Shown: one piece after another, positions 1 through 64,000 of the stretch
Layout: every line of letters starts with the position of its first letter
Numbering within the stretch: position 1 is the stretch's first letter
Origin: Megalonaias nervosa
Lineage: Eukaryota; Mollusca; Bivalvia; Unionida; Unionidae
Assembly (NCBI GenBank): GCA_016617855.1
Contig: JAECUM010009726.1
Coordinates: 1-64,000 of the forward strand
DNA: 64,000 nt
Direction of reading: 5' to 3'
Program-made: the position numbers and the translations under genes
The notes under the pieces: generated by a model
Databases searched by the model: none
Seen by the model: only the letters and a program-made list of their open reading frames with translations
What the model was told of the DNA's origin: nothing

Positions 1-459
1 GTTACCCAAACGTTTAATCGTTGGCATCGTCAGTAATGCAGCCCTCAACGGAGCCCACGATCAAAATCCTTTCCAATTTAAGCACTACAGAGTGTCCAAG
101 ATCGAAGTCAGTCGCGATGGCAAGGCGTTGTGTACCAGACCCTTCGAACCTAACTTTGCCCAGAAGAATTACTTGAGATCGTACTTGTCCCTTTACGAAG
201 CTACCGGACAGTAGGAACCAACACCAGTCGCGGCATTTCGTACGAAGATTATGAAGGAGGTTACACTTTGTGGGCTTTTGACTTCACTCCAGACCAAGGG
301 AATGACGAGGGACATTTCCACCCTATAAACTCTGGTCAACTGCGTGTGGAACTTCAGTTTGCAGAAGCTCTCACCAAGACGGTCAACGTCATCTTGTATG
401 CCAAATTCGATAATACCATCGAAATCAACAGTTTGAGAGAAGTCATTCTAGACAATTAG
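1..459 (+). pseudogene. C-terminal part of a Maverick/Polinton (adintovirus-type) major capsid protein, frame-broken
   Basis: The protein read from base 2 runs 70 codons to a stop at 212-214. The match then continues in another frame from about 214 to the stop at 457-459. The second segment has the features I associate with the C-terminal end of the capsid-like proteins of Polinton elements (annotated in many invertebrates as F54H12.2-like): GGYTLWAFDFTPD, then a beta-rich LRVELQF stretch and TVNVILYAKFDN. In the family this is the double-jelly-roll capsomer that builds an icosahedral shell. The N-terminal part lies left of the window. The frame change near 212 is a 1-base loss or 2-base gain with no homopolymer nearby, so decay is likelier than a sequencing slip. 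Only 5 bases separate it from the next gene, which is virus-like packing. Family assignment rests on remembered motifs, not a search. Confidence 0.72.
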
Positions 460-464
460 AAACA

Positions 465-911
465 ATGGAAGACTCCTATCCCTCTTTGAACGATAGAGAA
501 TCTTTGGACATTGAATGGGAGGATAGCGTGAAAACAGAACCCCAAGACCAAGACAAAGAGGACGAGGTAGTAGTCACGTCCAGATGGTCAGAACAAGAAC
601 AACATTTAGTGTCCTGTTTTGCTAAACACCTGGCGGATACAATTACGGAATTGAGTAAGAAATATTGTTATGGTTGTCAAAACGATCATCCCAGTCAAAT
701 TCAACACGATAAATGTATGATGATGAGTCAAGAGGAAAAATTGGACGAGTATCTGGACGACGCTTGGAGTCTCATCTCGGAAGAATCAGTGTTGCATGAG
801 TGGTATAAAGGATTGCGTGATCATTTCTGCCCTCCATTGAGTACTCTAGAGATCTATCGCATCGAATCTCTCTTAGCCCAGAGTGCGGAGACAAGGCGAA
901 GAAACGGCTAG
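465..911 (+). CDS. Small Maverick-associated protein with a Cys/His (HPSQ) motif, function unknown
   Basis: An intact 148-residue frame begins at an ATG 5 bases after the capsid stop. It is acidic at the N-terminus (residues 1-45, many Asp/Glu). A middle segment has CYGCQNDHPSQIQHDKC (about residues 68-84), two Cys and two His plus a third Cys arranged like a small metal-binding or disulphide-rich knot. The C-terminal half is predicted helical. Short proteins with a C-x-x-C...HPSQ...H...C pattern occur beside capsid and protease genes in invertebrate Maverick-type elements, as far as I recall; no biochemical role is known to me. Its place between capsid and protease suggests a virion or assembly role, which is inference. 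It is intact although both neighbours are broken. Confidence 0.6.
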   Translation: MEDSYPSLNDRESLDIEWEDSVKTEPQDQDKEDEVVVTSRWSEQEQHLVSCFAKHLADTITELSKKYCYGCQNDHPSQIQHDKCMMMSQEEKLDEYLDDAWSLISEESVLHEWYKGLRDHFCPPLSTLEIYRIESLLAQSAETRRRNG

Positions 912-992
912 TTGACAGAGCGTTTCAAACATAAAGTCAGAATTGAATTGATGACTTATCATTACCTGTAAAAAAAAACAGCACAACAAAAA

Positions 993-1539
993 ATGGATAC
1001 CTGGGAACTTTATTATCTTTTGAACAATAGTTCGTATACTGCTTCTTGGAATCCTGTCGATGAACTACCTCATCGCAAACCTCAAGACCATCAAGCTTAT
1101 GTTATCAACACGGACGACAGTCATCTCCCAGGGACTCACTGGGTTGCCATCTACTTCCCTCAAGAGGATTGCGTGGAATATTTTGATTCGTATGGCTTAC
1201 CCCCTTTGGAAGACGACATCATTGACTTTTATGAGAAGAAATGCCCAGACGACACGATTCAATAATGTGAAATTACAAGGCATAGATTCCATGGTGTGTG
1301 GACAATATTGTGTGTATTTTCTTCATCAACGCAGTCTTGGATATCCTTTAGAACATTTAGTGACTTATTTTGATCGTCACTCTTCTAGAAACGATGAGAA
1401 AATAGATCGATGGTTTTGTGACCATTATAGTTATCTTTTGTCTTTAGCTAGGAAACGTAGTGTACATCAATGGCCTCATGACTTCCATCAATGGAAATCT
1501 CACATGATTTCACAACGTTGTCAACCTTGTCAAAAATAA
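993..1539 (+). pseudogene. Adenain-like cysteine protease of the Maverick/adintovirus element, frame-broken
   Basis: The first 90 codons from the ATG at 993 contain GTHWVAIYFP with a candidate catalytic His (residue 49) and EYFDSYGLPP with the candidate acidic partner (E62 or D65). The frame stops at 1263-1265. The rest continues in the +1 frame from about 1262 to 1539 and carries QGIDSMVCGQYCVYFLHQ, the catalytic Cys box of adenovirus-type proteases. All three catalytic positions are therefore present but split by one frameshift. The family (peptidase C5-like, ULP fold) cleaves capsid precursors during virion maturation. The combined length of about 180 residues is near normal for the family. 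The upstream reading of the second frame (from 1060) is only a shadow of the first. The spacer from 912 to 992 contains an A-run just before the start. Confidence 0.78.
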
Positions 1540-1550
1540 TTTGTTTGATG

Positions 1551-1592
1551 TTACTTGTTACTTGTGACTTATGACTTGTTACTTGTTACTTG
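1551..1592 (+). repeat. Short TTACTTG tandem repeat in the protease 3' UTR
   Basis: About six 7-base units of TTACTTG and close variants (TGACTTA) lie between the protease stop and the polyadenylation signal. I see no coding or structural role. Confidence 0.75.
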
Positions 1593-1598
1593 AATAAA
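1593..1598 (+). terminator. Canonical polyadenylation signal for the capsid/protease block
   Basis: AATAAA lies 54 bases after the protease stop. A T/GT-rich stretch follows (TGTGTTTTG, then TGTGTCTGTCG), fitting a cleavage and downstream element. The virion genes therefore seem to use ordinary poly(A) ends, unlike the three genes to the right, which use histone-type ends. Confidence 0.6.
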
Positions 1599-1729
1599 AA
1601 TGCTGTGTTTTGAAAAAATGTGTCTGTCGTTTGTTTTCACAAAAAAACACTGTGAATATATGCTTTTTGACTTCTTTCTATCCCTCATCATGACATTCGC
1701 TATCATAGCGTTCCGACACTAAAACCGAG

Positions 1730-1790
1730 TAGGGATGTTTTCTATCGCGTCCGCGTTTGAACCATATAAAGCGGTGGGTCTCCAGTCTGA
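1730..1790 (+). promoter_or_regulatory. Shared promoter cassette, copy 1
   Basis: Upstream box TAGGGATGTTTTC, then CGCGTCCGCG, then the TATA box ATATAAA (1764-1770). An initiator-like CCAGTCTGA follows 19-20 bases after the TATA. The same order and spacing recur at 2491 and 3781. The in-frame ATG at 1735 lies inside the upstream box, before the TATA, so it should not be the translation start. Confidence 0.65.
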
Positions 1791-1815
1791 CCATTCACTG
1801 TTGACTCGTCAACCT

Positions 1816-2184
1816 ATGAAGATGCCTTCCAGACTAGCCCAGCTGAACGAAGCTTACGTCAATTTACATCGTGTCAGGCTAAACCTGATACCGAAGCCTG
1901 AAGAAATAGAGAATGTTAGGATGCTCTCCATAACCCAAGACCTGATAGAAGAGATGTTTAGAGAGGAAATTAAAAAAGAACAAGAAGAATGGACTGAGAA
2001 ATACAGACTTCAGAAGAAGCAGAGAGAAGAACAACAACAACAGCAGCAGCAGCAGCAAGAACCAGACAGAGGTTTTGTGGACTGTCGAGTAGACATCAAA
2101 GAATTCTCTTTCTCTTTTCGCAGAAGCAGACCGTATCCAATAGGAAAGCCTACTGCCAGACGGGGACGCAATCTTAGACAGTAA
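1816..2184 (+). CDS. Unknown charged protein with a polyglutamine run (first histone-tailed gene)
   Basis: The longest frame opens at 1735, but that ATG is within the promoter cassette. The ATG at 1816, about 30 bases after the initiator-like site, is the better start and gives 122 residues (a second ATG at 1822 is also possible). An N-terminal helical part contains PSRLAQLNEAYVNLHRVRLN. Then comes a Glu/Lys/Arg coiled-coil-like segment ending in nine glutamines (about residues 74-82), and a basic tail (RRSRPYPIGKPTARRGRNL). I recognise no domain. The N-terminal pattern S-R-L-x-x-L...L...R...L weakly resembles the next gene, and the promoter and 3' end are shared, so duplication is plausible. 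A basic, helical, single-exon product could bind nucleic acid, but nothing proves this. Confidence 0.6.
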   Translation: MKMPSRLAQLNEAYVNLHRVRLNLIPKPEEIENVRMLSITQDLIEEMFREEIKKEQEEWTEKYRLQKKQREEQQQQQQQQQEPDRGFVDCRVDIKEFSFSFRRSRPYPIGKPTARRGRNLRQ

Positions 2185-2223
2185 AAAAAAAGATTGCCAT
2201 TACTTCCGTGAACAAAAAAAAAC

Positions 2224-2260
2224 AGCCCTTTTCAGGGCTACCCAATACTCTCGAAAAGAC
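2224..2260 (+). terminator. Histone-type mRNA 3' stem-loop and downstream element, copy 1
   Basis: AGCCCT (2224-2229), loop TTTC, AGGGCT (2234-2239) forms the 6-bp, 4-nt-loop hairpin of metazoan replication-dependent histone mRNAs. ACCCA follows it. A purine-rich GAAAAGA (2253-2259) begins 14 bases after the stem, where a U7-pairing histone downstream element sits. No AATAAA lies between the stop and the hairpin. The base of the stem is A-T, where histones usually have G-C. Confidence 0.8.
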
Positions 2261-2490
2261 ATACTCATTCAATTTGCCAAAATTTGTAATTAGAAAATAG
2301 AAGTGTGTCTATAAGCACTTTGTTTCTTTTGTCAGTAAAAAAAAATATTTGTGTGTTTGTATGTTTAAAAAAATCACCCTTTGTTTTCTATGTCTTGTCC
2401 AATCGTGTCTGTCTGTGTTTGTAAGTAAAAAGTAAAAAAGTCAACGTGAGTGTTTCTTTTAAGTCCGCGCGTTACATGTGATGGTAAATT
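2261..2490 (+). other. Spacer between the first two histone-tailed genes
   Basis: AT- and GT-rich, with no frame of note. The first part (ATTCAATTTGCCA, then a GTGTG and ATAAGCACTTT stretch) recurs after the next gene at 3183-3240, showing that the 3' flanks were duplicated with the genes. Confidence 0.5.
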
Positions 2491-2558
2491 TGAGTGCTAG
2501 GGAATGTTTACTTTCACGTCCGTGCTTCAAGTATATAAATTGGTGCGATCGTCAGTCT
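2491..2558 (+). promoter_or_regulatory. Shared promoter cassette, copy 2
   Basis: TGAGTGCTAGGGAATGTTT, then TTCACGTCCGTGC, then TATATAAA (2532-2539). The initiator-like TCAGTCTGG starts at 2552. TGAGTG plus the next two boxes match the copy at 3781 closely. The start codon of the next gene is 34 bases downstream of the initiator-like site. Confidence 0.72.
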
Positions 2559-2591
2559 GGTTACCCACGCTGACGTAGCAGCTGCAACAAA

Positions 2592-3113
2592 ATGAGTAGA
2601 CTAACAAAACTACTAGAACTCCAGATGCACCTGGAGCATGCCAGGCGTCTCCTGGATGAGCTGGCTATGGAGGCGGCACAGGAGGAAGCCAGGTTAAAAG
2701 AAGAAGAGAGCAAAAAGAAGAAGGAAGAAGAGAAAGAAAAGAAAAGAGGGATCCTGCCTCACCTCTTCATGAGACCTCAGTGTGAGGTCAAACCTGAGGT
2801 GAGGACACCTGCACAACCACATCCACAACCACAGCCACAGCCACAACCTGTACCAAGGGTCGCTGTCCTCCAGACAGAAAACTGGGAGGAGGAATTGGAA
2901 AGACAGAGGCAAGAGTGGGAGCCTCGACGTCAGCATCCCAGGGTGCTAAATAGAAGAAGAAGGGAACAAGTATTCACTATCCCTCAAACTGAGGAGTGGG
3001 ATAGTGAAGCTAATCAACCTCCCTCTGCGCTCCCAACCACACGCATCAATTGGGAGCAGGACTGGAGCCGGCGATGCGTGTGTGGTGCCCGCCCTGGGAG
3101 ATGTCATCATTAA
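2592..3113 (+). CDS. Unknown charged, proline/glutamine-rich protein (second histone-tailed gene)
   Basis: An intact 173-residue frame whose ATG has A at -3. Residues 1-55 form a strongly charged helix (SRLTKLLELQMHLEHARRLL, then a Glu/Lys block). Residues about 75-88 are a His-Pro/Gln-Pro repeat. Three Trp/Glu-containing stretches follow (ENWEEELERQRQEW, TEEWDSEANQ, INWEQDWSRR), perhaps a degenerate internal repeat. The C-terminus is Cys-rich (CVCGARPGRCHH). No catalytic motif, signal peptide or membrane segment is seen. The gene sits in a complete cassette with TATA promoter and histone-type end. It could be a virion core or host-interaction protein, but I do not recognise it. The antisense frame here is a shadow. 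Confidence 0.62.
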   Translation: MSRLTKLLELQMHLEHARRLLDELAMEAAQEEARLKEEESKKKKEEEKEKKRGILPHLFMRPQCEVKPEVRTPAQPHPQPQPQPQPVPRVAVLQTENWEEELERQRQEWEPRRQHPRVLNRRRREQVFTIPQTEEWDSEANQPPSALPTTRINWEQDWSRRCVCGARPGRCHH

Positions 3114-3141
3114 CCAGGTGCATTTGCAGTTCTAAAAAAAC

Positions 3142-3177
3142 AGCCCTTCTCAGGGCTAACCAGATCTCTAGAAAAGA
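3142..3177 (+). terminator. Histone-type mRNA 3' stem-loop and downstream element, copy 2
   Basis: AGCCCT (3142-3147), loop TCTC, AGGGCT (3152-3157), then CTCTAGAAAAGAGAG with GAAAAGA at 3171-3177, again starting 14 bases after the stem. The loop differs from copy 1 by one pyrimidine change (T to C), which keeps the histone loop pattern. The stop codon is only 28 bases upstream, typical of short histone 3' UTRs. Confidence 0.8.
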
Positions 3178-3246
3178 GAGACTATTCAATTTGCCAGTTT
3201 GTGTGAATGTGAAGTAGTGTGACTATAAACACTCACTTCTTTACTG

Positions 3247-3302
<56 letters not shown>
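3247..3302 (+). repeat. (TG)n microsatellite
   Basis: About 27 uninterrupted TG dinucleotides directly after the second gene's 3' flank. Confidence 0.95.
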
Positions 3303-3304
<2 letters not shown>

Positions 3305-3306
<2 letters not shown>

Positions 3307-3775
3307 ATGCGCGTTCGTTGGTGTGAATAGTATATGGGTGTGTGTTTTTCTTCTCTTCCTTCGTTGGTGTGATAGTATAATGTGTGTTTTATGTTTGCTC
3401 GTTCGTTGGTGTGGATAGTATATTGTATGTTTTATGCTTGCTCGTTCGTTAGTGAGGATAGTATATTGTGTGTTTTATGCTTGCTCGTTAGTTGGTGTGG
3501 ATAGTATATAATATGTGTTTTATGCTTGCTCGTTCATTGGTGTGGATAGTATATAATATGTTTTTTTCTCATCCAGATTGTGTGGATGGTATGTTTGTGT
3601 GTTTTATGCTTGCTCGTTCGTTGGTGAGGATAGTATATTTGTGTGTTTTATGCTTGCTGGTTCGTTGGTGAGGATAGTATATTGTGTGTTTTATGCTTGC
3701 TCGTTCGTTGGTGAGGATAGTATATTTGTGTGTTTTATGCTTGCTCGTCCGTTGGTGAGGATAGTAAATTGTATG
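3305..3775 (+). repeat. Minisatellite of about nine 43-50-base units between virus-like genes
   Basis: Units carry the core CGTTGGTGWGGATAGTATAT followed by TGTGTTTTATGCTTGCTCG. Copies at the right are most alike; those at the left are more diverged. A 66-codon frame from 3578 reads through three units and has the repeat's own periodicity (CVFYACSFVGEDSIF), so it is not a gene. The array separates the second gene from the third promoter cassette. Confidence 0.88.
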
Positions 3776-3780
3776 TGAAG

Positions 3781-3848
3781 TGAGTGTAAGGGATGTTTTC
3801 GTTCACGTCCGTGCTCCACGGATATAGAGCAGAGCGCTCGTCATTCAC
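3781..3848 (+). promoter_or_regulatory. Shared promoter cassette, copy 3
   Basis: TGAGTGTAAGGGATGTTTTC, then TTCACGTCCGTGC, then GATATAGAG in the TATA position (3821-3829). TCATTCACG lies about 20 bases further on, where copies 1 and 2 have CAGTC. The TATA box is weaker than in the other copies. Confidence 0.68.
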
Positions 3849-3871
3849 GCCATTCTACACAGAATAAAAAA

Positions 3872-4483
3872 ATGAGCAGCAACATGGACTTGTTCAACAG
3901 ATTAAAAGACATTTATTATTGGATAATGGATGGAGTCTACGTGGTTGAAAGGATTGAAAAGGAATGTAGCTATCAAGTTACGAAAGACTTTTTAATCACT
4001 CAAGTCACCAGCATAAAACTAGCCAAGGATCTAGTAGCAGGTATGACAGAGGAGCAAGTGGAGAAGATTAGAGGTTTCATTCAACCTAAATATGTGAGAG
4101 TAGGCTCCTTGAAACAGGCTCTTGATCATGTCATACAAGTGAGCTCCTTTCTACAAGACATATGCAATTTCACCGAGTGGTCTTTTGTCAAAAACTTGGG
4201 CTTAGACTCTTTAAAAAAAGCTGAAGACCTGATGAGAAAAGTACTGGAGGAAGAGGTGAAGAAAATCAAAGAAACCTGGAGAAAAGAAGAGAACTGGACA
4301 AAAGAGAAAAAGGAGAAGGAAAACAGAAAGAAGAAAGAAGATTTTGAGAAATTAAACAAAAATTGGATAAAAGTGCAAGAGAAATTTAGAGCTATGGGTC
4401 ATCCTGACTGGATGCCAGAAAAAGAAAAGAAGAAAGGAATTATTCAAAAAGTCAGGAACTGGTGGAAGAACTGGAGAAGATAA
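3872..4483 (+). CDS. Unknown lysine-rich helical protein with a Trp/Arg-rich cationic tail (third histone-tailed gene)
   Basis: An intact 203-residue frame from an ATG in an A-rich context, 30 bases after the initiator-like site. Residues 1-125 look like a globular helical domain with Trp and Tyr (LKDIYYWIMDGVYVVERIEK; WSFVKNLGLDSLKKAEDLM). Residues about 130-165 are an almost uninterrupted Lys/Glu helix. The last part (GIIQKVRNWWKNWRR) is a short cationic amphipathic segment with three Trp. I recognise no family. The tail resembles membrane-active or nucleic-acid-binding peptides only in composition. The gene has its own promoter and the most canonical of the three histone-type 3' ends. The opposite-strand frame is a shadow of the Lys-rich part. 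Confidence 0.62.
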   Translation: MSSNMDLFNRLKDIYYWIMDGVYVVERIEKECSYQVTKDFLITQVTSIKLAKDLVAGMTEEQVEKIRGFIQPKYVRVGSLKQALDHVIQVSSFLQDICNFTEWSFVKNLGLDSLKKAEDLMRKVLEEEVKKIKETWRKEENWTKEKKEKENRKKKEDFEKLNKNWIKVQEKFRAMGHPDWMPEKEKKKGIIQKVRNWWKNWRR

Positions 4484-4503
4484 AAGAAGAAGAAGAACCC
4501 AAA

Positions 4504-4540
4504 GGCCCTTTTCAGGGCCACTTCCAATGCCTCGAAAAGA
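4504..4540 (+). terminator. Histone-type mRNA 3' stem-loop and downstream element, copy 3 (canonical)
   Basis: ACCCAAA precedes GGCCCT (4504-4509), loop TTTC, AGGGCC (4514-4519), then ACTTCCA and CTCGAAAAGA (GAAAAGA at 4534-4540). This agrees with the metazoan histone stem-loop consensus at the conserved stem and loop positions, including the flanking A-rich 5' side. The downstream element begins 15 bases after the stem. It lies 20 bases after the stop codon. Confidence 0.86.
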
Positions 4541-4573
4541 TCTTAATTTTCATTTTGTCTCCACCCTAAACGA

Positions 4574-4650
4574 ATATATATAAAACCCTTCCTCTACTAA
4601 AAAACACGAACGCTCTTGATTCGTGTTTGTCTATAGCCCTCTCTCAGGTA
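4574..4650 (+). other. TATA box, 9-bp hairpin and possible decayed fourth histone-type stem-loop
   Basis: ATATATATAAAA (4574-4585) is followed by a perfect 9-bp inverted repeat AAACACGAA / TTCGTGTTT (4602-4610 and 4620-4628, 9-base loop CGCTCTTGA). Then AGCCCTCTCTCAGG (4635-4648) looks like a broken copy of the AGCCCT-TCTC-AGGGCT hairpin. There is no reading frame between TATA and hairpin, so any transcript would be a short non-coding RNA or the unit is a deletion remnant. Confidence 0.35.
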
Positions 4651-4653
4651 GCC

Positions 4654-4703
4654 TGACGTCACAATACTTCTCTTTTTGCTACATTGTTACCAGTGTGACG
4701 TCA
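4654..4703 (+). repeat. Inverted pair of TGACGTCA (CRE-like) palindromes
   Basis: TGACGTCACA (4654-4663) and TGTGACGTCA (4694-4703) form a 10-bp inverted repeat 30 bases apart. Each contains the full 8-bp CREB/ATF palindrome. They lie at the right edge of the virus-like island and could be regulatory sites or part of a terminal repeat. Confidence 0.6.
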
Positions 4704-4763
4704 TGCCACCTGTCGCTTATCGTTATACAAACCCACAGTCTACTAGTCGCCGCTCTACAAAAA

Positions 4764-4914
4764 TTTCCATTGACGCTATACAGGCCCAGGGTGTGCTAGT
4801 CACTCTACCCAATTTTCCATTGACGCTATACAGGCCCAGGGTGTGCTTTTATTTCTTGACGCTATACGGGCCCGGGGGGGGGGGGTCTGTAATGCTAATT
4901 CCCGTTGACGCTAC
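4764..4914 (+). repeat. Short tandem array with TTGACGCTATACAGGCCCAG core at the island edge
   Basis: Two nearly identical 34-base units (starting about 4764 and 4814, period 50) share TTCCATTGACGCTATACAGG and CCCAGGGTGTGCT. Two shorter copies follow (TTGACGCTATACGGGCCCGG at about 4856, GTTGACGCTACGG at about 4904). A run of 12 G is embedded at about 4874. Iterons, a terminal repeat of the element, or host minisatellite are all possible. Confidence 0.7.
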
Positions 4915-4990
4915 GGTAACCCCTATTACTACTGATATCTGCAGATACAGATGGTTGCGCTCTACAGTTTCATATTTTGCATATGGTTAA

Positions 4991-6229
4991 AGAAAAATAA
5001 TTTCTTTGGGTTTCCTTACTGGTTATACCAGCTATAAAAAAAGATCGTATATGTTAAATATTGTTAAATAACCATTAATTTTCTTTATTTTGGTGTATGA
5101 TTGTTGTTGAGTATACAGCTTGGCCTTACTTCAGATGTGCATCTCTAAAATAAATGCTAGCTCTAATTGGTCAGTTTCACTTCCTGGACTTCAGAGGTAA
5201 ATTGTAAAAATAAAAGCGGAGAACTTTTTTTTACATTTTATGTATTTGGTAATTCATTCATTGCAGTTCAGAAGCTGGTATTGTCTAGCCTGGTAAAATT
5301 CATTTTCCCTATTTTGAATAACTGCTAAAAATAGTGTACTATAGACTAATTCAGGCAGAGTTTTTAGCATAAGGGAGCAGTCATTGTAGTTAGCAATGAG
5401 CTTAGATCATGTTCAATTCCCACAAGTACAATATCCAAAGAAATTTCAGTTCAGCAACTCAGATTAAGATAGAAATATGCCAATTTGCTCTCCACTGTGC
5501 ATGTTGCAAATTTAAACAACTTCATCTTTCACCGGCCACTCTCTCAGACGTTCATAATTTCTGTAGAGCTCCCCCAGATACAGTGATCGGAGGTCGACTC
5601 TCTAGAATAGAATCCTGAATCTTCAGAGCTTAGGTTATTCCGATTGATTTAGCAGAAGACTTAAATATGGCGATGGGGAACATTTGACAAGAGGTTGGTG
5701 TTGATCTATTACAGTTATTTAAGAGGACTCTGAAACCCATGAACTAACATTGCTACGATTTTGTACCAGTTGATGTGTACGTTTGCAGCATGAATTAATC
5801 ACCATCATTTAAAGGAAGTAAGGATGAAATTCATTTCCTGAATTGAGTGAAATTGAACAGGGTGTTGGTTGTTCAGAATAATTAGATGGATAGTTGTACA
5901 GGCTATAGAGGATACATACAGAGAATCGTATATTCAGATATTAAGTTCTCTGTTTGCATTTTTTTTTGTTTATACGTGAATGTATGTTTGAGAGTCCTCT
6001 TTGAGAGTTTATTAGAGGTCTTCTGTCTCCCCCCCCAAAAAAAATATCCTAATGTGAAATATTTCAGAATCACTCACAAGTTGAACAGTTTAACTATGAA
6101 CATTTTGTTCCCAGCTAATATAGTTTCCCCAAAATGATGGGCCAAAACCTGTTCCACTTGAAAAGAAAAGTCGTTGTAGATCAACATCCTTTTAAAATTC
6201 TACAGGTCCATTCTGGAGAAACTTGTCAG
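4991..6229. other. AT-rich non-coding DNA right of the virus-like island
   Basis: Composition and codon structure change here to the AT-rich, frame-poor DNA that fills the next 28 kb. Only chance frames below 85 codons. No repeat copy recognised. Confidence 0.5.
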
Positions 6230-6990
6230 AATGTCAATTAGTCCTACAGCGTAAAACACATCACGTTTTTGTTTTGGTGGGCTGTCTTACTGCTTACTGC
6301 CGAAATAACTGCCTTGTGTAGTGTGTTCCCAAGTCAACCGACAGTAGAACGAGAGGAAAACTTTGCAGGAATATCTCACACACTTGGCAGCCCATATCGA
6401 CACTCTTCCACAAATTTAAATCTAATTGATTATGATACTTTGCTGACTTTATCCTGATGGAATAAAGTCTGACAGTAGCAAGTGGACACATTTTTGTGTT
6501 CTGTTCACCTGGTTGGAATGTGATGGAAGCCAGGAATGCCCAGATCAGATTAGGTTCAAGAATGTTTCTTTAATGAAACAAATAAAAGTACACTAATATT
6601 GAAGAAAGTGTTTGCATAGCATCATTTCGTTCAATATATTTATCATCCTTTTAAACTATTTCAGCATTCCTGGCTTTCATCGCATTCAAACCAGCTGAAA
6701 TGTAAACCAATGGAAATTGAAAACACAAACATTTGCTTGTGCGAGAATTTGATTTTATTAAAGAAAGATGATCAGAGTAAGTAAATTCCGCCTAAGTCAA
6801 CATGACTTTAACTTGTGGAAAATCTTCAATATGTGCTGCCAAGTGTGGGAGATATTCTTGAAAATTTGGTCTCTCATTCTGATTTTAGTCAACATCGGAA
6901 CATGCTGCACAAGGCCATTATTTAAGCAGTAAGATGTAGCACCAAAACAAAAGTATCATGTGATATGTCTTACATTTTAGAACTAAATGT
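6230..6990. repeat. Long inverted-repeat (foldback) element of about 0.76 kb
   Basis: The left half is matched, in reverse complement, by the right half over most of its length. Examples: TGGTTGGAATGTGATGGAAG at 6510 with the CTTTCATCGCATTCAAACCA region at 6675; AATATCTCACACACTTGGCA at 6370 with TGCCAAGTGTGGGAGATATT at 6837; GTTTTGGTGGGC at 6272 with the GCACCAAAAC region at 6936. Arms are about 330 bases and roughly 80 percent alike, around a short centre at about 6600. Frames on both strands inside it are shadows. It is a MITE/foldback transposon by structure. Confidence 0.75.
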
Positions 6991-9900
6991 AAATATGTCA
7001 TGTTTTTTTGTAGAACATTATATATAAAGTAAAAATGATTAGTCTGTTTTCTCTAACAGATTTCTCTATATTTGCTATTAAAAGTAATGAAGACTTGGAT
7101 GAACCATCAGGTTCAACTACATCAAGGCTCAGTTTGCTGTTATTTGTGATATCATTGTACAACAAGCTAACCAGTCACACATGCAGAAGTGTATTGACTG
7201 CACTGTCATTGCAGATACAAAGGTCACAGGTGGCTTTCTGTAACAAAAACATCTATGATAATCAGTCTTGATGTTGAATTATTATATCTGTTGCTAAGGT
7301 ATACTAGTATTTACTTTAAAAGATCAAACAAAATCTATTTGTTTGTTGCATTCATACCCTGTGACAGTCATCAGCAAAAATACTGATCCATCACAATGAC
7401 AGAAGTTAAATATACACCACTCTCTCGATAACTTGACCCCTGATAACTCATGAACCCACTTATAACATGGGGTCAGGCATGGATTCCATTTCTTTTTACC
7501 AGAAAGTGCCCAAAATTTATCCCAATTTGTTGAACTTAAAGAAAATTGTGATCAAAATTGATAACTGAAACTTTGATATATTGCTAGTTTTATGGTCAAA
7601 AACAGTAGATAGGACCTGGAAATTGTAATCAACATTATGAACTTATCACTTATTAATAAGAAGTTGTATAATTTGTTACATTTTCTTTCCAAAAACATTC
7701 TTAGTACATCATATGTTACGATATTCAAGGAAATTTTGATCAATGAAAATGTCACTTATGCCTAGTGTAATAAAAATAAAGACCAATTAAATAATTTTTA
7801 TCAAGTTAAATTTGTGTTGTAGTTCTATCTTTTGAGTTCCTTTTAAGTGTAATCATCATAAATGCAGTGTGTATATAAAAGTCAAACGTGTAAATCTGCT
7901 GTAACAGTCATGTTTGTGAGCATTTCACTGAGAATCTAATTAAGTGCCCACTGTGTTTTGATATGTAACTTGTGGAAATATTTGTTTTATTATTGCAGTC
8001 AATTGAAATCTGGCCTCCTTTGTATTGTCACATCTTTTGAATCAAAGGAGGTGGAATAAAAGAAAAGTTAAAAGTCATGCAAATCCTGCATGCTTAAAAT
8101 CTAGTAGCTCCAGTCGTTATGTTGGGTGAACTCATCAGTTGATCAGTCAAACACTGTTATAACTTTTATTGTGCATTTGTGTAATATAATTAAACTACCT
8201 TAAATTAGCCAACTCATTCATAACTGATCAAAGGTAGTAAGGCGACCAAGCGAAATGAATACTTCATAAAATAAAGAGCTTTGTTTCACAGATATGGACC
8301 ATTGTGGGCAAATGAGTTTCAGAGAATTCTGGAATTGGCACTTTGAGATATCCTCATGGATGATAAGAAGTTTCGCTATTATTTGCAATGAAATCACTGC
8401 ATCATTGTTTGGTGGTGTATCAACGGTTAGTTTGGTTTCATATTTCGTGGACTCCATGCTTCACACTATACTATTACATACCACACCAGGATGCAGATTA
8501 CCTAATCAACAAACCATAAAGCTGTGATGTGATACACAAATGTTTTCATGTACATGTGATGGTTGTTTAAACCAGTTGGAATAATATTAACGCTCTTTCA
8601 GATGTTGGGCATTTTGAAAATAAATGTAATTTATACAGAGTAATGAACAACTTTATTAGAAGAAGCACTTAGTGACGATTATTATCAATGCAATTCTAAA
8701 ATGAGGATTCAGTCATTGAACAGCCCAGTACCCCTCCCCCCTCCTGCGTTTTTCTGTAATTCCATCCATTAATGTCATATTTTATATTATTAATTACTCG
8801 ATTTGGGCAATAATACTGGTCAATCATCTCCTTGATAACAATAACCAAAGCACCATGACAGGTGGTGAAGTGAGGAATCATATCGCTCACTCCCCACACA
8901 ATCATGTACTTACTGTATTGCTATCAAAAACTATAAACTTTTTGTACAAAGTGAAGCATGTGACTTATGAATGAGGATCAGATTGCTTTCATTTCCTATA
9001 ATTAGTGTTCACTTGTCTTTAACATTTATGTGATTCCACCAGCAGTACTATAAAAATACCATCTTTAAGGCAAGCTACCACACATACTGTTGCATAGTTG
9101 AAATCTACATCTTTTGAAAATGAACAGATTTTTAAAATAATTAAAACAAACATAAAAAAACATACTGAATTTGTACATGTTCTGTCCATGCATTAGAGAT
9201 ATCAGTGTTCCAGTAGTCATTGTGACTGGTGCAGTGATACATAACTGAATACAACCAGTTGTTAATTGATTTCCTTATTGTTGTAATCGGGAGAGTTTAG
9301 GTCAAATGCAATTCCCAATTTTTTAAAAACTTTTATAGGTAATTAAAGGATCAAATGTGAACCATGATGACTTTTGAGTCTTTGATAAATAAAAAACCAG
9401 TCATCCATTGGCTGAGGTGAAATAAAAAGGAAAGATTGACTAAAACATTATTTTGGCAGAAACACTTGTATAACTGTTTTGGTTTGTTGTCTTCTTTAAT
9501 TGCTGCTGCATTGTTCAAGATATTTATGGTTGAAGCATAATGTATAATAATTGAGCTGTTATATGCTCATACTTACACTTGTATTATGCAGCACAGGTTA
9601 AACATATTAAACAGCACCTATGAACAGCATCAAAAGTGTAAATAGAAACTGTATTAAGCAGCAACACTTCAGATGCTATCAGCACTGCTAACCCAGTGAG
9701 TAAGGACAACATTGAAAGAATAATTGGATAACAGTTGACATCAGGACCTGGAGGAAACATTGCTTTCCGTGAAGTATCTTGAGATCTTAATAAACTTTAA
9801 TATGATTTTGTTTATTTCTTTTCGCATTTAAAGTACAGTAGTATAAAATTTGCAGAATTGTGTGACAAATAATGATTGTAAAAGTCGGTGCCTGTGTCTG

Positions 9901-10903
9901 AAAAACAATTGTTTGAGCACTGTATGTGGTGGCAATTTCAAACTATTTTCAAGTAAGGCCAAGAACAATGTTTTTCATATTACACTGGTTTTAAAATCAG
10001 GATAGGCAGGTATTTTTTTTAACATTATATAATGTGATTTTTTGGGGGTTTGTTTAAACCTTTTTTGCCATGGGGGGAAAAAAGTGCAGGGGTCAGCAGT
10101 GAGGACCAGGAATGGTCAGCTGACCAGAAACATATATTTTTTTTGCCTAATAGGTCAAGTTTTGTTTGTCTAAACAGAATATTGATTTTGTAAACATTTT
10201 TGTGACAAACACTAAACTGTGTCATTTACAAGTGTAAAAATGACATTCCTAATACAATGCATTGAGACTGAGCCTGACACAAAACTGTTTTCTTGCAGAT
10301 AGTTTCTGATAGCATTCACTTGTTGTAAGTTAATGATTTAATGACATTCCTGTAGTTTATTGATCCAGATTAATGCTGAAAATTGAACAGGAAATTTCTA
10401 CTGCCATTTCAGTGTCTTACTACATTTTTGAAAGGACAGAATCAAGCGGAACACAAAATGCTGCTGACTGGTTTTCTTAAAATTCTTTGTAAAGGTACAT
10501 CAGATAAACTAGTAAGACACAGATTCTGCCCTTCAACAATCTAAATCATAGTTTATCCAAGGAATTTAACAGAAGCATTCAAACAGAAGAAACATGAAGC
10601 TGTGTAAAATTAGGAAATTTCTATTTGACCTATAGTCACTGCAAATATTGATTATATTTACTGTTGGTAAGATTTTAAAATAATGAATATAACTAACCAT
10701 GGATTTAGTTTCCTTTCAAAGCATTACTGCTGTATGTATTTTTTGTAAAGAAAGGTTAAAAAAAAGAAGACAGCAAACTTATACTGAGAAAGACTGTATT
10801 AAGGATTTTACTCTGCAACATCGTTGATGGAATGCATGTGAAAGATAAGGTTTTTAGAACCTTATAAGTCAACTACTGTAATTTCCTAATTTTACAGTAA
10901 TGA
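6991..10903. other. Non-coding AT-rich stretch
   Basis: No exon-like frame, RNA gene or clear repeat seen. A few chance frames of 60-80 codons, none with recognisable motifs. Confidence 0.45.
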
Positions 10904-10930
10904 TCATAATAATAATAATATTATTATTAA

Positions 10931-10962
<32 letters not shown>
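10904..10962. repeat. (TAA/TTA)n microsatellite
   Basis: ATAATAATA turning into ATTATTATT after about 15 bases, so the tract is itself a small inverted repeat. Confidence 0.95.
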
Positions 10963-10963
<1 letters not shown>

Positions 10964-11459
10964 AACAGCAATCATAACAATAAGAAAGGCATCCTTTTGG
11001 TCATGAGATATATATTTAAAGAACCCTTTTAGGAGTTGAAAGTGCCTTTTTGGTGGATAATTACCATGCCCTTTTGGAATCATCGGGGAAGCATGTATAT
11101 GGGGTAGGTAGGTAGGCATGCTTTTTCTTGGCTGGCTGGATAAATTAAAATTAAAATTAATGTGCAGTGTGTCATGCTTTATTATTTATCTATATACATG
11201 TATTATGTCAATGTACTTTGCTTGTGTTACCCAGAATATTGAGCACAATTTCTTTAAACCTATACAAGTATGGTTATTAAAAAAAGAGAGAAGTAAATTG
11301 GTGTATGCAGATACAGGAGAAATCCAGTAAGCACAAGTTATGAATCATAACTGTCTTGGTGTCATCAGATTGGATATTACAGTTGGATTAGTACATTTTC
11401 ATGTCCATGTGAACAGGCATTGTTTTTGATAGCACTTTTATACAGTGAGCAATATCCTG
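10963..11459. other. Non-coding stretch
   Basis: AT-rich; a short GGTA/GGCT run near 11105. Nothing else supported. Confidence 0.4.
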
Positions 11460-12180
11460 TTATGTATTATGTTATATATGTCCGTATTGTGTGCTTAATT
11501 TTTGTCTGTGATTGATGGTTGTGGAATTAATGCCTACCTGATTTTTGTCATGATTCTAAAATAAGATGTTTAAGGAGCAAGAATTCAATGTCAGTTTTCT
11601 TTGCAATAAGTATAGACTCATTTTCCATTTAGGATGATTGGTTTTACCAGAATACTCTATTGTGACATCGGTCAAGTGAAATAAGTATATATAGGATCTG
11701 GTAAACAATTAATCATTTCTGTTTTCGTATCTGTCTTTGGGAATCTATGATCAGAGTTTGTAGATGTGATGAGATATAATTTGAGAGGAATTATTTATTT
11801 CAGTTAATGGAATTCCAACGTGATCATTGAGTTTTTGGACTGAAATACTACTTTGGAATCATTGAGAACTCATTCAAAGACATACTGGATTATATCATTG
11901 TGGTACATCAAAGAATTCAGGGTTTGGAACATCAGCACATTCAAGCCTATTGATACATCTGCACATTCAAGACGATTGGAATTCATTTGGAACATTCTAT
12001 AATTTTGTACCTGTGATAGGACAGTTAGGTTTATTTGGGATTTAATTCTCAAATAAGTAAGTTCCTCATAAATTTTCACTTTATAACTTAGAGTAATAAA
12101 TTGTTCATTGAATTTTACTTAAATTGTTGGTTTCAGTTCCCTTCTGTTACTTATTTTAAGACCTAGAGTCATAACTATAC
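11460..12180. repeat. Dispersed repeat, copy 1
   Basis: Shares several blocks in the same order with 28590-29045: TATTGTGTGCTTAATTT, GATTTTTGTC, GGTCAAGT, TAAATTGTTGGTTT and TTAAGACCTA followed by GTCATAAC. The copies differ by indels, so boundaries are approximate. Type unknown; no coding potential seen. Confidence 0.55.
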
Positions 12181-13924
12181 CAATTAAAGTCTTTCTGGTT
12201 CAAGACATTGCTGATTTTCTTTGGTTTTTCACTTTCCAAATTTTCAGAAGCCTTTCATTATGTAGTACCATTCATACGAGGTGAAGAAGAAATACCTAAC
12301 CAGCTTGTTAGTGACATATTGACAGTATACAGTAGAAGTCATATTACCATTATTTAAACATAATAATTAAAAATCTAAGAAGTTGTACTTACTGATTGTT
12401 AATTCAAATCAAATGACACCAAGACAGTTAGTCAATACTGACATCTACCAGCATATTTTTTTCCATCTTGATCCACTGGTAGCAATCAAGACTAATAGAA
12501 ATACATTGGTGGATCTCGGTGTAGACCACAAGTCAGTATAGTTCTATGATCCTTGGCACATTTCCTTTCAGATGCTAATATTCAGATTTCATTTGTCATT
12601 TCACACGCTCTCCTTTTCATTGTAAGCATCTTTAACAATCCTTTATGAGTCAGTTAATTGTACAACATTTATCTCAGCAAATAAAGCTACTTGCTGTGTT
12701 TGTCAACTGTGTATATCTGTAAAACAAGTCGTGGAATTAGTCACATGTCATCACACAAGGAGTTCGTGCATATTTTGCTCTTGTGATTGGCCTAAAAGAG
12801 ATTGGCTTTATCTTTGCCACAGGCACTAAAATAGGGCAAGTTGATCAGTTCAACGTGAAGTTTTTAAGTTCCCTAAACAGTTTAACTGAGCAAAACTCAG
12901 GAAATTTGTCTTATGAATGTGGCATGGAGCAAGACATATAATGGGTATGACTCAAATCTGTGGTTTGCTGGGAATTATCTCAAAATCACTGGTGAAGTGG
13001 AAATTGTTCATATGCATTTAAAAGGTGACATCTTTGTGCTAATGGCAATTCTAGTCCATTATTGCCCTCTGGTTTGAGCCCAGAGAAAAGATATACAATA
13101 TTTTAACTCCTGTGATACAGAGCTGCAGTTACTTAAGAAAATGGATCCATATGATTACATTGTGAACCTTTGTAATTAATGGTTTTTGTAACTTGTTTGT
13201 TTTTAATGCACTCATATTAAAGCAGAGTCAGTTTTTGCTTAAATAGGTTAGTTATGGGCCAGAAGTCTTCCTAGGACTGAGGTTCACAGGGTAAAATGAA
13301 TACAGGATCAGTCAGTTGATACAAAACTTTAGTGTGACCCCAGCATTGCCACAACTTAAGGGTCTTGTGAAAGTGTAGTATATCAACACCTTTTTTAATT
13401 GATAGCTAGAGAGAAAAACAAATCTTTAATCTTGCTTGCATTGTTTTCTGAGAGCCCATGAGTGAAGTAAACAATATAATTTATAAAACTCATTTCAAAG
13501 ATGTTTTATCACAGTAAATCATTTTTCTGTTTTGTCCAGTTTATAAAGCCAAGATATTTCTCTTGAATGCCGTATTACACTAAGTTTGGATAGACTAAAA
13601 GTAAAAGTTTGAAAATCAAAATACATAATCATGATATAAACACAATCTTATATCATGTATTTATCTACTTATAAACATTTCCAAGGGGTTTATCAAGAGG
13701 AAGGAAACCAAATTACAAATTAATTTTGAAGATACATGATTTTCCTTCATTCAGACTGTCAGGAGTGTTCAGAGAATCTCAAAATGGGGGTAAATAACCC
13801 CTGCCAATCCCTGTCTTGTACCTTCAGATTTGTAGTTTCTTAAATTTTATCCACAACACTTGGGGTTACAAAATGAGCTTTCACTCTTTATTTGACTGGA
13901 TATTACGAGTACTGTAGATGCATT
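12181..13924. other. Non-coding stretch
   Basis: No frame above 60 codons and no repeat recognised. Confidence 0.4.
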
Positions 13925-14060
13925 GTGGGGGGTGGGGGTGTAGTGGTTCTGTGGTTAAGACTTTGGGCTCTTGACCATTATTGTTGTTCTTGGGCAAGGC
14001 ATTTTAATTGCCTTGGTATGATGTAACCTTCATGTGTTGCAGTTCCATTAAACAAACTGC
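13925..14060 (+). mobile_element. Degenerate SINE-like copy
   Basis: A box-A-like GTAGTGGTTCTGTGGTTAAG and a CTTGGGCAAGGCATTT motif recall tRNA-derived SINEs widespread in aquatic animals. Box B is not clear, so this is tentative. Confidence 0.35.
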
Positions 14061-15787
14061 ATTAGTTTCTTTAGTATATTGATGGAGTTGCATTTTAAGG
14101 ATATAGTCAACCTTAGTTTTTTTGCCATCTGTTTCACCATCACCATCATGCATATGTATTGCTAACAATAAGCTGGAAAGTTATAGATTTTCTTAGGAAA
14201 TTACAAATAGGTACATATCGGTGTTTCTTATATTTTGAAGTTATATCATGTTTAATATATATTGACTGTTTTAGCTTTTCTGGAGCTGTACCTGTTTTTT
14301 TTTATCATTACTCAGATTAATTGCCCAGTTTCAGGATAGCAGTTTTCTGTTTGAATTTTACATGATTTCTCAAGTCCACTAAATACTTTCTTGTTTGTTG
14401 AGTGTATTTTATGTTTTAATGGCCCACACTGATAAATATCCCACTCCGAGTTTTCTTGCCTGGTTATAGCTAGTAAATTGTAGGCTTCAGTATCAACACT
14501 TCCTGCTCCTATCAACAGGCTCTCAAATCTTAGCACAGTGTGATGTTGGCTATAGTGTAAGCTTAATGACCCACTTGAGTTACAGTTTTTAGCTTATACA
14601 GCAATTTACGTCACATCGCAAATTCATTTACTATAAGGTACTGACCATTTCATTTTCTTTGTGGGAGAGAGGTCTGCGATTTTCTTTGAACTATGACACT
14701 TTATTTTCTTTACCTCAAGATAATTAGTTTTAAGATCATATAATGGATATAATAATGTGTTATTTTGCTTTAAACAGATAACTCAGAAAAAAATATTTTT
14801 TCCAGCTATTGACATACATGTACTGAAATTTAAAGAAAAGTTTTAGGCCCCAGAACATTAAAATGTTAGTCCCTAATATAATCGGTGTATCTTGCGGTAT
14901 ATTCAGAAATATTTCATATCGCAGAACAAATTTTTCATGGTCCCAAGCTATAGTAGACATTACTTGTCACAATCTGATTACTCAGGCACACAGCATTGCA
15001 CCAGTATAAGATTTCCAGTCCCCATTACACCATTCCCACCTGATTCTATAATGTAGCGATAGAATGCACAAATATACTGCTTTTTTGTTCTTAAAATAAT
15101 AATAATATTAATAATAATAATAAATTTTTCAAAGGAAGTAGGGTAGATTTCAGCTGTAAAATGGTATGTGCAGTAGATGGCCTGTGAAAAAGTAGTTTTG
15201 TTTTACTGCCAGTAAAACCACATTTATGTTGTTGGGCAATCAGTGCTGATATTTGATCAGAAATTAATGCAGTTAAGTCATAACTGATTCCCTGTTCCAT
15301 TAACCTCATGAACATCAAAGATATTCTCAAATTAATCTAACCTTGAGTCAAAAATGCCTAACTAAACATGACATTGGTGACCTGTTACCTCTGGCCAGTT
15401 CATACTTATTTTTGTGATATTTTTGGCCAATAAAGTGTAAATGGTAGTCTAGCAAATATCGATCACCACATGCAGTTAATTTGTTATGGACAGTGCCTGT
15501 TGGAAATTATGTTGGAGGCGAATTAAGGGTAATTAAGACTTGTGCTCCAGCCAAAATCAACATGTCATAAAAACATGCAGATTGGAATTTCCATGTGTCA
15601 GAAATGGTCCAATGTAACTTCAAACATCAAAAGCCAATGGTATGCATCTATTGAGAACCCTAATCATACTTGCCTTACAGCAGCAACCATGTTATAATGA
15701 TTGTCCTTATAGTGAGGGATTGCTGTGTTTAATCTTGGAGTGCAGACCATGTATCTGAGGCAGATTTGACTGTAAAGAGTCACTTTA
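14061..15787. other. Non-coding stretch with a small (AAT)n tract
   Basis: An AAT tract at 15098-15123. Frames on the minus strand at 14312, 14760 and 15091 lack motifs and look like chance. Confidence 0.4.
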
Positions 15788-15915
15788 AGATGTTCTTAGA
15801 CCAGTTTTAGTGGGACAGATGTTCTTGTACCATTTTTAGTGTTACATATGTTCTTGCAAAAAATTTTGTAGCACATATGTTTCCACCAGTTTTAGTGGCA
15901 CAAATGTACTTGTGC
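15788..15915. repeat. Degenerate tandem repeat, about four 32-36-base units
   Basis: Units of the type AGATGTTCTTGTACCAGTTT followed by TAGTGGCAC occur at about 15789, 15819, 15848 and 15878. Confidence 0.65.
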
Positions 15916-16875
15916 CAATCTGCATAAAGTGCAAGAATACTCATTGGTTGTTTGCACTGTACATAAAGAAGACAAACTATATTTATTAACCAAAAATGTA
16001 TTGCATTTGTCATTTTTTAGAATATGTGGTTTATGGTGATATTTCACTTGGCTAAGAAAAATCTCTTCTCTTGGGCCCCAGTGTATAAGATACTTGATGT
16101 TAATTTAGGTTTATTAGATTTGGCAAGTGACTGTAAGGTCTTTTGAGCCAGTGCCATTGTTGTCTTGCTTATGACTGCAGTCTAGACCAGGCTGGGTTGG
16201 GGTGGGGTGTCCACAAAGTGATCTTTCTCTCCCTCTTGCCAGAATAGGGCAGAGTGGTGAGAAATTAGGGAAGAGTGAGTGTAGAGAGGTCAGAATTAAG
16301 GCAGCAATGTTTATAAGTTTATACCACTTAATTTAGTTTACAGCATGTAAACATTTACACAATCAGTAACCATGTAAACAAACATGCACATGGCACATCT
16401 GGCATTAGCAGATATGTATGTCCATATCAATTTTTTTCACTAGTGCATATATATAGCCACATGAAAGAGTATCACGACAGTCCTGGGGATGTTTTACCTG
16501 AGTTGTTATAAACTCTACATTCAACAAATGTCATAATGTGAGTTAAGAGACATAACATCAATAGAAACGATCACTAGCTGAATTTTTACAATATGCTCAT
16601 TATCATTGGCTTACATATGAAGATCTGTCAGTCGTAAGTCATACAGGCAGATCAAAGAAAAGGTTTAATTTACAATTGGTTTAAGTAAACAGTATTTTGG
16701 TTGTTGTATGCAACTGACTCTTTTAGATATTTTGGTAAATTTTAAAGCCTTAGTAAAAATTGTAATGTTTGCAAAAGTCACTAGTAATGCTAAAAAACAG
16801 CTCTTTTACTAAATCTTTTCAAAGAAATACTTTTTAAAGTTTATGAAAATAGTTTTAAAAATTCTTGATTTGATT
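15916..16875. other. Non-coding stretch
   Basis: A G-rich patch (GGGTTGGGGTGGGG) near 16192; otherwise nothing seen. Confidence 0.4.
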
Positions 16876-16889
16876 CAGCAAAATTGTTG

Positions 16890-17131
16890 GGGGCCCCGAG
16901 TGGCCAAGCGGTCTAAAGCACTCACTGTTATGGATCACTGCCATCTCACCTCAGTCTGAATGGGTTCGAGTCTCGGATTTGGCCAATATGGGTATGTGAA
17001 AAAGCTTGCCAGTAGCTTCTCGTGGGTCAGTGGTTCTTTCCAGGTTTTTCCAGGTTCCTCCACCACCATTTATACTGGCCACCATGTATAGCCTATATTG
17101 TGCTGAAAAATGGTGTTAAACCCTACAACAG
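16890..17131 (+). mobile_element. tRNA-derived SINE, copy 1 (family A)
   Basis: Starts GGGGCCCCGAGTGGCCAAGC (box A, tRNA-Leu/Ser-like) and has box B GGTTCGAGTC at 16963-16972. The body contains AGCTTCTCGTGGGTCAGTGG and the end TGCTGAAAAATGGTGTTAAA, followed by a short CAACAGCAG tail. A 14-base target-site duplication with one mismatch (CAGCAAAATTGTTG 16876-16889; CAGCAGAATTGTTG 17132-17145) flanks it. Pol III internal promoter parts are present. Confidence 0.9.
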
Positions 17132-17145
17132 CAGCAGAATTGTTG

Positions 17146-18376
17146 CATGACATTGTTATTACAAAAAGACAGTAACCTTAGAAAAGATCGCTATAAAAAA
17201 TGTTTGCAAGATATGAAGATGCAAATCCTTTTTTTCCTACTTTTACATGATGAAACACAACATAAATTGTTTACTTTGCCAGCAGTAATGAAACTTCCAT
17301 AGAGTAATAATTTGCTCATGATTAGGTTACCGGTGAGTGGAATTGAATCACTTCACTTGGGAAAGCTTTCTTTATACATTTTTGGCTGGACCCTCATAGA
17401 TTCAAATATATTTACAGATATAAATAATCATTCAGTTGCCCCAAGTTTAAAAAAGGTACACATTATTTTGCTTAAGCCGTTTTGCATTACCCATTGAACA
17501 CAGAAACAATTCCAGAGTTGATATTGTACCTAGAATATAAAGCATTCAGTGTTAAAGACTGAGAAATAAAGATGTGAACTTGAGAAAAAGCAAAAGTCAA
17601 CTTTACTTGTTCTGTATATTAGGGAAAATGACATGCACTGGAGCTACAATTTCACCCAAATAAACATCTGGCATGGACTCGGCAAGACGTAGTACCAGTA
17701 ATCATTTCACCATTTTTATCCTTGGTATTACATCAGGTTAATTTTGTCTTGTTAGCAGTTGTACAAAATCTTCTCTTGCATTGCATGACAACAGCTTTGT
17801 CTTCACAAGCAGGACCTTTTGTTTGGCAGAAAGCAAGATTTATTTTATTTTACACTATCATTTTAGACATTATTTTATTTACATGTACTATAATCCTTTT
17901 GTTTGGAAGCTTTAAAGGGTTTCATTTTGAGGTTCTTACATTTTTATGTATTAGTTCATATCTAAGATTAACATAAATATGTATTTACAAACACCTCCCC
18001 ACATGCCTGCTTGTATCTAAAAATGCTATGTGAAAATAGCAGCTTTACTTCACACGATCATTTGACTCGCATAACATTATTAATGAACCACCTTGTCATG
18101 TAAGACATTGACATTAGAAAAGGGACTTGACACAGAGTCTGTTGGACTTGCAAATAAACTACCTCTAATTGCCATGGAGGCAGTTAAAAGACAAGGTGGT
18201 TAGGTATTTAAAAAACACACAATTTCACATATTACTTAATTGGCTGACAATCAAATCCTTTGAAGACTCAGGAGTCAAGCTAGACTTAAATTTTAGGGAG
18301 AAGTGACTTCTTCTTTTGGTCAGAACAGGGAGAAGTGGGAGCTAAACAGGGAGAAGTGAGACCAAAGCAAGAAACA

Positions 18377-18379
<3 letters not shown>
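17146..18379. other. Non-coding stretch
   Basis: An 84-codon hydrophobic frame at 17722-17976 is rich in Phe/Leu/Ile as expected from AT-rich DNA and shows no family motif. Three CAGGGAGAAGTG-type units near 18295-18360. Confidence 0.4.

Positions 18380-18472
<93 letters not shown>
18380..18472. repeat. (AT)n then (AGAT)n compound microsatellite
   Basis: About 30 AT units run directly into eight AGAT units. Confidence 0.95.
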
Positions 18473-18899
18473 CTGCATTATCTTATTTTAATGATGTGCT
18501 CTATTTCTCAGTATGCTTTTAACAGTTTTAAGCAATGCCTTTTTTTCAAGTTGAAAAATATGTGTTATATGTTAGTATCAACATATTTTGTATGCATATA
18601 AAAAATTTTATATTCATACCCATTATAATATTTGTAGTATATGTGTGTTTGAACTGAAGTAAATGCAGAGTGTTTTGGCCATATGACTTAAAAAGCACAT
18701 CAGAAGCTATACATTATAATTAATTTTAACTGATAGCAGTAACAAGATTAGAGTCTTGTAACTGCGAGTTGGTAAAAATGTTTAATAAACTACCAGTTAA
18801 TTATTTTATTTTCTACAAGTTTTGTGTAAAATTGCAGTCAAAAAGGTTTCTTGCATTCTTTGAAACAGCCCCTAATACATGTTCATAGGAATAAGTACA

Positions 18900-19990
18900 C
18901 AAGTGACTTCAACCGTACTCTTCGTCCTGATTTCATTGTTCCCTATAAAACATTACTGTAACTATTCATAGACAACACACTGAAGCACTAAAGTCGATAT
19001 ATAACTAAACTGGACCCATTTATCCCCCAACCGAAAATCCAAGAATTCGTATTGCACAGTGCGAGTGCATCTATTTTTAGAAGGAGGGCATTTCTTAATA
19101 TAACTACTCACTTTCTTGCTTCGTTACAAAAATCATTAATGGGACTGCATATTTATGGTTGTATTATGTGCCTACCTACTGGTAATAACGATATGCATTG
19201 GTTAAATAGTATTTGCTTCATTACTATGTATATTTTTCGTATTTTCACTAAAACCGTGTCCTTGCGGCATTGTTTCGAATTCCACAACAGAGATTCCCAT
19301 GTTTCTGACCTACATTATTAAATATTTAGGCTAAATCTTCTATCACATAATATTTAAACTTTGTTTTCATTACATTACATATTTTCCTGAACCTATTTGC
19401 CCAATTACTTACGAATTCAGACAGTTTAATGAAGTGGTATATCATATACGCAACGATGTCCGCCATTACAAGTTCATTTACGGTTTCAAACTGATTTTAT
19501 ACAGAAAATACGCAAATACGGTCGTTAAAATCTCCATTCATTAAAAAAAGAAATAAATTGGAAAACGCTTTTCACCGATCATATTTTTTAAAAGCAAATT
19601 GCATATTGATGTTTAAATTTCGAAACAAAATTTGGTATATTTTCATCATAGAACAGTGTGCCCAACTTCATGAAATCAAGCAGTGATATCTTGCTCCGGA
19701 AAAGGGTTAATGGTCAGTTAGCTACTAAAACTTGCATTTGAATGTGCAAGAATTTCTTTGTCGCCGTAAGCTGATTGGTATCAACACCAGGCAAATACAT
19801 TTTGCCTTGGGTTACAACAGTGTCAGAACTTACTGGCTACAGCGAGGGGGCATCTCAAAGACGTAATCTACAGTCATTTTACGTCCGAAAAATCAGAGGG
19901 CGAAGTCGTTTTCGCATTCCTAACAGAAGAAGGCGAAGTTTACGCTTCTCAGGCGACTTTTTCGCCCACTTCGCCAGGTAGCGTGACCCC
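18900..19990. promoter_or_regulatory. CpG-retaining patch, possible promoter
   Basis: CG dinucleotides (TCG, ACG, GCG) are clearly more frequent here than in the surrounding 10 kb, which are CpG-poor. Invertebrate promoters tend to escape methylation and keep CpG. The patch includes GTAATGGCGGACATC on the minus strand (YY1/start-codon-like) and a GC-rich segment at 19890-19985. It is the best candidate I see for a promoter upstream of EHBP1 or of a divergent minus-strand gene, but no TATA or initiator is decisive. A repeat carrying CpGs is an alternative. Confidence 0.3.
19413..19466 (-). CDS. Possible first coding exon of an unidentified minus-strand gene
   Basis: On the minus strand ATGGCGGACATC opens an 18-codon frame (MADIVAYMIYHFIKLSEF) ending exactly at a perfect donor, TTC|GTAAGT. 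The ATGGCGGA context resembles YY1-bound start regions of animal genes. I found no matching downstream exon on the minus strand, and the peptide is not recognised, so this is tentative. Confidence 0.2.
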
Positions 19991-20906
19991 TGCAGACTGT
20001 GTGTGTGTGGGGGGAGCACATTATGGTAATTGTTCAGATTTGCATAAGTAAATTTCAGAAAGTGGAATGCTAAATCAAAGAGATGCCTGTTGAAGAACAA
20101 AAGTTATTACATTAAATATAAATATTATTGGAAGTTTGTGAACAGGGTCAACATTCCTTAGAGGTCGGATTTTACTAAGTATGTAAAAGTTAATGCAAAG
20201 CATGATTATTTCAGTAATCGGAACAGTGGTCAGATATTTATTTTTTAAGGGAAAATGTCTAAAGGCATTTTCTATGATTCAGGAAACAATAAGCTCTCGG
20301 CGAAACAAGCAAATGCCTGCAAAACTAAATGTCAGAATTCCTGGTTGATGGAGATTTACTTTGTAAAGCACAGTAGAAATGGAGAGCATCTAATTCTGTG
20401 CAAATAATGTGTCAACACAAGCCATTTCTGGATTGTGTGAAATCCGTTCGAAATACATGTAGCAGCACCAGATGTATGTAACATTGGGATACACCAGAAT
20501 ATATTAATATGCTGAATTGTACATTCAGGTTAGTTTTCTGTTTTATTATATGGTACATTATCTTTATCTTTTTAAAATACCAACTATTAATTGACCCATA
20601 CTTTCCAGGATGATTAAGCCATGAAATAGATTGATTGCAAGGTGATAGTAAGCATGCATTTGTGTTTGCACATTTGATTTGTCAATAAATCCCATACTGG
20701 ACAGAGGCATTTATTATTGTTGTATTACCTGTAAGGCTCACATTAAACTTTAAAATACTGTGTCAAACCCTGCCCCACTTCCCCCCCGTGAAATGGTCAA
20801 TCCCAAATGTGATGTATATACTGTACATTGTTTGATACATACAAGCAATTATTTCACAGTAAAACTGCATTAGATACAGATATGACAATGTTGACATTAT
20901 AGTCAT
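19991..20906. other. Non-coding stretch
   Basis: No frame, RNA or repeat identified. Confidence 0.4.
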
Positions 20907-21025
20907 CAAGAACAATTTGGTTCTGACTAGGATTCGCTCAGAATATTTGTCAAGAACAATTTGGTTCTGACTAGGATTCGCTCAGAATATTTGTCAAGAA
21001 CAACTTTTGGTTCTGACCAAGAATC
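20907..21025. repeat. Tandem duplication of a 56-base unit (about 2.1 copies)
   Basis: TCAAGAACAATTTGGTTCTG plus ACTAGGATTCGCTCAGAATA is repeated at about 20907 and 20951-20997, with a diverged partial third copy (TCAAGAACAACTTTTGGTTC). Each unit contains the small inverted repeat AGAAC...GTTCT. Confidence 0.85.
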
Positions 21026-21564
21026 AGTTACGAAATCCTGCAGGGAAATTAGAACAGCAGCACCATCCAGTCTCATGTGAGTGCAGAGATGAACGCAAAT
21101 ATCACTTGCATTAACTTCAAACCCTTTATTGAACTATTGAGAACACCAAAGACAATTAAGCCTATATTTGCCATCCATTGGATTTTAAAGACAGAAACTG
21201 GTTTGTATGTTTTAAGTTAAGGTCATTGTGGTTGTGATTATGTGAGTGTTTGCACATTTGTATGTGTGTGATGATACTATCTGACAATGCTTAGTCTTCC
21301 GACTAGTTTTTCCCTCTAAGTTTATTAAATTCTTTAAAGAAAATAGACCAAATTATTTTCTTTTATTCAGAGTTGGATTTCTAATAATTTTATAAAAGGC
21401 TTATATGAAATGATAGCTAATTCTTAATTGGACAAAACTTAAAAACATTTTTTGAGTCTCAAAAAGCCCTCAACACTGTCTGGGAATATGGCAGGTATGC
21501 AAAGGCCCTTTATGACCAGTGCAGTTTGAGAAAGGATTAGATATTTTTATTCAGTGGTATAAAT
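21026..21564. other. Non-coding stretch
   Basis: A 100-base segment at 21065-21165 (GAGTGCAGAGATGAAC and AACTTCAAACC blocks) has a diverged relative at about 26718-26800. Otherwise nothing. Confidence 0.4.
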
Positions 21565-22160
21565 GACATTATCTTGGATCTGATTCACTGAACTTGTTAC
21601 CACTCTCTAGACTATCTTTGATCCAAGTTTGTTCAAATTTGGAATATATGCTTTCATCATGAAGATATTACACAGATTCAATAATGATCAAGATGCACAC
21701 ATATTAATGGGTTAATCTTGTATCTGAACTTGTTGACACTCAGCAAACCACATTTCTGATCCCACTTTGATCAAACCTGACATATGGGCTTATCTTGTCA
21801 AGATCTTGAGTGTACATGTATTTGATAATAAACAAGATCCATTAATGATGTACTTTTGGATCAGATTGGCTGAAATTTTTGCTACTCTAGAAACCATATT
21901 TTTTATCCAGTTGTCATCAGACTTGGAATATATTCTTATATCATCAATATCTTGGGCTGTGTCATTAGAGAGAGCCATGCATACTTATGAGGTGATCTTG
22001 CATATGATTGGCTGAACTTATTACCACTATGGAAGCCTTAACTTTCATTCAGTTGTGATCAAAATTGGAAAACAGACTGTTATAGTCCAGGTTTTGCATC
22101 TAATAAGCTGACTTGGTTGCCACTCTTGAAGCCATATTTTTGATGGTTTTACTCTCTTCA
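21565..22160. repeat. Degenerate tandem array, about four 130-180-base units
   Basis: Recurring blocks in the same order: GATCTGATTCACTGAACTTG / TTGCTACTCTAG / ATATTTTTGATCC / GATCAAACTTGG / ATCAAGATCTTG, at about 21575, 21720, 21860, 21995 and 22100. The frames at 21767 (+) and 21790 (-) lie in the array and are not genes. Confidence 0.6.
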
Positions 22161-23029
22161 AGATCCAGCTGATGTCAATTTTGAGCAAGAGGTTATGCAT
22201 TTATCTTTAGAAATTTTTTTTATCACAATATTGTAGAATAGGTAAATGCAACGTGATATAAATTTTCAGATGTATATAAGGCAGGTGATCGGTATAAGGT
22301 CACAGAATTGTATAAGGCCAGTGATGTCAGGTGTCATCTTGATATTTGTAGAACAACACCTTTATGCACTTCAGGTAGATTACATGCAAAGGTAACATAG
22401 TTGTGGAAATTACCCAACAGTTTTCACTACACACTGCAGGACAATATATGATGTGCCAGCAAGCTGGATAAATTGAACACTTAGACATTATTTCCTGTTT
22501 GTTTCTCAGATCTGAAGCTTCACTCAGGGCTGGTGTAGAATATTGATGCTCTGAGAAAGATGTGTCCAGTAAATCAACCTACTTTGTCTTTTTTCTGAGA
22601 TACTACATGTAGTAACATTTATGCAGGATCTTGAGATCCAGGATTATACAACCATCATAGTTAAGAGGGAAAATGTAATCATAGGTGAACTTTACATGCA
22701 TAAAATGTTTGGCTATCATGTAAGATATCCACTCATGGAATTCTATTTGTGTATTTGTACTTGCCAAGTTGCAGCAAGTCATGCACCCCCACCCCATTTT
22801 AAACTTGCAGACAGCACAAACACACAATATTTTTAAATTATTCCAATTATTCCTTTTTAGATAGTTGGCAACTTTTTTGACACCACGATATAAACGTGTA
22901 TAAACAATAATCACCTATGATTCATGTAGCTTAATGCTGATGGAAAATTATGATGCCTTGGCAGTTTATGCCGATAATTGTCATTGAGGTGAATAAGGTA
23001 GATAAGTGAAATAGCAAAATGGTATTACA
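22161..23029. other. Non-coding stretch
   Basis: A 103-codon minus frame (22603-22914) has no motif and a Cys/Tyr/Phe-rich chance composition. Confidence 0.4.
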
Positions 23030-24092
23030 AGATTGCACCAACAGAAATTGGTTATTACTCTAAATATCTTGGATTGTGTTTTTATGATGCATTAATATGT
23101 AATACAGCAAAGAGCTGTTTGATTGAATCTGCAGTGAGAGCTATGTGTTCTGTGTATAAAGCTATACAGTTGTATAATGCAGTTTGTGACAAAGCACTTT
23201 ATCTCTTTGATTACAGTACATTGTAGTACCTATATGGTTCTTAAATTTGGGGGTATGAACAGTCATAAAATATAAAGTCTCTTCAAAATAAATTTTAAAA
23301 AAGAATCTTAAATGTAAAGACAGATGCCATCATCTGCAGTCCTAGAAGAATTTTGATAATTCCCCTTTATATAAAACTTACCAGAAATTTTTTTATTAAA
23401 TACTGGTAGCATATTTTGCAGCCGAATTTAGTGAAAGATATTATATGAGTTGTTGATGAGATTAAAGAATGTTGGCAAAGAATCACAAGTTAGTTAATTA
23501 TGTTGGAAATCTCTTGTCTGTATGGATTTCATTATATGTTGCTTTATTAAAATAAGGGTGTTATGGATAGTAGTTTATCTGTGTCACCAATAAATCCCAT
23601 AGAATAGCTTTTGTAAATTAAGATTGTCTAGTGGTAATGTGGAGACTGAAAAGGAGAAAACTGATTTGACACAAAGGGAAGATCAGTATGCCAATTTTGT
23701 AAATGAAGTTTTCATAGAACAAGAAATCCATTTCTTAATTTCTTGTCCATGCTAGGATGAAAGAAGAATCAAATGTAATTTGGAAACCCTTTTTGTGACA
23801 TCAAAATTGGTTATCTGAGTTCTTAGAAAATAATGATAGTCATGTTATTAAGAATACATAAAAATTTATTAATTTAGCCTCTAGGAAAAAAGAAAATGTC
23901 CTGAATGATGTAGAGTTGAAACTTTTTGATAGGTACAACGCAGATGCTTGGTAGATAAACTAAGGTAAATGTTGGTGTATTTTCTTATCACCATGCAGCA
24001 CTATGTTATATGTAAATTTTGATTAAGATTTGATTGTAATGTGGACTTGAGGCCTCAGCTACTTGGAGTAATAAATCAGTCAAGTCAAGTCA
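23030..24092 (+). mobile_element. 3' end of a CR1/L2-like LINE, decayed
   Basis: The plus-strand reading IGYYSKYLGLCFYDALICNT, followed by Ala-rich and LYNAVCDKALYLFDY segments and IWGYEQS, matches the post-RT region of CR1/L2-type LINEs (KYLG...; A-x-x-A...; LFD...; YGxExWG). It is broken by stops. A later block with SFLISCPC fits their C-terminal region. The end at about 24070 has AATAAATCAGTCAAGTCAAG, a short tandem tail typical for this group. The 5' part is missing, as usual for truncated insertions. Confidence 0.6.
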
Positions 24093-24142
24093 GAGGTGAT
24101 TAAAAGGAAAAGGCAGCCAGAGATAAACAGCTACCATTCCAC

Positions 24143-24330
24143 AGATTGCTTAATTGATTGACAATAGCTATCATGATTTATGTTGCTGGTCCTTTGAGCA
24201 TTGCTGTGGGGAGTATACATTAGGTAAACTTGCACAATTGCTTAATTGATTGACAATAGCTGTGGTGATTTATGTTGCTGGCCCTTTGAGCATTGCCATG
24301 GGAGTATACATTAGGTAAATTTGCACTATG
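24143..24330. repeat. Tandem duplication of a unit of about 90 bases
   Basis: TTGCTTAATTGATTGACAAT through GAGTATACATTAGGTAAA occurs twice in a row (from about 24147 and 24238), with about 6 percent differences. Confidence 0.85.
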
Positions 24331-24429
24331 CATGAAGTACACAAAGTGGAGCAGCTGACTCTGTTGGAAGTAAGGTAAATCATAAACAGTTACACTTCAT
24401 TGCCTAGCCTGAGACTGTTGAAGTACATG

Positions 24430-26440
24430 TATCTTTATTAAAGATTGTTGGCTAGTGTAATATCAGCCACAGAGTTTGTTTGAAATCTTGAGTTTACTCC
24501 ATGCATGTAATTAAGAAAGAGCAGAGGATGCTTATTGATGTTATTTATCCTTGAGTTTGAAGATGACCATGACATCACTAACTGGCTTGGTTTCTGAGGG
24601 TATGTCATTGGCTGATCAGGCCAATTTGTGCTCTGAACTTTTTGTAGCACACTGAACAGATGCCATTTGGGGTTCCTTGATCAGTAAAGGACGTGCAGCT
24701 GTTTTGAGATTTATGCTGCTTGTGCTTCACACTGCCTCTGCAATTCTCCACAGGTTAAAGTGTGTAGCTCCTGTATAGTCAGTATTGAAATGTTTCAAGG
24801 ATGATTTGAGGGATTCTTTGTAATGTTTCTTCTGACCACCTGAAATTGCTTTCCCTCCTTCAGCTCACCGTAGAAGAACTTCTTTGGTTGTCACTTATCT
24901 GTGATTTCATCTGCAGAGTGTTGATACTTTGAATGCCTACCCTAGTGAGAACCTCAGTTTCTGGGACCCTGTCCTGCCATCTTATCCTGCTCCAGATTTC
25001 TTTCATAATTTTGAAAGTCTGGAAAAAGTTTGGAAAACAAAGATTTTGTTATAAAGGCCTGCAAAAATATGAAATTTTGGGATGCTGTTTTGCTTAAGTT
25101 GCTGCTTCATGATGCATCAGCTGCTGAATACAGGTTCATTGTGGTAGCTATCACCCACTCATGATTAGAGGGTATTATTTTAGGTCATGAGAATATCACC
25201 CGCTCATTTATAGTGACACAGACTTCAGATGGGTCTGGAAAAAGATGCATACCATTCCGGAAAAATCTTGAAAAAGGTCTTGAATCTTTTTAACCAAGTG
25301 CTGTATGAACCCTGCTCCTCAGTTTCCTCAGGTAGCCCATTTGAAAACGGTTAAGCTTATTGGCATGGCATCTGTACACCATCCGAATTTTGCATGCATA
25401 CAACAGGGTTGGCAACACAGTGGTTTTGTAGACTTTCAGTTTTGTTTGCAAACTTATGCCTCAGCATTCCCACATACCTGTACATAGTCTGCTAAATGCC
25501 ACACTTTTTTTTAACAATTCTGACATTGGTTTCATTGTCAATATGGACTGCATGTGACAGTATACTGCTGAGATAGGTGGACTTGTCCACTGCCACGAGA
25601 GGGTTGAGGCATTCACTGTGATGGTAGGTTCTACATAAAACTTTCCTGGTGCTGCTTGGTGCATCATCTCTGCCTTCTTCATACTGATTGTGAGATTGAA
25701 ATTATCACAAGGTGAAGAGAAATGGTCCACATCTGTTGTATGTCAGACTCAGACTTGGTGTTCAGAGAACAGTTGTCAGCAAACAGTAGATCATGGAACA
25801 GTCACTTCCTGTAACTTAGTCTTCATTTGCCTGTAGTCTCCACAGATTGAAGAGCATGTGATTAGTCTGATATCTGATGTCATTTCCAGTGGCATAGTCA
25901 CAAAAGGCATCAGTAAACATGTTGAATACTGAAGAGGGTTGTGGTAACACACAGCCTTGCTTGACTCCATTGGTGACTGGGAATGGTTCAGATGACTCAT
26001 TGTCATCCTCGGACAAGTGATCATGCATCATGGAATTGCCTAACCATTAAGATGAATTTCTCAGGGCAATCAAATTTTGCCATGATCTTCAGAGGCCCCC
26101 ATGACTGACTATTTCAAAGGTTTTTGTCAGGTCAATAAATGTTGTGTAAAGGTTGAAGTTCTGTTCCTGGCATTTCTCCTGGAGTTCACACACTGCAAAC
26201 ATAATGTCTTTGATCCATTGCCCTTTCCTGAAGCCACACTGACTCTCATGCAGGATCCTGTGATCATTGTGATGCAAAAGGTGATGCAGCAGAATTCTGG
26301 CAAGTATTTTACTGGCTGTTGACAGCAAGATGTCCAAATGGTTGCCACAGGATTGTCTGTTGCTTATCTGCATGTACAAGTGGACGTTTGATGCATCCTT
26401 GTATTCCTGGGGTATAGTTCCTTGAGTCAACATTAATTAG
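24430..26440 (-). mobile_element. Non-LTR retrotransposon (CR1/Jockey-like) reverse transcriptase remnant
   Basis: Minus-strand frames joined by frameshifts give RT blocks in order: IPQEYKDA, ASKILARILLHHLL and SQCGFRKG plus FIDLTKTFEIV (26433-26089); NGVKQGCVLPQ (about 25980); LLFADNCSLNT, where the catalytic FADD is now FADN (25784-25773); and LTISMKKAEMMHQ (about 25690). C-terminal post-RT sequence extends to about 24430. It would have copied element RNA at a nicked target site. Several stops and the D-to-N change show it is dead. The 5' endonuclease part is absent (5' truncated). The strand is opposite to EHBP1. Confidence 0.82.
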
Positions 26441-27629
26441 AAGAGTTCATTCAGTTTCTGTGCCATGTGCTTGATTATTATAATACCTGTAACAGGAGTG
26501 GTAAAGTTAGGAGCAGTGTGGAAATGTGATTCTGTTTTGAAGGCAAATGTTGAAACATAGCAGTTACCTACCATCAAGAATGCCAAGATTTGACATAACA
26601 GCTTGTTTGACATTCCATCATAGCAATGCAGATTTGGAAAGATCATTTTCAGTGATCAGAAATTTTGGCATGATCTTTGTGGAAGTTTGAACAACAGTGT
26701 TACCCAGTTTCTAATGAGTGCAGAGATGAACACTACAGAAACACGTATAACTTTCAAACTCTCTGCTGAGCTACTGAAAGCAGCAAAGTCTGCATGTACA
26801 AGTTAATGCTGTACTCTTTTGTCTGCTGGTGACAGTTAAGAGTAATTCATGACTAAATCATAAATGTCGGAAAGTGGCTGCTTACTGAATTCAGATTTTG
26901 TTTGATAATTATTATAAAGACAGAAAGTTCGTGCATTTGTATGCTCCACCACAACAGTTGTTGCCCTTGTATATCATTTCACCATACCTTCATGTCTTGG
27001 TCATTGCAGGTACAATGGTTGGGCATCCATGTTCCATGAACACATTTCTAGTTTATTTAATGACTGTGTGGTTGTTCATGTGCAGGTGTAAGAGCATGTT
27101 AATGATATATGAAATACTAAGCCAACCAACCAACTAGTTTTGCTTGGAAGTGTTTTAAATGCTTCAGACAAAATGGGTATTTTATATTCTTTTATTCCAG
27201 TGTTGAATTTCAAGCCATTTTCTATAGGCTTGTATTACTAGACACTGCAACTTTTTCCAAGTTGTACCATGTCACTTACTTGGAGACCACAAAATCCACT
27301 TTTGACTCGAGAAACCCCACCATTGCTATCTGTACGGTTGGGTTGATGGGTATAGTTATTTGCATTACATGTAAGTGAAAAGCATATTGCTAATTGTAAA
27401 CATTTTATTTGGCAGAAATGCTGAATTTAAAGCATTCTGAAAAACAGAATGAAGTTAATATTTTACCTGTTCATACTAAACAGATCATCTGTCAGTTTTG
27501 TCAAAATTGCCACTGGACAGCTAAAGGATGTTTAATTTTATATGAAAATGGACCAAAAAATTTCATTATTAATCAGTAATGGGAATTGGAGTTCAAGTAA
27601 AAAGGTAGATTACTCCTGAACCCAGGGAA
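26441..27629. other. Non-coding stretch
   Basis: Left part may still be LINE 5' sequence with no readable frame. The rest shows nothing supported. Confidence 0.35.
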
Positions 27630-27709
27630 TCAATTATTTTGAGGATCTTTTGATAACAATTATTATTTTGAGGATCTTTTGATAACAATTATTATTATTA
27701 TTATTATTA

Positions 27710-27740
<31 letters not shown>
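27630..27740. repeat. Duplicated 32-mer followed by (TTA)n microsatellite
   Basis: ATTTTGAGGATCTTTTGATA plus ACAATTATT occurs twice, then TTA repeats interrupted by a T-run. Confidence 0.9.
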
Positions 27741-27970
27741 AATAAATGCTCAACAAAATGGATACCCTCCTGCATTCTTTCTTTACTTGCACTTTTCTTC
27801 AAGTGTGAATCCCTGCTGTGAGCCTATCATGAGGCCAGTTATGTAAACATGATAATTTTGGTTAATTTCATGATTGGTGGGGTCAATAAAACATCAAAGA
27901 CCAATGAAAATAATTTACATCATAGCTAACATAAAGACTGTTCAAAGCCAAGTTAATTATCACATGTACT

Positions 27971-28164
27971 AGCTTACAAGTCCGGTCCAACTGCAAACTG
28001 CATAGACCCAAATCTGCCATCGCATAATGCATCAGCAGATCTGGGTTTGTGCAGTTTCTTTTTGAGTAATCAGTAGAACAAACATATATTCTGATCTGCC
28101 AGTGAATTTTGTGACAGTAGATAGGGTTTATGTTTGGAGTTGGACCAGAGTTATAAGCAAGTAT
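27971..28164. mobile_element. Two-hairpin MITE, copy A (family B)
   Basis: Ends are inverted: CTTACAAGTCCGGTCCAACT on the left and AGTTGGACC...TTATAAGCAAG on the right. Inside the left half AGACCCAAATCTGC pairs with GCAGATCTGGGT, and the right half has a second weaker hairpin. Same architecture as copies at 42031, 42271, 43871 and 47409. Confidence 0.75.
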
Positions 28165-28589
28165 GGATGGTATTGGGTTGTCTATATGTAGCAGTTACTT
28201 TAGTCACAAATTTAAACCAATAAAACAAGATCTTATTTTGTTGCAATTGATTGGAATAAAACAGCTTCTAGGCTGTATCTTAAAACGGGAAAGTGGAAGT
28301 TTTAAATGTCCACAGTTTTGTTTTTGGAAACAGATTTAGATAAAAAAGAATTGATATTAGCCTCTTTAATCTAATGGATTATGCCATCAGTTTTTTAATC
28401 ACTGCCAGTTGGGTTAAAAAAATCCATGTAAAGTATTGCTGTGTCCTTGAATTTTCCTGCTTAGATCTCAAACAAGACAAAATATTAAAAACCGTTGATA
28501 CAGATCTTTGAATTTGGGATTTAAAAAACTTACTGTAATATTTCAGGGCTTAAAATTTTTAAAACCCTTGTGTTAAAAATGAGAGGATA
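28165..28589. other. Non-coding stretch
   Basis: Nothing supported. Confidence 0.4.
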
Positions 28590-29045
28590 CTGTTATCTGT
28601 ATCTATATTGTGTGCTTAATTTGTGTCCATGATGTTTGAATGTAGTTTAAGACAATGGTCATTTGTAATCCACATGTTTATGTAGCTGATTTTTGTCTGT
28701 GATTGTAGGTTATAAATAGGTTGTTTATGAGCTTAGAATTTTGTAGGAACAAACTTAGTTGCAATTTGAATGGAATTTTCCATTAGAATGACTTACATCT
28801 AGGTCAAGTAAAAATGTGTATGAATAGGGACTTGGTGGACAAATAATTCATTCCTATCTTAAGATCAGTTTCTGGAATCCACTGATTATTAGAGTTTATA
28901 GTTGTGTTCAGATATAATTCACAATACTGTGTCATTTGAATTTTCACATTGTATTGAGAAACAAGTAACTGTTCAGTTGACTTAAATTGTTGGTTTAACT
29001 TTCTGTTACATATATTAAGACCTAAAGTCATAACATGACATTTTT
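28590..29045. repeat. Dispersed repeat, copy 2
   Basis: Diverged, shorter relative of 11460-12180, same orientation. The 112-codon minus frame at 28804-29142 overlaps it and the SINE and is not a gene. Confidence 0.5.
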
Positions 29046-29086
29046 GTCTACTTTGAAATATAATATCACTGGTGCACTCACTGTTA

Positions 29087-29319
29087 TGGGGCCCTGAGTG
29101 GCCAAGTGGTCTAAAGATCTCACCGTGATGGATCATTGCCATCTCACCTCTGTCTGCGTGGGTTCAGCCAATGTGGGTATGTGAGAAAGCTTGCCAGTAG
29201 TTTCTCGTGGGTCGGTGGTTCTTTCCAGGGTTTTCCCGGGTTCTTCCTCCACTATTTATACTGGCTGCCATGTAAAGCCTATGTTCTGCTGAAAATGGCA
29301 TTAAACCCTACAACAACAC
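29087..29319 (+). mobile_element. tRNA-derived SINE, copy 2 (family A), box B damaged
   Basis: Begins TGGGGCCCTGAGTGGCCAAG and ends in ATGGCATTAAACCC plus CAACAACA. A short deletion after GGGTTC removes part of box B, so it should be inactive. A 12-base duplication CACTCACTGTTA flanks it (29075-29086; 29320-29331). Confidence 0.9.
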
Positions 29320-29331
29320 CACTCACTGTTA

Positions 29332-32300
29332 AAACTTGCAGTTATTTTTTAATTCTTTCTCAGATACTCTGAAAAATTAAAGAGTTTTATTAGCCACCCT
29401 CTTTACATTTTTAAATTCTTTGTGGTTGAGGTGGTGTAACGGAATGCCTGGGGAAAAAACAGCAATTGACCAATGAAAGAAGTAGTATACACAAGATTTT
29501 TCTTTCAACATTTATAAAAATGTCTCTTCATGAAAATTATTATCTTTATGAGCAGAAATTTCTCTGAGGTTCAATGTAGTGATCTACAGTTACAAGATAA
29601 GTTTCTCAGCTGTTCATTGAAGGGATGACAATGTAGACAAAGATCAGCATATCAGTGGGTCAGGATTGATAGAAAGATTGATAGAGTAATTGATTGATTT
29701 ATACAGATACATGATGGAGTAAACAGGTGAAAAACATATTGTTTGGAGGATTCATATCTATTGAGGAAGCAAAGGAAGTAGATCAACAGATAGATAAATA
29801 AATTTATGGACACATAGAAGTGAGGAATGCATAGAGAACAATAGTTGTATGTGTATGGATTCATACTTATAAAGGGAGGGAAGTAGACCAAAATAAACCC
29901 ATAGATACAATACATAAACAGATCTGTAGACAGGTAGATAGATTATATCCACATACACGTAGATAAATAAAAGAAAAACAATTATATTATACATTTTAGA
30001 AAACAATTTGACTCAACTTTCAACCCGATTCCTATGCCAGTTGTACTGCTTGTTGGTACATGTATTAATAAAACTACATGTAACTTCTTTCAGAGCCACT
30101 TGCTAGTGATTTAGTTAATATTTTGAAATTCTATCTTCTAGATCTCAGAAACCTGACATGGATTCTGACTCTGCATCCGGATTGTAAAGATAGTAGTACA
30201 TATAATTATTTTCAGGAAATTCTTCTTTTGCTTTTGTAAACAGTTATGGGGTGAAGAGTGCACACATTCCCACTTCCTTCTGGCTGAGATTTGTGTACAT
30301 CCTCTACACTAGAACAGAGTCCACTTGGATTGGCAGTAATAAATGTGGGTTCATTTTAAATGAAATGGGAGCTAAGTGCCTTTCTGGAGGAAACACCAAA
30401 GCAGCCAACAAGGAGTGGCCTGAGTGGGTATTGAAACCATAGCCCATGGATTAGGAAAGATTCACTTGATTACGAGAATGCTTGCCTTGAAGATACAACT
30501 ATTTTTATACCATTTGAAAGGTCAAAAGCTATTAATTTTGCCTACATATCATGATCTTAAGTCACTTAAATCACTTTTGAGTGAGCCACTAGTGGAGTAA
30601 TGACAAATTATTGAGACAAAACCACTGTTTGCCAGAGAAAGAAATTGTGTAATATTGTCAGAATCGACAGAGATTGTTCCAAATGCAAAATTTAAGTAAG
30701 TGTCCAGAATATCAGGTGTTGCATGATCCACATTGTCTTGCTAGTGAAAGCAGATCCTAGTGTAGAATCAGAAACATTTTGTCATATAAGATTAAGACCA
30801 AACTAAACATTGAATGCTGCTGCTGTTGCTTCACAGATGAAATAAATGAAAGAGGTCAGTGAAATCTTTATGAAGAGGTTTGGGGCAAAGTGCAAGACTA
30901 CTTGTTTTCATTGATTTTTAAGGTTGCTATCATCAATAATGTTCATGTTTGTTTCTTAAATTCTAGTGATACTTTCATAATATCAAATTTTCAAAGCTGT
31001 ACTAGTGCTTTTATCAATGTTTGACATTTATTTAATGTAGCAGAGAGCATTAACAAATCTTAAAAGTGATAAAGTGCTGTATTGAATCCAACATAACAAC
31101 ACCAGAGTAGAATACTTATTTTAAAAAAATAATTTTGTTCACAGTCTCTTTTCATTTAGATGAGGTAAAGTTAGTCCTCTACTAAACAGCAAAGAGAGCA
31201 GAATCCATATTAGAGTCACAGACATTTGCTGATTTGGCAGTTCCATATAGTAACAAGTGTTACAGCAGCCACTGCTGTTTCTGTGTTATCATTATGGAAA
31301 GACCAGGTTGGAGGTATCTTATTTATTAGCTTGCCTGAAGTGTATCACAGTCTGCAACAGTGGCATTTTCTTTAGTAAATGTGTTTGTTTTATATTTAAG
31401 TCTGTATTCAGATACAGCTGCCTGTACAGTGATTAAAATGGATTTGTATATTCAACATGAGGAATAATACACCCTCATCAAAGTAGGTTGTTGTGACCTA
31501 CTTTTAATGCTTCATTGACTTTGTACAATTTTAACATTCAAGACATCTTCTGAGTCACCTTTTCATGCTCCATTGATTATGCCCTTCAGTGTCTGGGGTG
31601 CTGTTACCTGTAACGGCATGAAAATATGTGAATGTATTGTGAAGAATACTGCAGTACCATAGCAGAAGTAAGTCACTGTGACCTACAATTCATGATCCAG
31701 CAATTATGCACACCTTTCATGTTTAGTTGTGTTTTATTTCACATGGTTGCTTGTGCACTCATGATACTTGATACGTACAAAGCAACATGCATCCAGAGGA
31801 GTGCTGCACCACAATATAAAAGGTAGGTCACAGGGAAATACTTTTTACACTTTAGTGATTATATACAACTTTGGATATTTAGGTGAGTTTCTTGGACCAT
31901 ATTGCTGGTAGTCAAACTGGATGTGAGTATGCATCCTCAGGAGTACAGCATCATCATGTAAAAAGAGTATTTGTCACAATTACTATACATTAACCACTTT
32001 GTTGGTAACTCAGTATTGACCATCTTGAGTCCTGACAAATACAAAATTCTTTCACTTGAATAAATATATATATTTACATCTTGGTATCATCTGACAGTTT
32101 CATTTCTTGTTTATAATTTTGCACAAATTTAACAAGTGAATGATAAACATCAGCTTTTAAAGTTATGTGTATATAACCTTTGTATGATTTTTTTTAAAAG
32201 GCAGATTTGACGGGGGGGGTAGGGTGGAGGGTGGGGTCAAATGATATTTGCATTTTCTTTGGAATTTAAGATATTTAATGGACGTGACCAAATATCTAGA

Positions 32301-33153
32301 AATGGTTAAAATTCCGTCTTATGCAGAACATGAATCTCTGATGGCAAAATCATTCCATTAAAGTGTATGGAAGTGTCAGTTTCTCATTTTCTGGTATGAA
32401 AGTTTCTACACATATTTCTAAGGAATGAAATTTTCTCAAAATTTGGTAATAAATTTTAATCAGTGACCTTTCAAACAGATTTTGAACTACAATACTAATG
32501 GCACGTATTAAATTTCAGTCTAGTCCAGAAGATTTAGCAATGTCTGTCTGGGCTGAATATGTGCCCTGTTTCCGTGGCAAATTATTTTCAAATTATGCAG
32601 AATTTAGGAAACTGGGCCCCATTTTAAAGATGGGAGAAAAATCACATTAGCCTCATTTATCAGACCTATGTTTATCCAGCAAGCACTTTAATAACCATGC
32701 CATGAATGGGAATAATTTTTAAAAAGCTACTAGAAGTGAAAGTCATTAACAAAGCGTGAGGTATAGCCAGTACTTCAGATAGAAACTTCTTTACTGGATA
32801 AATGAGACTATGTGGGTTTAGAAGATGTTTGGGAAGATTGGATTAATCCACCTTTTCTAGTAAAAATAATATAACACTTCTCAGCTTAAAAAAAAAAAAG
32901 AAACTTAGAAAAAAATCCTGGAGCCTTTGCTACAGAAGTCATCATAATTATCTGTCTCTAATGCACCACTGACTGCAAATAGCATTGATAGATCAATGTC
33001 TGAACACCTTGTTTAGTATCATAGAACAAAGAGCATAGATCTTAATCTGTTATGTGTTGGAAGATCAGATTATAGGCTGTTTTCAATTGCAGGTGGGGGT
33101 GCCTTATACACCAGCATATAGGGTATGTATTGTTTTCTTTTTTCTTCTTTCAG
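29332..33153. other. Non-coding stretch before the first EHBP1 coding exon
   Basis: GATA/AGAT-flavoured low-complexity DNA at 29660-29960 produces long minus-strand frames that are not genes. At 31480-31830, loosely repeated TGACCTAC/GGTCAC blocks about 150-190 bases apart suggest an old tandem array. A G-run with GGGTGG motifs lies at 32210-32235. A non-coding 5' exon of EHBP1 must lie somewhere upstream of 33154 but I could not place it. Confidence 0.4.
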
Positions 33154-33308
33154 ATCATGATCTCATCTCACATATGTACAGATAGTTTGTGAAGAAGCAC
33201 TCTGACCATGAGTGTGTGGAAGAGACTGCAACGTGTGGGCAAGTCTGCCTCCAAGTTCCAGTTCACTGCCTCATATCAGGAACTAATAGTAGAGAGTTCT
33301 AAGAAGTG
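33154..33308 (+). CDS. EHBP1: EHBP1 coding exon 1 (5' UTR end plus residues 1-34)
   Basis: A pyrimidine-rich acceptor (TTTTTTCTTCTTTCAG) precedes 33154, so a non-coding exon lies upstream. Translation starts at the ATG at 33208 (context GACCATGA). The peptide MSVWKRLQRVGKSASKFQF and then TASYQELIVESSKKW is nearly the same as the vertebrate EHBP1 N-terminus. It forms the first strands of the NT-C2 domain. The donor is TG|GTGAGT, which splits Trp34 after two bases (phase 2). Confidence 0.95.
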
Positions 33309-33718
33309 GTGAGTTTTTCATGCCCATGATGCCATCAGCTAACATTTACAAAGAAAAAAGCAGTATTTCTCATAGCAGATAGCATTTCTACCAAAATAGT
33401 TCAGAAGTAACAGTCTATAGTCTGCCTTTGGTCCATTATGAATCATACCCCACCTCCTGTCTTTGAAAGTATTTACCTGTTACAGTTACAGTCTACCTGA
33501 CACTTATTTAATCCTGTAATGCCTTAAAAATTTCAAACAAAACTTTGTTCCATCATTGCAAGTTTTTTAATGAGGAAAAATGAAGTATCAGTGGTAAGTG
33601 CAGTGCTAAAGAAACATTATGTTTAGTAGACAGAGCTGCAGAGCTTATGGGATTGTCTGTTGTCCATCCATCTTTTAGCACAAGTTTGCTATCACTACAC
33701 CAGATAAACTACTTGATG

Positions 33719-33950
33719 TTGTTGTTGTGGGGCTGGCACACGATAGGCTATACATGGCGGCCAGTATTAATGGTGGAGGAAGAAACCGGGAAATCCGCGG
33801 AAAGAACCACCGACCCACGAGAAGCTACTGCCAAACTTTCTCACATATCCACATTCACCGAATCTTAGACTCGAACCCACGCAGACAGAGGTGAGATGGC
33901 AGTGATCCGTAACGGAGAGCGCTTTAGATCACTCGGCCACTCGGGGCCCC
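33719..33950 (-). mobile_element. tRNA-derived SINE, copy 3 (family A), full length
   Basis: On the minus strand it begins GGGGCCCCGAGTGGCCGAGT, has box B GGGTTCGAGTC and ends in CCCCACAACAACAAC. Perfect 14-base duplications TAAACTACTTGATG flank it (33705-33718; 33951-33964). The intact boxes and perfect duplications suggest a fairly young insertion in EHBP1 intron 1, against the gene's direction. Confidence 0.93.
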
Positions 33951-33964
33951 TAAACTACTTGATG

Positions 33965-34650
33965 GATTGCCATGAAACTTTACACGTATAATCAGCTGAA
34001 GTTCAAGTTGGTCCTAAACAAACATGGTGCCTCACAGAGATCCCATTATGGACATCTAATTAGCCATCTTGAAGATCTTGTTGCTATTCATCATATCAAC
34101 ATGGTTATTTTACTATTGACATCTTTTCATGTTATTCCTGAATGAAAATGATGTCAATCTGACCTTTTGCATTATCACCACAGTAAAATCTTGTTATTGC
34201 TACCCCTTGTAAATGGAAGGTCATATTGACATGAGATTTTCACCAGAAGATTTCTTATGATGTTTGTTGTAAATGAAAATGATGCTGATCTGATCTCAGT
34301 ATAACTGCTATGGGAACCATGTCAAGAATATTATTATTATTACTACTACTCCTAAATGGAAAGTGATATCAGCATAGGGTTTTCACTAAGACTTCTCATT
34401 GTGTCTAGTTGGTCCTAAATAAAAATTGTCCTAATCTGACATTCAGTTTGGCCACCATTTGGTTGTCTCAATCTTGAAAATATTGTTACCATGGCCTCTG
34501 CTTAATGGATGGATATATTGAAAAAGAGTTTGTACTTTTTATGTCTAGTTGGTCCTAAGTGAAAATGGTGCTGAGCTTAAGGTCTAGTATGGCTGCCATG
34601 GTGTCCATCTTGAAAATGTTGTAATCATTTATGAGTATTGGAGATGGCTT
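33965..34650. repeat. Degenerate tandem array in EHBP1 intron 1
   Basis: Blocks TCTAGTTGGTCCTAA, AAAATGGTGCTGATCTGA, GGCTGCCATGG and CATCTTGAAAATGTTGTTAC recur in order at roughly 160-190-base spacing (about 34010, 34140, 34270, 34400, 34550). Confidence 0.65.
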
Positions 34651-35230
34651 TGACATTCAGCAGACAGAAGGAAGAAATGGTCTTATCTCAAATTTCTGAA
34701 AATTCTTTTTGGATAATAGAGCATCAGTTCTTTGGATAGATTCTTGTTGACTTAATAAAAATGACCCTAAGGATTAATTTGTTGTCCAAGAATCCCGTAT
34801 ACTACTCTAGAATTTGTTTATCTCCAGTTTCTGTATGAATCTGTTCTGTACACTGGAAGTATATTACTCTAGTACAACCAAGACATATAGCAAGTCTGAC
34901 CTTCATAGCTAGTAAGAGGGTTTCATGAAAATTGCAGACATCAGTTATGTTTTATCAGGTTTTCATTGCTGTCACTGAGAAAGTGGTATAAATTGAGTAA
35001 TATTGATACCCAGCTGCAAATACAGTTCTTAGATTTTATTCGAGTGTGCACCATGCTTCAATTTATGCATGTGAACTGAGTGTATCAGGCCAGTTTTCTT
35101 TACTTGCCAAGTGCTGTTAATGCATGATTCATGCACATATTTGTGTGAATGGAAACAATGTCAGTTCCAGTGTTATAAAGAGTTGTATCATATGTGATTA
35201 AATTAGTGACAGAATCTGATTCTTCTGAGT
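34651..35230. other. Non-coding intron sequence
   Basis: Nothing supported. Confidence 0.4.
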
Positions 35231-35234
35231 ATAT

Positions 35235-36162
35235 TGTTACGTGTAGGCTCATACAGATGTAACAAAAGAAAAGAGTGAAGTCAACAAGCTTTGTAAATTT
35301 TAACAAAATAATTTATTTCCCTAGAAAACAAGATAAAAATATGAAATAGGACTTACAGTTTGTGAATATAATCCAAAAATTAACCCTAGAATTGAAAAAT
35401 ATAAGCCCTATCACTAAACAGTTCTAATTGAATCCAGGTTCGAATCTCTATGAAGTTCCAATATGGAAGGCGATGACGTCAGATGAGGTCGTTGTACTGA
35501 TTGCAACAGTTCCTCGTTGAAACACAATTTATAATTTCTGTTTAGAATTCCAGAATAAATTTCCACTGAATGTCTTTGTCCGAGAATTTTATGAAAAAAA
35601 GTTTTTTCCAGGATAAATAAATTATTTTAAATACGAAAATCAACTAAAATGGCAACAACAAGACAGATACCTTGAGCCCAAAGGTACAATTTTATGACTG
35701 CCTAAATCTGCTAGAGAGCATCTGTTTTAAGCCGCGATTTTAGATCACATGGTGGCTCACATGATGGGCTACGTGATCACTAATTTGAACAGCGCAGTAA
35801 AAAAAAATGCTATTTTACACATATGCTAGAATAGCCGTATCTAAGAATCAGATTCCCACACTGGAATAAATTAAAAAAGAAAGGCTGTTTACAATTCAGC
35901 TAACACGTGGACCAAACATGACCTTGGTAATAGCCAATCATTTTCGCTTAGTGTTTACAAAACGTCTCAACCAAGGTGAACTAAAAATACTGATAATTAA
36001 ATACATTTTATGTTCAAATCAGGTCAAAACAAAGAAGTGATTTTTCCGAAAATAGTCAAATCCAGTGAAAATTATCATTATAATAAAATGTAATGAAACA
36101 AAAATAAAATTTAAAAAAATTTAAAACTAACACACAAGTAATTAAATTACATATACGTAACA
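35235..36162 (-). mobile_element. Solo LTR of a Ty3/gypsy-like element
   Basis: A 928-base copy, in reverse orientation, of the LTR at 62430-63268. It begins TGTTAC and ends GTAACA (TG...CA ends) and is flanked by ATAT on both sides (35231-35234; 36163-36166), a 4-base target duplication. Long shared blocks include AAGCTTTGTAAATTTTAACA, GTTCCAATATGGAAGGCGAT and CAGTTCCTCGTTGAAACACA (as read on the plus strand here). No internal region remains, so it arose by recombination between two LTRs. Confidence 0.85.
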
Positions 36163-36166
36163 ATAT

Positions 36167-36714
36167 GGGTAAGTCAGTAAAATCAAAGGTAGCCCATAAT
36201 CATTTATTAATTTGCACACTTATCAAACTGCTGCTGTTAATTAATTGCTTGGTTATAGTTGGCACTGTTAAATACTATACTCCATTTAAGATGGCTTTAT
36301 GTGATATAAATGACACCTAAATGCATGTGTATTGAACATACAGGATTCTTTTTGAACTTTTTTAATAATGAAATCTGATGTTCCAACATAAGCAGCCATA
36401 TTTATATAAATAATAATAAGAGGCTGTTGTGACCAAAAATTCATTTTACTCTGTCACAATTCATTTTACTCTGTCTCTGTTTCATCAGTGACTCCAAATT
36501 GTTTATTGTTTTTCTAGTCTTTAGGTAACAGGAACTGAAACTGTAACAGATTTATGATGATAAGTCTGCACTTAATCTTATTAGGTTTTATAACGTGTTG
36601 CAATAAATGGACCTTCTTTCTGATAGAAATGCACTGTATGCTGATAAATATCATACGTCTGACTCTTGTAGGAAATTGTATTAGTCTGATATTATGTACA
36701 TTTTATTGCTGTAG
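36167..36714. other. Non-coding intron sequence before exon 2
   Basis: A duplicated AATTCATTTTACTCTGTC at 36439-36474. The frame 36554-36841 runs through exon 2 by chance. Confidence 0.4.
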
Positions 36715-36772
36715 GCAGCCTGACAAGATTTGTGTTGTTTGGACAAGGAGGAACAGAAGAAAGTCGACACAG
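36715..36772 (+). CDS. EHBP1: EHBP1 exon 2 (residues 34-53)
   Basis: Acceptor TGCTGTAG, then G completes Trp34. QPDKICVVWTRRNRRKSTQ follows, matching the conserved KLVVVWTRRSRRKSS-type strand and basic loop of the NT-C2 domain, the likely phosphoinositide-contacting surface. The donor CAG|GTGAGA leaves phase 0. Confidence 0.94.
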
Positions 36773-37572
36773 GTGAGATTTAACTGTCTTCTTAAATCTG
36801 ATCCTAATTTACAAGAATACAAGTGTATGGGCTGCTTCTGAAGAATAGGTCAGAGATGGAAATGAGTCCTTGCAACTCATTGACCACAAGGCTCTTATCT
36901 ACAAATAATTCATTGATTTGGAAAGAGAAAGATATGTATAGGGGTGCATAAATTCATTGTCCTTATTTTCTGAGTCAGAAATTTGTTCTTATGGACAAGC
37001 AGCTTTTGAAAGGTTACTTATCTGTTGACAAGTACATTGTGGCTTGTAACTTGAATGGGCAGTGGTTCCCGTTTTGTCTGAGCGATGTTTATACAAGTGC
37101 CATTTATAGTTACCATTGAGTACCATACAGGTGTGTTTTATATTTGTATAGTGTATGCTGACATTTATCGATTAGGACTGAAACCAGCCACAGCTTCTTT
37201 GGACACAACCAATGGAAGCAGACAGTACTGGTTTAGGCATTATCTTTTGATGGTTACATCAGAATGAATTTCATTGGCTGGAGGATAGGGCTTCCCCAAG
37301 GAATCTTTTGTTTTGAACCAGTTGCTGAACTCCTTGAAACCATTATGCACTATTCCCCAGAATGCATCTGGATGGATCATTTTTTTTATAAAGCTTGGGC
37401 CAAATTATGAAAAGTTGAATGAAAAGTCAACAAAATGGGCTAAAACTAAATTTGACTGAGACAGGGAACATGATTTAAAAAAAAGACAATAGGACTCCTA
37501 TGTTCAAAGATTCTTAGCTACAGAAGTTTCTTTGGCTCAAGGCCATTGAAGATTAAACAATTGCATCTTGTA
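36773..37572. other. Non-coding intron sequence
   Basis: Nothing supported. Confidence 0.4.
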
Positions 37573-37574
37573 TA

Positions 37575-37784
37575 GTTCGTTCCACACAGCATCAGAAATT
37601 TAACCTATCTGTAACTCAGTAAATTTGCAGGTTAGCATTATTACATTAGCTAAAAGTACCTAATTTGTTTCATATGAAAGTATTTAAAATGAATTTGGTA
37701 CTTTTAGCTACATTTAGTGATGCTGACCTGAAAATTTACTGAGTTACAGATGGGATAAAATTCACAATGCTTTGTGGAACGAAC
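37575..37784. mobile_element. TA-flanked MITE with terminal inverted repeats of about 95 bases
   Basis: GTTCGTTCCACACAGCAT at the left is inverted as GTGGAACGAAC at the right. The arms share ATCTGTAACTCAGTAAATTT and TAGCTAAAAGTACC. A TA dinucleotide flanks each side (37573-37574; 37785-37786), as for Tc1/mariner-type elements. A 20-base centre separates the arms, so the transcript would form a near-perfect hairpin. Confidence 0.85.
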
Positions 37785-37786
37785 TA

Positions 37787-38356
37787 GAATATAACATAAG
37801 AGATCACACCACAACTGCAGACAAAACCAGTGGATTGTTTGCAGGACAGGTTATCACAAGGAAAGACACAACGTTAACACACCAAAAAAGTGGAAAGCAC
37901 AGTACATGTCAGTTCAGATTTGATAGTGAAAAAGCCAGATCTGAGAACAGCATGATCAACAAATACATTGTGAGGCAAACGGAGCATTAAAAGAAGTTGT
38001 TTAACAAAGCACATGTCCAAGCAAAGCTGAGAAACTCCTTTTCAGACCATGAATTTCTTTGTGAGGTTCATATTAAAAATGGAGTTGAACTTGGAATTGA
38101 TCACATTAACATAATTGCATGCATACATTTCATCAACAGTATACCTGACATCCTACTGAAAAATGTAAAGGATAAAATATCCAGAGCTAAATTCATATTC
38201 ATCCTTTCAGAATCTAGTACTGATTCAGTAGTTATAGACCAAAAATGTATTCATGTTAGATATGTAGATCCTGACCACAAAAGTCCCCAAAAAAGACTTA
38301 AGTTAAAATGTCCAGTATATTTTACATGTCACAGATCCACAATGTATGGATTTTAA
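37787..38356 (+). pseudogene. hAT-type transposase (ZNF862-like) N-terminal fragment
   Basis: One frame broken by a single TAA (37988-37990). It contains SGLFAGQVITRKDTTLTHQK and SGKHSTC, like a degenerate TTF/BED-type zinc finger. Then comes LCEVHIKNGVELGIDHINII and FIFILSESSTDSVVIDQKCI plus HVRYVDP, the LSDGSTD...RYV pattern of hAT-derived proteins annotated as ZNF862/C17orf113-like in many animals. The catalytic C-terminal hAT dimerisation part is missing. It sits in EHBP1 intron 2 on the gene's strand, abutting the TA-MITE. It is most likely a dead transposon piece. A domesticated exon seems unlikely given the stop. Confidence 0.62.
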
Positions 38357-38564
38357 ATGGTGCAACTTAGTAAAAGTAAACATTTTTTTAGTCCTGTCGT
38401 CCACTATTCTTGTTAACTATAAAAATATGGACAAGTGGGTCTTTTGTATGGACGAGTTAACATTTTAATTTACTTGTCTGTGGACAGCTTGATTTTGACA
38501 AAATTTCTGCACTCCAGATGTAGTAACACTGACAGTAAAGTGTTGATATATCCTTTCTCCACAG

Positions 38565-38714
38565 CTTCACACTTGGGAGCCAACCATCAGAAACCCCTAT
38601 GTTGGGTTGGTGTCATGGACAGTCCCGGAAAATGTGGAGATTCAGGTTACATTGTTCCGTGACCATAAGCATGCAGATTATGAAGACAAGGACTGGTATT
38701 TCATTGTTGAAGAC
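38565..38714 (+). CDS. EHBP1: EHBP1 exon 3 (residues 54-103)
   Basis: Acceptor TTTCTCCACAG. Fifty codons, phase 0 at both ends. IRNPYVGLVSWTVPENVEIQ and VTLFRDHKHADYEDKDWYF match the NT-C2 core (family pattern NPY..V.W..PE....V.LF.D.....E.K.W.F). Donor GAC|GTAAGT. Confidence 0.95.
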
Positions 38715-41700
38715 GTAAGTTTGCCAGAACATTTTATTATACCTCCACATAATCAAGTAGGTAATATGTAGGATTCACTTTGTATATCTTTTCCTAAACA
38801 CCAGGCTTTGTTTCAACCAGTATGGCAGTGTAGGTGTATCTTGGGATGAATGTCTGTTGAACATTTCATTGGGTTGCTGTGACCTACATTCAAATGTTTA
38901 ATTAATATCTTTTAAATAATGGCAAAATATTCATTCCAATGATTTTTCTTCTATTCCAAAATTTTGCCATGTTGTTGTTTCTTGAGGTGAACTTGTATTG
39001 CACACCAGAACTGTCTCTCTATTGTACTTTTCAAAGCATATTCAACAATAATAAATTGTTATGGATCTGCCAAAATTTCTTCAGTCCGATTGGTTATAAA
39101 CAGGTATGTGATACTGATCAAAAATGGTTTATATATCAGTAAATTGTGCACACTACTTTGGTTCCAAGTTTCAGGTAATTTCATGTGAAGCTTTATCTCT
39201 ACCAATGTCTTACACCACAAAAATAAAAGCAACAAGCCCCACCCAGCCACCTTTGTGCTTTCTGACTAAAAGGGGCAACATGCTGATTAAAATCACCCAA
39301 TAGAAGTTAAAACTGTGTAAGTGCACAGTCATTTCTGCATTTCAGCACTCACCCCTTTTGCCAAAGAAAGCATATGGCATGCTTTCCAAGCCTATCTTGA
39401 GAAATTATTGTATTTTGCTTTGATAATGCTTCACTGGCTGGCAAGTATCTCACTAAAACTATACATGATTTTGCTTTTGGAAGATCAAAATGCATAGAAA
39501 GCAGTAACTTTACAATGAATGTTATAACGACACATGTCATAGGCAAGAGTAATGTTAGATAAAAAGGAATAACCTGGTTTAAACAGCATAAACCAGTTTT
39601 TTGTATATTAAAATAATGGTCATAATATATCAGTGGCATGTCCCGCTCGGACACTTTACCCTGTATTACTGTATAAAGAATCGACGACTCTTCGCTAGCG
39701 AAGATCAGCCTTTGTATTCTGTTGCAGTTAAGAGGCTAATGAAAGAAGACTTCAGTCTAGCCAAAAGTGAATGTTTCGTTGATGAAATCTGCTGATCTGA
39801 TGATAGAAAGGAAGTAAATTGGAATTACAAGGATTAAATGACCATGGTTGGGTATTTATCGATGAGTAGATTTTACTTAATTACTCATAAAGTTAACATA
39901 AAGTCATTTGGATTATCCAGTTACAAAATAGGATGAACTACATTACTATGTTGTCTGAGGAAAATAACTAGCCATAGTGTATGCAATATGGTGCCATACT
40001 AGTATAGAATGTCCATTAAGCATAAAAAGCAAAGAGGACACCAGTGTTAGGGCCATTCTGGTCGCAGTCAGGTTAGAAATTATAAATCAATCAATGAATT
40101 GACTAAGTTTTGTGCACTTTTTATCACACTAGAGATTTCTGTAATTGAAATCAGTAGGGGTACAAACAAACAGGGAGGTATAGTCAAACTATAGTAACCA
40201 GCTTAAAATGGTACCATGAGTTGTTGCAATGGCAACTGCAACCATGTCACCATATTTCAAACTGTCAGTATATAGGGATATATGGCCATGAAAGGTGAAA
40301 GTGATTTCACTGATTCTACTCAGAAAAATAAGGTGAGTGGTAGATGACTTTTCATAATGTCAAAGATTTGATAATTTTTTTATGGGGGGTAATACTGACA
40401 GGATTTATTTCTGTTGCTTTTTCATGATGGATTTGTATACAAATTTTTTGTTCTATTTTGGGTCAGTGCTTTAAATGAAAGAAAAAATAATGGGTGTTGT
40501 ATAATAATGGGTTGTTTCAGAGTAAGTTTCTTGTCCAAATTTTATAGATGTCTTGTAATTAGGGTAATTAAAACACCTTTTGATTATAGGCTGTAAAGGT
40601 CAAAGGTCATGATCATAAGAAAGTAATGGTTTCTGCACTGAAATTTTGTTCAAGGCTGTATACCTTGGCCAAGGGTCCAGGTCATGGAGCCCCATTGGTA
40701 AGTAATCTCCAGAGTGAACTATGCTCTACTAGTGCCTGCTTTGAGGACTGTTGAGCATGGGGCAGGCATATATGCCATTCACATTACCCTTGTTCCTTTT
40801 ATATCTTACATATTTACAGTTATTTGGAAGGGTTTATCTTCCAAATGTTTTTAGCAATTTCTGCCTTTGCATGGTTAGCTTGACCTTAATGGCACTGTAT
40901 AACCATGATTGTACATTAAATCCCATACATACTACATACATATACACACAGAAATAAATACAGAAGACCAAAAATGTGGATTTTAAGTGAGAAATACCTT
41001 TTTTCTATATTTAGTCAATGCTTCACTCAAGAACCAAAATGGTCTTTGAGTATGCTGGTGATGTAGACATTTTTCATCCCACATTCAGATTTCACCTCGC
41101 TTCTCAGTTGAAGCCTCCTTTAACAAATGAGCTTTGAATGTTCTAAATTTGGTCAAATTAGGTATTTACTGTTGACCCTGACCTAGGACAATAAATCAGA
41201 ATCCCACCTGTAATGATATTGACTGAAATTTTAGGGGCTGATCTGACCTATTAATTAAAACATGCAAATAGTTGCAGTCACTTTTGTCTTCACACATTGG
41301 TGTACATTTGATACACTTACCAGTATTTCTTGTGCCTGTTGAGTTAACTGTAAGTTGAATGGTTCTTTTGGTGATATGGACATAACATTTCTGGATCAAA
41401 TCCTATGTTTGACGACTTGTAAATCCACATGGAATAGCACAACTCTGTCCTGTGTCCATTTCTTATTTCACACTAGATATGACTGTCACCAAACACACCT
41501 GCATACAGTTCAGACATTTATCAGAAGTGTCTAAACTGTACACAGATGTTTTCTGGATAGATTTGCATGCAGCAAAATTGCACATTTTAATGAACAGGTG
41601 ACATCATACCCACAAATGGTCTGTCAGTATCAACGCATATTTGGGGGTTTGATTTATTGAACTAACCCTAACCTTTGTGAAGGCTAATATAAGCTCAGCT

Positions 41701-42030
41701 AATATGACCTATCATCCAAAAAATTGTTCTTGTTAAAGTTTCTACTACATAATAAGTCTTCGATTTTCAGTTACCTTGATTGATGTTCAGGCAACAGTAA
41801 TCAAAAGTAAAAGGCAAGGAATGGTAGGTTTTTGCCTCTGTTGAACCAAAATACTGGAAACAAGTAGAAAAATGGTTGTGGAATACATTAAATATTAGTG
41901 AGTGTGACATATTTAGATTAACTTTTTAAGATCTTGGACATACTGTGAATTCACTTTTACTTGTTTGGACATAATAGGACCCTCTTATCCAGTCCAGAAA
42001 TTGAAGTGCCAAGTACCATGTATTCTCTCT
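38715..42030. other. EHBP1 intron 3, non-coding
   Basis: 3.9 kb including the two MITEs listed next. No other repeat copy or exon recognised; frames such as 39349-39654 (-) and 39601-39795 (+) lack motifs. Confidence 0.4.
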
Positions 42031-42140
42031 TTTAAGTCAAATCCAATTGCAAACAGCATAGACCATGATCTACTGTCACATAATGCACCAGCAGATCAGG
42101 GTCTGCACAGTTTGCAGTTGGAATCTACTTGTAAGTGAGT
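42031..42140. mobile_element. Two-hairpin MITE, copy B (one hairpin only)
   Basis: AAGTCAAATCCAATTGCAAA at the left is inverted as TTTGCAGTTGGAATCTACTT at the right. CTGTCACATAATGCACCAGC lies at the centre. Followed by TATATATGGCA, as in the other copies. Probably an internal deletion derivative. Confidence 0.75.
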
Positions 42141-42270
42141 ATATATGGCACTCTTTTTTTGCAGTGTGAAAATCATGAAAATTCATAACCATGAAATGAA
42201 AAGACTTCACAGTTCTAATGCTTGGATAGAGGCACATAATCGCGTATTTATTTGTCCAGATATCATATAT

Positions 42271-42468
42271 GCTTGCTTATAAGTCGAGTCCAGCTGCAGG
42301 CAAAATAAACTGATCTGCAAGCATGTAATGCACCAGCAGATCTAGTTCAGTACAGTTTGTTCAACCGATTACTCCTAACAAATGTCATAAACCCTGTCGT
42401 GCTGGTGAATTATGTGACAGCAAATCTGGGTCTATTAAGTTTGCAGTTGGACTGGACTTATAAGTATA
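42271..42468. mobile_element. Two-hairpin MITE, copy C
   Basis: Ends GCTTGCTTATAAGTCGAGTC and GGACTGGACTTATAAGTATA. Each half has its own inner hairpin around AATGCACCAGCAGATC and TTATGTGACAGCAAATCTGG. Lies 130 bases after copy B. Confidence 0.78.
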
Positions 42469-42610
42469 TATGGTAGTTTTGTAGAAAATAGTTGTAGACT
42501 TGAATATTTAAATTTTAAGAATGACTTTTAAGCTTCTATATCTTACTTTGGTTGATGCTATTGACTTAATAATTTTTCAATTCTGTATACACCACATCTT
42601 ATCACTTCAG

Positions 42611-42792
42611 CAATCAAAGAATGGTAGACGGAAGGCTCTAGCATCAGCTGCCATTAATATGAAGAAGTATGCCAGTGATGTCCCAACCCAGCATGAACTT
42701 CATTTGAAACTGAATCCATGTACAAAAAAAATAGTGTCTGCCTCTATTAAGCTAACACTATCCTGTGTTTTACTAAGAGAAGGCAAAGCAAC
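42611..42792 (+). CDS. EHBP1: EHBP1 exon 4 (residues 104-164)
   Basis: Acceptor TTATCACTTCAG. QSKNGRRKALASAAINMKKY, then ASDVPTQHELHLKLNPCTKK and IVSASIKLTLSCVLLREGKA, complete the NT-C2 fold. The run GRRKALA..INMK.YAS..PTQ is a family hallmark. Donor AC|GTAAGT splits Thr164 (phase 2). Confidence 0.95.
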
Positions 42793-43544
42793 GTAAGTCA
42801 CACAATATGAAACAAAATTATATTGATGTTATGTAGCCACTTGTGTATTTTTATCCCATGGTGTCTAATATGGGGGGTGGGGGGTGGGTGATATAAATAA
42901 CACTATGTCTGCCTGTTTGTCCTGTCTATAAACAATTTTCTTTCCATAGCATAACTTTCAAACTTTTAAAGGTATTTCAGCTAAACATGGTATGCACATA
43001 TCAAGCAAGTTGTATATGGATGTCTTTTCATATCCAATATTTTTTTTTTTGGTTTTCATGGGATCAAAGTGTAACTTAAAGGATATATAAATTAATAGTG
43101 CTGGAAGAGAAGATAGGATACTACCATAAGTAGTATAAAAGTTGGAGTGCAAGACCTTATGTACTTTAAGGAAGAGTCTTTACATGAGTGGGTGAATAAT
43201 GGTCAAATATGCCATCTGTAGATGACACATGTTCCCATATTGCCTGCAAATGGGTCTTCAAGCAGAACATAAAAATATACTTAGAATTTGTAGTAAGGAC
43301 TGCTAGATATGTTGAGCCATTATTCAGAACACTAGCTGGGTGTACAGATCTTATTTAAAAAGAAACTGATGGTTGATAAGCTGTATTAACACTTTCATTA
43401 ATTATGGATATTTTATGTTAGGTACAAATTGCGTGTGATGTGATGTGATTTAGATTTTTAACGTAGCTTTAACAATTTTTCAGTCATATCACTATGATGT
43501 CTGCAGTGTGACAGTTTATAGTGATGTTTAGCACTGGGGCATCA
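42793..43544. other. Non-coding intron 4 sequence
   Basis: A G-rich tract (GGGGGGTGGGGGGTGGGTG, 42871-42890) could form a quadruplex. Nothing else. Confidence 0.4.
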
Positions 43545-43757
43545 TGCCGCAAACATGTAGCATGATGTCTCACCCATTCACGTTATCTTGACACCAGACC
43601 AACCAGTCCTAACACTAACCTCTTAATGCTGAGCGCCAAGCAAGGCAGCTGTTAGTACCATTTTTGAAAGTCTTTGGAATGACTTGGCCGTGGTTCGAAC
43701 CCACGACCTCCTGCATCCAAGGCGGATGCTCTACCACTAGGCCACTGGAGCGGTCGG
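43545..43757 (-). mobile_element. tRNA-derived SINE of a second family
   Basis: On the minus strand: GGCCTAGTGGTAGAGCATCC (box A) and GTCGTGGGTTCGAACCACG (box B in a perfect T-arm), with TTGGATG in the anticodon-loop position. The body continues with ATGGTACTAACAGCTGCC. The acceptor ends do not pair, so it is not a tRNA gene. The head differs from family A (16890). Confidence 0.7.
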
Positions 43758-43870
43758 TACAAATTGCAGTTCAGATCAAATCAAGTTTAAATCTCAAACA
43801 TTTGTGTTGCTTTGCTTTAATATGTGAAATCTGCCATGCCACGTAATTCTAACATTTACAGTGGTACTCT

Positions 43871-44060
43871 ACTTGCTTATATGTTGAGTCCAACTCCAAA
43901 CAACATAGACTGTGATCTGTTATTGCAGATTGCACAGCCAGACTATGGTCTCTGTTTGTTCTACAGATTACTCGTAACTTGCTGCAGAGACCCAGATCTG
44001 CCAGCACATTATGTGATCTGTGTCTGTGCAGTTTGCTATTGGTCCCAACTTATAGATAGA
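43871..44060. mobile_element. Two-hairpin MITE, copy D
   Basis: CTTGCTTATATGTTGAGTCC at the left and GGTCCCAACTTATAGATAG at the right are inverted relatives. AGACCCAGATCTGCCAGCAC and ACATTATGTGATCTGTGTCT form the inner hairpin of the right half. The 91-codon frame across it is not a gene. Confidence 0.72.
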
Positions 44061-45177
44061 GGGTCTCAAATGTGCAATTCCTTAATATTTAATTTATGAA
44101 AAAGTTCAATAATTTCCTGCTTTTGCTAACTTTGGGAAGTGAAAGCAGGAAGTTGTTTAATGAGTTTTGTAAATTCGTTATTAAATTGTTTCCATTTGAG
44201 ATTTAGTTTATCACATAGTGTTTATTTGGATTGTGAGGCCTCTCTGTTTGTAAAAAGCATGCTGCTCTGCATGAGTGGAAGTAGTAACTAAAGTATTTAA
44301 GGGATTTGGCACCAATCCTGTATCAAGGAGAGATCACTCTATCATCTTGGTGGGCAGATAACTTTTAGCTTTTTAGTAATAAGTTTCAACCTGGGATGGC
44401 TGGATTTGCGAGGTAGTAGTAGTTCTCCTCCAAAGGTATGTAATGGTTTTTGGCCATTAGGTACATGATTTCTCTATCACTTTTTGATACAACAACCCCA
44501 GACACTATTGACACTATTTGTTAAAGACACCTTATGCAATAAACTGGACAGGGTCAGACCTTTGTATGCATACTATACACATTTATTCAGGATGCAAGAT
44601 TCAGATAAATTATACAGCAATAAATTGAATAATCAGTGATCACCTAGATTCACTTCATGGTGATGGAGATGTGAACTTTGACATCAGGTCTGACATTCAG
44701 GTATTTTTCCTGTGCAGTTGATTATTATCCTTGCTTGCAGTCACTGGTATGTAGGGGAAAATATCACCAACTCTCTGTATCTATGTGACTTGACTCCTAC
44801 TTAATTTATTATTGCTTACTGACTGGAAAAAAGGATGGTACTATTGAGAAAATTCTCTTTATTGGTATAATATACAATCTTGGGATGAAAAAAACTTTAT
44901 CACTTAGAATTCTTGTAGATGATGTTAACTAGAGTTTCTTGGACTGCAATAGATCAGGTGTGACAACTCATCCTAGGACTGTTTCCAACAGAAAAGAGTT
45001 GTGTCCCTTAGTGTCCTAAGTGATGACTACTTGAAGTTAAGTATGGTATCGCGACGAAGATTATGTTCACCCGAAGAACGTAAATAAATTCATCAGATTG
45101 AGAGTTTCAGTCTAAGAAAGTGTGATGTTTGAAGATAAATATGTACAATCAATGATACACATACATTTATAGAATTG
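44061..45177. other. Non-coding intron 4 sequence
   Basis: Nothing supported. Confidence 0.4.
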
Positions 45178-45415
45178 GATAGGTGTGATATGAGGAGATA
45201 ATTATTTCATCCAATGATCGCACAATATTTACTAGCAAACGCATGGTGTGTGAAGAGAAAATGGGCTCATTCAATGACCACGCACAATTAATCTTGATAA
45301 AAGTGTTAGTGTGTGGCAAGAAAATGGACTCGTTCAATGACCACACTTGATTAATAAGAAAGGTGCGATATGTGGTGAGAAAACGTCACCAATGATCACC
45401 CAATTGAAGTTTTCT
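45178..45415. repeat. Tandem array of about four 58-64-base quasi-palindromic units
   Basis: Each unit starts GTGTGRT/GTGTGTG and ends in the inverted CGCACAA/CACACTT after a central CCAATGATC or TCAATGACC. Unit starts are about 45181, 45244, 45309 and 45362. Each unit could fold on itself. Confidence 0.65.
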
Positions 45416-47408
45416 AACTGCAGTGTATCCCATCGTCAAGGCAAACTCTTTTACATTTATGCAACTGGGACTTGCAAACAAACCTTCTCTGCTGCTGTAC
45501 ATACCCAAAGAATTTGGACTTCAGCTGGTCTCTTGCCTTCTTGCTTGTGCACAGGTGTTTTGACTACTAATTCAAAATGTCCCGGGCCTTAAATACCGTA
45601 TAGTTGGAAATTTGCTGGAAAACTCTTGAAAGTTGGAAGACTGTTGGAAAAATGTTCGATGTTGAAGTTGGAAAATCCTATCTCGTCTTGAGACTATACA
45701 TCTATGCAAATATAATTATTATTTCCAACTAAAAAGATATATTTATTGAAGTTACCATCAGGGGAAAATACTTTATTGAAAATTTATCCAAAATCCATTG
45801 CTGAACTGCAGTTTGGTAACTCATATTGCCCTCTGTACCTCTGTACTCTATACTGGACCTATTTTGCACATGCTCAGTGACCTATCAACAGTAATGGCAG
45901 TGACCTACGAAGGTTACACTCTGTAATGGATCAAATGAAGCCCAGTATTTTCTATAAGGATCGAAGACATCTATTAAATATCATCTCCATTAATCAATAT
46001 GGTCTCCGCAATCACCCCCAATCTATAAAATTTCTCATTATCATGTTAAATTTGCAAATGCGTCGTTCAAATCATTAGTAGGTGAAACATACATGTATAC
46101 ATTGTATGTACCATAATCAGCTGATAGTTCCTGCAACCATTATATTTTTAACTGCAACTAATATTCTTCCTATTTGAAAAATGCACCTGCTGAAAAACAA
46201 AACCAGTTGTATAGTGTAGTAGTTCTGGTGATCTTGTATGTCGTTGATTATAGTGTTTCATGAACTTTCATCAGTTACCATAAAGACTAGAAAACTCCAA
46301 CTGTTAGACTTGTTATGATTGGGTAAGTACTGTTGAAGAAACATATTTTGCTTGAAAAAATTTGTATTTTGATGAGACATTTCCACTGAAAAGAGAGTTG
46401 ATTCCACCTTAAATTTTCACTGCAGATGCAGTGTAAGATATGGCAGAAGAAATTTTCTAATTGTTGGATATTTTTCTGAAAGGATGAGTACTGGATGCAG
46501 AAATAGTAATATAAATCTAAAGGTATTATGCTGGTGCCAGTTTGCATTCATATGGCCAAAGTGCTTCCTGAATTTAATGTTTTTGTGGTAGGATATTTGC
46601 ATTATTTTATTTAGAAGAACACTGTGGTTGTATAACTTTTCATCAGCAGCATTTGTTGACATTCTCTTCTTAAGAGAGGCAAATTTATTAACTTCTGTAG
46701 GTTGACATTTACACAATCTTTTGGGATGGGGTGATAGATCCATACAGTTGGGTAACAGTAATGTATTGGGGACTGTCTGCATTACTGAGGGCTGCCAGCT
46801 GTTTCACTGCATAGACTCAGTATGTTCATGTTTGACAGTGTGATGGTCATTCTTGATTCTCCTTTAATTTCAGTTTAACTAGATGAATGTCCAATTTGTT
46901 TGTTCATGTTCTAATTTTTGTTTGGCATTCAGAGAATTCTTTATGGGGGTAAATGGATTGTATTCTGACATATGTAACCACTACTGTGCCTTTTTGTGAT
47001 AGTAGCTTGCTTTTTCCTAGTATCCATTTGGTTACTTATTGGAAAGCCAGCCAACATTATTTGTTATTAATAAAAAAAAGTGGTTTCATAAGTTGGGGCC
47101 ATGTTGCAGCCAGTCATTGATGAGAATACCACGCAAGGATTTAATTGGCTTGTCACATTCTCAGAAAGTCATTTGTTAACATGTTAACTTAAAGAAAATA
47201 ATAAACTGCAGACACTGTATGTAAAGTGTGCCAACCATGTGGTAAGTGAGGATATATGGAATGATTCCAAATGTGTGTGCATTAGAGACACATCTTTGTA
47301 GGAAAATATTGCATCACTTTTTAGACTCCATATTGTTAATCAAGGAGTTCCTTGTTATGATCCGACTCTATTCATTGGTGAGGGCATACCATAAATACTT
47401 TATTATAA
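45416..47408. other. Non-coding intron 4 sequence
   Basis: Several TTGGAAA repeats at 45605-45680 (GTTGGAAA, CTGTTGGAAA). No exon seen; the 121-codon minus frame at 46417-46782 has no motif. Confidence 0.4.
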
Positions 47409-47592
47409 TACAAGTCCAACTGCAAAATGCACAGACCCAGATCTACCATCACATAACATCCTGGAAGATCTGGGTCTGTACAATTTGTTAGGAGTAGTCA
47501 ATATAACAAACAACATAGACCCTGAACTGCCAACACATTATGTGACAACAGATCAGGGTCTATGTTTGCAGTTGAACTGACTTACAAGTGAA
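47409..47592. mobile_element. Two-hairpin MITE, copy E
   Basis: ACAAGTCCAACTGCAAAATG at the left and GCAGTTGAACTGACTTACAA at the right are inverted. Left inner hairpin AGACCCAGATCTACC / AGATCTGGGTCT; right inner hairpin AGACCCTGAACTGCC / AGATCAGGGTCT. Followed by GAATATATATGGC as in copies B and C. The clearest example of the architecture. Confidence 0.82.
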
Positions 47593-47916
47593 TATATATG
47601 GCATAATGTTACATTGTCACATCCTTTTTTTATCATGAATTTTAGTTCAGTTTTCAACATTTTCTGACTAAAGAAATGAGACAGTGATGGGTTTGTTTGA
47701 CTTAAAGCACTTGCATATTGAATCAGACTTTTCTCTGACTGCACCATACATGTATTGGCTGGGACCTACATGTTGTTTAGACACATTTCTAGCAGGGTAT
47801 TCACAGGTGTCTCCACAATGAGCATTTCTGACTAACACAAGCAAAAATGGAATCTCAAGGTTACATTCTCCATTGTTTTAAATTTTTTAAAACAAAATTT
47901 AATTTAATTTCTGCAG

Positions 47917-48122
47917 GGATGAAGACATGCAAAGTGTGGCCAGTTTAATGAGCATAGGAAAGACTGATATTGGCAATGTGGAGGAATTGGATGAAGATGA
48001 AGATCTGACTGCCAAAATCTCTGAGATAACCTCCCAGCTCACCATGGAACTTGAGATGAACCACAACTATGGTAGTACTAACCCATTTGGGGACCCTGAT
48101 CTTGAGTTTGCTGACCCTTCTG
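47917..48122 (+). CDS. EHBP1: EHBP1 exon 5 (residues 164-233), first NPF motif
   Basis: Acceptor TTTAATTTCTGCAG. DEDMQSVASLMSIGKTDIGN matches the vertebrate sequence after the NT-C2 domain. An acidic helix (LDEDEDLTAKISEITSQLTM) follows, then the NPF motif in STNPFGDPDLEFADPS (N219). Such motifs bind EH domains of EHD proteins. I place the donor at TCTG|GTATTC (phase 1), because it joins in frame to the exon at 59509. The donor is weak after the GT. A stronger donor 58 bases on (AG|GTATCA at 48181) may be an alternative. Confidence 0.85.
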
Positions 48123-48837
48123 GTATTCTTCTGTTTTCTGCTTTTGTTTATTTTACCTGCTCAGTAGAAACAATGCAGAGGTATCACTTTTCCAATGGCA
48201 TTGTTTTTTTTATTATTGCTGCAGTTGCCATAGTGAAGTTAGGACATTAAACTTAATATCTTGTTAGATTTAACATGAATAATAATGCAATTTGAGACCT
48301 AACAGAAAAATATATTAGTTTCTATTTTCCCAACAGACCCTAATTGCAAGGGGGAAAAAAGGAAAGAAAAAGATATTATCTGAAATTTATTTATATCTCC
48401 TTTGAATACATTCCCTTATCACATTATAATTAGGGATATAAGCCTGCTACCTCCCAAATCCAGTCCTACTAAATGATGGAAATTTGTCTTTTCATGTCTG
48501 TTACCTCCCCTTACCACTGCTTGTCAAGAACACTGTACATGATACCTCCTGTTAAATCCAAATAAAATTTGTGTTAAATTTGATTCTTCCATAATGTCAT
48601 AAACATGTGGTACATATTATTATTTTAAAATTTTGCGAATATATTGTGAAATTGATAACTTCCTCAGACGTCATTTTTAGACCACACTGTACAACTCGGC
48701 TATTGTTGATGCATGTTGTCTTTCAAGTTTTCATGCATGTTTTTTTAGTTCACTCACTGCATTAATAATGGTTGTTATTTAGTGAATTATTAACACATGA
48801 TAATTTATCTTTGAGTTCTATTATTTTATCATTTCAG

Positions 48838-49015
48838 TGGAACATGTCTTCTAAATAAAAGAAATTTAAGAAATTCAAAGCAAGGGAAGACATACCTGAG
48901 ACCTGCCTGGTGTGCACTAATTCTCCTCATTGCAGCTTGTGCAGTTGTGGTCATAGGACACCTAGTCTGTTATACCAAAAGAAACAAATCAATCAGTGAC
49001 AAAGATAAGAGGTGA
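48838..49015 (+). CDS. EHBP1: Possible alternative last exon of EHBP1 with a transmembrane segment
   Basis: A good acceptor (TTCTATTATTTTATCATTTCAG) opens a 58-codon frame ending in TGA. If exon 5 is extended to the donor AG|GTATCA (end 48180, phase 2), the frame joins exactly. It encodes GTCLLNKRNLRNSKQGKTYL, then a hydrophobic helix (about WCALILLIAACAVVVIGHLV) followed by CYTKRNK. The extension of exon 5 itself adds a shorter hydrophobic stretch (GILLFSAFVYFTC). The product would be the NT-C2 domain plus one NPF motif on a membrane anchor, lacking CH and bMERB. With the normal donor it would read only a few residues to a stop. The signals are seen; use is unproven. Confidence 0.35.
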
Positions 49016-49349
49016 AAATCATGCAAGACCAGCAAGGATGTCTTAAATATTCATCCATTATACAGAATCTATTGTGAGTTGTGAGCCCTGTGGGGGTTGC
49101 TTCTGTGCCCCGCTCCTCCAATTAGACAAACAGCCTTCTGCCATTATAACTTTGACAGATTTGGGGGAATGAAATACAAACAGTTAACAATCACACTTAG
49201 ATACGCTGGCATTGATAAACATATGCATTGACTGATACAGGAGATGGCAACACAATTTTTCTTCAGTTCAGGCAAAATTTTACCTCATTTCACTTTTTCA
49301 TTCCCACAGGTTTTTCAGATACAATGATTTTTTTTTGTTCCCCCTTTTT

Positions 49350-52300
49350 TAGTCCCCCCACATGTCCAAGCATGGCCTTCAGAACTGTAAGTCCTGGTGC
49401 ATAGCATATTTCCTTCCAGCTGCTTCCCCAGTCAGCAAAGTCAGAGAGATTAATGATTGGATGCCTGAATATGACTCTGAGAATGCTAAGATTTTATTCA
49501 ACATTTTCATTCCACAAGACACATCCCACCACCCACAATACTGAATTCATGGAGCTAAATACAAATTTATCAGTGCTTAATAAGTATGTCCCACTTTTTT
49601 TTAATAAAGTGGATAAGAATGCGTTTCTTGTCACATAGATGCTGGTTTGGAACATTATCACCACATCTTCAGTGTTGGATTTGGCCTCATTGGCGTTTTT
49701 CCAATTGGTGTAAAAATCAGCCAACTCCCATGCCTTTGAGCTGATAACCTGAATTGCTTGGGTCATTAAAGGAGCAGTTCACTGTTCAGTGGTGACTGCA
49801 TTGACTGTCTCTTCCAGTCTGGACTTGGCTGCGTGGGTTCAAGTCTAGGATTTCGGCTAATGTGGATATGTGAGAAAGCTTGCCAATAGCTTCTCGTGGG
49901 TCAGTGGTTCTTTCCGGAGATTTCCCGGTTTCTTCCTCCACCATTAATACTGGCCACCATGTATAGCCTATCGTGTGCTGAAAAATGGCGTTAAGCCCCA
50001 CAACAACAACAACAACAACCAGTCTGGACTTGGTGCACTGTTACAAGCATTTGCATATTTTGCTAAAACCGCATCAAACTCTGGCTTTAAGTATTTGGCT
50101 CACCAATGCTGTTTAGGAGTAAAATTGAAGAAGTTTGAAGGCAGGCAGCTCAAGAACTACCCCTCCAACTTCCTTATACACCCATATTCTTATTTAAAAG
50201 CCCACTGTCCCTGCCACAGTAGAGGGACAATATGCGAGCAAAACAAATTGAATCTTAAGTTCAGATCTCAGCCTTATGCCAGGAGACAACAGCCAAACCA
50301 ATCTAGGAGGCCCCCTTACAGGAGAGGTAAGAAACCAAGTTTCTCCACTCCCATGCGTCCTGTCTCCCACCACTGACTTAACATCCTCACCACTCACAGA
50401 CAGTCTGCATCAGACTCCTGCAGTTCCAATCATGCTGGAGCAACCTATTTCCATGAAACGAATGGTTGATCTAAGGAAGTTTGGAGTGGATTGGATTTTG
50501 TTTATCCAAACCCTCCTCTTTCTTCCACTCCCCTTCTAATGGATGTGCTGTCAGATCAGAAGTAGGACAGTATTCTTCAAGGGGAGATGCAACTGCTCAT
50601 AGAGGAATGGGCAGTGGATATTGTGAGAAAAACCACAATCTCTGGGAGTCTATTCATGGCTGTTATCAAAAAGGCCAGTGACTTGTTGAGGTCAATCATA
50701 GACTAGAGTCACCCCAACAAGTTCATTCTTCCACTGCGGTTCAAGCTGGAGACAGTGAGAGCTATTAAACTCTCCATCCAAAGGGATGATTATGCCATCA
50801 GCCTTGATCTCACAGATGCCTACTTTCATGTCCCTATTTACCCAGCATTGCAAAAGTTTCTTTATTTTCTTACCGCCACAAAGATTACCAATTATGAGTC
50901 CTTCAATTTGGTCAGAATATCAGCCTCTGGGTCTTTACTAAATTATGGATTGCATCAAATTGAATTTCAGTTGATTTTCTCTACAGCAATGGTGACCTAT
51001 CTGGATGATCTCCAGAATTATATAAGTTCCATTCTCCTCAAGGGCAGAAATGATCTCCAATCACATTTGAATAATCTCTGTTTTCTCGTGAACTGGGAAA
51101 AATCTGACCTTCACCCATCTGGTGTTTTGTCCACCTGGGTTTGGAGTCTATAACCAATCTCAGTCTTGTTGTCATCATTATGTCCATTTCCTGTGGATTG
51201 GTGACCTCGTTTCCAACAGGACTTGATTTCAGCACGAGAGTTCTTACCACTCCTTAGGTTACTCAGTGCTGCTCGTTACAAATGACTTTGCTGGGTCATG
51301 ATGCCCTTTTCCATTCCACTTGACCAAAAGGTCAATATCATGAATAAGGTATGATTATTCCTGTATCAGTGATGCAACTACAGTTGGCTCACGACAGGAA
51401 TTCCATGGTAGAAACACCAGCAGGAAGTGACAATATCTACAGATACCAGTACATACAGCTGGGGAGCCCACTTGTTGCTGGGCTTTAATATGGTCATCAG
51501 CAGGGAACCAAGGAAGCTGCCTCTTTACTTCAGCCTTCTTGAGATGAAAGCTGTCACAATCACCTTTTAGTTAAACACTGTGGGAAATCAGTGCTGATTA
51601 TGTCAAACAACTAAACACAGAGGGTCACCAAATTGCCCAGCCTGGGTGTGCTTGTTTGGCAGTTTCTTCATTGGTGCAGCCAACTGCAGATCAACACAAA
51701 TCTGACACTTTTTTGGCAGACCAAGTGTCATGGCCGATGTTGTCCACAGAAAGGGTCAAGTTATCCATGCAGAATGGTCCCTTCATCCATTAGGTTGTTT
51801 TTTTTTTAATTTGTGCACTATAGGGCATCCGATGATCAACCTTTTTATGACAAGTTATCTAGCTTTGTCTCATCATTTCCAGACCCAGAAGCTTGGGCTG
51901 TTGATTCACATAAGTTGGGAGAGGTTGTGGGGCTTTGCTTACCCACTATCCCCCCCACTCGGGTCTTGACTACCAAATTAATACAGAATTGCAAGATTAT
52001 TCTGATAACCTGTTTCAGATGGGACAAGTCCTTGGTCAATAGTCTACTCAAATCTAGTGATAGACCTACCCAGGATGATTATGTCCAAAACTGAATCTTC
52101 TCAAACAACCATGGTGACAGTTGTTCCACCCCTGTCCAGACTATCTACTCCTTCATGCCTGGCTCTTGTTAAGACAGCCATCTGTGAGAAGAAATTTAGA
52201 CCTTCATTGTGGAGAGGATCTCAAGAGCGAGAAGGCCATCCACTCTGAAGGCTAGTGAGGGAAATTGGTGTGGTTTCAGGAACTGGTGTTGAGTCAGTAA

Positions 52301-52660
52301 TATTGTCCCACTGAGGGCCTTGATCCCCCAGTTAGCTGACTTTTTTCTCTGGCTCTTAGAGGAGAAAAAATAGGCACCAATTACCATCAAAGGATACATC
52401 TCCATGATATCTGACACATTCAGACATTATGGCAGAAGAGATATTGGTCATGATAAAGATCTGTCAGACCTACTATCCAGTTTTGATCTGAATGGGTCTT
52501 AACATGGCTTGGACCTCACTGAAGCTGTTATAGATCTATTTCCTGATAGCTTTAGTTTTGGCATGCAGGTTGAGTGAGTTAAATCATCTGCCTTTTGAGC
52601 CAAACTGTCTTCATTTCAGATCAGCTGGTTCAATGATCCTCATGACAAAAGTTGGCAGGT
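49350..52660 (+). mobile_element. DIRS-like tyrosine-recombinase retrotransposon, decayed
   Basis: Plus-strand pieces in several frames follow the DIRS order. An Arg/Gln/Pro-rich ORF1-like part (PYARRQQPNQSRRPPYRRG, about 50275-50330). An RT with YAISLDLTDAYFHVPIYP and the active-site motif TYLDD (50755-51153). An RNase H-like TDTSTYSWGAHLLLG (about 51440). Then ADVVHRKGQVIHAEWSLHP and a FPDPEAWAVDSHKLG region (51735-51960). Finally a recombinase N-terminal part TIKGYISMISDTFRHYG (about 52385-52440). Stops and frameshifts throughout show it is dead. It interrupts EHBP1 intron 5. Left boundary is approximate, since only weak sequence supports it before 50030. Confidence 0.78.
49829..50018 (+). 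mobile_element. tRNA-derived SINE, copy 4 (family A), 5' truncated, inside the DIRS-like element
   Basis: Starts at CTGCGTGGGTTCAAGTCTAG (box B) and lacks the box A part. Ends GTTAAGCCCCACAACAACAA. A perfect 15-base duplication CCAGTCTGGACTTGG flanks it (49814-49828; 50019-50033). The minus-strand frame here is a shadow. Confidence 0.92.
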
Positions 52661-52690
52661 CTAAAGTTTAAATTCTCTAAAATTAACATA

Positions 52691-54666
52691 CCGTATATAC
52701 TTGTGTATAAGCCGACCCCCCACCAAACTGCATAGGTATAAACACTAAAAAGTGCATGACCCGCGTATAAGCCGACCCACAACTCCAAGACATCATAAGA
52801 TGCATGTGGCAAGTTCTAAATGCATTTATTTAGGCAAACTTACATTAACAAAAAGTACATGTATACTTATCTCGGGATTGGCATGTATAATTATTAAAAA
52901 GAAATGGTTTAAATTTGTTTGAAAAGTAATTTATTTAATTTTCTGTTTTCTTATTGTTTCTGCCTAATTTAGATTTGTGTATAATTTGATCGAACGATGA
53001 CAAGAATTGAGCAATCGCAAGTTGCTGTAACACTACCTCTCCCTTTTGACTCAATTATTGTTTGTTTATGCATTATTGCATTGGATATTTTATATCAGTG
53101 CACCAGCAATAACGTTTATATTTTGCCTTGAAATTGTAAATACCTAACTCATTAAAATTTGATCCCAGTATGAAAACACAATGAACAACAACACGTTTTG
53201 ATTCAATGCTCGCAGTTAGGATACTGAACTTATTTACATAATGGTGCCACTGCATGTGCATTGTAGCTTTGAACACGCGCTGAATGAAGTACATTCCACT
53301 GAATGAAGTACATCTCTTGGAGTCGAATCATAGGCACCAATGCACTAAACTTTAATGATATCTCCAAAATACAATAATGAAGTTTCAGAAATAATCCTTC
53401 GAAAATTATGCTAATACCGTAAAATCTGAGTTGTAGTTTGCTTTGATGTAAGCAACCATACACCATACCTGTCAACTCTCTTGCCAGGGGGAAAAAAAAA
53501 ACTCTCAAATTTTGGGGTCACTCCACACCTACCTCCCAATTGCATAATATCTCTCAATTTTTGCACAGAACTCCTGACTTTAAAAATGCCACAAGAAACC
53601 TCCCAATTTTTGGTCCCAATCTATGTTTTTTTATTCAGTCTCCCTACTTGGCTTTTGAAAAATTGACAGGTATGCCTTACACCCCGTTTTACAGAACCAC
53701 GGTAATCGTGCTAATATTATGGAATGAAAGGCAATTACACATTAATGTACTGGTATAGTTGCCAGTCAAAATTCACTCTTCACACAAGCCAGTTTCGGGA
53801 TTTTAAAGATTAACTGGCCGATTTTACTGTTGGAAAACGAAAGACAAATCCGCCAAATATCAATAATAAGGAGATGCCGAAATATCAAGCTTTAAATTGT
53901 GTGGAAAGTTATGTTGTTCAGCCAAAACACAAAACATAGATTGATGATGATCTTAGTTGATCTGTAATGAGAATTTTAGCCTTTATTATTACCACTCTTC
54001 GTGAACATGTAAGTTATGCTAGTCATGTGCCTTGTACAATTAAACGTGTGTACCTTTTCATAAATATTACCTCAGTTTGCAGATCGCTTATATCATTGAA
54101 AATGAGGAACTTGTGAGTGCATGATTCAATGTAAATGGCACACCTATTAAGGACTAGCTGAAATGTTATCCGGAAGAATGAAATTTGGTCGAAACAATGA
54201 ATAAAGCAAAATCTGCATCTAATATATTTGGGAATAAATAAGGATTAAAGTGACGCTAAGCACACTTTACACAGTGTAAGTACTGTATATTATAGTTCAG
54301 CCTTGTCTCCCGGGTAAACTCAACCGGCCCGCAAATTATGAAGTCTGTATTTACCTTTATTTAATTTCGTGTTGGAGAAATCAGAAAATATGCACATGCA
54401 GAATGATAACAAAATCAATCATAATACTTGGTAACAGTTTAATAAATGTCGGGACACCGAAAATAATTTTTTTTTACATGCATATGTCTTAGCACACAAA
54501 AAAAAATCATTTTTTCATGTCCCAAGGTTTACAACCTATACAGTAGTCAACAAAAAGACTTAAAACTCTCAAGTTTAAACATTGGCCCGCGAATAAGCCG
54601 ACCCCCCCCTACTTCCAGGCCTTTAATTTTTCCTAAATTATTCGGCTTATACGGGAGTATATACGG
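52691..54666. mobile_element. TA-flanked DNA transposon (non-autonomous), 1.98 kb
   Basis: CCGTATATACTTGTGTATAA plus GCCGACCCC at the left is inverted at the right as GGCTTATACGGGAGTATATACGG. TA flanks both ends (52689-52690; 54667-54668). An internal repeat of the terminus (GCGTATAAGCCGACCC at 52765; GCGAATAAGCCGACCC at 54589) lies just inside each end. CpG content is higher than in the surroundings. No transposase frame can be read. Confidence 0.8.
53468..53670. mobile_element. TA-flanked MITE nested in the 52691-54666 transposon
   Basis: CCTGTCAACTCTC at the left is inverted as TTGACAGG at the right, flanked by TA (53466-53467; 53671-53672). Inside are repeated CTCCCAATT and CTCTCAATTTT motifs. 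It must be younger than its host element. Confidence 0.78.
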
Positions 54667-54668
54667 TA

Positions 54669-55439
54669 CTCTGTGTCAGTTGCCAATTGAAATTAGGTAA
54701 AGAAACTAGATCATCAAGCTTTGGAATATAATGAACTGCTGTTAAAGGAATAAGTACAATACATCAACAGTAAGTTTAATGAAGCCCCTAAAAATGAAAT
54801 GTTAATCTGACCATGCAGATTGACCCCATGTTTTTTGGTGAGCATGAAAACAGAAATGCATATATTAGTCTTTTTAGGCTTGTAAGTTACAGTCATCTTC
54901 AAGGTTACCACACCAAGCAGAAATAGGACAGAGAGTCGTGCTCTTTCATCCCATATTGGTTACTTTTACATTTAGCTCTTTGTCTCTGATACTTTTGAAT
55001 TTATTATGAAGAAAAATTTAATTACAGAGTTTGTTCTTTTTTATTGGATTGTGTATGTTACATGGATGCTTCATACATTATTATTATATTAAATATGCTA
55101 ATTCCAACTGGCTGAAATTTAATGTATAACAATTTAATATACAAATAGCATCAATCTAGTCATAATCAAATAGTATATACATGTAATAGCTATGTGACAT
55201 AAATAAGAACTAGAGAATCAGAGGTCAGAAAGAGAATTTGCAGAAAGAGGAGTATTTCAGTATTTTGATCAAATATACAAAGAATTTCTGTATTATATTT
55301 GAAAACTTCAAAATATATATATGAATTTCAACATAAAATATGAAAAACTTAAAAATATGAGTATGAATTTCAGTATAAAATTAAAAACTTGAAAATATGG
55401 ATTGGCCAAGGAAAAAATTTAAGGTCAGATAATCAAAAT
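54669..55439. other. Non-coding intron 5 sequence
   Basis: Very AT-rich. TATGAATTTCARYATAAAAT plus TGAAAAACTT repeats loosely at 55265-55400. Confidence 0.4.
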
Positions 55440-58000
55440 TTTAAAGACATTGTAAATAGGAGGAGACCATTTTTCATCAAATTTATCCACAGAGTTATCT
55501 CTTTTTGCAAGATAATTTTCAGCTTCAACCACTCTTTTCAGAGTTGCTCAGAATGATTCTAGTGTAAGATCATGGTTAGAAATTTGTTTCTATAAATTTA
55601 ATATTTTGTAAAATTTGATATTTGAATTTCCCAAGAATTGAGGTCAATATTTTTTGTTAAAAATATTTTGGCCAGTTATTTACTACATTATAAAAGTTGT
55701 TAACTTATTACATTAAAAAAATATGTGGGATATTGTTTCTTTTATGTTTACAATAGATGCATATATTTAAATGTACTCTACATATCCTGTAAAAAAAATG
55801 GAAAGTGCACCTGTAGCTAAAATGTGATATAATATTTTGAACTGAAAATCTTCTAAAAATGAAAGTGAACATTTCCATTCTTCAGGAGTTACATTCTTTT
55901 CCAATTTTTGAATTTTAGAATTATGTATGCATCAGAAAAAATTTAATAAATTTTACATCCTTTTCTGTTTCCATTTAAGGAAGACATGCATATGTTAGAA
56001 ATAATACCACATCTAAACTTAAACACACTTTCCTTTCCTTGGATCAGATTTCTCCAGCTGTTATTCATGTTTTAATTTTGAATAGATCTAAATATGTTCC
56101 TTTCATCTTCATTCAAAATATATAAATGAAATTACCTCCCTTTCCATATCATTTAAGTCTGTGATATTTCTAACACCACTCCGTAAACAAAGTTTTGGCC
56201 AGCCCACTTTGGAGAAAGCTCAAAATAGTGATCACTTTAGTGTCTCAGTCCAGCTTCTTTTATTTAAAATAATATCAGCATACACAGATATACCTTTCAC
56301 CTAAATTAGGCAAAGTAAAGTCTGGTTTTTTGTCTCTTTCTCAACTTTTATTCATATAACTTAATTAAATACACATCACATCTTTCCAAAATATATCTGA
56401 GGTCATATTCAAAATGTCAGAATTTGTTTATTTCCCAAATGAATTCTTTTTGAAAAATCAAGATAGCTTCAATTTTATTTCCTTTTCCCACACTTGTTTC
56501 AACAATGTAATTGTAAGGGATTTTATAAATTCAGTCACATCTTTCATCTGTAAGCCTCCTTCATAAATTTTCTTATAATTACCTTTCTTTTTATCCAGTC
56601 TGGACCACCATAAACGTAGATACATTTTATTCAATTTCTGGATTAAAATCATAATGAGGATTTGATAGACAAAGAAAGAAATGGATGAATGAACTTTCAT
56701 ACTGTTCAAGATTTTGTATTTGTTAAGTTTACAGTGTCAGCTCTTTGTCTTAATGTTCAAAGCTTTTCAAACTGAGTATATGTTTCTTCAAAATTAAAAT
56801 CCCATATTTCATTTACATTAGTTGAAAAAACTATTCTCAGTGATCTAAACTGTCTCTTTTTCAAATCATGTTCAGTATTTTAACATAATGTTTATATTTC
56901 TTGAAAGTGAAGAGCCTATCCATATGACTTTTGTTTCACCAGCATATTGACATACTTTATACTCTTTTTCATATTTTTAAAAGTTCCTTTTAATTGTCAT
57001 TACTTCTTATCATATTCCTTTACATTTCTTTACAAAGTGGAAATAAGTATGAGAAGAGTGGATCCACTTCCCAACAATTTTTATGTATATAACCTAATAA
57101 TATTTACATATAACCATTTGTGCCTCATAAATGATCATTCCAACCCATTTACATATAGTTTGACCTACTTAAAATAAACAAAACATTTATTTTCATTAAA
57201 CAGTTTGTAAGGCTTTTTTGAAAGTCTGAACAATTCTAAATCAGGAATTTCTGATCTTTTTGTTTCAAATATAAATAATTCTCATATTTCTCTAGTAAAC
57301 GTGCCATTTGTAAATCCTTTCTGATCTAATAATATCACCAAACATCTTTTTTAGCTATACACTGATATGTCTTTTAATATGAAATACTTAATACAGAAAT
57401 TAGCTATAAATTTTTAAGAAGAGACCTGTTTTTATTTGGTTCTCTGATACATGCTGTTTGGACCCCAATTATTTCTTGTTCTTTATAAGCATAATATATG
57501 GTTCATAAATTGACCAACCAAAATATATTTCAAGTTTTTAAAAGTTTTCTTCCACTATACATCCACACGAGGAGCTTTATAAAGGTATATTAATTCCAAG
57601 TTTGTCAGAATTGGCACCAAAATTATTTTGTATTTCAACTTTCTACCTTTTGAATTTTACAGTATAATTTTTCATAAAAGTATAATTTTTCATAAAAGTT
57701 TGTTTGCTCCTCTAGGATATCTGTAACATAAAAATCTCATTTTCACAGTAAACTATCAGTTCATTTTTTTGTTTGTTTTATTAAAAATGTCCATTTTGGT
57801 AACCTCCAAAACTGCTTTGTTGTTGTTTCTTTTTCTCCTAAATCTTCATATTCTCAGTTTCCTCGTAAAATTGATTTTTTAAAAATATCTTATTTCATGC
57901 AGTTTCATTCTTTTTTTTTTCTAAAATCTAAATACTTTTTGAATATCCTCATCTTTATTATAGAAATCTTCATTTACTTTGTTTTATAAATTACTATTTC
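55440..58000 (-). mobile_element. Tx1/L1-like LINE remnant
   Basis: Minus strand, heavily mutated. The clearest segment (56709-56458) reads LNKMYLRLWWSRLDKKKGNY and then YEGGLQMKDVTEFIKSLTIT, the post-RT region of Tx1/L1-type LINEs (I..IFY.FLW.G...K.; .EGGL.M.DI..FI.SLK..W). Higher coordinates give NWGPNSM (about 57470) and DQKGFTNGTF (about 57320), matching the RT motifs NWRPISLL and DQ.GF..GR. Stops are frequent, so it is old. Limits are approximate. Confidence 0.6.
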
Positions 58001-59508
58001 ACCGACTTTCTCATTGGCTACAGTTTTAATAGTAGCTCATTTTGTGAAGAGAAGCTACCCTTTTTTGAGTGGGGACAATATTTAAAAATATACTACTTTA
58101 GTCCTGGATAAGGTGGCCTGTTATCAGGAGTTGCCTATCTTAAGAGAACTTAATAATGAGCAAATAATCTTTACATTGTAGTACTAACCTGTCATCAATA
58201 ATTACCTCAATGGCCAGCATCAGTTATGTCCCAGTGATATGTAGTCTCCAGCTCATACAATTTATAAAAATTTGAATTTAGCAGTCACCTGGATAGCTTT
58301 AATTGAGAAAAGTTTGTTTCAGCACAATAATTACATTCTTAGTGTTGCAACTCAAATTTTTCACATATTTTAAAAAAGCTTCGTTATTTTCTAAAATTTT
58401 ATCGAAGAAGATAAATGAAAACACTTTTTCAAATAAATGTTTTCTTATTAAGTGGTGTATACCTTTTAATTGTGTTTAACTTTGATAGTGATAGTCTTGT
58501 CTTTGAAGTTGTTAGTACCCAGAATAGCAGGCACAACAAAAAAATTTCTGTGCTTTTAATGGCAGGGCTAAAGTGTGCATGCATAATTATCATTAGTGTT
58601 TGAATTGGCAGCTTTTAGCATGGCATAATATGCTTTTATTTTAATCAAGGATATAATTTGCCTTTCTTAATTGCATTGATGTAGCTTTTGTTTATTACAC
58701 ATTGATTCTGTTCTGTTTTGTGACATTTGATTTACTTTCCTCCCAAGTATCCCATCAAATTTTTTATCTTTAAGTATATGTTTCAAAAATATAACAAACT
58801 GGTATGAATATGTATTCTTTCATTGACATTTTATAGTACTTTATTAGCTTTGTATTTTTGGTGGTCTTTGCCATAAATCCTGTCTCCGTCTACTGGTGCA
58901 TCATTTAATACTACCTTTAAACTGCTATAGTCATGGACAAAAATGCATGTATGCAATCCTAAGTCTCTTGCTTTTCACCATATGCAAATTTCTGAAAACT
59001 AAAAGTTAATGAAAACCACTGCTTAACAACTTAAATTTACATGGAAAGAATGAATTATTAGAGATGTCAATACACCTTAAATTTGTTTTAAAGCTGTTTT
59101 ATCAGCTAGTGATAATTGAGCAATGCAATTATTTTTCATACATTCTGGAAGCTTGATCATGACTATCAAAGTCCATATACTGTAATACACATGAATGTAT
59201 GGACACAAAGCACCCAGTAGACAGTATTGTGGTACACATTATTTATTTTCATTGCACTAAGCACAAATATTATAATACATTGAGTGTAAAGATTTTAAAT
59301 GTTATATGATCATTTTTTTATTGTTTCTTTTTTTCCCTTCTAATCTAAGCATGGTTGAATTTAGTTATGATATTTCGCATTTATTGTGTAAATCCTAGGT
59401 TATCAGGCCATTAAATATTGATTGATTGTTTGCAGTCATGTGTGTTTGGTAGAAGAAAGTTTATATTTGCATAGAATGATTTTTGTTTCATCTTTAAATA
59501 CTTTGCAG
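58001..59508. other. Rest of EHBP1 intron 5, non-coding
   Basis: May contain unreadable 5' LINE sequence. No exon or motif supported. Confidence 0.4.
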
Positions 59509-60130
59509 ATATATTATTTGAGAGGATCACTCCAAAGAAACCACCACTGAATCCTTTTGAGGAGGAGGAGGAAGAGGGAGAGAAAGAATTAGATGATAAA
59601 AATGCATTCACAGAGGAGAAATACAATAAAAATGAAAGTGGCTCAACAAATCCATTTGATGAGCCCACTACACCAGGCAGGGTTCTGGACTTAACTAATC
59701 CATTCCATGATTCCTCCTCATCCTTGTCCATGGAGAAAAAAGTTTTGGGCGTAAAAAAGAAGAAAGCACCACCTATACCCATTGATAAAACTAAATCTCC
59801 TGCACCGAATGATAAAATTAACCTGCCCACAACAAGTGATAGAATGAAATTTCCTGCACCTAATGATAAAACTAAATCAATGATACTGCCAGTTCAGCCA
59901 TCCAAGCAGAGCACAGAGAAACTGTCTCCCAGGTTTGAAAAGAATCCTAAACAGAAACTTAACCTACCTTTAAAACATGCTCATAAGAAGTCAAAAGCTT
60001 CTGAAAAACCTATTTATGAGGGAACTCCTCCATCAAGTCCAGAAGTGGAAAAACCCCAAGTAAGACCACTCACACCTCCACCAACAGGAGAGGAGTCTAG
60101 TGGTAGCATATCATCCACACCAAGTTCAAG
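59509..60130 (+). CDS. EHBP1: EHBP1 exon 6 (residues 233-440), three NPF motifs and proline-rich linker
   Basis: Acceptor TACTTTGCAG; AT completes Asp233. ILFERITPKKPPLNPFEEEE (NPF at 247), then STNPFDEPTTPG (280) and LTNPFHDSSSS (296). With exon 5 this gives four NPF motifs, close to the number in vertebrate EHBP1. A basic, repetitive linker follows (KKKKAPPIPIDKTKSPAPND, with SPAPNDK and FPAPNDK units), then EGTPPSSPEVEKP and RPLTPPPTGEE, which look like SH3-ligand or phosphorylation-prone sequence. Donor TCAAG|GTACTA, phase 2. The minus-strand frame 59411-59830 is a shadow, and the plus frame read on to 60215 is intron. Confidence 0.9.
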
Positions 60131-60547
60131 GTACTATACAATCAAGGATTCTCTATATTTAGTAAAGCCTGACCATTCATTTGAGCACCTTTTGTTTTGG
60201 ACCAGATGCTTCTAAAAAGTGAATTTAGCTTGTTCCATAGTCCAGTGGAAGCATATACAATTCTGTTAGTTTTACTTTATTGATTGAATTTGTTGATAGA
60301 ATAGCCATTCCATGATTGTGATCCTTTAAAATTTCAAATGATAAATTACTACTTAACAAATTATTTCATGTTTTGAAACCTATTAATTTTATTTAAAACA
60401 TGACAGTCGTGGAATTTGACTGTCTTTAACAGTATCAATTTATCACTAGAATTAAGTGTTTATCATTAACTGTTAATATTTTAATATTAACGTTTTCTAA
60501 AGCATGCACAGTTTAGTCAATCAGTTCAATTCTATATCAACTCCCAG

Positions 60548-60620
60548 GGTTTCAAGCAAGAAGTCTACTAATAGTCCAAATGATAGCATGGAGACAGGCA
60601 CATCATCGGATACTAGTCAG
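60548..60620 (+). CDS. EHBP1: EHBP1 exon 7 (residues 440-464)
   Basis: Acceptor AACTCCCAG; G completes Arg440. VSSKKSTNSPNDSMETGTSS and DTSQ form a Ser/Thr-rich linker. Donor CAG|GTAAAG, phase 0. There is little sequence conservation to check; exon status rests on signals, phase and coding bias. Confidence 0.7.
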
Positions 60621-60756
60621 GTAAAGGATTATTCGTTGTTTCTCTGAGTGCAGATTTATCTCAGAACAAAGTCATTACATTAATTCAGTCATCTTTTGAT
60701 GGTTCTTTCAGTGAAGTCATTATTTTTTGCATGGCAACAATTTTTATGGGTTTCAG

Positions 60757-60840
60757 GTTGCTGCAAACCACAAATTTAATGAGCCCACAAACAATGATCC
60801 TTCTGTGAAAACAAATACAATATCTTCTATATTCCACAAA
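60757..60840 (+). CDS. EHBP1: EHBP1 probable exon 8 (residues 465-492), 84-base cassette
   Basis: Acceptor GGGTTTCAG and donor AAA|GTAAAG enclose 28 open codons, phase 0 on both sides, matching exons 7 and 9. VAANHKFNEPTNNDPSVKTN plus TISSIFHK is linker-like. Being a multiple of three it could be skipped without changing the frame. Confidence 0.55.
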
Positions 60841-61765
60841 GTAAAGTACATGTACGGAAGAAAAGCAAGCCTTGCAAAAGCATAAAAATAAATGAATTCA
60901 CCCCAAGGATGAGCAACATGTTTTTTATCCACTTGTTCCCCACACAATACTTGGAAGAAAAATCACTTTTCCTGTAGAATTTATTTCTTGTCCTTGAAGT
61001 TAAGTAACACAGAAAATAGAGACAGCTGCTATTGTTGATTTAGTTACTTTACTTTCAGTTAATAATGATCACTTATGCAATGTTGGAATATATAAGTTTT
61101 GTAAAATGAAAAATTTTAATTTTTGCATAGTGTCCAAGTAATCCAAAATCACTTAAAAAATGTAGTTATACTCTGGGCTCGATCACCTAAAATAATAGTT
61201 TAATAAGGATTTAAAAATTCATCAAATTTACACTAGTTGATGATGATAGACTTATTATCAGATACACAAGAAAAGGGTATCTTGGCAGGTGTTTCTTTTC
61301 GGAATATTGGTATGACTCTAGGTCTTAAAATATGTAACACTCTAAAACAAATCTGTCTGAACAAGATTTATACGTATAATTTATGATCTTGTACTATGAA
61401 TAATTGACCAAGCAAGTTGGTCCTTGATAACTTTTTTTATTATAAATTGAATTCAGAAGTAAAATGAGGAAAAAATTTTCTTGTAAGAATGGAAAATTAA
61501 ATCCCCATTTTGTTCAAAACTCAAATGAAAAAGTGTATTTGAGCCTACCCAGATTGACACTCATTGTCACTTTGTCACTTGACTGGATATCTGTGGTTTG
61601 ATTTAAACACTTTGTCACGTGACTGGATATCTGTGGTTTGATTTAAACACTTGTATCATTGATTGGTGTGCATTTGCTTGTGATTTTTATTTGATTTGGA
61701 AGTACATACACAGTTATGGTTAAAAGTATATCATTTAAACAGTACCTTTATTATGACTATTTCAG
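60841..61765. other. EHBP1 intron 8, non-coding
   Basis: Contains the 39-base tandem duplication listed next and nothing else of note. Confidence 0.45.
61569..61653. repeat. Tandem duplication, two 41-base units
   Basis: CACTTTGTCACTTGACTGGA plus TATCTGTGGTTTGATTTAAA occurs twice in a row with one difference (TTGAC versus GTGAC). Confidence 0.9.
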
Positions 61766-61932
61766 ATGAGTTCACCAAGCCATCAAATAGGAGATTCCAG
61801 TCTGGACTTGCTTGAATGGTCTAAAGAGGTCACAAGAGGTTATAAAGGGGTTAAAGTTACCAATCTGACCACATCTTGGAGAAATGGAATGGCATTCTGT
61901 GCAGTCATTCATCATTTTAGACCAGATTTGGT
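61766..61932 (+). CDS. EHBP1: EHBP1 exon 9 (residues 493-548), start of the CH domain
   Basis: Acceptor [33 protein letters not shown] and [20 protein letters not shown] plus FRPDLV match the first two-thirds of the calponin-homology domain of EHBP1 (family core LL.W.KE.T..Y.GV.ITN.T.SWRNG..FCAI.HHFRP.LI). Such single CH domains contribute to actin or membrane association. Donor GT|GTAAGA, phase 2, splits Val548; the rest is right of the window. Confidence 0.95.
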
Positions 61933-62429
61933 GTAAGAGAGAGCTAGATGTTGTGTATTTTTATTTTCTTTTATTTACTAGGGTCCAGCACAGAGATGTG
62001 GGAGCCTTATAGTAAGCACCTTTTTCATCCTTTTTCATCCATCTGTTCACACTTCCTGTAACCACTAAACCTCTGCAACCTTTACACATACTTGGATGCC
62101 ATTTGGTAGGTGAATTGCTTATTACAAATAGATGTGTCTTTTAAACATTTTGTCTTGTATGTGCGGTTTTCATGGCAGTATTGCCCTTTTTCCATCAGTT
62201 GTAAATCTCCTTCACAGCAGATCCTTGTAACCAGCATATATTTGGAACCATTGCACATGTTCTGATGCAATTAGGTGTGTACCTTGTCTCATAGACCTAA
62301 ACATGTCTTTTATGGGTTTTATATCATTGATTCCATTTTGGATAAAGTTATTGCCCTTGACAGTTAACTTTTTATCTTTACATGTGATGTAGTTTGTAAC
62401 TGTCACAACTCAAGAACCATTCAGTATAA
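61933..62429. other. EHBP1 intron 9, non-coding
   Basis: Nothing supported; two minus-strand frames of about 63 codons have no motif. Confidence 0.4.
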
Positions 62430-63268
62430 TGTTACATATATGTAATTTAATTACTTGTTAGTTTTAAATTCTTTTTTATTTTATTTTTGTTTTATTATAT
62501 ATTATTATAATGATAATTTTCACGGGATTTGACTATTTTCGGAAAATTCACTTCTCTGTTTTGACATGATTTGAACGTAAAAGGTATTACATTATCACTA
62601 TTTTTAGTTCACCTTGGTTCTTTTTTAATTTATTTCCAGTGTGGGAATCTGATTCTTAGATAGGGCTATTCTTGCCTACATGATAATTGGCATTTTCTTT
62701 TACTGCGCTGTTCAAATTAGTGATCACGTAGCCCCGTCACATGAGCCACCATGTGATCTGAAATCATGGGTTAAAACAGTCACTCTCTAGTAGATTTATC
62801 AGTTGTAAAAAAAATATCTTTGGGCTTAAGGTATTTGTCTTGTTGTTGCCGTTTGAGTTGATTTTCATATTTAAAATAATTTATTCATCCTGGAAAATAC
62901 TCTTCTTTATAAAAATTCTGGGACAAAGACATGTAGTGGAAATTTATTCTGGAATTCTAAAGAGAACATTATAAATTGTGTTTCAACGAGGAACTGTTGC
63001 CATCAGTACAAAAACCTCATCTGACGTCATCGCCTTCCATATTGGAACTTGATAGAGATTCGAACCTGGATTCAGTTAGAACTGTTTAGTGATAGGACTT
63101 ATATTTTTCAATTCTAGGATTAATTTTTGGACTATATTCACAAACCATAAGTCCTCTTTCATATTTTTACCTTGTTTTCTAGGGAAATAAATTGTTTTGT
63201 TAAAATTTACAAAGCTTGTTGACTTCACTCTTTTCTTTTGTTACTTTTGTATGAGCCTACACGTAACA
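62430..63268 (+). mobile_element. 5' LTR of a Ty3/gypsy-like retrotransposon
   Basis: 839 bases from TGTTAC to GTAACA, matching the solo LTR at 35235-36162 in opposite orientation. A primer-binding-site-like sequence and a gag-like frame follow directly, so this is the 5' LTR of an element running off the window. An AATAAA is present at about 63186. It is shorter than the solo LTR by about 90 bases. Confidence 0.82.
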
Positions 63269-63277
63269 GAAGAAAAT

Positions 63278-63299
63278 TGGGGTTGCTCATCCTTGGGAT
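63278..63299 (+). other. Degenerate tRNA-Pro-type primer binding site
   Basis: TGGGGTTGCTCATCCTTGGG then AT lies 9 bases after the LTR end. It resembles the classical tRNA-Pro primer site with two small insertions. A normal site starts within a few bases of the LTR, so this one is imperfect. Confidence 0.45.
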
Positions 63300-63339
63300 A
63301 TGTGAATTCTGTCTAAATATTTCAGAAAATTGTTTATGA

Positions 63340-64000
63340 AATTTAAATTCCCCTAGTTTTTTTTTACATCCCAAGTACTCTTTTACATTTTGTTTGAAAT
63401 CTTTAGTGAAAACAACAGGCTTTTTTCACAAGTCATCAAAAGTGGAGACTTTTCTTTCTAGTCCTACTCAGGAGCAGTTGGATAGTTTGATAAAAGATGA
63501 GTTGCTTGAACTTGCCAGAAAATACGATCTTTCTGAAGCAAAATCTTCCTTAACAAAACAAGAAATTAAAAACATTTTGATTCAGTATTTGGTAGAGAAG
63601 AATGTTTTCAATAAAAGTGTTTTGGCTTCGATCAGTAAGTCTGTATCAGACTCTGACATAAAAGTAAAGGAATTAAAAATGAAATACAAGATGGAATTGG
63701 AGTGAAGGAAGCTCAAGCTTCAGAATGAGGAAAGAGAGAAACAATTGCAGTTGCAGTTAGAAGAGAGGCAATTGCAATTGCAGTTTGAGAAAGAGGATAG
63801 AGAGAGAGACAGGAAAGAGAAAATGATAAACAAATGAAATTGTAATTTGAAGAGAAGGAGAGAGAGAGACAGGAGAGGGAGAAAGAAAAACAAATGCAAT
63901 TGGAGTTACAAAAAGAACAAATGCAATTACAAAAAGAACAAATGCACATACAGCTGCAAAAAGAGAAGGATGAAAAGGAATTTCAGATTAAAATGAAAGA
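63340..64000 (+). pseudogene. Ty3/gypsy gag N-terminal region, broken, cut by window end
   Basis: A frame open from about 63343 has no in-frame ATG before the homology and ends at a TGA (63703-63705). It contains SPTQEQLDSLIKDELLELAR and KYDLSEAKSSLTKQEIKNIL, a SAP-like helical motif found at the N-terminus of many fish and invertebrate gypsy Gag proteins, followed by YLVEKNVF. After the stop, the same and then the next frame give a Gln/Glu/Arg/Lys coiled coil (QLQLQLEERQLQLQFEKEDR) with further stops. Loss of the start codon and at least two stops make it non-functional. Gag would have formed the particle shell. Confidence 0.68.

Follow-up and report, generated by a model that had tools for sequence, protein, structure and literature searches.

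Metazoan replication-dependent histone mRNAs end in a stem-loop that is bound by SLBP and is followed by an HDE that pairs with U7 (Rfam RF00032). In giant viruses, poly(A) sites are linked to hairpins. The window analyzed here, a stretch of 64,000 nucleotides from the bivalve Megalonaias nervosa (contig JAECUM010009726.1), contains three open non-histone frames, and direct inspection confirmed that each of them ends in a histone-type hairpin followed by the word GAAAAGA. As we discuss below, these frames belong to a mobile element that probably borrows the S-phase pathway of its host for mRNAs without poly(A) tails. Among the matches listed in a search of the open-licence literature, the titles and opening lines of abstracts describe no histone-type ends for Mavericks or other non-histone genes.

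Histone-type signals at three gene ends

The genes, their 3' signals, and neighboring features are as follows.

1731..1772, + strand: promoter-like repeat with ATATAAA, 5' of gene 1; reference of three copies (repeat search; promoter function putative)
1816..2184, + strand: gene 1, open reading frame of 122 aa with a basic C-terminus
2224..2239, + strand: histone-type stem-loop of gene 1 (AGCCCT-TTTC-AGGGCT); pattern match, RF00032 31.9 bits
2253..2259, + strand: GAAAAGA, HDE-like, gene 1; identical word in host H2A
2500..2541, + strand: promoter-like repeat with TATATAAA, 5' of gene 2; 71% to the reference copy (1731..1772)
2592..3113, + strand: gene 2, open reading frame of 173 aa
3142..3157, + strand: histone-type stem-loop of gene 2 (AGCCCT-TCTC-AGGGCT; loop TCTC); RF00032 22.6 bits
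3171..3177, + strand: GAAAAGA, HDE-like, gene 2; sequence word
3789..3830, + strand: promoter-like repeat, 5' of gene 3, in which ATATAGA replaces the TATA box; 74% to the reference copy (1731..1772)
3872..4483, + strand: gene 3, open reading frame of 203 aa, all-helical by prediction
4504..4519, + strand: histone-type stem-loop of gene 3 (GGCCCT-TTTC-AGGGCC), at the inner edge of the terminal inverted repeat; RF00032 33.3 bits
4534..4540, + strand: GAAAAGA, HDE-like, gene 3; sequence word
4500..4935, no strand: right terminal inverted repeat of this copy, approximate; in BLAST, the window sequence starting at 4484 aligns with the opposite end of copy L036 at 91% over 436 nt

The initial annotation had described three hairpins of 6 bp and 4 nt, and all three were located exactly, with perfect stems, at gaps of 39, 28, and 20 nt from the stop codons of genes 1, 2, and 3, respectively. 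Its spacing for GAAAAGA, whose first letter is base 14, 14, and 15 past the stem, respectively, was reproduced on the window sequence, and the 150 nt 5' of each hairpin contain neither AATAAA nor ATTAAA, in agreement with its statement that no AATAAA precedes them. The gene 1 hairpin is followed by ACCCA, which an excerpt of PMC6303110 gives as a cleavage context for histone mRNA. Gene 1 has a further in-frame ATG at 1735.

The 16-nt hairpin pattern occurs three times in the window with zero mismatches. When up to three mismatches were allowed, the shuffled window gave 0.91 matches on average and reached three matches in 10 of 100 shuffles, so under these relaxed conditions the window count carries little weight. 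Across the genome from which the window comes, the strict pattern of hairpin plus GAAAAGA gave 5,233 + 5,352 = 10,585 exact matches; a backward control of the same pattern gave 1 + 0 over the whole genome, and on this comparison we rejected a chance origin of the hairpin.

The element and its genes

As read from its frames and repeats, the island is an abundant Maverick/Polinton, one end of a copy of which lies in the window. The annotation of a virus-derived island of Maverick type was borne out by integrase/chromodomain, PolB, and BIR frames in pieces of other copies: locus L074 matched Chromo above cut-off (E 1.9e-9) and rve at 24.8 bits (E 2.7e-5), under the rve cut-off of 32.6, and L076 matched DNA_pol_B_2 (E 3.4e-15). 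The two ends of copy C207 are ~91% alike over 279 nt, as terminal inverted repeats, and in copy C16 ~20 kb separates the outward signals. Some frames are candidates for capsid proteins or an FtsK-type ATPase, and Pfam gave no match for two of them (L073, 1429-2373; L075, 1156-1602). Searches of a viral contig collection with gene 3, with the protease discussed below, and with the protease alignment found no relatives; two hairpin-plus-HDE patterns hit 2 and 2 stretches there, and the 2 stretches of the first pattern were taken as chance, their frames looking phage-like or non-animal by eye.

The gene 1 protein has 12 homologues in a protein collection (best identity 90%), and gene 3, queried with the L050 copy, has seven at 53-67% identity; for both genes, homologues occur in public contigs of short length. 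A Pfam scan of genes 1, 2, 3, 4, and 6 found no histone family. An AF2 model of gene 3 (residues from 3884 on; pLDDT 82) had no significant match in the PDB, the best E being 0.04. Pairwise dN/dS was ~0.23 for gene 1 (12 intact copies), ~0.21 for gene 2 (nine), and ~0.23 for gene 3 (eight), and ~0.21-0.25 over four gene positions; on these estimates, the intact frames are evolving under purifying selection. For close pairs (dS < 0.3), the values for the four genes were 0.34 (12 pairs), 0.32 (4), 0.20 (1), and 0.48 (2), each either higher than overall or based on few pairs.

Conservation of the signals and the protease gene

Many diverged copies of the island in the same genome retain this design, which extends to more gene positions than the initial annotation could cover: at least five positions end in histone-type signals, with genes 1, 2, and 3/5 at one end of the element and genes 4 and 6 at the opposite end. 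For conservation counts we used gene ends that had not been selected by their own hairpin, excluding two gene 6 loci (L086 and L092) that had been fetched by the gene 6 hairpin. A fully paired stem was kept at 29 of these 37 ends. For gene 1, 12 of 14 ends had the hairpin (absent in L053 and L064), and 10 had 6/6 pairs; for genes 3/5, 14 of 14 had it, 13 with 6/6 pairs; and for gene 6, 6/6 pairs were found at 6 of 9 ends, the hairpin being absent in L079 and L080 and L083 being cut inside it. GAAAAGA, by which the ends had not been selected, was exact at 9 of 12 ends for gene 1 and at 10 of 14 for genes 3/5 (19/26).

In the gene 1 and gene 3/5 sets, the hairpin aligned without gaps and was the best-conserved stretch of the 3' region, with pairwise identities of 0.93 and 0.90, respectively, against 0.70-0.83 just 5' of it and 0.49-0.77 further 3'. 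Stem changes included compensatory pairs (GGCCAT..ATGGCC in L053), C-G/U-G/U-A variants at pair 3 of the gene 6 stem, and G-C versus A-U variants at pair 1. G-U pairs were tolerated, as expected for RNA.

Could the hairpins be DNA elements of the terminal repeat, serving integrase, replication, or packaging rather than acting as RNA signals? The signals of the two terminal genes, hairpin as well as GAAAAGA, do lie where the terminal inverted repeat borders the interior of the element. However, internal genes 1, 2, and 6 also carry both, and we therefore rejected a role confined to DNA in the repeat; the tolerance of G-U pairs, the presence of the same hairpin and GAAAAGA in host H2A, and the orientation of the signals, which in the listed copies read in the direction of the gene shortly 3' of the stop, also make a DNA element very improbable. 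Another view is that one histone 3' end was captured, duplicated together with genes, and spread by copy number, leaving a fossil without a present role. The flanks of genes 1 and 2, 84% alike over 50 nt in a repeat search, the decay of many element copies, and the fairly well conserved flank 5' of the gene 1 hairpin (0.83) would fit such a history, but the hairpin is better conserved than its flanks despite a median dS of 0.45-0.83 among intact gene copies, and compensatory and wobble changes maintain its pairing. We consider a fossil origin very unlikely.

An adenain-like protease gene of the same elements provides a contrast.

993..1539, + strand: adenain-like protease gene, no hairpin; frame split (broken) in the window copy (homologues, alignment)
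1593..1598, + strand: AATAAA, ordinary poly(A) signal, 53 nt past the protease stop; sequence word

This protease has 12 homologues, and His, Asp, Gln, and Cys are invariant in nine aligned rows; Pfam gave only Peptidase_C5 at E 0.26, for the leading fragment of the split window frame, and no match for L005. Not one of 18 protease rows has the hairpin, and 14 of the 18 have AATAAA or ATTAAA 41-56 nt past the last sense codon.

Some hairpin-bearing genes may have polyadenylated alternatives. AATAAA or ATTAAA lies ~45 nt 3' of the gene 6 hairpin in 6 of the 11 copies with room for it, and an AATAAA at 3863-3868 in the window lies ~705 nt past the gene 2 hairpin, making polyadenylated forms possible for both genes. 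The hairpins might, more generally, serve histone-type processing only some of the time, with the main mRNAs polyadenylated downstream. Human H2AC18 can behave in this way; an excerpt of PMC9756948 describes its dual processing. The gene 6 signals favor such an arrangement; against it, ~480 nt past each of the three window hairpins contain no AATAAA or ATTAAA, and we regard it as unlikely for the element's main mRNAs.

Host histone signals, proposed mechanism, and known systems

The 16-nt hairpin and the GAAAAGA of the element both recur in a host H2A gene, and the element signals are histone-type for this reason, as the initial annotation had read them. This H2A scores 37.8 bits with RF00032, and an H2B-like host gene with TAAAAGA downstream scores 30.7 bits; no further host histone genes with hairpins were found, and one of these two is possibly a pseudogene. 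The annotation had also called for the Rfam model: no match in the window reached the gathering score of 34, but all three sites were found by E-value on 1500-5000 (1.6e-6, 0.0048, and 4.6e-7 for genes 1, 2, and 3). In eight further selected loci, 13 element matches scored 20.0-37.0 bits and 2 of the 13 passed the cut-off; counted together with the three window hairpins, which score below it, these are 2 of 16 scored element sites. A vertebrate-like hairpin pattern matched the genome at a single site, which has no neighboring histone frame.

A generic viral hairpin terminator unrelated to histones, comparable to the poly(A) sites that giant viruses link to hairpins, would also place a hairpin directly 3' of the stop. 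It would not account for a stem, a loop, an A-rich 5' flank, and an HDE that are exactly of histone type, or for the absence of the hairpin from the protease of the same element; moreover, the best element copies, at 37.0 and 36.0 bits, match host histone genes in RF00032 score. We judge this explanation extremely improbable.

On the host side, the SLBP domain PF15247 matched two places on contig C954 (E 1.9e-15 and 1.2e-6), which we read as two exons. The Rfam family for U7 snRNA identified none in this genome, and control genomes gave no match either. U7 pattern searches gave 20 matches (control 15) and 102 matches (control 107); no convincing U7-like 3' stem-loop was seen in the candidates considered (20 of the 20; 12 of the 102 plus L014), and those 12 scored 18.9 bits at best against a cut-off of 34.

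The signals themselves, their position and conservation, their identity with the signal of host H2A, and the different design of the protease gene lead us to propose, with a probability of roughly 85%, that Maverick gene ends carry the cis-signals of the host histone mRNA pathway while the protease uses an ordinary poly(A) signal, and hence that these genes would give cleaved, non-polyadenylated S-phase mRNAs. SLBP would bind the hairpin at the ends of genes 1, 2, 3/5, 4, and 6, and cleavage would occur at a CA-type site, with GAAAAGA serving U7 snRNP as the downstream element. The predicted mRNAs would lack poly(A), and their production and stability would rise in S phase. Their accessory, probably early, proteins might in turn be tied to the host replication phase, which an element encoding PolB would exploit, with at least the protease presumably staying polyadenylated. 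A fuller version of this proposal, in which a virus mimics histone mRNA to express accessory or early genes through SLBP/U7 in S phase and keeps structural genes polyadenylated, giving two mRNA classes, seems to us reasonably likely.

If the mimicry is real, histone-type 3' ends would for the first time be seen on a set of metazoan protein-coding genes that do not encode histones, and nature would have supplied an experiment for telling which features of S-phase mRNA control the 3' end confers by itself. The element would also point to a way in which an integrating DNA virus links its genes to replication of the host, and would raise the question of whether thousands of extra SLBP/U7 sites burden histone supply.

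The gene ends of the element resemble those of metazoan histone mRNAs in the 6-bp/4-nt stem-loop, the A-rich 5' flank, a CA a few nucleotides past the stem, a purine-rich element 13-14 nt past the stem, single-exon frames, and the lack of AATAAA shortly upstream. Unlike histone genes, they encode proteins with no histone Pfam match, occur in a mobile virus-like setting, and bring thousands of copies of the signal. Gene 6 is like human H2AC18 and similar histone genes in having a hairpin and HDE with a poly(A) signal nearby; H2AC18, by contrast, is a histone gene in which PAS and HDE overlap, according to the excerpt of PMC9756948. SLBP is also reported to bind the SARS-CoV-2 frameshift RNA (PMC12166091), and there, as predicted here, virus RNA meets host SLBP; that case concerns ribosomal frameshifting, unlike Maverick mRNA 3' ends. 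With Maverick/Polinton elements and Adintoviridae, the element shares an integrase fragment with a chromodomain, PolB, an adenain-like protease, BIR, terminal inverted repeats, and, in copy C16, a distance of ~20 kb between outward signals; among the papers listed, no described member has histone-type 3' ends.

Histone-type mRNA end signals in the window and the host genome

Genes 1, 2, and 3 of the window, none of which is a histone gene, are each followed by a hairpin and a GAAAAGA word, and the positions that the initial annotation assigned to all six are borne out in the window sequence.

1816–2184, plus strand: gene 1; hairpin 2224–2239 (39 nt after the stop); GAAAAGA 2253–2259
2592–3113, plus strand: gene 2; hairpin 3142–3157 (28 nt after the stop); GAAAAGA 3171–3177
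3872–4483, plus strand: gene 3; hairpin 4504–4519 (20 nt after the stop); GAAAAGA 4534–4540

The absence of a poly(A) signal before the hairpins, also claimed by that annotation, was confirmed, as neither AATAAA nor ATTAAA occurs in the 150 nt upstream of any of the three. Agreement with the Rfam Histone3 model (RF00032) was partial: an E-value search of positions 1500–5000 found all three hairpins (31.9, 22.6, and 33.3 bits), and none reached the cut-off of 34. When up to three mismatches were allowed, three matches were reached in 10 of 100 shuffles of the window, which makes this a weak test. We regard as the strong test a search of the whole host genome, window included (2.19 Gb, 54,709 contigs), in which the strict hairpin-plus-GAAAAGA pattern had 10,585 exact matches versus 1 in the backward control.

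The host's own genes provide a reference for this signal. A histone-family search of the host genome gave 11 matches, and a scan found a histone-type hairpin at two of these loci. The H2A gene (locus L097) carries GGCCCTTTTCAGGGCC, with GAAAAGA 12 nt beyond it, and an H2B-like frame (locus L094) carries GGCCCTTTTCAGGGCC with TAAAAGA 13 nt beyond; their Histone3 scores are 37.8 and 30.7 bits, respectively. In the same Histone3 scan, 13 element matches at eight hand-picked loci scored 20.0–37.0 bits, and two of them (gene 4 of L006 and gene 3 of L045) passed the cut-off. The H2B-like frame lacks the usual stop, with reading continuing through the hairpin, and may be a pseudogene. No obvious canonical H3 or H4 cluster gene was present among the 11 histone-family matches, and the assembly may lack the replication-dependent histone clusters, or the first search may have missed them. 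The RNA-binding domain of SLBP, the hairpin-binding protein, matched at two places on one host contig; U7 snRNA was not identified in searches of the host genome.

Identity and layout of the element

Judged by its genes and termini, the virus-derived island of the initial annotation is a Maverick/Polinton, with integrase/chromodomain, PolB, BIR, protease, and terminal inverted repeats. An rve integrase fragment with a chromodomain, PolB, and a BIR frame lie on 2.5–3 kb pieces of five other copies, and inverted repeats of ~91% identity occur at both ends of the copy on contig C207. The BIR (inhibitor-of-apoptosis) frame was recognized by Pfam in L076, and a BIR-like frame was seen by eye in L075. 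In the copy on contig C16, the genome pattern search placed outward-facing signals ~20 kb apart.

C16 229575, 230657, and 231591, minus strand: signals on one side
C16 249283, plus strand: signal on the other side

At the opposite end of the C16 copy, a hairpin and GAAAAGA also follow gene 4, which is small (76 aa in L006). Both are present too at the end of the adjoining gene 6 (209 aa), which is divergent and inward-facing, and of the gene 5 type of frame that replaces gene 3 in L039, L048, and L049. At the terminal genes, the hairpin and GAAAAGA occupy the inner margin of the terminal repeat; the repeat begins ~4 nt (C207) or ~10 nt (C16) before the hairpin. Genes 1, 2, and 6 are internal. 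Window genes 1–3 have in common a 42-nt promoter-like repeat (1731–1772, 2500–2541, and 3789–3830) with a TATA-type box (ATATAAA, TATATAAA; ATATAGA is a poorer match), and the repeat core before these genes is near-palindromic (CACGTCCGTG / CGCGTCCGCG). A long GT run (3249–3302) and an array of ~43-nt units (3337–3770) lie between genes 2 and 3, 22-nt units like TTGACGCTATACAGGCCCAGGG recur within the terminal repeat (4770–4877), and a frame at 50707–51153 resembles, by eye, a reverse transcriptase fragment.

Conservation of gene ends and proteins among copies

Ends of genes 1 and 3/5 were taken from the surroundings of gene 2 places and thus were not selected by their own hairpins; 20 places were fetched of the 29 gene 2 places counted among the matches listed. 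First, gene 1 was recognizable in 14 of these 20, with a hairpin of at most two mismatches in 12 (none was found in L053 or L064), and gene 3 or 5 was recognizable in 14, all with the hairpin. All six pairs were kept in 10 of the 12 hairpins of gene 1 and in 13 of the 14 of gene 3/5. The gene 3 end of L061 has a GAAA loop for TTTC on an intact stem, as if inverted at the DNA level. For gene 6, 12 fetched copies were seen; excluding L046 (no room) and L086 and L092 (fetched by gene 6's own hairpin), six of the remaining nine keep all six pairs, L079 and L080 have no hairpin, and L083 is cut inside it. Genes 1, 3/5, and 6 together keep the full stem in 29 of 37 gene ends.

Second, pairwise identity among the ends of genes 1 and 3/5, respectively, was 0.93 and 0.90 in the gap-free hairpin, 0.87 and 0.83 in the 21 nt after it, 0.83 and 0.70–0.74 upstream, 0.77 and 0.68 at 22–50 nt downstream, and 0.70 and 0.49 farther on; GAAAAGA was exact at 9 of 12 and 10 of 14 ends. 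Third, stem changes include a compensatory pair in L053, several G-U pairs, and C-G, U-G, or U-A at pair 3 of gene 6. Across 34 hairpins, 201 of 204 cells were paired. Shuffling the 3′ letters gave 198.0 when done within genes (201 was reached in 15 of 2000 shuffles) and 190.6 when done on the pooled set (0 of 2000). The tally is inflated by its eight gene 6 hairpins, which were preselected for complete pairing and among which are L086 and L092.

The protease gene serves as an internal contrast. No hairpin was found at its end in 18 rows of the same elements, and 14 of these rows have AATAAA or ATTAAA 41–56 nt past the final sense codon, the exceptions being L004 and L005 (one copy), L062, and L071 (truncated). 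Because the protease lacks the hairpin and mostly has a poly(A) signal, the mRNAs of the element seem, from these sequences, to end in two different ways. A scan of five middle pieces of element copies found no hairpin with a histone downstream element (HDE). His, Asp, Gln, and Cys are invariant in nine aligned protease sequences. The window protease frame (993–1539) is split over two reading frames, so this copy is partly decayed; the neighboring genes 1–3 are open.

We judge the proteins of the element genes to be real. Frames are intact in 12 of 19 copies (gene 1), 9 of 28 (gene 2), 8 of 20 (gene 3), and 8 of 13 (gene 4). Among intact frames, median dS is 0.45–0.83 and pairwise dN/dS (ratio of means, excluding 3, 15, 10, and 0 pairs with dS outside 0.02–1) is 0.23, 0.21, 0.23, and 0.25 for genes 1–4; at dS < 0.3 the values are 0.34 (12 pairs), 0.32 (4), 0.20 (1), and 0.48 (2), as expected if inserted copies decay. 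Public collections hold homologues of gene 3 (7), gene 1 (12), and the protease (12). A Pfam scan of genes 1–4 and 6 gave no family above its cut-off; the gene 3 protein is predicted to be all-helical, and its model had no significant match in the PDB.

Predicted mRNA processing and comparison with known systems

According to two published accounts of this pathway, the hairpin is recognized by SLBP, the HDE base-pairs with U7 snRNP, and the transcript is cut a few nucleotides 3′ of the stem, classically after ACCCA (PMC6303110, PMC9756948). In window gene 1, ACCCA directly follows the stem. Because the element signal matches that of host H2A, genes 1–6 likely give cleaved, non-polyadenylated mRNAs, whose availability would follow the activity of the histone pathway in S phase. 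For some of the hairpin genes, polyadenylated mRNAs are a possible alternative, since 6 of the 11 gene 6 copies with room have AATAAA or ATTAAA ~45 nt past the hairpin, and AATAAA lies ~705 nt past the hairpin of window gene 2. We infer early or accessory functions for genes 1–6, because they have no recognizable structural or replication domains.

Among the matches listed in a search of open-licence literature, none reported histone-type ends for Mavericks or adintoviruses, or for other non-histone genes. The element and the mRNA end each belong to a known kind, and their combination appears to be new.
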